Assembly (NCBI RefSeq): GCF_916858655.1
Contig: NZ_CAKASL010000002.1
Coordinates: 558,001 to 622,000 of the forward strand
Direction: 5' to 3'
Length of the DNA: 64,000 bases
DNA from: Aeromicrobium sp. Leaf350
GTDB taxonomy: Bacteria; Actinomycetota; Actinomycetes; Propionibacteriales; Nocardioidaceae
Part shown: piece by piece, positions 1 to 64,000 of the stretch
Layout: the number at the start of each line of letters is the position of its first letter
How positions within the stretch are numbered: the stretch's first letter is position 1
Position numbers and translations under genes: made by a program
Notes under the pieces: model-generated
Database searches by the model: none
Told to the model about the DNA's origin: nothing
The model's input: only the letters and a program-made list of their open reading frames with translations

Positions 1-279
1 AAGATCACGATGTGGATCCTGCTCCTGGCGGTGCTCGCCCTGCTGCACGGTGTCGGACGCAGCAGCGTCAAGGCTGACGCGGAGGGCATCGACGTCCTGA
101 ACGGCTACCGCCGTCACCACCTGACGTGGGACCAGGTCGAGGGCATCTCGATGAAGTCGGGCGCGCCGTGGGCCACCCTCGTCACGAAGGACGACGACCG
201 CGTGATCCTGTTCGCGATCCAGTCGTCCGACGGCGACGGCCGCGAGGTCATCACCCAGCTGCGCGCCTGGGCGGCATGA
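1..279 (+). CDS. PH-domain-like protein, C-terminal part (5' cut by window)
   Basis: The frame is open from the first base, so the true start lies upstream. The visible part begins with a hydrophobic stretch (WILLLAVLALLHGVG, a probable membrane segment) followed by a soluble beta-rich region (VEGISMKSGAPWATLV) that resembles the small bacterial PH-like domain found after hisG in actinobacteria. The function of this family is unknown. The stop overlaps the next gene's start (ATGA), so the two are probably translationally coupled. Confidence 0.6.
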   Translation, partial: KITMWILLLAVLALLHGVGRSSVKADAEGIDVLNGYRRHHLTWDQVEGISMKSGAPWATLVTKDDDRVILFAIQSSDGDGREVITQLRAWAA

Positions 280-782
280 GTCACGACCGCTCGCTGGCCG
301 AGCCGGCGTTCCCCGGCGACGACGGCCAGGTCGATCCGGCGCTCCGTCCCGCGCTCGGCGACCGCGACGCGCTGCTGGCGCTGCTCGGCAAGGCGCGTGT
401 CTTCGTGCCGATCGTGGCGGTGCTGGGGGAGCGGGCGGCGGAAGGCCCCGGCGGGGGTGCCGGGCCCCGGGCGGCAGAAGGCAGCGACAAGAACGCCGAC
501 ATGGCGGCGGTGCTGATGACCGGAGCCGACGGTCGGCAGGCGCTGCTCGCGTTCACGAGCGTCGCGGCGATGGAGGCCTGGAACCCGCAGTCGCGTCCCG
601 TCCCGGTGCACGGGCAGGCAGCGGCCCAGTCGGCGCTCGCGGAGGGTGCGTCGGCGATCGTGCTCGACCTCGGCCAGCCCCACTGGCAGGTCGTCGAGAC
701 CGACGACCTGCAGCACCTCGCGGTGGGCGACGTCCTGGCCCGCACCGCCGCCGGCACGGCGTGGGTCCGCCCCCAGGCCTGA
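276..782 (+). CDS. SseB-family protein
   Basis: 168 residues. I chose the ATG that overlaps the upstream stop by 4 nt rather than the longer open frame. The segment from about residue 25 (ALLALLGKARVFVPIVAVL) and the later VLMTGADGRQALLAFTSVAAM region match the SseB N-terminal domain. SseB domains are widespread in actinobacteria without a settled biochemical role; they are sometimes linked to enhanced serine-sensitivity phenotypes. A Gly/Ala-rich loop near residues 50-65 (GPGGGAGPRAAEG) is probably disordered. It lies just upstream of the infC region, a common actinobacterial arrangement. Confidence 0.65.
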   Translation: MSHDRSLAEPAFPGDDGQVDPALRPALGDRDALLALLGKARVFVPIVAVLGERAAEGPGGGAGPRAAEGSDKNADMAAVLMTGADGRQALLAFTSVAAMEAWNPQSRPVPVHGQAAAQSALAEGASAIVLDLGQPHWQVVETDDLQHLAVGDVLARTAAGTAWVRPQA

Positions 783-786
783 GCTC

Positions 787-1782
787 CTAGCCGCGCAGCG
801 GGACGGTGATGTGGACGACCTCGTCGCGGCGCTCGACCCGCGCGACGAATCCCGCGCTCCCCACCGACCGCAGCAGGGCGTCGTTCGATCCGGCCGAGAG
901 GAACGTGAGCGCCTCGGAGTGCGCCGCGCGAGCGGCGGCCGCGGCCTGACGGACCAGCATCGTGCCGATGCCGCGGTGCGCCCAGGCGTCCTCCACCAGC
1001 ACCTGGGCGGTCCAGCGGGGCTCACCCGGCTCCAGCACGGCGTGTCCCACGACGTCGAGCCCGGCCTGGGCCACGAGCGCCACCCCCTGCTCCGGCACGA
1101 CGAGCCGTCGCGCGAGCCGCGTGGTCATCGGCATCCGCAGCGGGGTCTGGTAGCGCGCGTAGAGGGTCTCGACGCTGCACCGGCTGTGCAGCGCCGCGAC
1201 CGCGTCGATGTCGGCGAGCGTCGCCTCGCGCACGAGCGGGATCGGATGGGTCGTCGACGGCGCGATGAGCGGCAGGTCGGCTCCGGCGTCGCTGACGAGC
1301 GAGAGCAGGGCCTGCGCCCGGGAGCGCTCCGCGGGGGTGAAGGGCACCGCGCGGCTGATGCGCAGCGTCGTGCCACCGCGCCGCACCAGGTCCAGCACGT
1401 CGTGACCGGCGTAGTCGGCGACGTCCGGCGGCTCCGTGGCGAGCAGCTCGCGCAGGACCTCCTCGACGTCGCGCCCCTCCTCGAGCACCTGGTGCACAGC
1501 CTCGAGGTAGCGGGTCGGGGCGTCGACGATGACCCCGTCGTCGATCCGCGTCACCGCGACGTCGGTGCCGCCGGCCTGGGCGAAGACCTCGGCCACCGCC
1601 ACCTCGTCGAGCGGGCCGTCGACCACGAACTCGTCCGTGACGCGGTCGGCGATCCCGAAGACCTGCATCGAGACGATGTTCAGGCCGGCGCGTCCGCAGG
1701 CCTGCGCGACCTCAGCCAGGATGCCGGGTCGGTCGTCGAGGGTCGTGCGTACGCGCCAGGGCATGGGACCATCGTGCGTCAC
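787..1782 (-). CDS. ACT-domain / GNAT acetyltransferase fusion protein
   Basis: 331 residues. The N-terminus (about 8-85) is an ACT domain (DDRPGILAEVAQACGRAGLN), a small-ligand sensor usually binding amino acids. The C-terminal third is a GNAT fold with the acetyl-CoA loop motif HRGIGTMLVRQAA. This suggests an N-acetyltransferase under amino-acid control, similar to actinobacterial proteins that acetylate lysines on metabolic enzymes; the substrate is not evident. It ends 5 nt from the convergent SseB gene and is divergent from the infC operon. Confidence 0.7.
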   Translation of the reverse strand: MTHDGPMPWRVRTTLDDRPGILAEVAQACGRAGLNIVSMQVFGIADRVTDEFVVDGPLDEVAVAEVFAQAGGTDVAVTRIDDGVIVDAPTRYLEAVHQVLEEGRDVEEVLRELLATEPPDVADYAGHDVLDLVRRGGTTLRISRAVPFTPAERSRAQALLSLVSDAGADLPLIAPSTTHPIPLVREATLADIDAVAALHSRCSVETLYARYQTPLRMPMTTRLARRLVVPEQGVALVAQAGLDVVGHAVLEPGEPRWTAQVLVEDAWAHRGIGTMLVRQAAAAARAAHSEALTFLSAGSNDALLRSVGSAGFVARVERRDEVVHITVPLRG

Positions 1783-1846
1783 GGGTGTTTCGCGTCGGCG
1801 ACACCGGTGTCACGGCTCTGTGAGCCCGCCGCGAGCAGACCGCATT

Positions 1847-1876
1847 TTGTGCGGGAAGCATGGGCGCTGCTACGCT
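1847..1876 (+). promoter_or_regulatory. Promoter of the infC-rpmI-rplT operon
   Basis: TTGTGC at 1847-1852 and TACGCT at 1871-1876 with an 18-nt spacer give a good SigA-type promoter. Transcription would start near 1883, about 180 nt before infC, leaving room for the structured leader described next. Confidence 0.6.
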
Positions 1877-1884
1877 GTTGCACT

Positions 1885-2032
1885 GAAGTGGAGGCCATCT
1901 CCCACCTGCAGGGCTCACCGTCCTGGGGTTCGGCCGGATCCGTCCGGCCCACGACCCGTGTCGTGCACCGCTACGGCGGTGGCGCTGCGCGTCCCCTGGT
2001 GGCCTCCGTTTCTGACGGGGGCCTTTTGTTTT
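1885..2032 (+). promoter_or_regulatory. infC operon leader with antiterminator and intrinsic terminator (attenuator)
   Basis: A terminator hairpin is formed by GGCCTCCG (2001-2008) and CGGGGGCC (2016-2023), 8 bp with one G-U and loop TTTCTGA, followed by TTTTGTTTT (2024-2032). The left arm can instead pair with the start of the leader: 1885-1897 (GAAGTGGAGGCCA) with 2000-2012 (TGGCCTCCGTTTC), 13 bp with two G-U pairs. Between them are further hairpins: 1932-1938 with 1943-1949 (7 bp), 1950-1954 with 1961-1965, and 1967-1971 with 1976-1980. Two mutually exclusive helices define an attenuator. By analogy with the Bacillus L20 leader, ribosomal protein L20 or IF3 is the likely effector; this is inference. 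Confidence 0.7.
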
Positions 2033-2063
2033 CGGGCCCTCACCACGACCCCCAGGAGGACCC

Positions 2064-2753
2064 ATCACCACCGAGCTTCGCGTCAACGACCGCATCCGCG
2101 TACCGGAGGTCCGGCTCGTCGGACCCGGCGGAGAGCAGGTGGGCATCGTCCGTATCGAGGATGCCCTGCGACTGGCCGCCGAGAGCGACCTCGACCTCGT
2201 CGAGGTCGCGCCGACCGCGCGTCCGCCCGTCTGCCGTCTCATGGACTACGGCAAGTTCAAGTACGAGGCAGCCCAGAAGGCTCGCGAGTCGCGGCGCAAC
2301 CAGACGAACACCGTCATCAAGGAGATGAAGCTCCGGCCCAAGATCGACGCGCACGACTACGACACCAAGAAGGGTCACGTCGTGCGCTTCCTCAAGGCCG
2401 GCGACAAGGTCAAGATCACGATCATGTTCCGTGGTCGTGAGCAGCACCGCCCCGAGCTGGGCTACCGCCTGCTCCAGCGGCTCGCCGCCGACGTCGAGGA
2501 CCTGGGCTTCATCGAGAGCAACGCGCGCCAGGACGGCCGCAACATGACGATGGTGCTCGGCCCCCTGAAGAAGAAGTCCGAGGCCCAGGCCGAGGTCAAG
2601 GCCGAGAAGGCCAAGGTCACGGCGGAGCGGACCGCGCAGAAGGAGGCCGACGAGGCCTTCGAGAAGGCGCACCGCGAGCAGGCCCAGGAGACCGCAACAC
2701 CCAAGAAGCCCCGTCGACGTTCCGAGAACCTCGACCCAGACATGGAGGCATAG
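2064..2753 (+). CDS. infC: Translation initiation factor IF-3, AUC start
   Basis: IF3 binds the 30S subunit, proofreads initiator tRNA and start codon, and keeps subunits apart. The family N-terminus is [20 protein letters not shown] and this frame has no ATG/GTG/TTG before it; it starts at ATC (2064), 4 nt after a perfect AGGAGG (2054-2059). Rare AUU/AUC starts are a known feature of infC and make IF3 limit its own synthesis. The IF3-N ([14 protein letters not shown]) and IF3-C ([18 protein letters not shown]) signatures are intact. A Lys/Glu/Ala-rich tail of about 60 residues follows the core. The stop overlaps rpmI by one base. Confidence 0.92.
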
Positions 2754-2947
2754 TGCCGAAGTTCAAGCCCCACTCGGGAATGAAGAAGCGCGTCAAGATC
2801 ACCGGCAAGGGCAAGCTCCGCCGCGAGCAGACCAACCGCCGTCACCTCTTGGAGTACAAGTCCTCGACCCGGACCCGTCGCCTCGCCGGCACGACCGACG
2901 TGTCGAAGGCCGACACCAAGAAGGTCAAGAAGCTGCTCGGTCTCTGA
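2753..2947 (+). CDS. rpmI: 50S ribosomal protein L35
   Basis: 64 residues, basic, with the L35 signature [19 protein letters not shown] at the N-terminus. It begins with GTG one base into the infC stop codon, so it is probably translated by coupling to infC. L35 is a small protein of the large subunit. Second gene of the standard infC-rpmI-rplT operon. Confidence 0.95.
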
Positions 2948-2989
2948 CCGCTCGCTCGTCCCCACACCCCCCGTTTTAAGGAGTTCCAG

Positions 2990-3382
2990 ATGGCACGCGT
3001 CAAGCGTTCTGTCAACGCACAGAAGAAGCGCCGCGAGACCCTCGAGCGCGCTTCGGGCTACCGCGGTCAGCGGTCGCGCCTGTACCGCAAGGCCAAGGAG
3101 CAGGTCACTCACTCCCTGGTCTACAACTACCGCGACCGCAAGGCGCGGAAGGGCGACTTCCGTCGCCTCTGGATCCAGCGCATCAACGCTGCGGTCCGTG
3201 CCGAGGGCATGACCTACAACCGCTTCATCCAGGGCCTCAAGGCCGCGGAGCTCGAGGTCGACCGCAAGAACCTGGCCGAGCTCGCCGTGAGCGACCCGGC
3301 TGCGTTCAGCGCGCTCGTCAAGCTGGCCAAGGACAGCCTGCCGGCCGACGTCAACGCCCCCAAGGACGACGCCGTCGCCTGA
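2990..3382 (+). CDS. rplT: 50S ribosomal protein L20
   Basis: 130 residues. The N-terminal arm ([19 protein letters not shown]) and the globular part ([32 protein letters not shown]) are typical of L20, which binds 23S rRNA early in 50S assembly. In Bacillus, L20 also binds its own operon leader; the attenuator at 1885-2032 makes that plausible here. A clear AAGGAG lies upstream (about 2979). The Ala/Asp-rich tail is slightly longer than in E. coli. Confidence 0.95.
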
Positions 3383-3404
3383 CGCGACCGTCGAACCTGC
3401 ACCC

Positions 3405-4205
3405 GTGGCGAGCCCTGAGCCGTCCCACGCACTGACCCCGCAGAGCGGGCGCGTGAGACATGCTCGGCGGCTCGCTACTCGTGCGTTCCGGGCCAAGGTC
3501 GGCGAGTTCGTCGCCGAGGGCCCTCAGGCCGTGCGTGAGGCGGTCGCCGCGGGCGTCGTGCTCGAGGTGTTCGCCACCGCGGAGGCCACCGAGCGCTACG
3601 CCGACATCGTCGCGGCCTCACCCGACTGGCAGGTCGTGAGCGAGGACGTCGTCGCCGAGGTCGCCGACGCGGTGGCGCCGCAGGGCATGGTCGCCCGGTG
3701 CCGCAGCGTGGTGCGCGACCTGCAGGGCACCGACCTGGCCGGGGCGCGCCTGGTCGTGGTGTGCGCCGACGTGCGCGACCCGGGCAACGCCGGCGCCGTC
3801 ATCCGGTGCGCCGATGCCGTGGGCGCCGATGCCGTGCTTCTCGCCGGCGACTGCGTCGACCCGCTCGGCCCCAAGGTCGTGCGGTCGACCGCGGGCAGCC
3901 TGTTCCACCTGCCGGTCGTCGTGGAGCGCGACGTCGCCACGGCCCTCGACGCCGTGCGCGCCGCGGGGCTGAGGGTCCTGGCAGCCGACGGTGGGGGAGA
4001 CGCGGGCCTGTTCGACGCCGATCTCGACCTGGCGGCCCCGACGGCCTGGCTGCTCGGCAACGAGGCCTGGGGGCTGCCCCCGGAGCGCCGAGCGCTGGCC
4101 GACACGGTCGTGTCGATCCCGATCTTCGGGCAGGCCGAGAGCCTCAACCTGGCCACGGCCGCCGCCGTCTGCCTGTACGCGAGCGCTCGCGCTCAGCGGG
4201 CGTAG
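3405..4205 (+). CDS. TrmH/SpoU-family RNA 2'-O-methyltransferase
   Basis: 266 residues from GTG. The N-terminal substrate-binding domain (HARRLATRAFRAKVGEFVAEG) resembles the L30e-like domain of RlmB/TsnR-type enzymes. The SPOUT catalytic domain shows the three knot motifs: DVRDPGNAGAVIRCADA, WLLGNEAWGLP and IPIFGQAESLNLATAAAVCL. These enzymes methylate ribose 2'-OH of rRNA or tRNA with SAM; the exact nucleotide cannot be told from sequence. It follows rplT by 22 nt, as in other actinobacteria, and is probably co-transcribed. Confidence 0.88.
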   Translation: MASPEPSHALTPQSGRVRHARRLATRAFRAKVGEFVAEGPQAVREAVAAGVVLEVFATAEATERYADIVAASPDWQVVSEDVVAEVADAVAPQGMVARCRSVVRDLQGTDLAGARLVVVCADVRDPGNAGAVIRCADAVGADAVLLAGDCVDPLGPKVVRSTAGSLFHLPVVVERDVATALDAVRAAGLRVLAADGGGDAGLFDADLDLAAPTAWLLGNEAWGLPPERRALADTVVSIPIFGQAESLNLATAAAVCLYASARAQRA

Positions 4206-4219
4206 GTCTCCGGCCGGGT

Positions 4220-4225
4220 TAGGGT
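4220..4225 (+). promoter_or_regulatory. -10 hexamer TAGGGT for the PAS kinase (leaderless)
   Basis: TAGGGT ends 6 nt before the GTG start at 4232, so transcription would begin at or next to the start codon. No Shine-Dalgarno sequence is visible. This fits a leaderless mRNA. Confidence 0.45.
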
Positions 4226-4231
4226 CAGTCC

Positions 4232-5278
4232 GTGGGCCACGACGACTTCGCCGACTTCCCGGACGGCCTCATCGTGGCCGGTCCGGACGGACGGGTCACG
4301 TACGTCAACGAGCGGGTGCGCAAGCTGGCCCGCGCTCACGGCGACGAGATGATCGGCATGCCGCTCGACGACGCCCTGCCGTTCGACGACCTCAACGGGC
4401 ACACGTGGATGGCGAGCATGAGGCCCTACGACGGCCTCAACACCCGCACCGCGATCTCCGAGCAGTCCTGGTACTCGCCGCGCGGCTCCGAGTACTTGAT
4501 CACCGCGTCGCTGCAGCGTGATCGTCCCGCCGGGCCGGTGCAGCAGGTCGTCGTCGGCATCCGCAGCGCCCGCGCCCGCAACCAGCGCGACCGCGAGCGC
4601 TCCGACCTGGTCGCGACCGTCGCGCACGAGCTCCGCTCTCCGTTGACGGGCATCAAGGGCTTCACCGCGACGCTCCTCAGCAAGTGGGACCGCTTCACCG
4701 ACGAGCAGCGTCAGTTCATGCTCGAGACGGTCGACGCCGACGCCGACCGCCTCACGAGGCTCATCACCGAGCTGCTCGACGCGGCCCGCATCGACTCCGG
4801 ACGCCTGACCCTGAAGCGGGGGCCGGTGCGGCTGGACGAGCTCGTCGACCGCGTCCTGCGCAGCGTGTCTGCAGCGGGCAGCGAGCCGTCGTGGGCCACC
4901 GCGATCTCCCCGGTCGAGGTCGTGTGGGGCGACGCCGACCGCATCGTGCAGGTCATGACGAACCTCGTCGAGAACGCGATGCGCCACGGCCACGGCCTGC
5001 GCCGCGTCGAGGTCGGCGAGGCCAAGCGCGACGGCGAGGCCGGGGTGCGGGTCCGTCTGGTCGACCAGGGGCCCGGCATCCCCGAGGAGTCGCGCCAGCG
5101 GGTCTTCAGCCGGTTCTGGAAGGCCGGACCCGGTGCGGGCAGCGGTCTCGGCATGTACATCGTCGGTGGCATCGTGACCCAGCACGGCGGTGTGGTGACG
5201 ATCGACGACGCCGACGGCGGGGGAGCGCAGATCGACGTGTGGCTGCCCGTCAACGAGCCCGACGCCCTCACCGACTGA
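4232..5278 (+). CDS. Soluble PAS-domain sensor histidine kinase
   Basis: 348 residues with no membrane segment. An N-terminal PAS-like domain (about 1-115, LIVAGPDGRVTYVNERVRKL) is followed by a HisKA dimerisation domain with phospho-acceptor His132 in VAHELRSPLTGIKGF, then an HATPase domain with N-box (NLVENAMRHGHG), G1 (DQGPGIPEE) and G2 (GSGLGMYIV) motifs. It should autophosphorylate in response to a cytoplasmic cue. No response regulator is adjacent, so it is an orphan kinase. This gene also sits between the trmH-like gene and pheS in related actinobacteria. Confidence 0.88.
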   Translation: MGHDDFADFPDGLIVAGPDGRVTYVNERVRKLARAHGDEMIGMPLDDALPFDDLNGHTWMASMRPYDGLNTRTAISEQSWYSPRGSEYLITASLQRDRPAGPVQQVVVGIRSARARNQRDRERSDLVATVAHELRSPLTGIKGFTATLLSKWDRFTDEQRQFMLETVDADADRLTRLITELLDAARIDSGRLTLKRGPVRLDELVDRVLRSVSAAGSEPSWATAISPVEVVWGDADRIVQVMTNLVENAMRHGHGLRRVEVGEAKRDGEAGVRVRLVDQGPGIPEESRQRVFSRFWKAGPGAGSGLGMYIVGGIVTQHGGVVTIDDADGGGAQIDVWLPVNEPDALTD

Positions 5279-5307
5279 GCCGTCGCGGCCGGTCGGCCCG
5301 TCGCCAC

Positions 5308-5313
5308 TAGACT
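5308..5313 (+). promoter_or_regulatory. -10 hexamer TAGACT for pheS (leaderless)
   Basis: TAGACT lies 8 nt before the GTG start at 5322 and there is no Shine-Dalgarno sequence between them, so pheST is probably read from a leaderless mRNA. No T-box or Trp/Phe-type attenuator is visible in the 43-bp gap. Confidence 0.45.
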
Positions 5314-5321
5314 CGACTTCC

Positions 5322-6440
5322 GTGTCCGCACCGAACTCCGACTACGACCCCGTCGAGGTCACGCCCCTGCACCCCGACGAGGTCGCCCGCGTCACCCGCG
5401 AGGCCCTCGAGGCCGTCGCTGCGGCGTCGACGCTGGCCGACCTCAAGCAGGCCCGGCTCGACCACGCCGGCGACCGGTCGCCCCTGGCGCTCGCGAACCG
5501 CGAGATCGGCGCGCTGCCGCCCCAGGCGCGCAAGGAGGCCGGCCAGCGCATCGGTCAGGCCCGAGGCGAGGTGAACCGCGCCGTCGCGGCGCGGACCGAG
5601 GAGCTCGAGGCGGTCGAGTCGGCCGCGCAGCTCGCGGCCGAGACGGTCGACGTGACGCTGCCGGTCGACCGGGAGGTCGTGGGCGCGCGTCACCCCATCA
5701 CGACGATCCAGGAGCTCGTGGGCGACATCTTCGTCGCGATGGGCTGGGAGGTCGCCGAGGGGCCGGAGGTCGAGGCCGAGTGGCTCAACTTCGACGCGAT
5801 GAACCTCGGGCCCGATCACCCGGCACGCACGATGCAGGACACCTTCTGGGTCGCGGCCGAGGACGACGCCCCGGAGGGCTCCGGCAAGGTCCTGCGCACG
5901 CACACGTCGCCCGTGCAGGCCCGCTCCATGCTGACGCGCACGCCCCCGATCTACGTCGTGTGCCCCGGGCGGGTCTACCGCACCGACGAGGCCGACGCGA
6001 CGCACATGCCGGTCTTCCACCAGGTCGAGGGCCTCGCGATCGACGAGGGCCTGTCGATGGCGCACCTCAAGGGCACGCTCGACCACTTCGCCCAGGCCGT
6101 CTACGGCGACGGCATGACCACACGGTTCCGTCCGTCCTACTTCCCGTTCACCGAGCCGAGCGCCGAGGTCGACCTGCTCTGCTACGTCTGCCACAACGAC
6201 CCGGCCCAGGTCGGCTCCTGCCGCACGTGCGGCGGCGAGGGCTGGATCGAGTGGGGCGGCTGCGGCGTCGTGAACCCGCGCGTGCTGGTCGCGTGCGGCG
6301 TCGACCCCGAGCGGTACTCGGGCTTCGCCTTCGGCATGGGCCTGGACCGCACGGTCACGAGCCGTTACGACATCGCCGACCTGCGTGACCTCTGGGACGG
6401 CGACGTCCGTTTCACCGAGCCGTTCGGAGTTGGTCTCTGA
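5322..6440 (+). CDS. pheS: Phenylalanine--tRNA ligase alpha subunit
   Basis: 372 residues from GTG. PheS is the catalytic class II synthetase subunit of the alpha2-beta2 enzyme that charges tRNA-Phe. The N-terminal coiled coil (about 1-110) is followed by the class II core: motif 2 region (HTSPVQARSM, GRVYRTDEADATHMPVFHQ) and motif 3 (FAFGMGLDRTVTSRYDI). A Cys-rich insert (CYVCHNDPAQVGSCRTCGG), common in bacterial PheS, is present. The stop overlaps the pheT start by one base. Confidence 0.95.
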   Translation: MSAPNSDYDPVEVTPLHPDEVARVTREALEAVAAASTLADLKQARLDHAGDRSPLALANREIGALPPQARKEAGQRIGQARGEVNRAVAARTEELEAVESAAQLAAETVDVTLPVDREVVGARHPITTIQELVGDIFVAMGWEVAEGPEVEAEWLNFDAMNLGPDHPARTMQDTFWVAAEDDAPEGSGKVLRTHTSPVQARSMLTRTPPIYVVCPGRVYRTDEADATHMPVFHQVEGLAIDEGLSMAHLKGTLDHFAQAVYGDGMTTRFRPSYFPFTEPSAEVDLLCYVCHNDPAQVGSCRTCGGEGWIEWGGCGVVNPRVLVACGVDPERYSGFAFGMGLDRTVTSRYDIADLRDLWDGDVRFTEPFGVGL

Positions 6441-8956
6441 TGCGCGTGCCCGTCGAGTGGCTTCGCACTCTCGTCGACCTGCCGGCCGAGGTCACGACCG
6501 AGCAGCTGGCCGACCGCCTGACGATGTACGACCTCAAGCTCGAGGAGATCATCGGCGGCGGCATCTCCGGCCCGCTGACGGTCGGTCGCGTGCTCGCGAT
6601 CTCGCCCGAGCAGCAGAAGAACGGCAAGACCATCAACTGGTGCCGGGTCGACGTCGGGGCGCAGAACGAGGCGTCGGTGCCCGACGCGCCGGGCGAGGAC
6701 GTGCCCTCCCGCGGCATCGTCTGCGGTGCGCACAACTTCGCCGTGGGCGACCTCGTCGTCGTGTCGCTGCCCGGCACGTTCCTTCCCGAGCTCGGCTTCG
6801 AGATCGGCTCGCGCAAGACCTACGGCCACGTGTCGGACGGCATGATCTGCTCGACCACGGAGCTGGGGCTTCCCGACGACGAGACCAGCGCGGCCGGCAT
6901 CCTCGTGCTCGAGCCCGGGTCCGCGGAGCCGGGCGACTCGGCGACCGAGCTGCTCGGGCTCGCCGACCAGACGCTCGACCTCGAGGTCAACCCCGACCGC
7001 GCGTACGCCCTCAGCCTGCGCGGTGTCGCTCGCGACACGGCCCTGGCGTTCGACCTGCCGTTCTCCGACCCGGCCGACGCGGTCACGCTGCCGGTCGGCG
7101 AGGGCGGGTACCCCGTGCGGGTGGAGGACCCGGAGGGGTGTCCGGTGTTCACGACGGTCGTCGTCACCGGCATCGACCCCACGCGCACGGCGCCCGACTG
7201 GATGGTCCGGCGCATCACGCAGGCCGGCATGCGGTCGATCTCGCTGACGGTCGACATCAGCAACTACGTCATGCTCGAGCTCGGCCAGCCGAACCACTGC
7301 TACGACCGCGCGAAGGTCAGTGGCGACATCGTCGTGCGCCGGGCCGCGGCGGGGGAGACGGTCACGACGCTCGACGACGTGAAGCGCACGCTGACGCCCG
7401 AGGACCTCGTGATCGTCGACGACTCCGGCATCATCGGCCTCGCGGGGGTCATGGGCGGAGCCTCGACCGAGATCGGCCCCGAGACGACCGACGTCGTCGT
7501 GGAGGCCGCGTTCTGGGACCCGGTCACGATCTTCCGCGGCGAGCGGCGGCACAAGCTGCCGTCGGAGGCCGCGAAGCGCTACGAGCGCGGGGTCGACCCC
7601 GCACTGACGCTCGCCGGTGCCGCCCGGGTGGCCGAGCTGCTCGCCGAGCTGGGCGGCGGCACGGTCGAGCCCGGCGCCACCCACGTCGGCGCGGTGCCCG
7701 CGTCGGTGCCCGTGTCGTTCGCCGTCGACCTGCCGACGCGCATCTCGGGCGTCGACATCACGCCGGACTTCGCGCGCGACGTGTTCGAGCGCAACGGCTG
7801 CGCCGTGCAGGTGGACGGCGAGACGTTCACGGTCACGCCTCCCACCTGGCGCTTCGACCTCAACGACCCCTACGACTTCGTCGAGGAGGCACTCCGCTCG
7901 GCCGGGTACGACACTGTTCCGTCGGTGCTGCCCACGCCCACCGGAGGACGCGGGCTGTCCCGCAACCAGGTGCTGCGGCGACGCGTCGGTCACGTGCTGG
8001 CGGGTGCCGGTCTGACCGAGGTCACGACGTTGCCCTTCGTGGGTCCGGCCGACCTCGACCGCCTGGGCCTGCCGGCCGACGACGAGCGACGTCGTCAGGT
8101 GCTGCTCGCCAACCCGCTGTCCGCCGAGGAGCCGGGGCTCACGACCACGTTGCTCGTGGGTCTGCTGCGCGCGGCCTCGCTCAACGTGAGCCGCGGCCAC
8201 GACGTCGTCGAGATCACCGAGATCGGCCGTGTCTTCCTGCCGTCACCGGATGCTGCGGCGGCGCCGATCTACGGCGTCGACCGGCGTCCGACGCCCGAGG
8301 AGATCGCGGCGCTCGACGCGGCGCTGCCCTACCAGCCCCAGCACGTGGGCGCGGTCCTGGTCGGCGAGCGTGAGCGCTCGGGCTGGGACGGGCCGGGGCG
8401 CGCCGTCGCATGGTCGGACGCGGTCGCCATCGCGCGCCGTGTGGCCGGGACGCTGCACGTCGAGGTGCAGGTGCGGGCGGCGCAGGTCGCCCCGTTCCAC
8501 CCCGGCCGGTGCGCCGAGCTCGTGCTCGCCGACGGATCCGTCGTGGGTCACGCCGGCGAGCTGCACCCCGCGGTGGCGGCCGAGCACGGACTGCCCGGTC
8601 GGGTCGGCGTGCTGGAGATCGACCTCGACCAGCTGCTGGCGGCCTCGCCCGCGATCGGCCCGAAGCCGTCGTTCTCGGCGTTCCCCGTCGCCAAGGAGGA
8701 CCTGGCGTTCCTCGTCGCGACCGAGGTCGAGGCCGAGGCGCTCCGGTCGACGCTGGCCGGTGCGAGCGAGCTGATCGAGTCGGTGCGCCTGTTCGACGTC
8801 TACACCGGCGACCAGGTGCCGGAGGGCCAGCGCTCGCTCGCGTTCTCGCTGCGCCTGCGCGCCCCGGACCGCACGCTGACCGACGCAGACATCAAGGCGG
8901 CCCGCGACGCCGCCGTCCAGGCCGCCGCCACCCACCACTCCGCCACGCTCCGCTAA
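6440..8956 (+). CDS. pheT: Phenylalanine--tRNA ligase beta subunit
   Basis: 838 residues, normal to slightly long for PheT. Visible domains in order: N-terminal part with an OB-type tRNA-binding domain (GIVCGAHNFAVGDLVVV, about 90-170), B3/B4 editing domain (DISNYVMLELGQPNHCYD), B5 domain (RISGVDITPDFARDVF), the catalytic-like core (FDLNDPYDFVEEALRSAGY) and a C-terminal FDX-ACB anticodon-binding domain (FSAFPVAKEDLAFLV). The subunit binds and edits mischarged tRNA-Phe. It is translationally coupled to pheS. Confidence 0.95.
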   Translation: MRVPVEWLRTLVDLPAEVTTEQLADRLTMYDLKLEEIIGGGISGPLTVGRVLAISPEQQKNGKTINWCRVDVGAQNEASVPDAPGEDVPSRGIVCGAHNFAVGDLVVVSLPGTFLPELGFEIGSRKTYGHVSDGMICSTTELGLPDDETSAAGILVLEPGSAEPGDSATELLGLADQTLDLEVNPDRAYALSLRGVARDTALAFDLPFSDPADAVTLPVGEGGYPVRVEDPEGCPVFTTVVVTGIDPTRTAPDWMVRRITQAGMRSISLTVDISNYVMLELGQPNHCYDRAKVSGDIVVRRAAAGETVTTLDDVKRTLTPEDLVIVDDSGIIGLAGVMGGASTEIGPETTDVVVEAAFWDPVTIFRGERRHKLPSEAAKRYERGVDPALTLAGAARVAELLAELGGGTVEPGATHVGAVPASVPVSFAVDLPTRISGVDITPDFARDVFERNGCAVQVDGETFTVTPPTWRFDLNDPYDFVEEALRSAGYDTVPSVLPTPTGGRGLSRNQVLRRRVGHVLAGAGLTEVTTLPFVGPADLDRLGLPADDERRRQVLLANPLSAEEPGLTTTLLVGLLRAASLNVSRGHDVVEITEIGRVFLPSPDAAAAPIYGVDRRPTPEEIAALDAALPYQPQHVGAVLVGERERSGWDGPGRAVAWSDAVAIARRVAGTLHVEVQVRAAQVAPFHPGRCAELVLADGSVVGHAGELHPAVAAEHGLPGRVGVLEIDLDQLLAASPAIGPKPSFSAFPVAKEDLAFLVATEVEAEALRSTLAGASELIESVRLFDVYTGDQVPEGQRSLAFSLRLRAPDRTLTDADIKAARDAAVQAAATHHSATLR

Positions 8957-8973
8957 TCACCCCTCGCACCCCT

Positions 8974-9091
8974 TACCGCTCGCGAGAGACTTTGTTCGTG
9001 GTCACGAGAGAGTTTGTTGCCTCCTGACCACAGACAAGCTCTCTCGCGAGGGGTAACAAAGTCTCTCGCGAGCGGTATGCCTGCGGGGTGG
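8974..9091 (+). repeat. Palindromic intergenic repeat, copy 1
   Basis: A perfect 23-bp inverted repeat (8974-8996 with 9055-9077) encloses a second dyad GTGGTCA (8998-9004) / TGACCAC (9025-9031). The motif CGAGAGA-Y/G-YTTGT occurs four times, twice on each strand. Positions 8979-9091 match 10623-10735 over 113 bp with four differences by my count. It lies 17 bp after pheT and could act as a bidirectional transcription terminator. The architecture is like REP/BIME or MITE-type elements, but no transposase is nearby. Confidence 0.8.
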
Positions 9092-9166
9092 CGTCGGGTC
9101 GTTGTGGAGTGATGCAGGACAGGCGCATGCTGCTTGCGACATCCACGACGCATGAGGGCGGACGCC

Positions 9167-10080
9167 ATGAAGCGACAACGGAAAAGCCAGCTAGTTGGCT
9201 CGATCGTGATACTTATCAGTAGCGTCATGGTGGTGGTCGCTCCGGCCGTCGCTGCGACACCGCCCGAGCCGGAGCCCGCTTCGGTCGCCAACCCTGAAGT
9301 CCTCGACGAGCGCGTGCAAGAACCGGTCCCGCTCGCCTCCTCGCCGGTGCGGGACTCCATCTCCGCGGACAGGTCGTCCTTGGAGACGGCGGGAGCGACG
9401 ACGTGGCCATCGGCCTCCCGGTCGAGGGCCCCTTGCGGCTCGAGGATGGCAGGTACGTCACGGACGACCCGGCCTCCGGCGTGAGCCTCTCGGTAAGCCC
9501 GCTGAGCGATGGCGTCCAGATCGTGGTCGAGGTGGCCGCGTCAGATGCGCCGACCGAGTTCCAGTTCACCTTCGCCTCCGAAGGCGGAGTGCTGCCGACC
9601 CTGCTGAACTCGGGCGAGGTCGCGCTGACCAGCGAGTCGGGGCGGGACCTGGGTCTCATCGAGGCGCCTTGGGCCTACGACGCAAATGGCGCCGCCGTCC
9701 CCACCCACTTCGAGGTGCGGGGCAGCTCCGTCATCCAGGTCGTCGACCACACGAGCGGCGACTACGCCTACCCGATCACGGCCGACCCGTCGATCAAGAA
9801 CTGCAACCTCTACACGGCGACGTGTGTGACGTTCTCCAAGGGGGAGGTCCGAAACATTGCTGGACTGTCAGGGGTCTCAGCGGTGACGAAGGCGATCTGC
9901 GCCATCGTCCCGAACCCTGCACTCAAGGTGGGGTGCGCTGTGGTGCTGAGACCTGTGGTGAACTCCGTGAAGTCGACGTTCAACATGGGCTCCTCGCAGG
10001 GGAAGTGCGTGGAGCTCAAGTTCAATCGCATCCCCCCGGCGGTCAACGCTCTGATCGGTTGGAAGGTGGTCTCGTGCTGA
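9167..10080 (+). pseudogene. Secreted Cys-rich protein gene, apparently frameshifted
   Basis: The first frame (from ATG 9167) codes a signal peptide (SIVILISSVMVVVAPAVAAT) and a Pro/Glu-rich start. The homologous-looking body is in another frame and reads sensibly from about 9367 (GQVVLGDGGSDDVAIGLPVE), through EAPWAYDANGAAVPTHFEV and VVDHTSGDYAYPITADPS, to a C-terminal domain with six Cys ending GWKVVSC. The frame change falls near 9366-9372. Such proteins occur as secreted proteins of unknown role in actinobacteria. Alternative: an intact 225-residue ORF from GTG 9403, but it would lack export. A sequencing error is also possible. Confidence 0.5.
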
Positions 10081-10140
10081 CGCGAATCTCCAGGTCGTCT
10101 GCGTGGCGGACGAAGTCATGGTGTGAGGGAGGTGCAGTTC

Positions 10141-10557
10141 GTGGGCGCGGTTGAGGTGATCGGCAGGTCGCTGTCGAGGCGGACTTCCCGCATCCAGTTG
10201 GAGCTGCTTGCACTGGTGGTTGTCGGCGTGGTGGGTCTCCTGGCCTTCGACGGTCGAGCAACCCTCTGGGTCCTCGTTGTCTCGACCGCGATCGGTGCTG
10301 CGATTCTTGAGATCGACGGTTGGTGGGGCTCAAGTCATCCCGTCCCCGATCGATCCGACGTTGTCTGGCATCGGCGTTATCGACGGGGTCGTGTGGCTCT
10401 GAGTGCCAGTATCGTCGCGCTCGTGTTCGCCATGGCGTGGCTCGTCGACGACGGCGTCGGACCGTGGGGCGACCTCGTGTGGGTCTGGAGTGCGGTGATG
10501 CTGGTCATCGTCGGGGAGCGCGTGCTCCAGCGGCGACTGGGATCGGCCGCCGTTTGA
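10141..10557 (+). CDS. Small four-helix membrane protein, unknown function
   Basis: 138 residues from GTG 10141, chosen because GGAGG lies 8 nt upstream; GTG codons at 10123 and 10132 are alternatives. Four hydrophobic segments are visible: LELLALVVVGVVGLLAF, LWVLVVSTAIGAAILEI, SIVALVFAMAWLV and LVWVWSAVMLVIVG. I do not recognise a family. It follows the secreted-protein gene by 60 bp, so the two may work together in the envelope. Confidence 0.5.
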   Translation: MGAVEVIGRSLSRRTSRIQLELLALVVVGVVGLLAFDGRATLWVLVVSTAIGAAILEIDGWWGSSHPVPDRSDVVWHRRYRRGRVALSASIVALVFAMAWLVDDGVGPWGDLVWVWSAVMLVIVGERVLQRRLGSAAV

Positions 10558-10570
10558 CCTGGCGCGGCAT

Positions 10571-10598
10571 CGGGGTGGCGGGCAGTCCCGCCACCCCG
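10571..10598 (+). terminator. Strong hairpin after the membrane-protein gene
   Basis: CGGGGTGGCGGG (10571-10582) pairs perfectly over 12 bp with CCCGCCACCCCG (10587-10598), loop CAGT. There is no T run, as is common for actinobacterial terminators. Confidence 0.55.
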
Positions 10599-10615
10599 GC
10601 CGGTGTGCCGAACTC

Positions 10616-10735
10616 GTTGCCCCTCGCGAGAGACCTTGTTCGTGGTCACGAGAGAGTTTGTTGTCTCCTGACCACAGACAAGCTCTCTCGCGAGGGGCAA
10701 CAAAGTCTCTCGCGAGCGGTACGCCTGCGGGGTGG
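10616..10735 (+). repeat. Palindromic intergenic repeat, copy 2
   Basis: Near-identical to copy 1 across 10623-10735. Here the outer dyad is different: 10616-10633 pairs with 10684-10701 (18 bp) instead of with the far right arm. The inner GTGGTCA/TGACCAC dyad is kept. It directly abuts the remnant at 10752-10802, so it appears to have replaced or invaded the body of a second secreted-protein gene. Confidence 0.8.
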
Positions 10736-10751
10736 TGGCGGGTTCATGGGT

Positions 10752-10802
10752 GTTCCGCCGGCCGTCTACGCGGTGGTCGGCTGGAAGGTGGTCTCATGCT
10801 GA
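10752..10802 (+). pseudogene. C-terminal remnant of a second secreted-protein gene
   Basis: The reading frame ending at TGA 10800 codes VPPAVYAVVGWKVVSC, which matches the last 16 residues of the gene at 9167-10080 (IPPAVNALIGWKVVSC) at 12 of 16 positions and has the same stop. Everything upstream is the palindromic repeat, so this is the stub of a duplicated gene. Confidence 0.65.
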
Positions 10803-10987
10803 AGACTCGGCTCCTCGAATGTGCCGCCGTCTTCAGCATCGTCGTGCTCACAGCCCTGGTGGGATTCTTCGTGATGCCGAAGGGCTACGGTTTCTGGTCG
10901 GGAATGGGGCTCTCCGGCGCAGCGGTCCTGGCGGCGTCGGTCTCTGTCTCCTGGTTGCGTCGACGAGGGGGCGGGCCGAAAAGCTGA
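10796..10987 (+). CDS. Small membrane protein, unknown function
   Basis: 63 residues. ATG 10796 overlaps the stop of the upstream remnant, a sign that it was once translationally coupled to the lost gene. Two hydrophobic segments are visible (FSIVVLTALVGFFVM and LSGAAVLAASVSVSWL), then a basic tail RRRGGGPKS. No family recognised. It may survive only as a leftover of the degraded locus. Confidence 0.4.
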   Translation: MLKTRLLECAAVFSIVVLTALVGFFVMPKGYGFWSGMGLSGAAVLAASVSVSWLRRRGGGPKS

Positions 10988-11024
10988 CGGCGGGGAGGTG
11001 ACTGTCTGACGGAAGAACCCCGAC

Positions 11025-11049
11025 TGCAAGGTCTTGCATGGGTGTGCAA
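11025..11049 (+). promoter_or_regulatory. Candidate ArgR operator (ARG boxes) of argG
   Basis: Three half-sites are visible: TGCAA 11025-11029, TTGCA 11034-11038 and TGCAA 11045-11049. They make two palindromes, TGCAAG-GT-CTTGCA and TTGCAtgggtgTGCAA, similar to actinobacterial ARG boxes built on TGCAT/ATGCA. The site ends 11 nt before argG, where bound ArgR would block initiation. The argR gene is at 17889-18401. Confidence 0.55.
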
Positions 11050-11057
11050 GAATGTGA

Positions 11058-17875
<6,818 letters not shown>

Positions 17876-17888
17876 GCGAGCGTCACTC

Positions 17889-19851
<1,963 letters not shown>

Positions 19852-19856
19852 GGCCC

Positions 19857-19873
19857 GGGCGCAGCCGGCGCCC
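19857..19873 (+). terminator. Hairpin between convergent argH and response-regulator genes
   Basis: GGGCGC (19857-19862) pairs with GCGCCC (19868-19873), loop AGCCG, in the 24-bp gap between the two stops. It has no T run. It could end transcription from both sides. Confidence 0.4.
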
Positions 19874-19875
19874 CC

Positions 19876-20562
19876 TCAGCTGGGGGAGTAGCGGCGCTCG
19901 GGGCGGCCCGTGGCGCCGTACTGCAGGCGGACCGTGGCCCGGCCCACCGAGACGAAGTGCTCGAGGTAGCGGCGTGCGCTGACGCGTGACAGGCCGACCG
20001 CGTCGCCGGCCTCGCGGGCCGACAGCTCGCCGCGCACCCGCAGCGCCTCGACGACGGCCGCCGCGGTCTCCTGGCTCAGGCCCTTGGGCAGGGAGGTCGC
20101 CATGAGGGTCGCGCCGAAGGCCCGGTCGATCGAGGCCTGGTCGACCGCGCCCTGGTCGACGTCCTCGAGCGCGCCGAGGGCCTCCATCGACGCCCGGACG
20201 GCCTCCAGACGGGTGGCGAGGGCCGGGTGCTCGAACGGCTTGACGAGGTACTGCTGCGCGCCGCCCAGCAGTGCGGCGCGCACGACCTCGGCATCACGCT
20301 CCGCGGTCACCATGATCACGCCCACCTCGTGGCCGTCGCCGCGCAGACGGCGCAGCACCTCGAGACCGTCGAAGTCGGGCAGGTGCACGTCGAGCAGCAG
20401 CACGTCGGGCACGAGGTGCTCGACCTGCGAGATCGCCTCGGCGCCCGTGCGGGCGGTGCCGACCACCTCGAAGCCTGGGGTGCGCTCGACGAACTTCTCG
20501 TGGATGCGCGCCACCATGAAGTCGTCGTCGACGACGAGCACGCGCAGGTCCCGGCCCGTCAT
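19876..20562 (-). CDS. CitB/DctR-family response regulator
   Basis: 228 residues. The receiver domain has the acidic pair VVDDD and the phospho-acceptor Asp in LLLDVHLPDFDGLEVL, with the switch Thr in VIMVTAERD and Lys in LVKPFEHPAL. The C-terminal HTH part (GELSAREAGDAVGLSRVSARRYL) matches the CitB/DcuR-type output domain. It probably activates the divergent tctCBA operon when a tricarboxylate is present. Start overlaps the kinase stop by 4 nt, so the pair is co-translated. Confidence 0.88.
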   Translation of the reverse strand: MTGRDLRVLVVDDDFMVARIHEKFVERTPGFEVVGTARTGAEAISQVEHLVPDVLLLDVHLPDFDGLEVLRRLRGDGHEVGVIMVTAERDAEVVRAALLGGAQQYLVKPFEHPALATRLEAVRASMEALGALEDVDQGAVDQASIDRAFGATLMATSLPKGLSQETAAAVVEALRVRGELSAREAGDAVGLSRVSARRYLEHFVSVGRATVRLQYGATGRPERRYSPS

Positions 20563-22169
20563 GCCAGCACCTGCCCCGGCGTGCTCGTGAGCAGCGGGAC
20601 GGTGAAGACGAAGCGGGCGCCGCCCTCGGCCGGGTCGGTGAGCTCGACGGTGCCACCTCGGCGCGTGGCGATGAGCCGCACGAGCGGCAGTCCGATGCCC
20701 CGGCCGCCGAGCACCTCAGGCTTGGTCGAGAACCCGCGCACGAAGATCGAGTCGCGCAGCTGAGGGGCAACACCCGGACCGGTGTCGGTCACGACGACCT
20801 CGACGTCCGCGCCGGCTCGCGCGATGCGCACGACGACCTCGGCCGGATCGTGCCCGCGGCACGCGTCGATCGCGTTGTCGACGAGGTTGCCGATGACGGT
20901 CGTGAGGTCCGCTGAGAGGTCGCGGTCGAGCTCGGGCAGGGTCGAGGCGTCGTCGAGCACGAGGCGCACGGCGACCTCGCTCGCAGCCGAGGACTTGGCG
21001 ACGAGCAGCGCCGCGACGGCGGGGTCGGCCACGTGGTCGCGGATGCTGGCGTCGAGGTCGGCGGTCTCGCGCGTCAGCGACCCCAGCAGCTGCGCGAGCT
21101 CGTCGTACTCCTCCAGCTCCACCAGGCCCGAGATGGTGTGCAGCCGGTTCGCGAACTCGTGCGTCTGGGCCCGCAGCGTGTCGCTGATCGACAGGTTCGA
21201 GCTCAGCTGGTTGCGGAGGGAGACGAGCTCGGTGCGGTCGCGCATGGACGTGACGCTACCGATGCCCCGACCCTGGCTCCGGGCCGCTCGGCGGTTCGCC
21301 ACGAGCACCCGATCGCCCACCACGACGACCTCGTCGTGCGCGTCGTCGTGGTCGCCCAGCAGCGTGCGCACGTCGGCCGGGAGGTCGAGCGACGCGACCC
21401 GGCGGCCGACGACGTCGCCCCTCAGGCCCAGCAGCGCCCGGGCGCCGTCGTTCAGCAGCGTGACCCGGCCGTCGGTGTCGACCGCCACGACCCCCTCGCC
21501 GATGCTGTGCAGCAACGCCTCGCGGTGGTCGGCGAGCGTCGCGATCTCCGCGCTGCCCAGGCCGCGGGTGCGGCGCTTCAGGACGCGCGAGACCCACCAC
21601 GTCCCCAGGCCTCCGGCCAGCGCGCCGATGCCGAGGAAGAGCGCCAGGTCGGTGGCGTCGTCGGTGAGGCGGTCCCAGAGCCGCGGGTACTCCTGGGTCG
21701 CGATCGTGAAGCCCAGCAGGGTGCCGTCGTCGGCGATCACGGGGGCGTGAGCCGCGACGACACGGTTGCCGTCGACCTCCAGGTCGCCGCTCCAGCCCCG
21801 CCCCTCCGCGATGCGGCTGTCGCCCAGCTCGGTGCGCGAGCCGACCTCGCTCGGGTCGGACGAGGCGACGACCGTGCCGTCGATGCGGGCGATCGCGACG
21901 GTCGTGGCTCCGGAGAGCTGGAGGCCGCGGTCGACCGTCGGTGCGAGGGCGCGCGTGGCACCGATCTCGTCGACCTGGTCACGCACGACCGACACGTTCG
22001 CGATGTACTCGGCCACCGAGCGCATGGCGCTGCCGCGCTCCTCCTGGAACGTCGTGGTGCTCTGGCGGACCGAGATCATCGCGACGACGACGAGCACGAC
22101 CGTCATGACCACGAGCTGCAGGACCAGCACCTGACCCGCCAGCGTCAACCGCGTCCGACGCACGACCAC
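20559..22169 (-). CDS. CitA/DcuS-type membrane sensor histidine kinase
   Basis: 536 residues from GTG 22169 (AAAGGAGG 11 nt upstream); the frame extends further but runs into the divergent tctC promoter region. Layout: TM1 (VLVLQLVVMTVVLVVVAM), an extracytoplasmic sensor of about 130 residues, TM2 (LALFLGIGALAGGLGTWWV), a PAS domain (HSIGEGVVAVDTDGRVTLLN), the H-box QTHEFANRLHTISGLVE and an HATPase with VIGNLVDNAIDA, DTGPGV and GRGIGLPLVR. This is the citrate/C4-dicarboxylate sensor layout. The start is uncertain because of a run of valine codons (two GTTGTGGTC repeats). Confidence 0.85.
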   Translation of the reverse strand: MVVRRTRLTLAGQVLVLQLVVMTVVLVVVAMISVRQSTTTFQEERGSAMRSVAEYIANVSVVRDQVDEIGATRALAPTVDRGLQLSGATTVAIARIDGTVVASSDPSEVGSRTELGDSRIAEGRGWSGDLEVDGNRVVAAHAPVIADDGTLLGFTIATQEYPRLWDRLTDDATDLALFLGIGALAGGLGTWWVSRVLKRRTRGLGSAEIATLADHREALLHSIGEGVVAVDTDGRVTLLNDGARALLGLRGDVVGRRVASLDLPADVRTLLGDHDDAHDEVVVVGDRVLVANRRAARSQGRGIGSVTSMRDRTELVSLRNQLSSNLSISDTLRAQTHEFANRLHTISGLVELEEYDELAQLLGSLTRETADLDASIRDHVADPAVAALLVAKSSAASEVAVRLVLDDASTLPELDRDLSADLTTVIGNLVDNAIDACRGHDPAEVVVRIARAGADVEVVVTDTGPGVAPQLRDSIFVRGFSTKPEVLGGRGIGLPLVRLIATRRGGTVELTDPAEGGARFVFTVPLLTSTPGQVLA

Positions 22170-22251
22170 AACGACCACAACCTCCTTTGCGTCCACAAGA
22201 GTGACGCAGACCACATCTTCGCGCAGGATCGGTCCCGACCCAGGAGGAACC

Positions 22252-23241
22252 ATGACATCACGTCGATGGAGCCGCGCACTCGCGCTGGCCCTCGCCGCCG
22301 TCCTCGTCGCCACCGTCTCTGCGTGTGGCGTGACCCGCGACGGCGGCGACCCCGACAACCAGCGCCTGCGGATGATGATCCCCAACAGCCCCGGTGGCGG
22401 CTACGACCTCACCGGACGCGCCGCAGCGCAGACGATGGAGCAGGAGGGCCTGACCGGCCGCTTCGAGATCAACAACGTCATCGGCGCCAGCGGCACCGTC
22501 GCGATGCAGCGCCTCCTCAACGAGGAGGGCTCGGAGGACGTGATGCTCCTGATGGGGCTCGGCGTCGTGGGAGCGGTGTTCACCAACAAGTCCGACGCGA
22601 CCGTCGACAAGGCCACGCCGATCGCCGGCCTCGTCGCCGAGGCCGAGGGCATCCTGGTTCCCGCCGACTCGCCGTTCCAGACGCTCGACGACCTCGTCCA
22701 GGCCTGGAAGGCCGATCCGCGCAGCATCACGGTCGGCGGAGGCTCGTCACCCGGCGGCCCGGACCACCTGTTCCCGATGCAGCTCGCCCAGACCGTCGGC
22801 ATCGACCCCAACGACGTCAACTACATCTCCTACGACGGTGGCGGACCGCTCACGACGGCGCTCCTGGGCGAGAAGATCGACGTCGGCATGTCCGGCCTCG
22901 GCGAGTTCGCCGGCCAGATCGAGAGTGGTGAGCTGCGCGTCCTGGCGGTGTCGGGCGCCGAGCGCCTCGACACGGTCGACGCGCCGACCCTCCGCGAGGG
23001 CGGCGTCGACATGGAGTTCCTCAACTGGCGCGGCATCCTCGCCCCGCCGGGGATCTCGGAGGAGGCGCGGCAGGAGCTGGTCGACCTCGTGACCGAGATG
23101 CACGACACGCCCGAGTGGGAGGAAGCACTCGAGCGCAACGGATGGATCGACAACTTCATGGTCGGCCAGGAGTTCGAGGACTTCCTGATCGAGCAGAACG
23201 ACCGCGTCGAGTCGACGCTGAAGGAGCTGGGGCTGGCATGA
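22252..23241 (+). CDS. tctC: Tripartite tricarboxylate transporter substrate-binding lipoprotein (TctC)
   Basis: 329 residues from ATG 22252, 4 nt after AGGAGG. The N-terminus is a lipoprotein signal with lipobox VSAC (Cys25). The body has TctC/Bug features: RMMIPNSPGGGYDLTGRA, NVIGASGTVAMQRL and FLNWRGILAPPGI. It captures a carboxylate outside the membrane and passes it to TctAB. The exact ligand (citrate, tricarballylate or another acid) is not readable. Divergent from the two-component genes across an 82-bp gap that must hold both promoters. Confidence 0.9.
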   Translation: MTSRRWSRALALALAAVLVATVSACGVTRDGGDPDNQRLRMMIPNSPGGGYDLTGRAAAQTMEQEGLTGRFEINNVIGASGTVAMQRLLNEEGSEDVMLLMGLGVVGAVFTNKSDATVDKATPIAGLVAEAEGILVPADSPFQTLDDLVQAWKADPRSITVGGGSSPGGPDHLFPMQLAQTVGIDPNDVNYISYDGGGPLTTALLGEKIDVGMSGLGEFAGQIESGELRVLAVSGAERLDTVDAPTLREGGVDMEFLNWRGILAPPGISEEARQELVDLVTEMHDTPEWEEALERNGWIDNFMVGQEFEDFLIEQNDRVESTLKELGLA

Positions 23242-23771
23242 GCGCGCACACCGAGCAGAGGCTCGAGGAGAGCGGGCCCTCCCGCGGCAGGGTCGTCGAC
23301 ACCGCGCAGTACGGCCTCGCGGCCTTCCTGCTCGTCGTCGGCGTGGTGGTCCTGGTCGACGCGGCGGGGCTCGAGAAGGGCTTCGCGGACCAGCCGGTCC
23401 AGCCGTACGCCTTCGGCTTCGTCATCGGCAGCGTGCTCGTCGCGCTGGCCGCCCTGCTGGCCGTCGCCACCTGGCGTGGCGACGTCGCGGAGGCGGAGGA
23501 CGGCGAGGACATCGACCTGACGCAGGGCAGCGACTGGGCCACCGTCGCGAAGCTCGGGGTCGTCTTCGTGATCGTCGTGCTGACGATCAGCTGGCTCGGC
23601 TGGGCGATCGTCGGTGCGTTCCTGTTCGCCGGGACCGCTCGTGTCCTCGGCAGCCGCACGCTGATCCTCGACGTCGCGATCGGCACCGCGCTCTCGCTGC
23701 TGACCTGGTACGGCTTCTACGTGGGCCTCGGCATCCCGATCCCCGCCGGCGTCCTGGACGGGGTGCTCTGA
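23238..23771 (+). CDS. tctB: Tripartite tricarboxylate transporter small membrane subunit (TctB)
   Basis: 177 residues, start at ATGA overlap with tctC. Four hydrophobic helices are visible: [58 protein letters not shown] and [20 protein letters not shown]. Ends [11 protein letters not shown], typical of TctB. It pairs with TctA in the membrane. Confidence 0.88.
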
Positions 23772-23772
23772 C

Positions 23773-25278
23773 ATGGATCTCCTCCTCGAAGGGTTCGCCA
23801 CCGCGCTGACCCCCACCAACCTGCTGTTCGCCGTGATCGGCGTGCTGCTGGGCACCGCCGTCGGCGTGCTGCCCGGCATCGGACCGGCCATGACGGTCGC
23901 GCTGCTGCTGCCCGTCACCTACAGCGTCGAGCCGAGCAGCGCGCTGATCATGTTCGCCGGCATCTACTACGGCGGCATGTACGGCGGCTCGACGACGTCG
24001 ATCCTGCTCAACACACCGGGGGAGTCGTCCTCGGTCGTCACCGCCCTCGAGGGCAACAAGATGGCCAAGAAGGGGCGCGCCGCCCAGGCGCTCGCCACCG
24101 CGGCGATCGGCTCGTTCGTCGCCGGCACGATCGGCACGGTGCTGCTCGTGATCTTGGCGCCCAACATCGCCGACCTCGTCGTGAAGCTCGGGGCGCCCTC
24201 GTACTTCGCGATCATGCTGCTGGCGCTCTTCGCCGTGACCGCGGTGCTCGGGACCTCGAAGCTGCGCGGGTTCATCGCCCTGTTCCTGGGCCTGTCGATC
24301 GGACTGATCGGCACGACGACGGGCCAGGCGCGCCTGACGTTCGGCGAGGCGAAGCTGGCCGACGGCATCGACATCGTGGTCGTCGCGGTCGCGATCTTCG
24401 CGATCGGCGAGGCGCTCTGGGTGGCCGCGCACCTGCGCCGCAAGCCGCTCGACATCATCCCGGTCGGCCAGCCCTGGATGAGCCGCAGCGACTGGGGTCG
24501 CTCGTGGAAGCCCTGGCTCCGCGGCACCGCCTTCGGGTTCCCGTTCGGTGCCTTGCCTGCCGGTGGCGCCGAGGTGCCGACCTTCCTGTCGTACATCACC
24601 GAGCGTCGGCTGACGAAGCATCCCGAGGAGTTCGGGAACGGTGCGATCGAGGGCGTCGCGGGTCCGGAGGCGGCCAACAACGCGTCCGCCGCAGGCACGC
24701 TCGTGCCGCTGCTCGCGATCGGCCTGCCGACCACGGCCACCGCCGCGGTCATCCTGGTGGCCATCCAGAGCTACGGCCTGCAGCCCGGTCCGCAGTTCCT
24801 CGACTCCAACCCGGAGCTCGTCTGGGGCCTGCTCGCGAGCCTGTTCATCGCGAACACGCTGCTGCTCGTCATCAACCTGCCACTGGCGCCGGTGTGGGCC
24901 AAGCTGCTGCAGATCCCGCGTCCCTACCTGTACGCAGGGATCCTGTTCTTCGCCTCGCTGGGCGCCTTCAGCGTCAACTTCGACGCGTTCGACCTGGCCC
25001 TGCTCGGCGTGCTCGGTCTGCTCGGGCTGGCGATGCGGCGGTTCGGCCTCCCGGTCCTGCCGCTCATCATCGGCGTGATCCTCGGCCCCCGCGTCGAGAA
25101 CCAGCTCGCGGAGGCACTGGCGATCTCGCAGGGCGACGTCTCGACGCTGTGGAGCGAGCCGGTCGCGGTCGTCGTCTACGTCGTGATGGCGCTGCTGCTG
25201 GTCGGCACGATCGTGGCGGGCCGGCGCGCCGGCGCTGCCGCCCCGGGTCCGGAGAAGAAGGAAGAGGTGTCCGCATGA
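23773..25278 (+). CDS. tctA: Tripartite tricarboxylate transporter large permease (TctA)
   Basis: 501 residues with about ten or more membrane helices. The two family signatures are present: [20 protein letters not shown] near residue 33 and [19 protein letters not shown] near 65; the repeat half has [20 protein letters not shown]. This is the transport channel, driven by ion gradient. Length is standard. Confidence 0.93.
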
Positions 25279-25682
25279 CGGTCGTGGTGGCCTGGTCAGC
25301 CGACGAGTACGGCGCCGCGGCGCTCGCCCACGGGGCGGCGCAGGCGGAGCAGAAGCACGAGGACCTCGTGGTCGTGAACGTGACGCGCGGCGACGCCTAC
25401 GTCGACCGGCGCTACGCCGCGGACGAGGAGATCGCCCGGGTCACGGCCGCCGTGAAGGGGCTGGGCCTGGAGGTGCGGGTGGTCCACGGCGTCGTCGACG
25501 ACGTGCCGACGGCCGTGGTCGACGAGATCCGCACGACGCGGGCCTCGCTGGCGGTGGTCGGCATCCGCCACCGCTCGCCGGTGGGCAAGATGCTGCTCGG
25601 CAGCGTCGCGCAGCGCATCATCCTCGACGCGCCCTGCCCGGTCCTCGCGGTCAAGCCCGACCCCGAGGCCGACCTGATCTGA
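25275..25682 (+). CDS. Universal stress protein family protein
   Basis: 135 residues. Single Usp domain: [19 protein letters not shown] at the N-terminus and ATP-loop signature [20 protein letters not shown] with the end PCPVLAVKP. It overlaps the tctA stop by 4 nt, so it belongs to the transporter operon. A Usp paired with a tripartite transporter is a recurring arrangement; a nucleotide-sensing role for the carrier is a guess. Confidence 0.85.
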
Positions 25683-25684
25683 GC

Positions 25685-25801
25685 TCAGTCGGCAGCGGGG
25701 GCGTCCTCGGACGCCTCCGCGTCGGCCCCCGGGATCGCGCAGACGCCGTCGACGCACACCGGGGCGTCGGCGTCGCCCACGAGCTCGAACGGGCCGCTCA
25801 C
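25685..25801 (-). CDS. 38-residue CxxxxC protein coupled to dsbA
   Basis: GTG at 25801 overlaps the DsbA stop (GTGA). It codes MSGPFELVGDADAPVCVDGVC followed by an acidic tail AIPGADAEASEDAPAAD. The two Cys in CVDGVC and the position right behind a thiol oxidoreductase suggest a redox or metal-binding role, or a DsbA substrate. Similar short FxLVGD..VCVDGVC peptides seem familiar from other actinobacteria, but I cannot confirm that here. Confidence 0.55.
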   Translation of the reverse strand: MSGPFELVGDADAPVCVDGVCAIPGADAEASEDAPAAD

Positions 25802-26451
25802 GCGCTGGCTCCGGCCTCGGTGACGACGCGCTCCAGGGCCGACACGAACACGTCGGGGGACTGGGCGCCCGAGACCGCGAGCCGACCGTCGAACACGTAG
25901 AACGGGACGCCGCCGATGCCGTACTCGATCGCCTGCTCCTGGTCGGCCCGGACGGCGGTCAGGTAGGTGCCGTCGGCCAGGTCCTTCAGCACCGCGTCAC
26001 GGTCGAGGCCGACCTCGGCCGCCAGGTCGGCGAGCTCCTCGGCGTGGTTGAGGTTGCGGCCCTGCTCGAAGTACGCGGCGAGCAGCCGCTCCTTGAGCTC
26101 GGCCTGCAGCCCGTGGGCCTTGGCGTGGTGCAGGGCCTGGTGGGCCAGCACCGTGTTCGCGTGCTGCAGGGAGCCGAAGTCGTACGCCAGCCCCTCGCCC
26201 GCGGCGAGCTCGGTCATCTGCGCCAGCATCTGCTCGGCCTGGGCCGTGGGCATCCCCTTGTGCTTCGCCAGGAACTCCGCCTCGGTGCCCGCGTAGTCGA
26301 CGGGCGTGTCGGGGGAGAGCTCGAAGGAGTGGTACTCGACCTCGACCTCCCCGTCGAAGCGGGCCACGGCCTGCTCGAAGCGACGCTTGCCCACGAAGCA
26401 CCAGGGGCAGGCGATGTCGGACCACACGTCGACCTTCACCACATTGCTCAT
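25798..26451 (-). CDS. DsbA-family (FrnE-like) oxidoreductase
   Basis: 217 residues, no signal peptide. The thioredoxin-fold active site is SDIACPWCFVGKRRFEQA near residue 15 with the CPWC pair; the cis-Pro segment is GIGGVPFYVFDGRLAVSGAQ. This matches cytoplasmic FrnE-like members used in polyketide metabolism and oxidative-stress defence. Divergent from the NRPS-like gene by 74 bp. Confidence 0.88.
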   Translation of the reverse strand: MSNVVKVDVWSDIACPWCFVGKRRFEQAVARFDGEVEVEYHSFELSPDTPVDYAGTEAEFLAKHKGMPTAQAEQMLAQMTELAAGEGLAYDFGSLQHANTVLAHQALHHAKAHGLQAELKERLLAAYFEQGRNLNHAEELADLAAEVGLDRDAVLKDLADGTYLTAVRADQEQAIEYGIGGVPFYVFDGRLAVSGAQSPDVFVSALERVVTEAGASA

Positions 26452-26525
26452 GACTCGTCCAACAGCACGATCGACGCGCCTGTTCCCGTCACCGGGCGTT
26501 CACCTGCGCGTGGGAGCATCGGCCG

Positions 26526-29500
26526 GTGACCGACCCCGCGGCCTCGCCGCTGCTTCGATCCGCGACCGCCCCGTCGCCCCGCACTCTCGTCGAGGTGCTC
26601 CGCACGACGGCCGAGACGGTCCCCGAGTCGCCCGCGGTCGACAACGGGGCCGAGGTCCTGACCTACGCGGAGTTCTGGGAGCGTGCCTCGCTCCTGGCCG
26701 ACGAGCTGCACGCACTCGGGGTCGGGCGCGGTGACCGTGTGGGCGTCCGCATCGACTCCGGGACCGTCGACCTGTACACCGCGATCGCCGGGGTCCTCGT
26801 CGCAGGGGCCGCCTACGTCCCGGTCGACGTGGACGACCCCGCTGAGCGCGCGCGCACGGTGCTCGGCGAGGCGGCGGTCGCCGCCGTCGTCGGTGACGGG
26901 CTCCAGGTCGCGCTGCGCCGTCCGGCCCGTGAGCTCACGGAGGACGAGCGGGCGTTCCCCACCACGGAGGACGACGCCTGGATCATCTTCACCTCCGGCT
27001 CGACCGGCACGCCCAAGGGTGTCGCCGTGCGGCACCGCAACGCGGCCGCGTTCGTCGACGCGGAGGCCCGCTGGTTCCTCGCGGACGCCCCGCTCGGGCC
27101 GGGCGACCGCGTGATGGCCGGACTCTCGGTCGCCTTCGACGCGTCCTGCGAGGAGATGTGGCTCGCCTGGCGCCACGGCGCGTGCCTCGTCCCCGCTCCG
27201 CGCTCGCTCGTCAAGAGCGGCGCCGAGCTCGGCGGCTGGCTCGTCGCCAACGGCATCACGGTCGTCTCGACCGTCCCGACCCTCGTGTCGCTCTGGCCGA
27301 CCTCGGCCCTCGACCGGGTTCGCCTGCTGATCCTCGGCGGCGAGGCGTGCCCGCCCGAGATCGGCGCCCGGCTCGCCACGCCGGACCGCGAGGTCTGGAA
27401 CACCTACGGCCCCACCGAGGCCACGGTCGTCGCCTGCGGCGCCCGGCTCGGTCCCGAGGGACCCGTCCGCATCGGTCTGCCGCTCGACGGCTGGGACCTC
27501 GCGGTGGTCGACGCCGAGGGCCGCCCGGTGCCCGAGGGCGCGAGCGGCGAGCTGATCATCGGCGGGGTCGGCCTGGCCCGCTACCTCGACCCGGCCAAGG
27601 ACGCCGAGAAGTACGCGGCGATGCCGACGCTCGGCTGGGACCGCGCGTACCGCAGCGGCGACGTCGTCGTGAACGACCCGGAGGGCCTGCTCTTCACGGG
27701 CCGGGCCGACGACCAGGTCAAGATCGGTGGCCGCCGCATCGAGCTGGGCGAGCTCGACAGCGCGTTGCTGGGCCTTCCGGGGGTCGTGGCCGCTGCGGCG
27801 GCCATTCGCAAGAGTGCGGCCGGCAACACGGTCCTGGTCGGCTACGTGCGCGTCGACGACGCGTTCGACAGCGCCGCGGCGACCCAGCACCTGCGGGCGA
27901 CGATGCCGGCGGCCCTCGTGCCGCGGCTCGCCCAGGTCGACACGATCCCCACGCGCACGTCAGGCAAGGTCGACCGCGACGCGCTGCCGTGGCCGCTCCC
28001 TGCGGACGAGTCGGCCACGGCCCATCTCGGTCCGGGCGCGACCTGGTTGGCCCAGATCTGGCGCGACCTCCTGGGGGCCAGCCCCGACGGGGCGGACGCC
28101 GACTTCTTCGACCTCGGCGGCGGGAGCCTGACAGCGGCCCAGCTCGTCGCGCGGGTCCGCGAGGAGGTCCCCGAGCTGACCGTGGCGGACGTCTACGAGC
28201 ACCCGACGCTCGGCGACCTCGCCACGGTGCTGGAGTCGCTGCGCGGTCGCGACTCGCGCTCCAACGAGACGGTCCACCCCGTGCCGGTCGGGTCGCAGAT
28301 CGCCCTCTCGGTCGCCACGGTGGTCGCCCGGACGGTGGGCGGGCTGCGGTGGCTCGCCTGGACGGGGGTCGGCGTGCTCGCCGCCCGGTCGGCCTTCGAC
28401 GCGGCGTGGCTGCCGGACCTGTCCTGGGCCTGGGTGGCGGTCCTCTGGGTCCTGCTCGTGCTGCCGCCGGGCCGGATCCTCGTGGCTGCCGCCCTCGTCC
28501 GCGCCGTCCTCCTCGGAGTGCGCCCGGGCACCTATCGTCGAGGCGGGGCCACCCACGTGCGGGTCTGGTTCGCCGAACGGCTCGCCGACGAGGTCGGGGC
28601 CACCAGCCTGTCCTCCGCCGCATTGACGACCGTGTACGCCAAGCTGCTCGGCTGCTCGGTGGGGCGTGGCGTCGACCTCCACACGATCCCGCCCGTGACG
28701 GGCCTGCTGACGCTCGGTGCGCACTGCTCGCTCGAGCCCGAGGTCGACGTGGCCGGCCACTGGGTCGACGGCGGCACGTTCCACCTCGGTCGGGTCACGG
28801 TCGGCAAGAACGCCCGGGTCGGCACCCGGAGCACGCTGGCCGGGGGAGCGAGCGTCGGGGCGGGCGCCGAGATCGCGCCCGGATCCGCCGTGTTCGGACC
28901 GGTGCCCGAGGGCGAGTACTGGTCCGGGGCGCCGGCGGAGGCCGTCGGCCCGGCGCGAGGTCCGGCGGTGTCGACCAAGGCCCGCCGCAGTCCCGCCTGG
29001 ATGGTTGCGTACGCCGTGACCGCACCTGCGCTCGCTGCGCTTCCGGGTCTGTGCGTGGCCGTGGCTGCCCTGGCCTGGGTCGCCGTCGCGGGGTTCCCCG
29101 ACGACCTCGGGTCGGCGCTGCTGACGGCGGGCATCGCGGTGCCTCTCGTGACCCTCGCCGCTGGAGTGCTCCTCGCCGGCGCGATCATCGCCGTCGTGCG
29201 GCTGCAGTCGCACGGCCTGCAGCCCGGCACGCATCCCATCCACGGCTCGCAGGCCTGGCGCGCGTGGACGGTCCTTCGCGTGCTCGACGAGGCCCGCAGT
29301 TGGCTCTTCCCGCTCTACTCCAGCTTCCTCACCCCGACGTGGCTCCGGCTGCTCGGCGCCAAGATCGGCGACGACGTCGAGGCGTCGACCGTGCTGATGA
29401 TCCCGAGCCTCACCACGGTCAACGACGGCGCCTTCCTCGCCGACGACACGATGCTCGGGATGTACGAGCTCGGCGGTGGCTGGTTGCGGGTCGAACGCGT

Positions 29501-30389
29501 CAAGATCGGTCGCCGGGCCTTCGTCGGCAACTCCGGGATGACCGCTCCGGGCCGCAAGGTGCCGAAGGGCGGGCTGGTCGCCGTGCTGTCGGCGGCTCCT
29601 CGACGCGGCACCGCGAAGGCGGGGTCCTCGTGGCTCGGCAGCCCTCCCACGCAGCTGCGCCGGTCGGCGGGCGAGAGCGACGCCTCCCGCACGTTCGCCC
29701 CGGCGCGACGTCTGCGGGTCCTGCGGGCGCTCGTCGAGACCTGTCGCATCACCGCGGTCTGGGTGTCGGCCTGGATCGGTGTGCTCGTCGTCGCCGCGCT
29801 GCTCCTCCTGCTGGACCGGACGTCGGTCGGCGTCACAGCGCTCGTGGGCGGCCTGGTGCTCGCGGGCGCGGGCCTGCTCGCGGCGTCCGTGTCGACGCTC
29901 GCGAAGTGGTCACTCGTCGGTCGCGTGCGCGCCGGCGGTCATCCGCTGTGGAGCGGGTTCGTCTGGCGCAACGAGCTGGCGGACGCCTTCGTCGAGGTCG
30001 TCGCCGCACCCTGGTTCACGCGGCACGTCCTGGCGACGCCCCTGCTCAACGCGTGGCTGCGCTCGCTGGGCGCAAGGATCGGGCGCGGCGTCTGGTGCGA
30101 GTCCTACTGGCTGCCCGAGACCGACCTCGTCCGGCTCGACGCCGGCAGCACGGTCAATCGAGGGTGCGTGGTGCAGACCCACCTGTTCCATGATCGGATA
30201 CTCAGCATGGACACGGTCAGGTTCGCTGCGGGAGCCACCCTCGGACCTCACGGCGTCGTGCTCCCGGCCGCGTCGCTGGGTCGCCACGCCACCGTCGGAC
30301 CGGTCTCGCTCGTGATGCGGGGCGAGGGCGTCCCGGCCAAGACCCGCTGGATCGGCAACCCCATCGGCCCGTGGGTCGATGCCGGATGA
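26526..30389 (+). CDS. Pls/PosA-family nonribosomal peptide synthetase (poly-amino-acid polymerase type)
   Basis: 1287 residues from GTG. Adenylation domain about 20-500: A3 IIFTSGSTGTPKGVAVRH, A4 FDASCEEMW, A5 NTYGPTEATV, A7 YRSGDVV, A8 KIGGRRIELGELDS, A10 TRTSGKVDRDALP. Carrier domain with phosphopantetheine Ser534 in LGGGSLTAA. No condensation or thioesterase domain. The rest has six membrane helices around three tandem hexapeptide-repeat (acyltransferase-like) domains, for example VTVGKNARVGTRSTLAGGAS. This is exactly the layout of epsilon-poly-lysine synthetase, where the C-terminal domains join activated monomers into an isopeptide chain. The Asp in A4 indicates an alpha-amino acid; the acidic EE nearby may favour a basic side chain (inference). 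The product is not known. Confidence 0.88.
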   Translation: MTDPAASPLLRSATAPSPRTLVEVLRTTAETVPESPAVDNGAEVLTYAEFWERASLLADELHALGVGRGDRVGVRIDSGTVDLYTAIAGVLVAGAAYVPVDVDDPAERARTVLGEAAVAAVVGDGLQVALRRPARELTEDERAFPTTEDDAWIIFTSGSTGTPKGVAVRHRNAAAFVDAEARWFLADAPLGPGDRVMAGLSVAFDASCEEMWLAWRHGACLVPAPRSLVKSGAELGGWLVANGITVVSTVPTLVSLWPTSALDRVRLLILGGEACPPEIGARLATPDREVWNTYGPTEATVVACGARLGPEGPVRIGLPLDGWDLAVVDAEGRPVPEGASGELIIGGVGLARYLDPAKDAEKYAAMPTLGWDRAYRSGDVVVNDPEGLLFTGRADDQVKIGGRRIELGELDSALLGLPGVVAAAAAIRKSAAGNTVLVGYVRVDDAFDSAAATQHLRATMPAALVPRLAQVDTIPTRTSGKVDRDALPWPLPADESATAHLGPGATWLAQIWRDLLGASPDGADADFFDLGGGSLTAAQLVARVREEVPELTVADVYEHPTLGDLATVLESLRGRDSRSNETVHPVPVGSQIALSVATVVARTVGGLRWLAWTGVGVLAARSAFDAAWLPDLSWAWVAVLWVLLVLPPGRILVAAALVRAVLLGVRPGTYRRGGATHVRVWFAERLADEVGATSLSSAALTTVYAKLLGCSVGRGVDLHTIPPVTGLLTLGAHCSLEPEVDVAGHWVDGGTFHLGRVTVGKNARVGTRSTLAGGASVGAGAEIAPGSAVFGPVPEGEYWSGAPAEAVGPARGPAVSTKARRSPAWMVAYAVTAPALAALPGLCVAVAALAWVAVAGFPDDLGSALLTAGIAVPLVTLAAGVLLAGAIIAVVRLQSHGLQPGTHPIHGSQAWRAWTVLRVLDEARSWLFPLYSSFLTPTWLRLLGAKIGDDVEASTVLMIPSLTTVNDGAFLADDTMLGMYELGGGWLRVERVKIGRRAFVGNSGMTAPGRKVPKGGLVAVLSAAPRRGTAKAGSSWLGSPPTQLRRSAGESDASRTFAPARRLRVLRALVETCRITAVWVSAWIGVLVVAALLLLLDRTSVGVTALVGGLVLAGAGLLAASVSTLAKWSLVGRVRAGGHPLWSGFVWRNELADAFVEVVAAPWFTRHVLATPLLNAWLRSLGARIGRGVWCESYWLPETDLVRLDAGSTVNRGCVVQTHLFHDRILSMDTVRFAAGATLGPHGVVLPAASLGRHATVGPVSLVMRGEGVPAKTRWIGNPIGPWVDAG

Positions 30390-31711
30390 GGGGTCCGCTC
30401 AGTCGCCTGCGGGGCCCCCGGGGCAACGACGTCTACGTGCCGCACCACGGTGATCCGACGTTCCGCGTGCGGCACTACGACCTGGACCTGACGATCGTGC
30501 TCGTCACGAACTCGCTGTCCGGCGTCGCGACCCTGTCCTGCCACGCGCTCGAGGACCTCGACGACTTCGCGCTCGACCTCTACCGGCTGCGCGTCTCGAA
30601 GATCAAGGTCGACGGCGCCGCCCCGGCCAAGTTCACGCAGCGCCAGCACCGACTCGTGGTGAGGCCCCGGCGCACGATCCCGGCCGGCACCGACTTCACG
30701 GTCCAGGTGGCCTACCACGGGTCGCCGCAGCCGATGCCCGGGCCGGACGGCGAGGCCGGCTGGGAGGAGCTCGCCGACGGCCTGATCGTCGCTTCGCAGC
30801 CGCACGGGGCACCCAGCTGGTACCCGTGCAACGACCGGCCGGACGACAAGGCCACCTACGGCTTCGAGATCACGGTGCCCCAGGGCTACACCGCCGTCGC
30901 GAACGGTCGAGCCGGCCAGACGCGTCGGCGGGGGAGCACGGTCCGCTGGTCGTACACGGAGTCGTCGCCCATGGCCAGCTATCTCGCCACGGTGCAGGTC
31001 GGTCGCTACGTGGCGCTGACGGGCAAGGCCGCCGGGGTCGAGCTCACGACCTGGTGCCCGCCGGGGCGCAAGTCCCAGGTCGCCGACGCCTTCGGCGACC
31101 AGCCCGCGATGGTCGAGGCCTTCAGTCGGCTCTTCGGCCCGTACCCGTTCGACACGTACGCGGCGGTCGTGACCGACGACGAGCTCGAGATCCCGCTCGA
31201 GGCGCACAGCCTGTCGATCTTCGGGTCGAACCTCGCCGATCGCGACTGGGCCGCCCAGCGCCTCATCGCGCACGAGCTGGCCCATCAGTGGTTCGGCAAC
31301 AGCGTGACGCTGCAGCACTGGCGCGACATCTGGCTGCACGAGGGCTTCGCCTGCTACGCGGAGTGGCTTTGGTCGGAGGAGTCCGGGGGGCTCACGGCAG
31401 ACGCGCAGGCGCAGGAGCACCACGACCTCCTGTCCGGCCTGCGTCAGGACCTGGTGCTGTCGGACCCCGGGCCGGACGACATGTTCGACGACCGGGTCTA
31501 CAAGCGGGGCGCGCTCATGCTCCACGCCCTGCGACTCAGGCTCGGCGACGAGGCCTTCTTCGAGCTGCTGCGCACCTGGTCGGAGCGGTTCCGGCACGCC
31601 AACGTCACGACCGACGACTTCGTCGACCTGGTGGCGGAGACGACCGGGGTCGACGGCGCCGACTTCTTCGGCGCATGGCTCGACCACACGGCGCTGCCGC
31701 CGCTCACCTGA
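30386..31711 (+). CDS. M1-family zinc metallopeptidase (aminopeptidase N-like)
   Basis: 441 residues, start at the ATGA overlap with the synthetase. Zinc motif HELAH followed by exactly 18 residues and E (IWLHEGFACYAEW) is the gluzincin HEXXH-X18-E. The usual GAMEN loop is changed to EIPLEAHSLS. No signal peptide or membrane segment. Short M1 proteins without the C-terminal helical domain are common in actinobacteria. Because M1-type enzymes are reported to degrade epsilon-poly-lysine in its producer, the coupling to the Pls-like gene may mean product turnover. Convergent with the next gene, overlapping it by 8 bp. Confidence 0.87.
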   Translation: MRGPLSRLRGPRGNDVYVPHHGDPTFRVRHYDLDLTIVLVTNSLSGVATLSCHALEDLDDFALDLYRLRVSKIKVDGAAPAKFTQRQHRLVVRPRRTIPAGTDFTVQVAYHGSPQPMPGPDGEAGWEELADGLIVASQPHGAPSWYPCNDRPDDKATYGFEITVPQGYTAVANGRAGQTRRRGSTVRWSYTESSPMASYLATVQVGRYVALTGKAAGVELTTWCPPGRKSQVADAFGDQPAMVEAFSRLFGPYPFDTYAAVVTDDELEIPLEAHSLSIFGSNLADRDWAAQRLIAHELAHQWFGNSVTLQHWRDIWLHEGFACYAEWLWSEESGGLTADAQAQEHHDLLSGLRQDLVLSDPGPDDMFDDRVYKRGALMLHALRLRLGDEAFFELLRTWSERFRHANVTTDDFVDLVAETTGVDGADFFGAWLDHTALPPLT

Positions 31712-32159
31712 CGACGACCTCCCAGGGGCCGTCGGTGTCGACGGCGACGGCGGCCACGCACCCGGGTGGGGTCGTGAGCGAGCGGGCCACGAGGTGCTCC
31801 GGAGGCGGCGCGGTGATGCCGCTGCCGGCGCACTTGCCGCGCGCCTCGTGCTGCACCCATCCCTCGCGGCCGGGGCCGTCGACGTCGACCCCCACCGCGG
31901 CGTCCTCGCACCACGCGACGACCGCGACGTCGTCGTGGCGCGAGAGGCTCACGTGCCCGGCGCGAGGGCTCGGTGCCGGACCGGCGAGGCGCACGACGGG
32001 CCGTCCGTGGTCGCTGGCGCCGCAGGCCGGACACACCCGGCTCTCGACCACCTGGTCGAGGCCGGTGCCCAGAGCGGTGGCCACGGCGCGCCGCAGCAGC
32101 TGCTCGTCGTCCGCGTGCCCCCACGTCACCTCGACGCGGACCGGGCGCTTCGTCTCCAC
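31704..32159 (-). CDS. Compact 4'-phosphopantetheinyl transferase-like protein
   Basis: 151 residues from GTG 32159, chosen because the gene diverges from mpg at 32187. Near residue 75-110 it has VSLSRHDDVAVVAWCED, then GVDVDGPGREGWVQHEARGK, which resembles the Mg-binding GxD and the WxxxEAxxK motif of PPTases but with only about ten residues between them instead of thirty to forty. It could activate the carrier domain of the Pls-like enzyme. The shortened core leaves doubt about activity. A CPACG motif precedes it. Confidence 0.55.
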   Translation of the reverse strand: METKRPVRVEVTWGHADDEQLLRRAVATALGTGLDQVVESRVCPACGASDHGRPVVRLAGPAPSPRAGHVSLSRHDDVAVVAWCEDAAVGVDVDGPGREGWVQHEARGKCAGSGITAPPPEHLVARSLTTPPGCVAAVAVDTDGPWEVVVR

Positions 32160-32186
32160 CTGTCCAGTGTCCGGCACAGTGGGGGC

Positions 32187-32771
32187 ATGGACGCAACGGC
32201 TCGGGTCCGCCTCGACGGCCCGGTGGACGTGCGGGCCCGCGAGCTGCTCGGGCGCACCTTCACCGCCCACGGCGTCACGGTCGTGCTGACCGAGGTCGAG
32301 GCCTACGGCGGCACCGAGGACCCGGCTTCCCACGCCTTCACGCGCACGCCACGCTCCGAGATCATGTACGGCGCCTCCGGCCGGTTGTACGTGTACCGCT
32401 CATACGGGATCCACCACTGCGCGAACGTCGTGACGGGACCCACCGAGCAGGCGGCCGCCGTGCTGCTCAGGGCGGGCCGCGTCGTCGAGGGCCTCGAGCT
32501 CGCGCGCGAGCGTCGCGGCCCCGTCGCCGATCCACGCCTGGCCCGCGGGCCAGGGAATCTCGCCCAGGCGCTCGGCATCACGCTGGCCGACCTCGGCACG
32601 CCCGTCACCGAGGGGGACGGGTTCGGCCTCGGCGAGCGCGTCGAGGACCCCGACGTCGTGGCCGGCCCTCGCGTCGGCGTCTCGCTCGCTGCCGACGTGC
32701 CCTGGCGCTTCTGGATCGCCGGCGACCCGACCGTCTCGGCCTACCGCCGATCCCCGCGCGCGCCTCGATAG
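32187..32771 (+). CDS. mpg: 3-methyladenine DNA glycosylase (AAG/MPG family)
   Basis: 194 residues. Base-excision repair enzyme for alkylated purines. Catalytic Glu and Tyr intercalation region are in VVLTEVEAYGGTEDPASHAF, MYGASGRLYVYRSYGIHHC is the classic AAG motif and RLARGPGNLAQALGI the next. GGGGG lies just before ATG. It directly precedes tyrS as in mycobacteria. Confidence 0.92.
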   Translation: MDATARVRLDGPVDVRARELLGRTFTAHGVTVVLTEVEAYGGTEDPASHAFTRTPRSEIMYGASGRLYVYRSYGIHHCANVVTGPTEQAAAVLLRAGRVVEGLELARERRGPVADPRLARGPGNLAQALGITLADLGTPVTEGDGFGLGERVEDPDVVAGPRVGVSLAADVPWRFWIAGDPTVSAYRRSPRAPR

Positions 32772-32774
32772 TCT
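32769..32774 (+). promoter_or_regulatory. -10 hexamer TAGTCT for tyrS (leaderless)
   Basis: TAGTCT overlaps the mpg stop codon and ends 7 nt before the tyrS ATG at 32782, giving a leaderless tyrS transcript. Confidence 0.4.
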
Positions 32775-32781
32775 CGCGAGC

Positions 32782-34038
32782 ATGACCCACGTCCTCGACG
32801 ACCTCGACGCGCGCGGCCTCCTCGCGCACACGACCGATGCCGACGCCCTGCGCGCGGCACTCGACGACGGACCGATCACCTACTACGTCGGATTCGACCC
32901 GACGGCGCCGAGCCTCCACGTGGGCAACCTGCTGCAGCTCCTGACCGCCAGGCGGCTCCAGCTCGCGGGACACCGCCCGCTCGTCCTGGTCGGCGGCTCG
33001 ACGGGGCTGATCGGCGACCCGAAGCAGTCCGGCGAGCGCGTCATGAACAGCCCCGAGACCGTCGCGGGCTGGGTCGAACGCATCCGCGAGCAGGTCTCGC
33101 AGTTCGTCTCGTTCGAGGGCGAGAACGCGGCCACGGTGGTCAACAACCTCGACTGGACCAGCCAGATCAACACGATCGACTTCCTGCGCGACATCGGCAA
33201 GCACTTCCCGGTCAACCGGATGCTCGCCCGCGACGTCGTCAGCAGTCGCCTCGAGTCCGGCATCAGCTACACCGAGTTCAGCTACGTGCTGCTGCAGTCG
33301 CTGGACTTCCTCGAGCTGTACCGCCGACACGGCTGCGTGCTGCAGACGGGCGGCAGCGACCAGTGGGGCAACCTCACGGCCGGCGTCGAGCTGATCCGGC
33401 GCTCCGACGGCGGCAAGGCCCACGCACTGGCCACCCCGCTCATCACCAAGGCCGACGGCACCAAGTTCGGCAAGACGGAGTCCGGCACGATCTGGCTCGA
33501 TCCGGACCTCATGAGCCCCTACGCGTTCCACCAGGCGTGGATCCAGGCCGAGGACACGAAGGTGGGGGAGTACCTCAAGCAGTTCACCTTCCTGCCGGTC
33601 GAGGAGGTGGACGCCCTGATGGCCGAGCACGCCGAGGCCCCGGGACGCCGCCTGCCCCAGCGCAGGCTCGCCCGCGAGCTCACGACGCTCGTGCACGGGG
33701 AGGCAGAGGCCGACGCCGCCGAGCTGGCCGCCACGGCCCTGTTCGGGCGAGGGCAGCTGGAGGACCTCCCGGAGTCGACCCTGGCGGCGGCCCTCGCCGG
33801 CGCGGGCGTCTCCGAGCTGTCGGCGGAGGCGACCATCACGGACGCCCTGGTGGCGGCCGGACTGTCCGACAGCCGTTCCGCGGCCCGTCGCGCCGTGACC
33901 GAGGGGGGCGCCTACGTGAACAACGTGCGCGTGGACGATCCGGAGCAGACGCTGGGCGCCACCACGCCGCTGCACGGTTCCTGGCTCGTCGTCCGGCGCG
34001 GAAAGCGCCAAATTGCAGGCGTGAAACTACATCCGTGA
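32782..34038 (+). CDS. tyrS: Tyrosine--tRNA ligase
   Basis: 418 residues. Class I synthetase: HIGH-like motif in DPTAPSLHVGNLLQL, tyrosine-binding GGSDQWGNLTAGVELIRR and KMSKS-like KFGKTESG. An S4 RNA-binding domain ends the protein (SRSAARRAVTEGGAYVNNVR). Charges tRNA-Tyr. The gene is followed by the rRNA operon promoter region with no clear terminator between. Confidence 0.95.
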   Translation: MTHVLDDLDARGLLAHTTDADALRAALDDGPITYYVGFDPTAPSLHVGNLLQLLTARRLQLAGHRPLVLVGGSTGLIGDPKQSGERVMNSPETVAGWVERIREQVSQFVSFEGENAATVVNNLDWTSQINTIDFLRDIGKHFPVNRMLARDVVSSRLESGISYTEFSYVLLQSLDFLELYRRHGCVLQTGGSDQWGNLTAGVELIRRSDGGKAHALATPLITKADGTKFGKTESGTIWLDPDLMSPYAFHQAWIQAEDTKVGEYLKQFTFLPVEEVDALMAEHAEAPGRRLPQRRLARELTTLVHGEAEADAAELAATALFGRGQLEDLPESTLAAALAGAGVSELSAEATITDALVAAGLSDSRSAARRAVTEGGAYVNNVRVDDPEQTLGATTPLHGSWLVVRRGKRQIAGVKLHP

Positions 34039-34069
34039 AATTCTGTGACCGGCGTCACGCCATCTCGAT

Positions 34070-34099
34070 TTGACGGTTCGGGAAACAGCCGCGTAATGT
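34070..34099 (+). promoter_or_regulatory. rRNA operon promoter P1
   Basis: TTGACG (34070-34075) and TAATGT (34094-34099) with an 18-nt spacer. It lies about 430 bp before 16S, a normal place for the distal rRNA promoter. Confidence 0.6.
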
Positions 34100-34273
34100 T
34101 CTTCTTGTTGCTCAGCACGACGGAGCGCAAGGCGGGAACGCCGGGCGATCGGAGCTAGCAGCCACTCAAACCGAAACGGCCAACGCCAGGAACGCCTCCC
34201 GGAGCATTGACTCTGGGGCAGATCCGGAAACTGGCCGCTGACAACGGAGAGTGACACGGGAAACGAACCCGGT

Positions 34274-34303
34274 TTGACCGGGCGGAGACAGAGCGTGTAG
34301 GTT
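34274..34303 (+). promoter_or_regulatory. rRNA operon promoter P2
   Basis: TTGACC (34274-34279) and TAGGTT (34298-34303), 18-nt spacer, as at many actinobacterial rRNA operons. The stretch 34039-34532 has no gene; it holds P1, P2, an antitermination-like box, the 5' arm of the 16S processing stem and a small CCCAGC-TTCG-GCTGGG hairpin right before 16S. Confidence 0.7.
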
Positions 34304-34363
34304 AGAACAGTTGCCCCGAGCGGGTAGCCCTTCCAGGGTGAACCGCAGGTGAGCGTCTGATCC

Positions 34364-34380
34364 TTGAGAACTCAACAGTG
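34364..34380 (+). promoter_or_regulatory. Conserved leader box (boxA/antitermination-like)
   Basis: TTGAGAACTCAACAGTG lies directly before the 16S processing arm. A near copy, TTGAGAACTTCACAGTG, stands before 23S at 36344-36360. Repetition in both leaders suggests a shared signal for antitermination or processing. Confidence 0.45.
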
Positions 34381-34381
34381 T

Positions 34382-34394
34382 GCCAAAAGTCGAC
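34382..34394 (+). other. 5' arm of pre-16S processing stem (pairs with 36139-36152)
   Basis: GCCAAAAGTCGAC is complementary to GTCGACTATTTGGC at 36139-36152 with one bulged base. Such a helix brings the two ends of 16S together and is the expected RNase III substrate. Confidence 0.55.
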
Positions 34395-34532
34395 GAATTA
34401 TCAGTACAAAACCCCCGTCGACGGAGGACTTCGGTCCAATGTCGTCGAGGACAATTCCGACAATTAGATTGTCAGCAATCAAAATTGTCAGTATCAACTC
34501 AAGTTGTTACCCAGCTTCGGCTGGGAAAAACT

Positions 34533-39491
<4,959 letters not shown>

Positions 39492-39605
39492 CCACTACGA
39501 AGTCGCGTCCACTGTGAGGTTCCTGAGCTACGGCCGGGAACCATGAGAACTGCGCCGATCATTGATCGGTGGCAGCGTCTCGCTTGGTTTTGTCAGCTCA
39601 ATAGA

Positions 39606-39724
39606 GTTTCGGCGACCATGGCGAAGGGGAAATACCCGGTTACATTCCGAACCCGGAAGTCAAGCCCTTCAGCGCCGATGGTACTGCACTGGAGACGGTG
39701 TGGGAGAGTAGGACGTCGCCGGAC
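39606..39724 (+). rRNA. rrf: 5S ribosomal RNA
   Basis: About 119 nt. The ends TTTCGGCGAC and GTCGCCGGA form helix I; ACCCGGTTACATTCCGAACC is the conserved loop region. It follows 23S by about 114 bp; the spacer has the palindrome CCGATCATTGATCGG near 39557. Confidence 0.95.
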
Positions 39725-39734
39725 AATTTTTAGC

Positions 39735-39764
39735 GCGAGGCCGCTCCTTCGGGAGCGGCCTCGC
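39735..39764 (+). terminator. rRNA operon terminator
   Basis: Perfect 13-bp stem GCGAGGCCGCTCC / GGAGCGGCCTCGC with a TTCG tetraloop, 10 bp after 5S. A weak T-rich run (ATTTCAT) follows. Confidence 0.85.
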
Positions 39765-39796
39765 TGCATTTCATCTGCAATTTCGGAGGTAGGACA

Positions 39797-40768
39797 ATGG
39801 TGGATTCCCGTCCAGGACGTGGCGATCGCCAAGGACGTCCCGGTGGTTCGCACGGTGGAGACCGCCCGCGCGCCGGTGGCAGCAGCAGCGGCGGCAGTGA
39901 TCGTCGCTCGTCCTCCGGAGGTCGCTCGGGCGAGCGCTCCGAGGGAGGCCGTCCGGCCGACAACCGTCGCCAGCAGGGCACCGGAGGCCGCGGCGGCAAG
40001 TCAGGCGGAGGCCGTTCCCAGGGAGGCCGGCCCCAAGGTGCCGGAGGCGACCGCCCGTGGCGTGAGCGCCCGGGTCGCGAAGAGCGTTCCGCCGACCAGA
40101 AGATCTACGACGGCCCCGACATCCCTGACGACATCAGCGCCAAGGATCTCGACAAGCACGCTCGTCAGGCGCTCCAGGGTCTGCCGGAGAAGCTGGCCGA
40201 GCGGGTCTCGCGTCACCTCGTGATGGCCGGCCTGCTGATGGCCAGCGATCCCGAGACCGCGTACCTCCACGCCCTGGCCGCCAAGGCTCGTGCGAACCGC
40301 AACGCCCTGATCCGTGAGGCCTGCGGCGAGACCGCCTATGCCGCCGGGAAGTTCTCCGAGGCACTGGCGGAGTTCCGTGCTGCCAAGCGGCTGAGCGGAC
40401 AGCAGATGTACGCGCCAATGATGGCCGACTGCGAGCGCGCACTCCGTCGCCCCGAGAAGGCGCTGGCCTACGACACGGCGGACGTCCGCAAGAACCTCGA
40501 CGACGCCGGCAACATCGAGCTGAGCATCGTCATCGCCGGTGCCCGGCGTGACCTCGGTCAGGTCGAGGCGGCGATCCGTCTGCTCGAGACCGAGCCGCTG
40601 AGCTCGGCGTCGCGCGCGCCGTGGGTGGCACGCCTGCGCTACGCCTACGCCGACGCCCTGGCCGAGGCCGGACGCCGCGAGGAGGCCGTGGAGTGGTTCC
40701 ACCGCACGGTCGCGGTCGACGGCGAGAAGGCCACGGACGCCGAGGAGCGTGTCGCCGAGCTGGAGTGA
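39797..40768 (+). CDS. Tetratricopeptide-like protein with Gly/Arg-rich N-terminus
   Basis: 323 residues; GGAGGT lies upstream of ATG. The first 95 residues are low-complexity Gly/Arg/Ser (for example GGDRPRAGGSSSGG), like RGG-type RNA-binding tails. From about 110 on there are helical repeats of TPR type (AYLHALAAKARANRNALIRE, YAAGKFSEALAEFRAAKR, YAYADALAEAGRREEAVEWF). A TPR protein in this place after the rRNA operon/tyrS is conserved in actinobacteria (Rv1691-like); its function is unknown. An RNA- or ribosome-related scaffold role is a guess from tail and location. Confidence 0.8.
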   Translation: MVDSRPGRGDRQGRPGGSHGGDRPRAGGSSSGGSDRRSSSGGRSGERSEGGRPADNRRQQGTGGRGGKSGGGRSQGGRPQGAGGDRPWRERPGREERSADQKIYDGPDIPDDISAKDLDKHARQALQGLPEKLAERVSRHLVMAGLLMASDPETAYLHALAAKARANRNALIREACGETAYAAGKFSEALAEFRAAKRLSGQQMYAPMMADCERALRRPEKALAYDTADVRKNLDDAGNIELSIVIAGARRDLGQVEAAIRLLETEPLSSASRAPWVARLRYAYADALAEAGRREEAVEWFHRTVAVDGEKATDAEERVAELE

Positions 40769-40871
40769 CCGCTCCGCCCCGCTGACGTCCACCGATGTCC
40801 CCAGGACCCCGTCGTCCACAACGTCCTCGAGGCGTGTGGCGGCGGGGCACTGGCACGTCCAGGCTCGGAGC

Positions 40872-41216
40872 ATGGACGAGACGACGATCAACGACGTACG
40901 ACTTCGCGGACGCGTGTCCGGGGACCCGGAGACACGAGTGCTGCCGAGCGGCGACGAGCTCGTGAGCCTGCGGCTCGTGGTTCCCCGCAGTGCCGCGGCC
41001 CGCAAGCGGTCGAAGGCGACCGTCGACACCATCGAGCTGACGGCGTGGACCGCGGCCCTGCGCCGCACGGTCGGGCGTCTGTCGTCCGGCGACGTGGTCG
41101 AGGTGTCGGGTGAGCTCCGCCGGCGCTTCGCGCGGGGTGCTGGGGGAGCGCAGTCGTTCATGGGCGTCGACCTCACGGCATGCCGCCGTGTCAGGCCGGA
41201 GCCGCCGGCTCGTTAG
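40872..41216 (+). CDS. Single-stranded DNA-binding-like OB-fold protein
   Basis: 114 residues from ATG 40872 (GGAG directly upstream). NDVRLRGRVSGDPETRVLPS and LVSLRLVVPRS, then IELTAWTAALRRTV and GDVVEVSGELRRRF follow the SSB OB-fold strand pattern. It lacks the acidic C-terminal tail of the main SSB, so it is probably a paralogue acting in repair or uptake rather than replication. Confidence 0.75.
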   Translation: MDETTINDVRLRGRVSGDPETRVLPSGDELVSLRLVVPRSAAARKRSKATVDTIELTAWTAALRRTVGRLSSGDVVEVSGELRRRFARGAGGAQSFMGVDLTACRRVRPEPPAR

Positions 41217-41219
41217 CCT
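41214..41219 (+). promoter_or_regulatory. -10 hexamer TAGCCT for the HAD gene (leaderless)
   Basis: TAGCCT overlaps the preceding stop and ends 7 nt before ATG 41227, giving a leaderless transcript. Confidence 0.4.
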
Positions 41220-41226
41220 CGTCCCC

Positions 41227-42234
41227 ATGACACGGGGCCACGGACTCTCCACGAGCGCATCGTCTTCTCTTGCCGACGCCCACGACCTCGTGATGCTCGA
41301 CCTCGACGGCGTCGTGTACGTCGGACCGGACGCGGTACCGCACGCGGTCGAGGCGATCGGCTCCCTGGAACCCTCGGTCTCGTACCTCACCAACAACGCG
41401 ACGCGGTCGGCCGCCGACGTCGCCGACCACCTCCGATCCTTCGGGCTGGAGCTGCACGACGAGGCGGTCGTGACGGCCGGGCAGGTCGTCGCCGAGCTCG
41501 TCCGTCGCGAGGTCGGCGACGGTGCTGCCGTGCTCCTGGCCGGCGCCGACGGCATGCGTACCGCGCTCGAGGACGCCGGCCTCCGGGTCGTGGCGGCCCT
41601 CTCCGACGAACCCCGAGCCGTGGTGCAGGGCGGGGTCATCGACGTCCGGTGGAGCGAGCTCGCCGAGGCCTCCTACGCCGTGACGGCCGGCCTGCCGTGG
41701 TTCGCCTCGAATCCCGACCTCACGTTCCCGACCCCGCGGGGCCTGGCGCCCGGCAACGGCGCCATGGTGAACGCCGTCTCCCTCGCGACCGGCACCCGTC
41801 CGGTCGTTGCCGGCAAGCCCGAGCGCCCCATCTACGACGAGGCGCAGCGCCGCACCGGTGCGACGTCGCCGCTCATGGTCGGGGACCGCCCGGACACCGA
41901 CATCGACGGAGCCATCGGCGCCGACATCGAGAGCATGGTCGTGCTCACCGGGGTCGGCACGCTCGACGAGATCGCCTGCCTGCCCGTCGGAGCCCGCCCC
42001 GGCTACGTCGCTGCGGACCTGCGAGGTCTGCTCGCGGTGCACCCGCCGGTCGAGGTCGACGAGGACCGCGCGACGTGCGGCCCGGCGACGGCGGAGGTCG
42101 TGGGCGGCCGTATCGAGGTGAACGGCGCCGATCAGGACAGCGTCCCGGCCCTGCGCGCGATCGTGGCCCTGGCGTGGGCGACACGCGACCGAGGTACCCC
42201 GGCGACCGTCCCGGATGTGAGGATGAGGGCATGA
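41227..42234 (+). CDS. HAD-IIA family phosphatase (NagD-like)
   Basis: 335 residues. Motif I is MLDLDGVVYVGPDAVPHAVE with the nucleophile Asp, motif II YLTNNATRS and motif IV MVGDRPDTDIDGAIGADIES, the NagD/PNPase pattern with a C2a cap. Likely hydrolyses a sugar- or glycerol-type phosphate. Rv1692 of M. tuberculosis, in the same position, is reported as a glycerol-3-phosphate phosphatase; the same role here is an inference from position. Confidence 0.88.
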   Translation: MTRGHGLSTSASSSLADAHDLVMLDLDGVVYVGPDAVPHAVEAIGSLEPSVSYLTNNATRSAADVADHLRSFGLELHDEAVVTAGQVVAELVRREVGDGAAVLLAGADGMRTALEDAGLRVVAALSDEPRAVVQGGVIDVRWSELAEASYAVTAGLPWFASNPDLTFPTPRGLAPGNGAMVNAVSLATGTRPVVAGKPERPIYDEAQRRTGATSPLMVGDRPDTDIDGAIGADIESMVVLTGVGTLDEIACLPVGARPGYVAADLRGLLAVHPPVEVDEDRATCGPATAEVVGGRIEVNGADQDSVPALRAIVALAWATRDRGTPATVPDVRMRA

Positions 42235-42452
42235 ACGACGCGATCGAGCACGGCAGCGAGGTGTCCGACGAGGTGGTCGCACCGGCCGTCGAGCCGACCG
42301 GGCACGCCGCCATCGACGAGGCGCTGTCGGCCCTCTCCCTGCTGGCCGACCAGCCGGTCACCGAGCACGTCGTCGTGTTCGACGCGATCCACCAGGTCGT
42401 GCGCACGTCCCTCGCGGAGGCAGGTCGCGCGGAAGTGCCCGAATCGCCGTGA
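42231..42452 (+). CDS. Small conserved protein, unknown function
   Basis: 73 residues, overlapping the HAD stop by 4 nt and the tlyA start by 4 nt. The second half is a helical region (HAAIDEALSALSLLADQPVTEHV...VFDAIHQVVRTSLAEAGR), the first half acidic. The same place in actinobacteria usually holds such a short gene (Rv1693-like). No function known. Confidence 0.75.
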   Translation: MNDAIEHGSEVSDEVVAPAVEPTGHAAIDEALSALSLLADQPVTEHVVVFDAIHQVVRTSLAEAGRAEVPESP

Positions 42453-43264
42453 CCCGACGCGTGCGGCTCGACGCCGAGCTCGTGCGCCGCGGACTCGCCC
42501 GGTCGCGGGACCAGGCTGCCGGACTCATCGAGTCGGGCGCGGTGACCGTGGGCGGTTCCGTCGCCACCAAGGCCGCGACCCAGGTGGGCACCGACGCCGC
42601 CGTCGTGGTGCGTGAGCCCGCGGGGCCGTCGTGGGCCTCTCGCGGAGCGCACAAGCTCCTCGGCGCGCTGGCCGAGTTCGAGCCCCAGGGCCTCACGGTC
42701 GAGGGTCGGCGCTGTCTCGACGCCGGCGCCTCGACGGGCGGGTTCACCGACGTGCTCCTGCACCGCGGGGTGCGGGAGGTCGTCGCCGTCGACGTCGGGT
42801 ACGGCCAGCTCGTGTGGGAGCTCCAGAACGACGACCGGGTCCACGTGCACGACCGCACCAACGTCCGGACCCTGACGCCCGAGACGATCGGGGGTCCCGT
42901 GGACCTCGTCGTCTCCGACCTCTCGTTCATCTCGCTGCGCCTGGTGATGCCCGCACTGACCGCGTGCGCGCGGTCCGACGGCGACCTGGTGCTCATGGTC
43001 AAGCCGCAGTTCGAGGTCGGACGTGAACGCTTGGGCAAGAATGGGGTCGTGAGAGATCCGCAGCTCCACGCGCAGGCCGTGATCGACGTCTGCCACGCCG
43101 CCCAGGTCGAGGGGTGGGGCACCCGTGCCCTGGCTCCCAGCCCGCTGCCCGGGCCGGCCGGGAACGTGGAGTACTTCTGCTGGCTGCGCACCGATGCCGC
43201 CCCGGTCGACCCCGTCGCGGCCGAGCGGGCCGTCGCCGACGGCCCGCTGGAGGTGGGCTCATGA
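42449..43264 (+). CDS. tlyA: TlyA-family rRNA 2'-O-methyltransferase
   Basis: 271 residues from GTG. N-terminal S4 domain (RLDAELVRRGLARSRDQAAG), then FtsJ-type methyltransferase: CLDAGASTGGFTDVLLHRGV as SAM motif, DLVVSDLSFISLRLVMPAL and MVKPQFEVGRERLGKNGVV. TlyA methylates cytidines in 16S and 23S rRNA and is needed for capreomycin sensitivity in mycobacteria. Start and stop overlap both neighbours. Confidence 0.93.
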   Translation: MTRRVRLDAELVRRGLARSRDQAAGLIESGAVTVGGSVATKAATQVGTDAAVVVREPAGPSWASRGAHKLLGALAEFEPQGLTVEGRRCLDAGASTGGFTDVLLHRGVREVVAVDVGYGQLVWELQNDDRVHVHDRTNVRTLTPETIGGPVDLVVSDLSFISLRLVMPALTACARSDGDLVLMVKPQFEVGRERLGKNGVVRDPQLHAQAVIDVCHAAQVEGWGTRALAPSPLPGPAGNVEYFCWLRTDAAPVDPVAAERAVADGPLEVGS

Positions 43265-44199
43265 GGACCGTCCTGGTCGTGACGCACGGAAGCCGTCTGG
43301 AGGCCGACACCCTGGCGGTCTCGGTCGCTCGCGAGCTGCAGGACGCCGGCATGGCCATCCGTGTGCTCGGTCCGGAGGCAGCGCGGCTCGGAGCAGCCGG
43401 GCTGACCGACATGGATCCCGTGGATCCGGGTACCTCCGCGTCGGCCGGCTGCGAGCTCGCCGTGGTGTTCGGGGGTGACGGCACGATCCTGCGGGCGGCC
43501 GAGATGTGCCGCGACCACGAGACCCCGATCCTCGGCGTGAACCTGGGCCACATCGGGTTCCTGGCCGAGGCCGACGCCGAGGACGCCGCCGACGTCGTCC
43601 GCGGCGTGATCGACCGCACCTACACCGTCGAGGACCGCCTCACCGTCGACGTTGAGGTGCTGGTCGGCAAGCACGTCGTGGCCCGCAACTGGGCGCTCAA
43701 CGAGGCGACGGTCGAGAAGCAGTCCCGGGAGCGCATGGTCGAGCTCGTCGTCGAGATCGACGGTCGGCCCGTCTCCCGCTGGGGGTGCGACGGCATCGTC
43801 TGCGCGACCCCGACGGGGTCCACGGCCTACAACTTCAGTGCCGGTGGGCCGATCGTCTGGCCCGAGGTGGCCGCGCTGCTCATGGTGCCGATCAGTGCCC
43901 ATGCGTTGTTCGCCCGGCCCCTGGTCGTCTCACCCGACTCGACGCTCGCGATCGAGATCGTCGACCAGCGGGGCGAGGGCGTGCTCTGGTGCGACGGACG
44001 TCGTGCTGCCGATCTGCCCTCAGGCGCCCGGGTCGAGGTGCGCCGCGGCGCCCACAGCGTGCGCCTGGCCCGCCTGCGGGAGGCGACGTTCGCCGACCGG
44101 CTCGTCCGCAAGTTCGACCTCCCGGTCGAGGGGTGGCGAGGCGAGGCGGCGCGTCGCATGGCCGCCGTCGTCGACGAGGACTCCGGGGGTGGCGCCTGA
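43261..44199 (+). CDS. nadK: NAD kinase
   Basis: 312 residues. Converts NAD to NADP. Catalytic GGDGTILRAAE and NLGHIGFLAEADAED, substrate loop NEATVEK and DGIVCATPTGSTAYNFSAGG are intact. Start overlaps tlyA; stop shares a base with recN. Same neighbours as ppnK of M. tuberculosis. Confidence 0.95.
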   Translation: MRTVLVVTHGSRLEADTLAVSVARELQDAGMAIRVLGPEAARLGAAGLTDMDPVDPGTSASAGCELAVVFGGDGTILRAAEMCRDHETPILGVNLGHIGFLAEADAEDAADVVRGVIDRTYTVEDRLTVDVEVLVGKHVVARNWALNEATVEKQSRERMVELVVEIDGRPVSRWGCDGIVCATPTGSTAYNFSAGGPIVWPEVAALLMVPISAHALFARPLVVSPDSTLAIEIVDQRGEGVLWCDGRRAADLPSGARVEVRRGAHSVRLARLREATFADRLVRKFDLPVEGWRGEAARRMAAVVDEDSGGGA

Positions 44200-45890
44200 T
44201 GTGGCGCCATCTCGAGCTGCGATCGCTCGGCGTCATCGAGCACGCCGAGCTTCCGCTCGACGCCGGGTTCACCGTCATCACGGGTGAGACGGGCGCGGGC
44301 AAGACCATGGTCGTCACGGCGCTCGGTCTGCTGCGGGGCGAGCGCTCCGACGCGGGTCTCGTGCGCCACGGGTCGGACCAGGCACGGGTCGAGGCCATCA
44401 TCGACGTCGCCGGGCGCGCCGGCCTGGCCGGCAAGGTCGACGACGCCGGGGGAGCGGTCGACGACGACGAGCTCGTCATCGCGCGGGCCGTCTCGGCCCA
44501 GGGCCGTTCGCGGGCCTACGCCGGCGGCACCTCCGTGCCGGCCGGACTCCTGACCGAGCTGACCGACGAGCTCGTGGCGGTGCACGGACAGTCCGACCAG
44601 CACCGGCTCGGCCGCCCGGCTCACCAGCGGGCCGCGCTCGACGCCTTCGCCGGCCCCGCGGTCGCGACCCTGCTCGAGCGCTACGTCCCGGCCCACCGGC
44701 GGTGGCGCGAGATCGACGACCGGCTCCAGCGTCTGCGCTCCGCCACCCAGGAACGGGCGCGCGAGCTGGACGCCGCCGAGCACGGACTGGCCGAGATCGA
44801 CGAGGTCGCCCCGGTGGCGGGGGAGGACGCCGAGCTCGAGGCCGTGGAGTCGCGGCTGGCGCACGCGGAGTCCCTGGCTCGGGCGGCGCAGGTCGCGCAC
44901 GACCTGCTGACGGGTGACGTCGAGCAGGCCGTCGGGCCCGAGGGAGCCGCGCCGCTGGCCGCGCAGGCCGCCGCCGAGCTCGACGCCCAGGCGGCCCACG
45001 ATCCCGAGCTCGAGGCCCTGGCCGTCCGCGTGGGCGAGCTCTCGGTCTCGCTGACCGACCTCGCGGCCGACCTGGCGGGCTACCTCGCGTCGGTCGACCT
45101 CGATCCGGCCGGTCTGGCCACGATCCAGGAGCGCCGCTCGCGGCTCGGTCAGCTGCAGCGCAAGTACGGGCCCTCGCTGGACGAGGTGCTGGCCTGGGCC
45201 GACGACGCGCGGCGCCGGGTCCTGGACCTCGGGGCTGATGACGACACCGTCGCCGCGCTGGAGGCCGAGCGCGACGCCCTGCACGCCGAGCTGCTGCAGC
45301 TGGCGGCCCGGCTCACCGAGGTCCGCACGGAGGCCGGAGCGCGGCTCGCGACCGAGGTCGGGTCGGAGCTCGAGGCGCTGTCGATGAAGTCCGCCCGCCT
45401 GGTGGTCGAGATCGGCACGGCCGAGCTGGGGCCGTGGGGCGCCGACACCGTCGAGCTGCTCTTCGCCGCGAACTCCGGCGCCGCCCCCCGACCGCTCACC
45501 AAGGGGGCGAGCGGTGGTGAGCTCTCGCGCCTGATGCTCTCGCTCGAGGTCGTGCTCGCCGACCGCTCCGACGTCCCTACGCTGGTCTTCGACGAGGTCG
45601 ACGCGGGCATCGGCGGTCGGGCAGCGGTCGAGGTGGGTCGCCGTCTCGCCGTGCTGGCCGAGAACGCCCAGGTGCTCGCCGTGACCCACCTGCCGCAGGT
45701 CGCGGCCTTCGCGCGGCACCACTTCCGCGTGCTCAAGGACGACGACGGCAACGTCACGAGCAGCTCCGTGGTCCGGCTCACGGGGCAGGACCGCGTCGAC
45801 GAGCTGGCCCGCATGCTGGCCGGCCTGGAGGACTCCTCGGCCGCGCAGCAGCACGCGCGCGAGCTCCTCGAGCTCGCCGGACACGCCTGA
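44199..45890 (+). CDS. recN: DNA repair protein RecN
   Basis: 563 residues. SMC-like ATPase of double-strand break repair. Walker A GETGAGKTMVV, QSDQHRLG, a central coiled coil (about 170-360), the ABC signature KGASGGELSRLMLSLEVV and Walker B TLVFDEVDAGIGG. Length is normal. No LexA box visible upstream; it lies within the tlyA-nadK run. Confidence 0.95.
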   Translation: MWRHLELRSLGVIEHAELPLDAGFTVITGETGAGKTMVVTALGLLRGERSDAGLVRHGSDQARVEAIIDVAGRAGLAGKVDDAGGAVDDDELVIARAVSAQGRSRAYAGGTSVPAGLLTELTDELVAVHGQSDQHRLGRPAHQRAALDAFAGPAVATLLERYVPAHRRWREIDDRLQRLRSATQERARELDAAEHGLAEIDEVAPVAGEDAELEAVESRLAHAESLARAAQVAHDLLTGDVEQAVGPEGAAPLAAQAAAELDAQAAHDPELEALAVRVGELSVSLTDLAADLAGYLASVDLDPAGLATIQERRSRLGQLQRKYGPSLDEVLAWADDARRRVLDLGADDDTVAALEAERDALHAELLQLAARLTEVRTEAGARLATEVGSELEALSMKSARLVVEIGTAELGPWGADTVELLFAANSGAAPRPLTKGASGGELSRLMLSLEVVLADRSDVPTLVFDEVDAGIGGRAAVEVGRRLAVLAENAQVLAVTHLPQVAAFARHHFRVLKDDDGNVTSSSVVRLTGQDRVDELARMLAGLEDSSAAQQHARELLELAGHA

Positions 45891-45948
45891 CACACCCGCC
45901 CGTCCGGGTCCCGGGATGACCGGGGCCCCCGTGGCACGATGGACGACG

Positions 45949-47127
45949 ATGTCCATCTTCAAGCGTGGCGGCGGGCGCTCCTCCGACGCCCCCGGCGTGT
46001 CCGGCCCCGCGCGCATCGCGCGGGGCGGCGCCGAGGTGACCGCCGGCGTCCGCGCCGGCGACGTCGCGATCATCGACCGCACCGACCTCGACGCCGACGA
46101 CGCCGCCGAGCTCGTCAAGCTCAAGGTCGCTGCGGTCGTCAACGTCGCCGCGTCGACGACCGGCAAGTTCCCCTCGGTCGGGCCCGAGCTGCTGGCCGAG
46201 GCCGGCATCCCGCTCGTCGACCAGGCGGGCGAGGGCGTGGTCACCCGGCTGCGCAGCGGCGACCTGGTGCGCGTGCACGAGGGCAAGATCTTCCGCGACG
46301 GTGTGCTGGTCGCGAGCGGCATCGCGCGCGACGGCGACCAGGTCCGTGCCGACTACTCCGAGGCCTCCAGCGACTTCACGACCCGCCTCGACACGTTGTC
46401 CGTCAACGCCTCCGAGCACCTGCGTCGCGAGCACGCGATGCTGCTCGACGGTGCACGGGTGCCGCGCCTGTCGACCCGGCTCAAGGGCCGCGCCGTCGTG
46501 GTCGTCTCGGACTCGTTCGACGCGGCCGCCGACCTGAAGGCGCTCAAGCGCTTCGTCCTCGACCGCGACCCGGTCATGGTCGGGGCCGGCAAGGGTGCCG
46601 ACCTGATCCTGAAGGCGGGCTACCAGCCCGACGTCGTCGTCGGCTCGGTCGAGGGCTTCAGCTCCGCGGTGCTCGACTCGACCCGCGAGCTCGTGGTCAC
46701 GACCGCCTCCGGCCAGATCCAGACGCCCGAACGCCTGGAGAAGCACCAGAAGGACGTCGTCCGCTTCGTCGCCGACGGCGAGGACGCCGACCTGGCGATC
46801 CTGCTGGCCGACGCGAACGGCGCCTCCGTCATCGTGCACGCCGGTGCGGCACCGACGCTGGGCGACTTCCTGGGGCAGAGCCCCGGCCTCGTCGGTCCGG
46901 CCTTCGTCGTGCGCCTCCGCTCGGCGGCCAAGCTCGTCGACGCGAAGGTCGTCGCCCACGTGACCACGGGACGCATCTCGGCCTGGCCGATCGTCCTTCT
47001 CATCCTCAGCGCGATCGTCGCCATGGCGGTCGCGCTCTCGCTCACCACCACCGGAGGCGACGTCACCGGGTGGGTCTCCGACCAGCTCGGCGACCTCGGC
47101 TCCTGGATCGAAGGACTCAGGTCGTGA
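45949..47127 (+). CDS. steA: SteA-like cytokinetic ring protein
   Basis: 392 residues if ATG 45949 is used (MSIFKRGGG); an ATG at 45916 would add 11 residues. Middle part DLKALKRFVLDRDPVMVGAGKGADLILKAGYQPD and DANGASVIVHAGAAPTLGDFL resemble a thiamin-pyrophosphokinase-like fold without catalysis. One C-terminal membrane helix (WPIVLLILSAIVAMAVALSL). Homologue of Rv1697/SteA, which works with SteB at the septum in Corynebacterium. GTGA coupling to the next gene supports this. Confidence 0.85.
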   Translation: MSIFKRGGGRSSDAPGVSGPARIARGGAEVTAGVRAGDVAIIDRTDLDADDAAELVKLKVAAVVNVAASTTGKFPSVGPELLAEAGIPLVDQAGEGVVTRLRSGDLVRVHEGKIFRDGVLVASGIARDGDQVRADYSEASSDFTTRLDTLSVNASEHLRREHAMLLDGARVPRLSTRLKGRAVVVVSDSFDAAADLKALKRFVLDRDPVMVGAGKGADLILKAGYQPDVVVGSVEGFSSAVLDSTRELVVTTASGQIQTPERLEKHQKDVVRFVADGEDADLAILLADANGASVIVHAGAAPTLGDFLGQSPGLVGPAFVVRLRSAAKLVDAKVVAHVTTGRISAWPIVLLILSAIVAMAVALSLTTTGGDVTGWVSDQLGDLGSWIEGLRS

Positions 47128-47981
47128 TCAACTTCCGCTACCACGTCGTCTCGCTCGCGGCGGTCTTCCTCGCGTTGGCCGTCGGCGTCGCCCTGGGCGT
47201 CGCCTTCGTCGACTCCGACGACGCCGGCGCGGGCGGGGGAGACTCTCGGGCCGACGCCGCCGAGCAGGCGTTCGAGAACGCCTTCGCCGACGCGTCCTCC
47301 GGCCTCGTCGGGCAGGGCCTGACCGACCGCCGCGTCGTGGTCGTGACGACCCCGGGCGCCCGGTCCTCGGAGGTCGACGACCTCACGGCCCGCATCTCCG
47401 ACGCCGGCGGCACCGTCGTCGGCGAGGTCACCCTCACGACGAAGCTGCTCGACTCGGCCAACCGTCAGTTCGCCGAGCAGATCGCCGAGCAGTCGGCGGC
47501 CGACGTCCCGGGCGTGCAGTCCGGCGACGACAGCTACAGCCGCATCGGTGCGGCGCTCGCGCGGGCGCTGACGGGCGACCCGGAGCTCGACGAGCAGGCC
47601 TCGACCATCCGCTCCGCCTTCGAGCAGGGCGGTCTGATCGACCTGCCGAGCGCGCCGACCCAGCGGGCCGACCTGGCGCTCGTCGTGATCGGCCCGACGT
47701 CGGCCGACAGCGCGCGAGGCGAGATCCTCGCCGCGGTGACCTCGCAGCTCTCGACCTCCGGCGCCGGCGCGGCCCTCGTCGGACCCTCGACGACCAGCGT
47801 CGACGGGGGAGTGCTCGACCAGGTGCGTTCCAGCGACGGTGCCGGCTCGTTCTCGACCGTCGACGTGACGGACCTGGCCGCCGGGCGACTCGTGTCGGTG
47901 CTCGCCCTCGTGCGTTCGGCCGCCGGACAGAACGGGTCGTGGGGAACGACACGCAGCGCGGACGGCCAGCTGCCTCAGTAG
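47124..47981 (+). CDS. SteB/MctB-like envelope protein
   Basis: 285 residues from GTG. One N-terminal membrane helix (YHVVSLAAVFLALAVGVALGVAFV), a coiled-coil region (ADAAEQAFENAFADASSGL) and an extracytoplasmic domain. Named MctB (copper-related, Rv1698) in mycobacteria and SteB (partner of SteA in cell separation) in Corynebacterium. No His/Met/Cys-rich metal site is visible, so a SteB role fits better. Confidence 0.85.
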   Translation: MINFRYHVVSLAAVFLALAVGVALGVAFVDSDDAGAGGGDSRADAAEQAFENAFADASSGLVGQGLTDRRVVVVTTPGARSSEVDDLTARISDAGGTVVGEVTLTTKLLDSANRQFAEQIAEQSAADVPGVQSGDDSYSRIGAALARALTGDPELDEQASTIRSAFEQGGLIDLPSAPTQRADLALVVIGPTSADSARGEILAAVTSQLSTSGAGAALVGPSTTSVDGGVLDQVRSSDGAGSFSTVDVTDLAAGRLVSVLALVRSAAGQNGSWGTTRSADGQLPQ

Positions 47982-47996
47982 GGGGCTCGCGGGGTG

Positions 47997-50384
<2,388 letters not shown>

Positions 50385-50414
50385 ACGGGCCCGCGTGACG
50401 ACCTCGGTGGGGCG

Positions 50415-51344
50415 ATGACCGAGGGCGACCTCGAGCGCGCGATCCTCGACTACCTGGCCCACCTCGGGGTGGAGCGCGGGCTGGCCGACAACACGCTGTC
50501 GTCGTACCGCCGCGACCTGCGGCGCTACCTCGAGCACCTCGGGACCATCGGTCGGGCCGTGCCCGCCGAGGTCGAGGAGGCCGACGTCCAGGCGTTCGTC
50601 GCGGTGCTGCGCACGGGCGACGACGACCACCCGCCGCTCGGGCCCGCCAGCGTGGCGCGGCACGTCGTGACGGTGCGGGGACTGCACCGGTTCTGGCTGC
50701 GCGAGCAGCTCGTGATGGTCGACGTCGCGGCCGAGGTCCGGCCACCGCGTCCCGACCAACGGCTGCCGAAGGCGCTCCCGCTCGACCAGGTCGAGGCGAT
50801 CCTGGAGGCTGCTGGCGCCCCGGGCACCACCCTGGCGCGCCGTGACCGGGCGCTGCTCGAGATCCTCTACGGCACGGGAGCCCGCATCTCGGAGGCCGTC
50901 GGCATCGACGTCGACGACCTCGACCGCGACGAGGGAGCCCTGCTGCTGCGCGGCAAGGGCGGCAAGCAGCGCATCGTCCCGGTCGGCAGCTACGCGCTCG
51001 CCGCGATCGAGGCGTACCTGACGACGTCGCGCCCCCTGCTGGTCTCGGCCACGGTCTCCACGCCTGCACTGTTCCTCAACGCCCGCGGCGGGCGCCTGTC
51101 CCGCCAGAGCGCGTGGACCGTCCTGACCCGCGCCGCGAGGCAGGCCGGCGTCGGCGTCGACGTCTCGCCCCACACGTTGCGCCACTCGTTCGCGACCCAC
51201 CTGCTGGACGGCGGGGCGGACGTCCGCGTCGTGCAGGAGCTGCTCGGGCACGCCTCCGTCACGACGACCCAGATCTACACCCTCGTGACGGTCGACCGGC
51301 TCCGCGAGGTGTACGCGGCGGCCCATCCCCGCGCCCAGCGCTGA
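50415..51344 (+). CDS. xerD: Tyrosine recombinase XerD
   Basis: 309 residues. N-terminal SAM-like DNA-binding domain ([20 protein letters not shown]) and catalytic domain with R in [38 protein letters not shown]. The full R-H-R-H-Y set is present. Resolves chromosome dimers at dif with XerC. Upstream of parA-scpAB as in other actinobacteria, not next to any mobile element. Confidence 0.93.
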
Positions 51345-51429
51345 CGCCTGGGCGGGACCCGGACGGGGCCCGGCGACGGGTACCCTGACGTGTTGCCGCG
51401 AACGGTGTGGAGGGTCGTGGCAGCGGCGG

Positions 51430-51435
51430 TAGGGT
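51430..51435 (+). promoter_or_regulatory. -10 hexamer TAGGGT for the parA-scpAB operon
   Basis: TAGGGT would start transcription near 51442, 31 nt before ATG 51473. This decides against the longer GTG starts at 51407 and 51434. Confidence 0.4.
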
Positions 51436-51472
51436 GAGCAAGATTGTCGACATCGGACGGGACAGGAACAGC

Positions 51473-52318
51473 ATGAGTGAGGAAACCGGACCCACGGGGC
51501 GTCCGACTCCCAGCTTCGGCGAGCCGCAGCCCCGGCGCCCCGGTCCGGCGACGGTCCTGTCGATGTGCAACCAGAAGGGCGGGGTGGGCAAGACCACCAC
51601 GACCATCAGCCTGGGCGCCGCGCTCGTCGAGGCGGGCCGCAAGGTGCTGTTGGTCGACTTCGACCCCCAGGGATCGCTCACGGTCGGCCTGGGCCTCAAC
51701 GCCCACGAGCTCGAGCAGAGCATCTACCACGTGCTGATGGACCGCTCGCTGACGCTGCGCGACATCATCCACCCGACGTCGGTGCCCGGTCTCGACCTCG
51801 CGCCGGCCAACATCGACCTCTCGGCCGCCGAGATGCAGCTCGTGACCGAGGTGGGGCGCGAGCAGGCGCTCGCGCGAGCACTGCACGAGGTGCGCGACGA
51901 CTACGACGTGATCCTGGTCGACTGCCAGCCCTCGCTCGGACTCCTGACGGTCAACGCGCTGACGGCCTCCGACGGCGTCATCATCCCCCTGGAGTGCGAG
52001 TACTTCGCGCTGCGGGGCGTCGCGCTGCTGAAGGAGACGATCGAGAAGGTTCGCGAGCGCACCAACCCGCGCCTGCAGATCGTCGGTCTGCTCGGCACGA
52101 TGTTCGACAGCCGCACGCTGCACGGCCGCGAGGTGCTCCAGACCCTCGTGCAGGGATGGGGCGACCTGGTCTTCCACACGGTCATCCGCCGCACCGTGAA
52201 GTTCTCCGACTCGACCGTCGCCGGCGAGCCGATCACCGAGTACGCCACGACGTCGCCGGGCGCCGCGTCCTACCGCCAGCTGGCGCGGGAAGTGCTGGTG
52301 CGATGCCCGACGGTGTGA
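51473..52318 (+). CDS. ParA-family ATPase (orphan ParA in scpAB operon)
   Basis: 281 residues. Deviant Walker A CNQKGGVGKTTTTISLGAAL, then DFDPQGSLTVGLG and VDCQPSLGLLTVNAL. Homologue of Rv1708, a chromosomal ParA that is not the parABS segregation pair. It may position or load the ScpAB condensin. Its 3' end overlaps the next gene by 16 nt. Confidence 0.9.
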   Translation: MSEETGPTGRPTPSFGEPQPRRPGPATVLSMCNQKGGVGKTTTTISLGAALVEAGRKVLLVDFDPQGSLTVGLGLNAHELEQSIYHVLMDRSLTLRDIIHPTSVPGLDLAPANIDLSAAEMQLVTEVGREQALARALHEVRDDYDVILVDCQPSLGLLTVNALTASDGVIIPLECEYFALRGVALLKETIEKVRERTNPRLQIVGLLGTMFDSRTLHGREVLQTLVQGWGDLVFHTVIRRTVKFSDSTVAGEPITEYATTSPGAASYRQLAREVLVRCPTV

Positions 52319-52677
52319 AGAAGCCGACCGGCACCGGTCGACGTCCGGCGATGCCGGGCGCCGACGAGCTGTTCCGCTCGACCGCGAAGTCCGCCCCGGA
52401 CCCGGCGCCGGCCCCGCAGCCGGAGGCGGCCGAGCCGGCCAAGCCGGCGGCCAGCGGACGCGTCAAGCACGACGAGAAGATCACGGTGTACGTCACCGCC
52501 GAGGAGCTCCTGGCGCTCGAGCAGACCCGCCTGGCGGTGCGATCGGCCGTGGGGCGCAACGTCGACCGCGGACGCATCGTGCGTGCGGCCCTCGCCGCCG
52601 CGCTCGAGGACTTCGAGGCGAACGGCACCGACAGCGACCTGGTGCGCCGGATCGACGGCGCCGCGGACCAGCGGTGA
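52303..52677 (+). CDS. Small ribbon-helix-helix-like protein, possible ParA partner
   Basis: 124 residues. The first 55 are Pro/Ala-rich and basic (KKPTGTGRRPAMPGADELFR), the rest has a beta strand then two helices (KITVYVTAEELLALEQTRLA, GRIVRAALAAALEDFEANG) as in RHH DNA-binding proteins. It overlaps parA by 16 nt and scpA by 4 nt. By analogy with plasmid ParA-RHH pairs it may bind DNA for ParA. No ParB/HTH motif. Confidence 0.65.
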   Translation: MPDGVKKPTGTGRRPAMPGADELFRSTAKSAPDPAPAPQPEAAEPAKPAASGRVKHDEKITVYVTAEELLALEQTRLAVRSAVGRNVDRGRIVRAALAAALEDFEANGTDSDLVRRIDGAADQR

Positions 52678-53585
52678 GCGAGCCCGAGGCCCTGACCCAG
52701 CCGGCACCCGAGGCCGGGTTCTCGATCAGCATCGACGGCTTCGAGGGTCCGTTCGACCTGCTGCTGCAGCTCATCAGCCGGCACAAGATGGACGTGACCG
52801 CGGTCGCGCTCTCGGAGGTCACGAGCGAGTTCATCGCCTACATCGGCGAGCTCGGGGGCGACCTGGAGCAGACCACCCAGTTCCTGCTCGTCGCGGCGAC
52901 GCTGCTGGACCTGAAGACGGCTCGCCTCCTGCCCCAGGCCGAGGTGGAGGACGAGGAGGACCTCGCCCTGCTGGAGGCGCGTGACCTGCTGTTCGCCCGC
53001 CTCCTGCAGTACCGCGCGTTCAAGCAGGTCGCGGCCCAGATCGCCGCGAAGCTCGAGACCGAGCAGCGGCGCTACCCGCGGGCCGTGCCGCTCGAGCCGC
53101 GCTTCGCGCAGCTGCTGCCGGAGATCCTGATCTCGGCCACGCCCGACGACCTGGCCCGACTCGCCGCGGCGGCCCTCACGCCGAAGCCCGAGATGATCCT
53201 GTCGCTGGCCCACCTGCACGCGCCGCAGGTCAGCGTGCGCGAGCAGGCCCACGTCGTGGTCGACCGTCTGCGCCGCGAGCGCAGCCTCACGTTCCGCACG
53301 CTGACGTCCGACTCACCCGATCTGATGACGACCGTCGCCCGCTTCCTGGCCCTGCTGGAGCTCTTCCGCGAGGGCATGGTCGCGTTCGAGCAGGCGACCC
53401 CGCTCGGCGACCTTCACCTGCGCTGGACCGGGAGCGACGACGGCGAGGTCGAGGTCGGAATCGAGTTCGACGCACCGCCCGACACCGGTGAGGCGCACGT
53501 CGTCCCGGCCGAGCTGCTCGACGCCGACCTCGACGCCCCCGAGACCTCCGCCGACCCGTCTGAGAAGGACACCCCCGATGAGTGA
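52674..53585 (+). CDS. scpA: Segregation and condensation protein A
   Basis: 303 residues from GTG. Kleisin of the SMC-ScpAB complex. N-terminal FEGPFDLLLQLISRHKMDVT and TQFLLVAATLLDLKTARLLP bind the SMC neck; the C-terminal winged helix (SPDLMTTVARFLALLELFREG) binds the SMC head. An acidic tail of about 40 residues follows. Confidence 0.94.
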   Translation: MSEPEALTQPAPEAGFSISIDGFEGPFDLLLQLISRHKMDVTAVALSEVTSEFIAYIGELGGDLEQTTQFLLVAATLLDLKTARLLPQAEVEDEEDLALLEARDLLFARLLQYRAFKQVAAQIAAKLETEQRRYPRAVPLEPRFAQLLPEILISATPDDLARLAAAALTPKPEMILSLAHLHAPQVSVREQAHVVVDRLRRERSLTFRTLTSDSPDLMTTVARFLALLELFREGMVAFEQATPLGDLHLRWTGSDDGEVEVGIEFDAPPDTGEAHVVPAELLDADLDAPETSADPSEKDTPDE

Positions 53586-54273
53586 CGCCAGCCTGCCCCA
53601 GCGCAACCTCCCTCGGGGCCCCCACGAGCTGGAGCTCGAGATGCTCGAGCTGCGTCCGGCCCTCGAGGCCGTGCTGATGGTGGCCGACCAGCCCCTCGAC
53701 CACCTGACGCTCGCCCAGGCCGTGGGTCACCCGCCGACCGACGTCGAGGACGCGCTCGCGGCGCTCGCGGCGGAGTACGACGAGCAGGAGCGCGGCTTCG
53801 AGCTGCGCTCGATCGCCGGCGGATGGCGGTTCTACACCCGCGAGACGGTCGCGGCCGCGGTCGAGCGGTTCGTGCTCGACGGGCAGCAGGCCCGGTTGAC
53901 GCAGGCAGCGCTCGAGACCCTCGCGGTCGTGGCGTACCGCCAGCCGATCAGTCGATCGCGCATCTCGGCGATCCGCGGCGTCAACGTCGACGGCGTCGTG
54001 CGCACCCTGGTCTCGCGCGGGCTCATCGAGGAGGCGGGCACCGACGCCGAGAGCGGCGCGATCCTGTACCGCAGCACGAGCTACTTCCTGGAGCGCATGG
54101 GCCTGGGGAGCCTCGACGAGCTTCCCGAGATCGCGCCGATGCTGCCCGAGCTCGACGAGGTCGAGGACGACTTCTTCGCACCGGCGAAGCCTCCCGTCGC
54201 CGAGGCCGAGCCGGCCACGACCGCGGCGGCCGACGACGACGCAGCGACCGACGACGCGGCGACGCATGACTGA
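53578..54273 (+). CDS. scpB: Segregation and condensation protein B
   Basis: 231 residues from ATG 53578 overlapping the scpA stop. Two winged helices: LRPALEAVLMVADQPLDHLT and LTQAALETLAVVAYRQPIS, with SRISAIRGVNVDGVVRTLV typical. Dimer that binds ScpA. Acidic Asp/Ala-rich tail. Overlaps rluB by 8 nt. Confidence 0.93.
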   Translation: MSDASLPQRNLPRGPHELELEMLELRPALEAVLMVADQPLDHLTLAQAVGHPPTDVEDALAALAAEYDEQERGFELRSIAGGWRFYTRETVAAAVERFVLDGQQARLTQAALETLAVVAYRQPISRSRISAIRGVNVDGVVRTLVSRGLIEEAGTDAESGAILYRSTSYFLERMGLGSLDELPEIAPMLPELDEVEDDFFAPAKPPVAEAEPATTAAADDDAATDDAATHD

Positions 54274-55009
54274 GGGCCCCTCGGACGAGGGCATCCGCCT
54301 GCAGAAGGTGCTGGCGAAGGCCGGTCTCGGCAGCCGCCGCGCCTGCGAGATCCTCATGCTCGAGGGACGCGTGGAGGTCGACGGCGAGGTCGTCGACCAG
54401 ATGGGGATGCGCGTCGACCCGCTGCGCGCGGTCATCCGGGTGGACGGACGTCGCCTCCCGCCGCCCAGCGAGCACGCGTACCTGCTCGTCAACAAGCCGC
54501 GAGGCGTCGTGACGTCGATGAGCGACGAGCGCGGGCGCGCCGACCTGAACACGCTCCTGGGCGACCGGGACGACCGTCTGTTCCACGTCGGGCGGCTCGA
54601 CACCGACACCTCCGGACTGCTCGTCATGACCAACGACGGCGACCTGGCCCACAAGCTGGCGCACCCCTCGTTCGAGATCACCAAGACCTACGTCGCACTG
54701 GTCGAGGGGCGGGTCGCCGACACGCTCGGCGCCCGGCTGCAGGCCGGTGTCGACCTCGACGACGGCCGGGCCCAGGTCGACCGCTTCCAGGTTAAGGACG
54801 TCAGCGGTGACCGGTCCCTCGTCGAGCTCGACCTGCACATGGGGCGCAACCGCATCGTGCGGCGCCTGCTTGACCACGTGGGCCACCCGGTCATCGAGCT
54901 GACGCGCACGGCGTTCGGCCCGCTGCACCTGGGGAGCCTCAAGAGCGGGCGCACCCGCGACCTGACGCGCGACGAGCTCGGGGCGCTCTTCGATAGCGTG
55001 GAGGCATGA
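54266..55009 (+). CDS. rluB: Pseudouridine synthase RluB/RsuA family
   Basis: 247 residues. S4 domain (IRLQKVLAKAGLGSRRACEI) and catalytic motif with Asp in GRLDTDTSGLLVMTNDG. RNRIVRRLLDHVGHPV is typical. Modifies 23S rRNA (2605-type position in E. coli RluB) by homology; the exact base is not provable here. Confidence 0.9.
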   Translation: MTEGPSDEGIRLQKVLAKAGLGSRRACEILMLEGRVEVDGEVVDQMGMRVDPLRAVIRVDGRRLPPPSEHAYLLVNKPRGVVTSMSDERGRADLNTLLGDRDDRLFHVGRLDTDTSGLLVMTNDGDLAHKLAHPSFEITKTYVALVEGRVADTLGARLQAGVDLDDGRAQVDRFQVKDVSGDRSLVELDLHMGRNRIVRRLLDHVGHPVIELTRTAFGPLHLGSLKSGRTRDLTRDELGALFDSVEA

Positions 55010-56103
55010 CCGCGACGCCTCCCACGCAGGACGCCGGCGCGCTCCCCAGCACGGCCCTCGTCATCGGTTGCGGGCTGATCGGCACCTCGGCGGCCCTCGC
55101 TCTCACCGCCCGTGGCGTGCGGGTGCACCTGCGTGACGCGGTGCCCGGTGTCGCCGAGGTCGCGGCGAGCGTCGGAGCGGGCACGGTCGAGCCGGCCGTC
55201 GCCCCCGACCTCGTGGTCGTCGCGGTGCCGCCCGCGGCCGTGGCCGAGACCGCGCTCGCGGCGCTCGAGGAGTTCCCGCACGCCGTGGTGACGGACGTCG
55301 CGAGCGTCAAGCGACCGGTCACCGAGGCCGTCACCGGCACTCCGGGCGCCGCACGCTTCGTCGGCGGCCACCCCATGGCCGGCACCGAGCGCTCCGGACC
55401 CACGGCCGGCTCGGCGCTGCTGTTCGAGGGTCGGCCGTGGGCGGTCGTCCCGCTCCCGGAGTCCGCACCCGAGGCCGTCGCCCTGGTGACCTCGGTCGTG
55501 CAGGCGCTCGAGGCCGTGCCGACCCCGTTCACCCCCGACCAGCACGACGAGGCGGTCGCCCTCGTCTCGCACGTCCCTCACCTGGTCTCGGTGCTCACGG
55601 CGGGGCTGCTCGCCAGCGCACCGCGCGAGCACATCGACCTGGCCGGCCCCGGCCTGCGCGACGTCACGCGCATCGCCGGCAGCGCCACCGGCATGTGGCT
55701 CCAGATCCTCGACAGCAACGCCGCTGCCGTCACGGCCCTGCTGCAGTCGCTCCGCGGCGACCTCGACCGGGTGCTCGACGCGCTCGCCGCCGGGGGAGAC
55801 GTGCTCACCGGACGTCTGTCCGACGTGCTGGACGCCGGTCGCGCGGGCACGCAGCGCATCCCGGGCAAGCACGGCGAGGTCCGCACCGAGAGCGCCTCGG
55901 TGTTCGTGCCCGTCGAGGACCGCCCGGGCGTGCTGTCGCAGCTCATGACCGACATCGGCGAGTCCGGCGTCAACATCGAGGACTTCCGCATCGACCACGA
56001 GTACGGTCGTCCCGTGGGTCTGGCGCAGGTCGAGGTCGCGGCCGAGCGGGCCGACCACCTCACGTCGTCCCTCACCGCACGCGGCTGGTCCGCGTACCGA
56101 TAG
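55006..56103 (+). CDS. tyrA: Prephenate dehydrogenase with ACT domain
   Basis: 365 residues. NAD-binding GCGLIGTSAALALTARGV, catalytic GGHPMAGTERSGP with His, then HVPHLVSVL. The C-terminal ACT domain (VFVPVEDRPGVLSQLMTDIG) should sense tyrosine or phenylalanine. Converts prephenate to hydroxyphenylpyruvate for tyrosine. Coupled to rluB by ATGA. Confidence 0.93.
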   Translation: MTATPPTQDAGALPSTALVIGCGLIGTSAALALTARGVRVHLRDAVPGVAEVAASVGAGTVEPAVAPDLVVVAVPPAAVAETALAALEEFPHAVVTDVASVKRPVTEAVTGTPGAARFVGGHPMAGTERSGPTAGSALLFEGRPWAVVPLPESAPEAVALVTSVVQALEAVPTPFTPDQHDEAVALVSHVPHLVSVLTAGLLASAPREHIDLAGPGLRDVTRIAGSATGMWLQILDSNAAAVTALLQSLRGDLDRVLDALAAGGDVLTGRLSDVLDAGRAGTQRIPGKHGEVRTESASVFVPVEDRPGVLSQLMTDIGESGVNIEDFRIDHEYGRPVGLAQVEVAAERADHLTSSLTARGWSAYR

Positions 56104-56110
56104 GAGTTCT

Positions 56111-56776
56111 GTGTCCCTGCCTCTCGTCGTCGCCCTCGACGGTCCGTCCGGCTCCGGCAAGTCCAGCACCGCGCGCGGTGTCGCGACGCGCCTGGGTCTG
56201 GCCTACCTCGACACCGGGGCGATGTACCGGGCGGTGACCTGGGCGCTTCTGCAGCGGGGCGTCGACACCGACGACGCCGCCGCGGTCGCCGCTGCCGTCG
56301 CGGACGTCAACATCGCCTCGGGCACCGACCCGTCGGCGCCGACGATCCTCGCCGACGGCGTCGACGTGGGGGTGGAGATCCGCAGCGACGAGGTCGTGCG
56401 TCACGTCAGCCCGGTCTCGACCGTGCCGGAGGTCCGCACGCACCTGGTCGACCTGCAGCGTCGGACCATCGCCGCCGCCGACGCCGGGATCGTCGTCGAG
56501 GGCCGTGACATCGGCACGGTCGTCGCCACCGACGCCGCGGTCAAGATCTACCTCGTCGCCGACCCGCAGGCCCGTGCCGCCCGGCGCGCGGCCGAGGAGG
56601 GCGGCACCGACACCGCAGCCACGGCCGCCTCGCTCCTGCGTCGCGACCAGATCGACTCGACCCGCGCCACGTCACCGCTGGCGAAGGCCGACGACGCCGT
56701 CGAGATCGACACGACCTTCCTGACCCTCGACGAGGTCATCGACCGGATCGTCGCGCTCGCGCAGGAGCGCCGGTGA
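56111..56776 (+). CDS. cmk: Cytidylate kinase
   Basis: 221 residues from GTG after TAGGAG. P-loop LDGPSGSGKSSTARGVA, YLDTGAMYRAVTWA and VVEGRDIGTVV are the Cmk hallmarks; RRAAEEGG...RRDQIDSTRATSPL is the lid. Phosphorylates CMP and dCMP. Coupled to plsC. Confidence 0.95.
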   Translation: MSLPLVVALDGPSGSGKSSTARGVATRLGLAYLDTGAMYRAVTWALLQRGVDTDDAAAVAAAVADVNIASGTDPSAPTILADGVDVGVEIRSDEVVRHVSPVSTVPEVRTHLVDLQRRTIAAADAGIVVEGRDIGTVVATDAAVKIYLVADPQARAARRAAEEGGTDTAATAASLLRRDQIDSTRATSPLAKADDAVEIDTTFLTLDEVIDRIVALAQERR

Positions 56777-57483
56777 CGACGATCGCCCAGGCGGGCCCGG
56801 TCCGCTCGGGGCTCCGCGAGTGGCCGCACCGGCTGCTGCGGCCGCTGCTGCGCAGCCGTGTCGGCCGGCGCTGGGACGTCCACGTCCGGGGCATCGGCCA
56901 GGTGCCGGAGGCAGGGCCGGTCATCCTGGCCAGCAACCACATCGGCTGGCTCGACGGCCCGGTCACCGTGCTGACGTCCGACCGGCCGGTGCACGCCCTC
57001 GTCAAGCACGAGTCCTTCGAGGGCAACGCGGGCCGTCTCCTGCGCCTCGGAGCCCAGATCAAGCTGCACCGGGGACGGACCGACGCCGGTGCCCTGCGCT
57101 CGGCGCTGCGGGTCCTGCGGGCCGGCCAGGTGCTGCTCGTCTACCCCGAGGGCAAGCGGGGCGACGGCCTCGTGCACGACGTCTACGGGGGCACCGCGTA
57201 CCTCGCGCTGGCCACCGGCAGCCCGGTCGTCCCGGTCGCCGTGATCGGCACCCGCGAGCCCGGTGCGGGCATCGAGACCAAGCCGAGTCCCGGGCAACGT
57301 GTGGACGTCGTCTACGGTAGTCCTTTGACCTTCGCAGCCACGCCGTGGCCGCGCGACGCTGCATCGGTCTCCGCGACCAGCGAGAAGATCGCCGATGCGA
57401 TGCGAGCCCACGTCCAGTGGGCCACCGAGACCCTCCAGCGCGACCTTCCTGGTCCGCCTCCCCAGCAGGACACCTTCACATGA
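56773..57483 (+). CDS. Acyltransferase of the PlsC (1-acyl-glycerol-3-phosphate) family
   Basis: 236 residues from GTG. HX4D motif in [25 protein letters not shown] block ([20 protein letters not shown]) and [14 protein letters not shown]. Transfers an acyl chain in phospholipid synthesis. No strong membrane helix, so peripheral. Confidence 0.88.
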
Positions 57484-58829
57484 CAGACATCGAGCTCGAC
57501 CAGCCCACCGGACCCACCCCGGTCCTCGCGGTCATCGGGCGCCCGAACGTCGGCAAGTCGACGCTCGTCAACCGCATCATCGGACGACGCGAGGCCGTCG
57601 TCGAGGACGTCCCCGGCGTCACCCGCGACCGCGTGCCCTACGACGCGACCTGGAACGGCCGCAACTTCACCGTCGTCGACACCGGCGGCTGGGACCCTGA
57701 CGCGCGCGGTCTGGCCGAGCGCATCGCGGCCCAGGCCGAGATCGCCGTCTCCGTCGCCGACGCCGTGCTGTTCGTGGTCGACGCGACCGTGGGCATCACC
57801 GACGCCGACGAGGCCGTCGTCAAGATCCTGCGCGCCTCGGGCAAGCCGGTCGTGCTGGCGGCGAACAAGGTCGACGACCAGCGCACCGAGGCCGAGGCGG
57901 CCTCGTTGTGGAACCTCGGCCTGGGCGAGCCGTACCCCGTCTCGGCGCTGCACGGCCGCGGCAGCGGCGACATGCTCGATGCGATCCTCGACGCGCTCCC
58001 CGAGGCGCCGGAGTGGGACGGCGAGCTGCCCACCGGGCCTCGCCGCGTCGCCATCGTGGGCAAGCCCAACGTCGGCAAGTCGAGCCTGCTCAACAAGCTG
58101 GCCGGTGAGGAGCGCGTCGTCGTCGACGACGCCTCCGGCACGACCGTCGACCCGGTCGACGAGATCGTGGAGCTGGGCGGCCGCACCTGGACCTTCATCG
58201 ACACCGCCGGCATCCGCAAGCGCGTGCGCGAGGCCTCGGGCCACGAGTACTACGCGAGCCTGCGCACGTCGTCGGCGATCGAGCGGGCCGAGGTGGCCGT
58301 CATGATCGTCGACGCCAGCCAGTCGCTCAGCGAGCAGGACATCCGGATCGTCCAGTCGATCCGCGAGACCGGCCGGGCCCTCGTGATCGCGTTCAACAAG
58401 TGGGACCTCGTCGACGAGGACCGCCGCTTCTACCTCGAGCGCGAGATCGATCGCGAGCTCGTGCAGGTGCAGTGGGCGCCGCGCATCAACATCGCGGCGC
58501 GCACCGGCTGGCACGTCGACCGGCTCGTCCGGGCGCTCGACACCGCGATCGAGGGGTGGGAGACCCGCGTCTCGACCGGGCAGCTCAACGCCTTCCTCGG
58601 TCGCCTCGTCGCCGAGCACCCGCACCCCGTGCGAGGCGGCAAGCAGGCCAAGATCCTGTTCGGCACGCAGGCCCAGACCGCGCCGCCGACGTTCGTGCTG
58701 TTCACCTCCGGCAAGCTCGAGGACACGTACCTGCGCTTCGTGGAGCGTCGCCTGCGCGAGGAGTTCGGGTTCGCCGGGACGCCGATCCACCTCACGCAGC
58801 GCGTCCGCGAGAAGCGCAAGCGCCGCTAG
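57480..58829 (+). CDS. der: Ribosome-biogenesis GTPase Der (EngA)
   Basis: 449 residues, start at ATGA overlap. Two tandem GTPase domains: G1 [15 protein letters not shown] with DTGGW and NKVD, then [15 protein letters not shown] with DTAGIRKR and NKWD. A KH-like domain ends it ([20 protein letters not shown]). Essential for 50S assembly. Confidence 0.96.
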
Positions 58830-58838
58830 GGGAGTCGC

Positions 58839-59756
58839 ATGCCGCCGCGGCCGCCGCTGCCCGCTCGCCACGGGCTCGGACCCGCGTGGGTCCGCACCCC
58901 CGACCGCTCGCCGGGGCCTCCCGCGTGGGAGTCGATGGGCGAGTGGTTGCGACACCGGCTGCCCGACCGCGTCGACGTCGGCGGCATGCTGGTCGACGCA
59001 CGGTTCGTGCGTGACGACGGGTCGCCGGTGCGTGAGGACGACCCGTACCGGCCGCACACGTTCATCTGGTTCCACCGCGACCTGCGGGAGGAGCCGGTCG
59101 TTCCTGGCGCGCTGGACGTGCTGCACCGCGACGAGCGGCTCGTGGTGGTCGACAAGCCGCCGTTCCTCTCGACCATCCCGCGCGGACGGCACGTGGCGCA
59201 GAGCGTCGTCGTGCGTCTGCGCGACGAGCTCGGGCTGCCGGAGCTCTCGCCGGCGCACCGGCTCGACCGCATCACCTCGGGGGTGCTCGTGCTGACGACG
59301 GAGCGTCGCTGGCGCGGCGCGTACCAGAGCCTGTTCCAGGAGCGGGCGGTCGCGAAGGCGTACCTGGCGCTGGCGCGGCACGATCCGCGGCTCCGGCTGC
59401 CTCTCGTGGTGCGGAACCACCTGCGGAAGGCCCGCGGCGCGTGGCAGGTCGAGGTCGTGCCGGACGCCCCGGTCAACGCCGAGACGCTGGTGGAGCTGGA
59501 CCACGTGGTGGGGGAGCAGGCGGTCTACCGACTCACGCCGCGCACGGGGCAGACCCACCAGCTCCGCGTGCACCTGGCCGGGCTCGGACTCCCGATCGTG
59601 GGCGATCCGCTGTATCCCGAGGTGCTCGACGTCGAGGTCGACGACTTCCGCTCACCGCTGCAGCTCCTGGCGCACGAGCTCGCGTTCACCGATCCGGTCG
59701 ACGGCGCCGAGCGGAGGTTCCGTTCGCGGAGGGTGCTGCCCCTGGTGCCCGAGTGA
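58839..59756 (+). CDS. RluA-family pseudouridine synthase
   Basis: 305 residues after GGGGAG. Catalytic Asp in SPAHRLDRITSGVLVLTTER, then YLALARHD and PRTGQTHQLRVHLAGLGLPI. About 75 residues precede the core (PPRPPLPARHGLGPAWVRTP), an actinobacterial extension with no S4 domain. Target RNA unknown. Confidence 0.9.
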   Translation: MPPRPPLPARHGLGPAWVRTPDRSPGPPAWESMGEWLRHRLPDRVDVGGMLVDARFVRDDGSPVREDDPYRPHTFIWFHRDLREEPVVPGALDVLHRDERLVVVDKPPFLSTIPRGRHVAQSVVVRLRDELGLPELSPAHRLDRITSGVLVLTTERRWRGAYQSLFQERAVAKAYLALARHDPRLRLPLVVRNHLRKARGAWQVEVVPDAPVNAETLVELDHVVGEQAVYRLTPRTGQTHQLRVHLAGLGLPIVGDPLYPEVLDVEVDDFRSPLQLLAHELAFTDPVDGAERRFRSRRVLPLVPE

Positions 59757-59762
59757 CTGCGA

Positions 59763-59768
59763 TAGAGT
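59763..59768 (+). promoter_or_regulatory. -10 hexamer TAGAGT before tRNA-Pro
   Basis: TAGAGT would start transcription near 59775, 7 nt before the tRNA. No clear -35. Confidence 0.35.
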
Positions 59769-59781
59769 GTCCGACGGTTCA

Positions 59782-59855
59782 CGGGCTGTAGCGCAGCTTG
59801 GTAGCGCACCTGACTGGGGGTCAGGGGGTCGCAGGTTCAAATCCTGTCAGCCCGA
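59782..59855 (+). tRNA. tRNA-Pro (anticodon GGG)
   Basis: Acceptor CGGGCTG / CAGCCCG, D arm GCGCAGCTTGGTAGCGC, anticodon stem CCTGA/TCAGG with loop CTGGGGG (anticodon GGG), T arm GCAGG-TTCAAAT-CCTGT, discriminator A. CCA is not encoded. Reads CCC and CCU. Confidence 0.95.
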
Positions 59856-59871
59856 CCGATGAACACGCAGA

Positions 59872-59910
59872 AGAGGGGCTGTCTCCGCCGGCGGCGGAAG
59901 CAGCCCCTCT
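59872..59910 (+). terminator. Bidirectional hairpin after tRNA-Pro
   Basis: AGAGGGGCTG (59872-59881) pairs with CAGCCCCTCT (59901-59910); inside, TCCGCC pairs with GGCGGA. It lies between the tRNA and the convergent gene at 59924, and can end both. Confidence 0.75.
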
Positions 59911-59923
59911 CCTCGTCGGGACG

Positions 59924-60577
59924 TCAGTCCTGCTGGCGTTCCTGCTTCTTGGCCTTGGCGACGTCGCTCAGCACCTCGGCATCGGAACGAGCCTCGGCAG
60001 CGGCCTCCTGGGACTCGCGGGCGTCCTGGAGACCTTCCTTGGCGTCGCGGCGAGCCGCTGCCTTCGTGGCCTCGGCCGCGGCAGCCGTGCGCTTCTTGCG
60101 CCGCTCGACGGTCTCGGTACGCGCGGCGGCCTTCTCGTCGGCGGCCTTCTTCTTCTCGGCGGCGGTGGCTGCGGCGTCCGCCGCGGCCTTCTGCTTGCCC
60201 TGCTCCTCGGTCCTGCGGGCCTCGGCCGGGGCGGAGGCGGCCTGCTGCGTGGCCGCCTTGCGCTTCTCGGCAGCCTCCCGGCGACCCGCCTCGGCGACGT
60301 CGCGCGCCGTCTCACGACGGGCCCGGGCCTCGTCGTCGAGCTGTTCGGCCCGGAGCAGCGAGGCCGAGCAGTCGAGGCGCTCGGTGCCGCGGGCCCTGAT
60401 CGAGGCGTTGTGCAGCAGTCCGCCGGCGATGCGGTCGGACGTGCCGATCGCGCGGTCGAGCGTCACTCGCACCGTGGAGGTCTCGCTCAGACGGGTCGAG
60501 ACGCTGCGGTCCACGACCGCCAGCGGGAGGCGGGTCAGCTCGTAGGGAAGGGCGATGAGGGTGCTGATCATGGTCAT
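59924..60577 (-). CDS. Ala/Lys/Arg-rich coiled-coil protein, unknown function
   Basis: 217 residues. An ordered N-terminus (LIALPYELTRLPLAVVDRSV, then RVTLDRAIGTSDRIAGGLLH) is followed from about residue 75 by a very long charged Ala/Glu/Lys/Arg helix (for example KKAADEKAAARTETVERRKK). Such proteins can bind DNA or the envelope; no motif decides. Start overlaps the stop of the next listed gene by 4 nt, so both are made together. Confidence 0.65.
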   Translation of the reverse strand: MTMISTLIALPYELTRLPLAVVDRSVSTRLSETSTVRVTLDRAIGTSDRIAGGLLHNASIRARGTERLDCSASLLRAEQLDDEARARRETARDVAEAGRREAAEKRKAATQQAASAPAEARRTEEQGKQKAAADAAATAAEKKKAADEKAAARTETVERRKKRTAAAAEATKAAARRDAKEGLQDARESQEAAAEARSDAEVLSDVAKAKKQERQQD

Positions 60578-61119
60578 CCTTGGGTCTCGGTCTGGTCACG
60601 CAGCCGGGCGGCCTGCTGCTCGGCGGCGGCGGCCTCGCGCTCGAGGCGCGCCTGGTCCTCGGCGGCCTGCTGCTCGGTGGTGGCAGCGTCGGAGGCGAGC
60701 GCCTGGGCCTCGCGTCGGTGGTCCGCCGCGACGGCCTCGGCCTGCTGCTCCGCAGCGCGGCTCTCCACGGCTTCCTGCTGCGCTGCCTGCTGCTCGGCGG
60801 ACTGGTGCTCGGCCTGCTTCTCGCGCTCGACCGCGCGCTGCGCCGCATCGGCCCGGTCGTGCTGGGCCTCCTTGGTGGTGGCGGCCTCGTGGGTCGTCTC
60901 GCGCAGCTCGCGAGCCGCCTCGTCGCGCTTGGCGTCCGCCAGGGCCTCCTCGGCCACGGCTTCCTTGCGGTTCTTCGCCTCGGCCTGCTGGATCTGCCCC
61001 TCCTCGACGAGGTCGTCCTTGCCCGTCACGGCACCGGCGACCTCCTTGGCCTTTCCGGCGACGTTGGCGAGAAGGCCTCGGCGGGCCTCTGCGGATGTGT
61101 CTGTCTCGTCATGGCTCAT
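60574..61119 (-). CDS. CsbD-like domain fused to a long coiled coil
   Basis: 181 residues. Residues 15-50 (NVAGKAKEVAGAVTGKDDLV, EEGQIQQAEAKNR) look like a CsbD stress-protein motif. The rest is a Glu/Ala/Gln-rich heptad region. CsbD proteins are induced by general stress in Bacillus. The overlap with the gene at 59924-60577 suggests a two-component stress-related assembly; function unknown. Confidence 0.65.
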   Translation of the reverse strand: MSHDETDTSAEARRGLLANVAGKAKEVAGAVTGKDDLVEEGQIQQAEAKNRKEAVAEEALADAKRDEAARELRETTHEAATTKEAQHDRADAAQRAVEREKQAEHQSAEQQAAQQEAVESRAAEQQAEAVAADHRREAQALASDAATTEQQAAEDQARLEREAAAAEQQAARLRDQTETQG

Positions 61120-61190
61120 GCACCTGAAGTACCCGGCTGGGCCAGGGTGACGCGGTGATCGCCGTGTGACGCGGGATGCCCTGGTGCCGG

Positions 61191-61820
61191 TCAGGCAGGG
61201 GTGAGGGTCACGGCGTGGCGGCCCGCGGCGGTGCGGACGTCGGTGACCAGGAGGCCGGCGTCGCGCGCGACGCTGTCGATCGCGTCGAGGCCCACGACGG
61301 CCCAGGCGAACGGCGGTGAGAGACGGCCCTCGACCCAGAGGCGGCGGTGGTCGCGCACGAGCCCGGTGCCGAGCGGCGAGACCTCGACGAGCACGGTGCC
61401 GTCGACGTCCAGGAGGTCGCGCGCGCGGCGGAGCAGGCGCACCGGGTCGCCGCCGATGCCGATGTTGCCATCGGCCAGGAGCGCATGGCGCCAGCCACCC
61501 GTGCCGGGCACGTCGTCGAAGACGTCGAGCATGACCGCCTGCGCACCACGGCGCCGCGTCTGGCGGACGGCCTCGGCCGAGACGTCGATCCCGAGGGCCG
61601 GGATGCCGCGGTCGACCAGGTCGCCCATCAGGCGACCCGGCCCGCAGCCGAGGTCGATCGTCGGTCCCGCGCAGAGGTCGGTGAAGAGCTGACGGTCCGC
61701 GCGGTCAGTGCGACCCGCCCACTGGCGCACGGCCAGGTGCTCCATGCGGCCGTCGGAGCCCACGAACCGCCCCGAACCTGCCGTGAACATCCCGTCGAAC
61801 GCGCTGCTCGTGTCGATCAT
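61191..61820 (-). CDS. Class I SAM-dependent methyltransferase
   Basis: 209 residues from ATG 61820 (overlap with the next gene). SAM motif TIDLGCGPGRLMGDLVDRG, acidic end of strand 2 in GIDVSAEAV, and ALLADGNIGIGGDPVRLLRR. No substrate signature. Probably one operon with the two glycosyltransferase-like genes. Confidence 0.82.
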   Translation of the reverse strand: MIDTSSAFDGMFTAGSGRFVGSDGRMEHLAVRQWAGRTDRADRQLFTDLCAGPTIDLGCGPGRLMGDLVDRGIPALGIDVSAEAVRQTRRRGAQAVMLDVFDDVPGTGGWRHALLADGNIGIGGDPVRLLRRARDLLDVDGTVLVEVSPLGTGLVRDHRRLWVEGRLSPPFAWAVVGLDAIDSVARDAGLLVTDVRTAAGRHAVTLTPA

Positions 61821-62458
61821 GCAAGCACCGTCGCTGCAACGGCCCGGGCCAGGTGGGAGCCGGGCATCTGGTCGGCCACGGTGAGCACGTCGGCCCAGGT
61901 GTCGAGGTCGGTGAGGGTGCGCAGGCGGTGCACGTCGCCGCCGAGGGCCCGGGCCGTCTGCTCGCCCGTGTCGTCCTGCGACATCGGGACGGCCGGCAGC
62001 ACGTGGGCGTCCTGGCCGCGGGGCACGCCGAGCAGCCACCAGCCGCCGTCGGACGCGGGGCCCAGCACGGTGGACCCGTCTAGGACCGCCGCCCCGGCCT
62101 GCTCGTAGTCGTCGACGGTGACCTGGGGGGAGTCCATCCCGACCTGCACCACTCCGTGGCCGGAGTCCGCGTCGAGGTGCGCGTTCGCGAGGCGCTCGCC
62201 GAACGTCTCGCCGCGCTGCGGGACGACCCGGGTGGCGGTGAGTGCGGCAGCGATCTCGTCGCCGCGAGCGGCGTCGTGGAGGTCGCCCGTCATTGCGACG
62301 ACGACGGGCCAGCCGACGGCGATCGCGGTCTCGAGCGTGTCGAGCAGCGAGGCGGCCGCGACCTCGGCTGCCTGGGCGTGGCCGCGCTCGCGACCGATAC
62401 GGGTCTTGGCGAATCCGGCCACGGGGGCCTTCGCGACGACCAGGAGGGTCGGGTTCAT
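61817..62458 (-). CDS. DUF2064 / TIGR04282-family nucleotidyltransferase-like protein
   Basis: 213 residues. N-terminal LLVVAKAPVAGFAKTRIG, middle VVQVGMDSPQVTVDDYEQA and LGPASDGGWWLLGV are the DUF2064 signatures (GT-A fold). The family is labelled arsenosugar-related in some databases because of cyanobacterial neighbours; no arsenic gene is nearby here, so that label should not be carried over. Confidence 0.85.
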   Translation of the reverse strand: MNPTLLVVAKAPVAGFAKTRIGRERGHAQAAEVAAASLLDTLETAIAVGWPVVVAMTGDLHDAARGDEIAAALTATRVVPQRGETFGERLANAHLDADSGHGVVQVGMDSPQVTVDDYEQAGAAVLDGSTVLGPASDGGWWLLGVPRGQDAHVLPAVPMSQDDTGEQTARALGGDVHRLRTLTDLDTWADVLTVADQMPGSHLARAVAATVLA

Positions 62459-63117
62459 CGCAACACCCCGGCGAAGTCGTGGATCACGCGCGCCGTGCCC
62501 TTGACGGACCCGGAGACCTTGGAGCGGGTCCCGGCGGCCCGGTGGCCGTAGGGGACGTCGATCTCGTGCACGGTCCAGCCCGCGGCCGCGGCCTTGAGCA
62601 TGAGCTCGAGGGGGTAGCCGAAGCGTCGGTCCTCGACGCCGAGCGCCAGGAGGTCCTCACGGCGGCACACCCGCATGGGGGCCAGGTCGTGGATGCCGAA
62701 GCCGCTGCGGCGCCGGATCATGGTCGCCAGCGCGAGCGTCCCGGCGCGGGCGTGCCAGGGCCAGACCCCGCGCTCGATCGGGCGTCGGCGACCGATCGCC
62801 ATCGTCGCGCCACCTCCGCGCACGATGTCGAGCATCGGGACCAGGTCGGCCAGGCGCATCGAGGCGTCGCCGTCGATCACGGCGACGTGCTCCGCGGTCG
62901 CCGCCAGTACTCCGGCGTGCACTGCGGCCCCGTAGCCGGGACGCGGCTCCTCGACGACCGTGGCGCCGAGCGACCGGGCCACGTCGGCCGTGCCGTCGGT
63001 CGATCCGTTGTCGACGACGATCACGTGCCAGCCGTCGGGGACGTCGGCGAGCACGGTCGGAAGGGCCAGGGCCTCGTCACGACACGGGATCACGACGTCA
63101 CAGGTCCTCATACCCAT
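62455..63117 (-). CDS. GT2 family glycosyltransferase (DPM1-like)
   Basis: 220 residues. VVIPCRDEALALPTVLADVP, VDNGSTDGTADVARS and VAVIDGDASMRLADLVPML (acidic metal site) define GT-A fold GT2. No membrane helix, so it acts at the cytoplasmic face, perhaps on a polyprenyl phosphate. ATG 63117 or 63111 possible. First gene of the minus-strand operon. Confidence 0.87.
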   Translation of the reverse strand: MGMRTCDVVIPCRDEALALPTVLADVPDGWHVIVVDNGSTDGTADVARSLGATVVEEPRPGYGAAVHAGVLAATAEHVAVIDGDASMRLADLVPMLDIVRGGGATMAIGRRRPIERGVWPWHARAGTLALATMIRRRSGFGIHDLAPMRVCRREDLLALGVEDRRFGYPLELMLKAAAAGWTVHEIDVPYGHRAAGTRSKVSGSVKGTARVIHDFAGVLR

Positions 63118-63205
63118 GATTCGACGCTACGGCTTCCTCGTATTGGTCGCGCGGCGACAATTCTGGTCACCCTCCACCTGACCGGCAGCCGGGTGGTGGC
63201 CCCCC

Positions 63206-63211
63206 TACGCT
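63206..63211 (+). promoter_or_regulatory. -10 hexamer TACGCT (leaderless start of the membrane protein)
   Basis: TACGCT ends 7 nt before GTG 63219, and no Shine-Dalgarno is seen. Confidence 0.4.
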
Positions 63212-63218
63212 GGAGTCC

Positions 63219-64000
63219 GTGAGAGACCGCCTGTACTCCCGCCGGGCTGCCCTGATCTCCGCCGCTGCCGGTGCCGTGCTCGTCGCCCTGGCCGTCTACG
63301 TGCCTCGCTGGACCGGTGAGGACGTCAAGGTCAACTGGCCGCCCCTGCACGCCGACTGGGATCCCCGCATCGGCCTGCTGACGATCCCGGCGGTGCTGAT
63401 CGGCATCGTCCTCGTGCTGGTGCTGCCACGCCTGGCCGCCACCCTGTCGTGGCGCCGGACGCTGGTGCTGGCCTACGTCGCCACCTGGGCCTGGACCATG
63501 GCCGTCGCGATGACCGAGGGCCCAGACGGTCTCTCCCGCGTCTTCGACGTGGAGGAGCGCCCCGGCGAGTACGTCTTCGACGCCCAACGCGTGGACGCCA
63601 TCCTGCCGATGCTCCGGACCTTCATCGAGCACATCCCGATGGACTCCCCGGACAACTGGAAGACCCACGTCGCCGGTCACCCGCCGGGCGCGCTGCTGTT
63701 CTTCGTCCTGCTCGACCGGCTCGGCATCACCGACCCGTTCTGGATCGGCGTCGTCGTCGTCTCGGTCGGGAGCACCGCGATCGTCGCCGTGCTGGTCACC
63801 CTCAAGGTCCTCGCGTCGGAGAAGCTCGCGCGCGCGGCCCTTCCGTGGATCGTGCTGGCTCCGGTGGCCGTCTACATGGGCGTCAACGGTGACGCCGTCT
63901 TCACCGCGGTGGCGGCGTGGGGGCTGTGCCTGCTCGCGATCGCCACCCGCGTCCCACGCCACCGTGTTGCCGCCGGGATCGGCGCTGGTCTGCTGCTCGG
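63219..64000 (+). CDS. Polytopic membrane protein, GT-C-like (3' cut by window)
   Basis: About 260 residues visible; the gene runs past the end. Membrane segments include LISAAAGAVLVALAVYVP, LLTIPAVLIGIVLVLVLP, LVLAYVATWAWTMAVAM, ALLFFVLLDRLG, WIGVVVVSVGSTAIVAVLV and LPWIVLAPVAVYMGV. The short loop THVAGHPPG before a helix occurs in membrane glycosyltransferases. Facing a GT2 operon, an envelope-glycan role is likely but unproven. Confidence 0.7.
   Translation, partial: MRDRLYSRRAALISAAAGAVLVALAVYVPRWTGEDVKVNWPPLHADWDPRIGLLTIPAVLIGIVLVLVLPRLAATLSWRRTLVLAYVATWAWTMAVAMTEGPDGLSRVFDVEERPGEYVFDAQRVDAILPMLRTFIEHIPMDSPDNWKTHVAGHPPGALLFFVLLDRLGITDPFWIGVVVVSVGSTAIVAVLVTLKVLASEKLARAALPWIVLAPVAVYMGVNGDAVFTAVAAWGLCLLAIATRVPRHRVAAGIGAGLLL

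Follow-up and report, generated by a model that had tools for sequence, protein, structure and literature searches.

The window, a 64,000-nucleotide stretch of the 3.5-Mb genome of Aeromicrobium sp. Leaf350, contains three neighbouring genes with open frames and conserved counterparts: pls, encoding a Pls-type synthetase, a pldII-like gene encoding an M1 zinc peptidase, and a gene for a compact protein resembling phosphopantetheinyl transferases (PPTases; Table 1). The pls and peptidase genes overlap by 4 nt (ATGA), and the PPTase-like gene converges on the peptidase gene, overlapping its 3' end by 8 nt. The start of the PPTase-like gene faces that of a divergent DNA-glycosylase gene, and it therefore lies outside the pls operon. 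Judging from the gene layout, a promoter of pls would have to sit in the gap between pls and the frnE-like gene. In another Aeromicrobium (L007), the pair is flanked by relatives of frnE, usp and tyrS, a chromosomal place common with the window. A complete rRNA operon (16S, 23S, 5S) is found downstream of tyrS, at 34533-39724.

Table 1. Genes, domains and motifs of the pls region and its flanks (positions in the window)
Feature	Position	Strand	Basis or remark
frnE-like gene	25798-26451	-	Pfam DSBA
pls upstream gap, 74 bp	26452..26525	.	separates pls (+) from the frnE-like gene (-)
pls, Pls-type NRPS-like synthetase, 1287 aa, GTG start	26526..30389	+	TIGR02353, 7wew A-domain match
adenylation domain core, PF00501, residues 26-352	26601..27581	+	Pfam profile
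carrier (T) domain, PF00550, residues 507-568, Ser534 in GGGS motif	28044..28229	+	Pfam profile
TIGR02353 terminal domain, residues 597-1280	28314..30365	+	profile and structure model
pldII-like M1 zinc peptidase, 441 aa	30386..31711	+	Pfam M1 domains, zinc site, co-occurrence
EIPLEAHS, aligned at GxMEN exopeptidase position	31187..31210	+	alignment
HELAH-X18-E zinc site, residues 296-319 of M1 peptidase	31271..31342	+	sequence motif
compact PPTase-like protein, 151 aa from GTG	31704..32159	-	iterated profile, structure model
methylpurine-DNA glycosylase gene, PF02245, ATG 32187	32187-32768		divergent from PPTase-like gene
tyrS	32782-34038		beyond methylpurine-DNA glycosylase gene

The initial annotation had described a synthetase with adenylation (A) and carrier domains but without C or TE domains, and profile scans bear this out: the order is A, carrier and TIGR02353 terminal domain (Pfam and NCBIfam), and the same scans found no C or TE domain in the protein. 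The NCBIfam profile TIGR02353 ('Pls/PosA family') matches with 656 bits at a cut-off of 423. The GGGS motif of the carrier domain, with its serine, is the phosphopantetheine attachment motif. A medium-confidence model of the terminal domain predicts three units, each made up of two membrane helices and a beta-rich domain of the hexapeptide type; in this region the hexapeptide profile exceeds its cut-off only once, and Foldseek matches of the model have E > 0.001. Among PDB sequences, the best match (619 bits) is to 7wew, a solved A domain from epsilon-poly-L-lysine synthetase. With positions assigned by the GrsA numbering, the pocket code reads DAESIGTVVK (D205, A206, E209, S248, I269, G271, T293, V301 and V302, plus K481 just past the PF00501 core), and the 7wew row of the alignment, read by eye, carries identical residues. 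Of 81 aligned rows (80 near relatives and the window), 78 share this code; alignment failed in the other three, the motifs of which agree on direct inspection save for one pattern not found in L055. A comparison of the pocket with known enzymes, which the initial annotation had proposed, thus yielded the lysine code as in Pls.

In its overall domain plan, the synthetase also resembles PosA of Acinetobacter baumannii, a delta-poly-L-ornithine synthetase (PMC10522769), but the pockets differ, the code of PosA being reported as DMEHNGTVSK. According to the same source, code position 2 is Ala in lysine enzymes, Met in ornithine enzymes and Phe in DAP/DAB enzymes. A PosA-like ornithine enzyme was rejected because the window has Ala at position 2 and Val at position 9, as against Met and Ser in PosA, and a DAP/DAB-type enzyme was likewise rejected on its pocket. 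A product built from a different diamino acid, such as ornithine, diaminobutyrate, diaminopropionate or beta-lysine, would be conceivable inasmuch as one enzyme family makes all of these polymers and its A domains are reported to be permissive in some cases (PMC10522769). Nevertheless, such a product is highly improbable, given the lysine-type residue at position 2, the identity of the entire code with that of 7wew and the scores of the lysine-type A model, which were 302-323 bits for eight loci with DFE-type codes in the class survey described below and 667-910 bits for 82 loci with the DAE code.

Gene pairs of this kind are known. In Streptomyces albulus, pls and pldII are reported to overlap by 4 bp and to form one operon (PMC4361855), and pldII is described as translationally coupled and its product as the major degrading enzyme (PMC9223678). 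The window shares with this pair the pocket residues (7wew), the adjacent peptidase gene and the 4-bp overlap (PMC4361855), and differs from it in the convergent PPTase-like gene that follows. A pls-peptidase operon is also reported for Corynebacterium variabile, the product having been demonstrated in S. coelicolor as expression host, and coryneform actinobacteria are said to carry Pls genes widely (PMC8117764). The locus studied here is, like that of C. variabile, a non-streptomycete two-gene operon, but it comes from another family, and the accessible text on C. variabile does not mention a PPTase neighbour (PMC8117764). As both pairs have been published (PMC4361855, PMC8117764), the core of the locus is already familiar, and what is new is the host.

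The peptidase has Pfam M1 domains and an intact HEXXH-X18-E zinc site (as HELAH), and its nearest named relatives come from Aeromicrobium. Its closest solved relative by sequence is the compact M1 metallopeptidase 6a8z/6iff, which is similar in length class and zinc site but lacks the [DE]xPxE motif in the alignment. The zinc site and the 4-nt overlap of the proposed zinc aminopeptidase stood up, but the protein was not classed as a classical aminopeptidase, as the position of GxMEN, the exopeptidase motif of M1 aminopeptidases, reads EIPLEAHS instead. The corresponding signature [DE]-x-P-[LIVM]-E-[AS]-[QHV] is present in the pls-linked M1 peptidases throughout the 59 further loci of the family, in 76 of the 80 wider loci and in 72 of the 76 class loci. 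Five of the eight misses differ at the last position only, L272 reads AAPVEN, and two (L171, L256) are unreadable as they are cut; the whole M1 frame of L171 does contain DVPVEAQG. This latter variant occurs at 17 class pls loci, all of one genus (g46, taken to be Streptomyces), as against EIPLEAHS in the window. Among 19 M1 relatives not linked to pls, hand-picked from the E-value ranking and all from one family, [DE]-x-P-[LIVM]-E-[AS] was found in none, and 18 read [GR][YF]ALE[TN][QA]. We infer that the motif shift could explain the cutting of an isopeptide chain.

Close relatives of the peptidase occur in lock-step with pls. In a sample of 197 genomes of the family, taken as Nocardioidaceae, a close M1 peptidase is encoded in 61 of the 62 genomes with pls and in none of the 135 without it, which rules out a chance adjacency. 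The initial annotation had stated that relatives keeping the synthetase without the peptidase would speak against a unit; in the family the sole such genome (G147) is interrupted there by the end of a contig. The two genes are on one contig in 60 genomes, and 59 of the gaps between the matched stretches are -16 to 89 bases; the only large gap, of 821 bases, is found in G184 (L114; C1:112632-113452). It should be noted that the E-value cut-off of 1e-138 for a close M1 peptidase was set after a gap down to 1e-88 had been seen in the ranking, and that G017, where a contig end leaves a match of 258 residues (53% identity, 8.8e-87), was included manually; in pls-less genomes, M1 matches of comparable E-value span the full length at about 36-43% identity. 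The pairwise distances of Pls and M1 peptidases are correlated (r 0.853 for 78 rows, a value reached in 0 of 999 permutations), which equally fits plain vertical descent.

In the wider class, 104 of 393 genomes have TIGR02353 matches (119 match rows), which, after exclusion of 12 rows from the family genomes already studied and merging of two pieces in G466, gave 106 loci. The code is DAESIGTVVK at 82 of these, DIWQSTADDK at 10 and of the DFE type at eight, and six have no A domain in the stretch examined. An M1 relative lies within the stretch at 76 of the 82 lysine-type loci, at none of the 10 DIW loci, at four of the eight DFE loci and at none of the other six. Concerning the six lysine-type exceptions, G484 has the M1 gene on the same contig but about 2.2 kb further downstream, and G326 and G538 have one elsewhere in the genome, at 48% identity; the relative in G542 reaches no more than 31%, and those in G413 and G218 are distant, at 27-31%. 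Across the class, synthetases in genomes without a close M1 peptidase are therefore rare (3 of 82 lysine-code loci) rather than absent. The 80 wider loci are the top-ranking ones among at least 588 matches found by query patterns and are biased toward close relatives, and the locus and whole-genome samples overlap (for example, L005/G144 and L033/G484), so that their counts are not independent.

M1 relatives as such are common, being found in 170 of the 197 family genomes at E 1e-20, and the window protein has the M1 fold and an intact zinc site, as would an ordinary aminopeptidase with no tie to pls other than the operon. Such an enzyme is nevertheless very unlikely, because the close form follows pls so strictly, because the signature is absent from all 19 unlinked relatives and because the coupled pldII of S. 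albulus is reported to degrade the polymer (PMC4361855, PMC9223678). The M1 peptidase is the putative counterpart of PldII. The highest 19-residue hydropathy of the window peptidase is 1.45, and no stretch resembles a signal peptide or a membrane segment. Of 219 M1 stretches from other loci, a set that includes the four DFE-linked ones, six exceed 1.6, at least five of these with the peak at residues 30-38; the scan covered the matched stretch at each locus, upstream of which there may be further signals. This lack of a signal peptide was weighed against the PldII assignment, as PldII activity is reported outside the membrane (PMC9205021).

The third gene had been annotated as PPTase-like and convergent, and a high-confidence model of its product predicts the Sfp fold. 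An Asp, a Trp, a Glu and a Lys are conserved, as in Sfp-type PPTases such as Sfp and PptT, where these residues have functional roles. The window protein is shorter, however, with 151 aa as compared to 225-228 for Sfp chains and 197-239 for PptT, PptAb and PcpS (fusion chains apart), and the segment between the motifs is short. The profile PF01648 does not match it, although it matches 35 of 49 aligned members. A mis-called open reading frame is ruled out by matches in the same place at 20 of the 80 wider loci and by the confident Sfp-matching model. In the family, the PPTase gene is adjacent at 40 of 59 further loci (the two sets overlap); of the three-gene unit, whose conservation across Nocardioidaceae the initial annotation had put forward as a check, the pair is thus kept and the third member is adjacent in part of the loci only. 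With an iterated profile, adjacency to pls recurs in several actinobacterial genera; one further weak match (L026), which falls within pls but on the opposite strand, was excluded from the 20, and at loci with short downstream sequence (L044, L106, L109 and L168-L197 among others) absence of the PPTase says little. In G043, a relative (C1:2236497-2236982) lies just upstream of pls (match start 2237168) and is divergent, not downstream of the peptidase.

It is reasonably likely that the small convergent gene activates Pls. A PPTase relative is present in 57 of 62 family genomes with pls versus 18 of 135 without it, and no second protein of this type was found in the organism's own genome (18 candidates scored per genome); the recurrent adjacency and the predicted fold argue in the same direction. 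It is less likely, though by no means improbable, that the gene is a mere neighbour that serves another carrier or is decaying and that a different PPTase activates Pls. The gene lies outside the operon and is adjacent in only part of the family loci, relatives exist in pls-less genomes, and the window copy has altered residues and appears to be under weaker constraint: His precedes the catalytic Glu where most copies have Lys or Arg, Asp replaces the near-invariant Glu90 in the alignment, and dN/dS is 0.46-0.66 for the PPTase, whereas it is 0.20-0.39 for the M1 gene in the same three comparisons (rough values, synonymous sites being partly saturated). Among the matches listed in a search of titles and abstract openings of the open-access literature, no account of a PPTase beside pls or of the peptidase signature was found. 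The linked PPTase is a plausible addition to the known pair and the one gene of the locus that may be new; the peptidase signature would be a second addition.

Taken together, the locus is very probably a pls-pldII operon for epsilon-poly-L-lysine. The synthetase would most likely activate L-lysine as an adenylate and load it onto its own carrier domain, and the three membrane-embedded tandem domains would add lysines singly via the epsilon-amino group, the linkage and the export of the resulting epsilon-poly-L-lysine by the synthetase being presumed. The coupled M1 peptidase would cut this chain, either to protect the producer or to turn the polymer over. The small gene that converges on the pair most likely specifies a PPTase that would place phosphopantetheine on a carrier domain, presumably that of Pls. 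The idea of a unit that makes, activates and degrades a polymer is thus supported at the sequence level, the activate step being the weakest, but its occurrence outside the streptomycetes is not new (PMC8117764). The points weighed against the pls-pldII reading include the three lysine-code loci in genomes without a close M1 peptidase, the short inter-motif segment, altered residues and faster evolution of the PPTase, its relatives in 18 of 135 pls-less genomes, and the missing signal peptide. C. variabile is reported to have made no polymer in culture under the conditions tried, and neither did its gene in C. glutamicum (PMC8117764); that the locus stays silent in the Aeromicrobium host, or gives no more than short oligomers there, is nevertheless rather unlikely, as the frames of all three genes are open and each gene has conserved counterparts.

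Epsilon-poly-lysine is an antimicrobial lysine chain used as a food preservative. Under the pls-pldII reading, Aeromicrobium and its relatives join the likely producers, and in the sampled actinobacteria the genes for making and cutting the polymer seldom occur apart. Expression of Pls in other hosts could draw on the adjacent PPTase as a ready partner, and the signature is a simple candidate mark for telling PldII-type enzymes from ordinary M1 peptidases. We tentatively suggest, as a proposal that may well fail in one of its parts, that Nocardioidaceae and several other actinobacterial groups have a three-gene polylysine module with its own compact Sfp-type PPTase, and that the pls-linked M1 peptidases are a specialised subfamily with [DE]-x-P-[LIVM]-E-[AS] in place of the exopeptidase motif, a change that would let them take isopeptide-linked cationic chains, possibly from within.

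Several loci of the survey deviate from the common arrangement. At four DFE-code loci (L266, L267, L269 and L271), an M1 peptidase of another kind, with VTALETQG and without the signature, is encoded on the same strand, 922-944 bp downstream; these DAP/DAB-type synthetases may have acquired an M1 partner separately. The DIWQSTADDK loci without M1 in the stretch are L199-L203, L205, L240, L257, L259 and L273. The TIGR02353 terminal domain stands without an A domain in L168, L169, L185, L186, L261 and L262, possibly because these are split synthetases or because the stretch was too short. In L035 (Tsukamurella), a gene for a GNAT-type acetyltransferase (PF00583; 9941-10408) lies between pls and the M1 gene, and a similar frame is found in L033.
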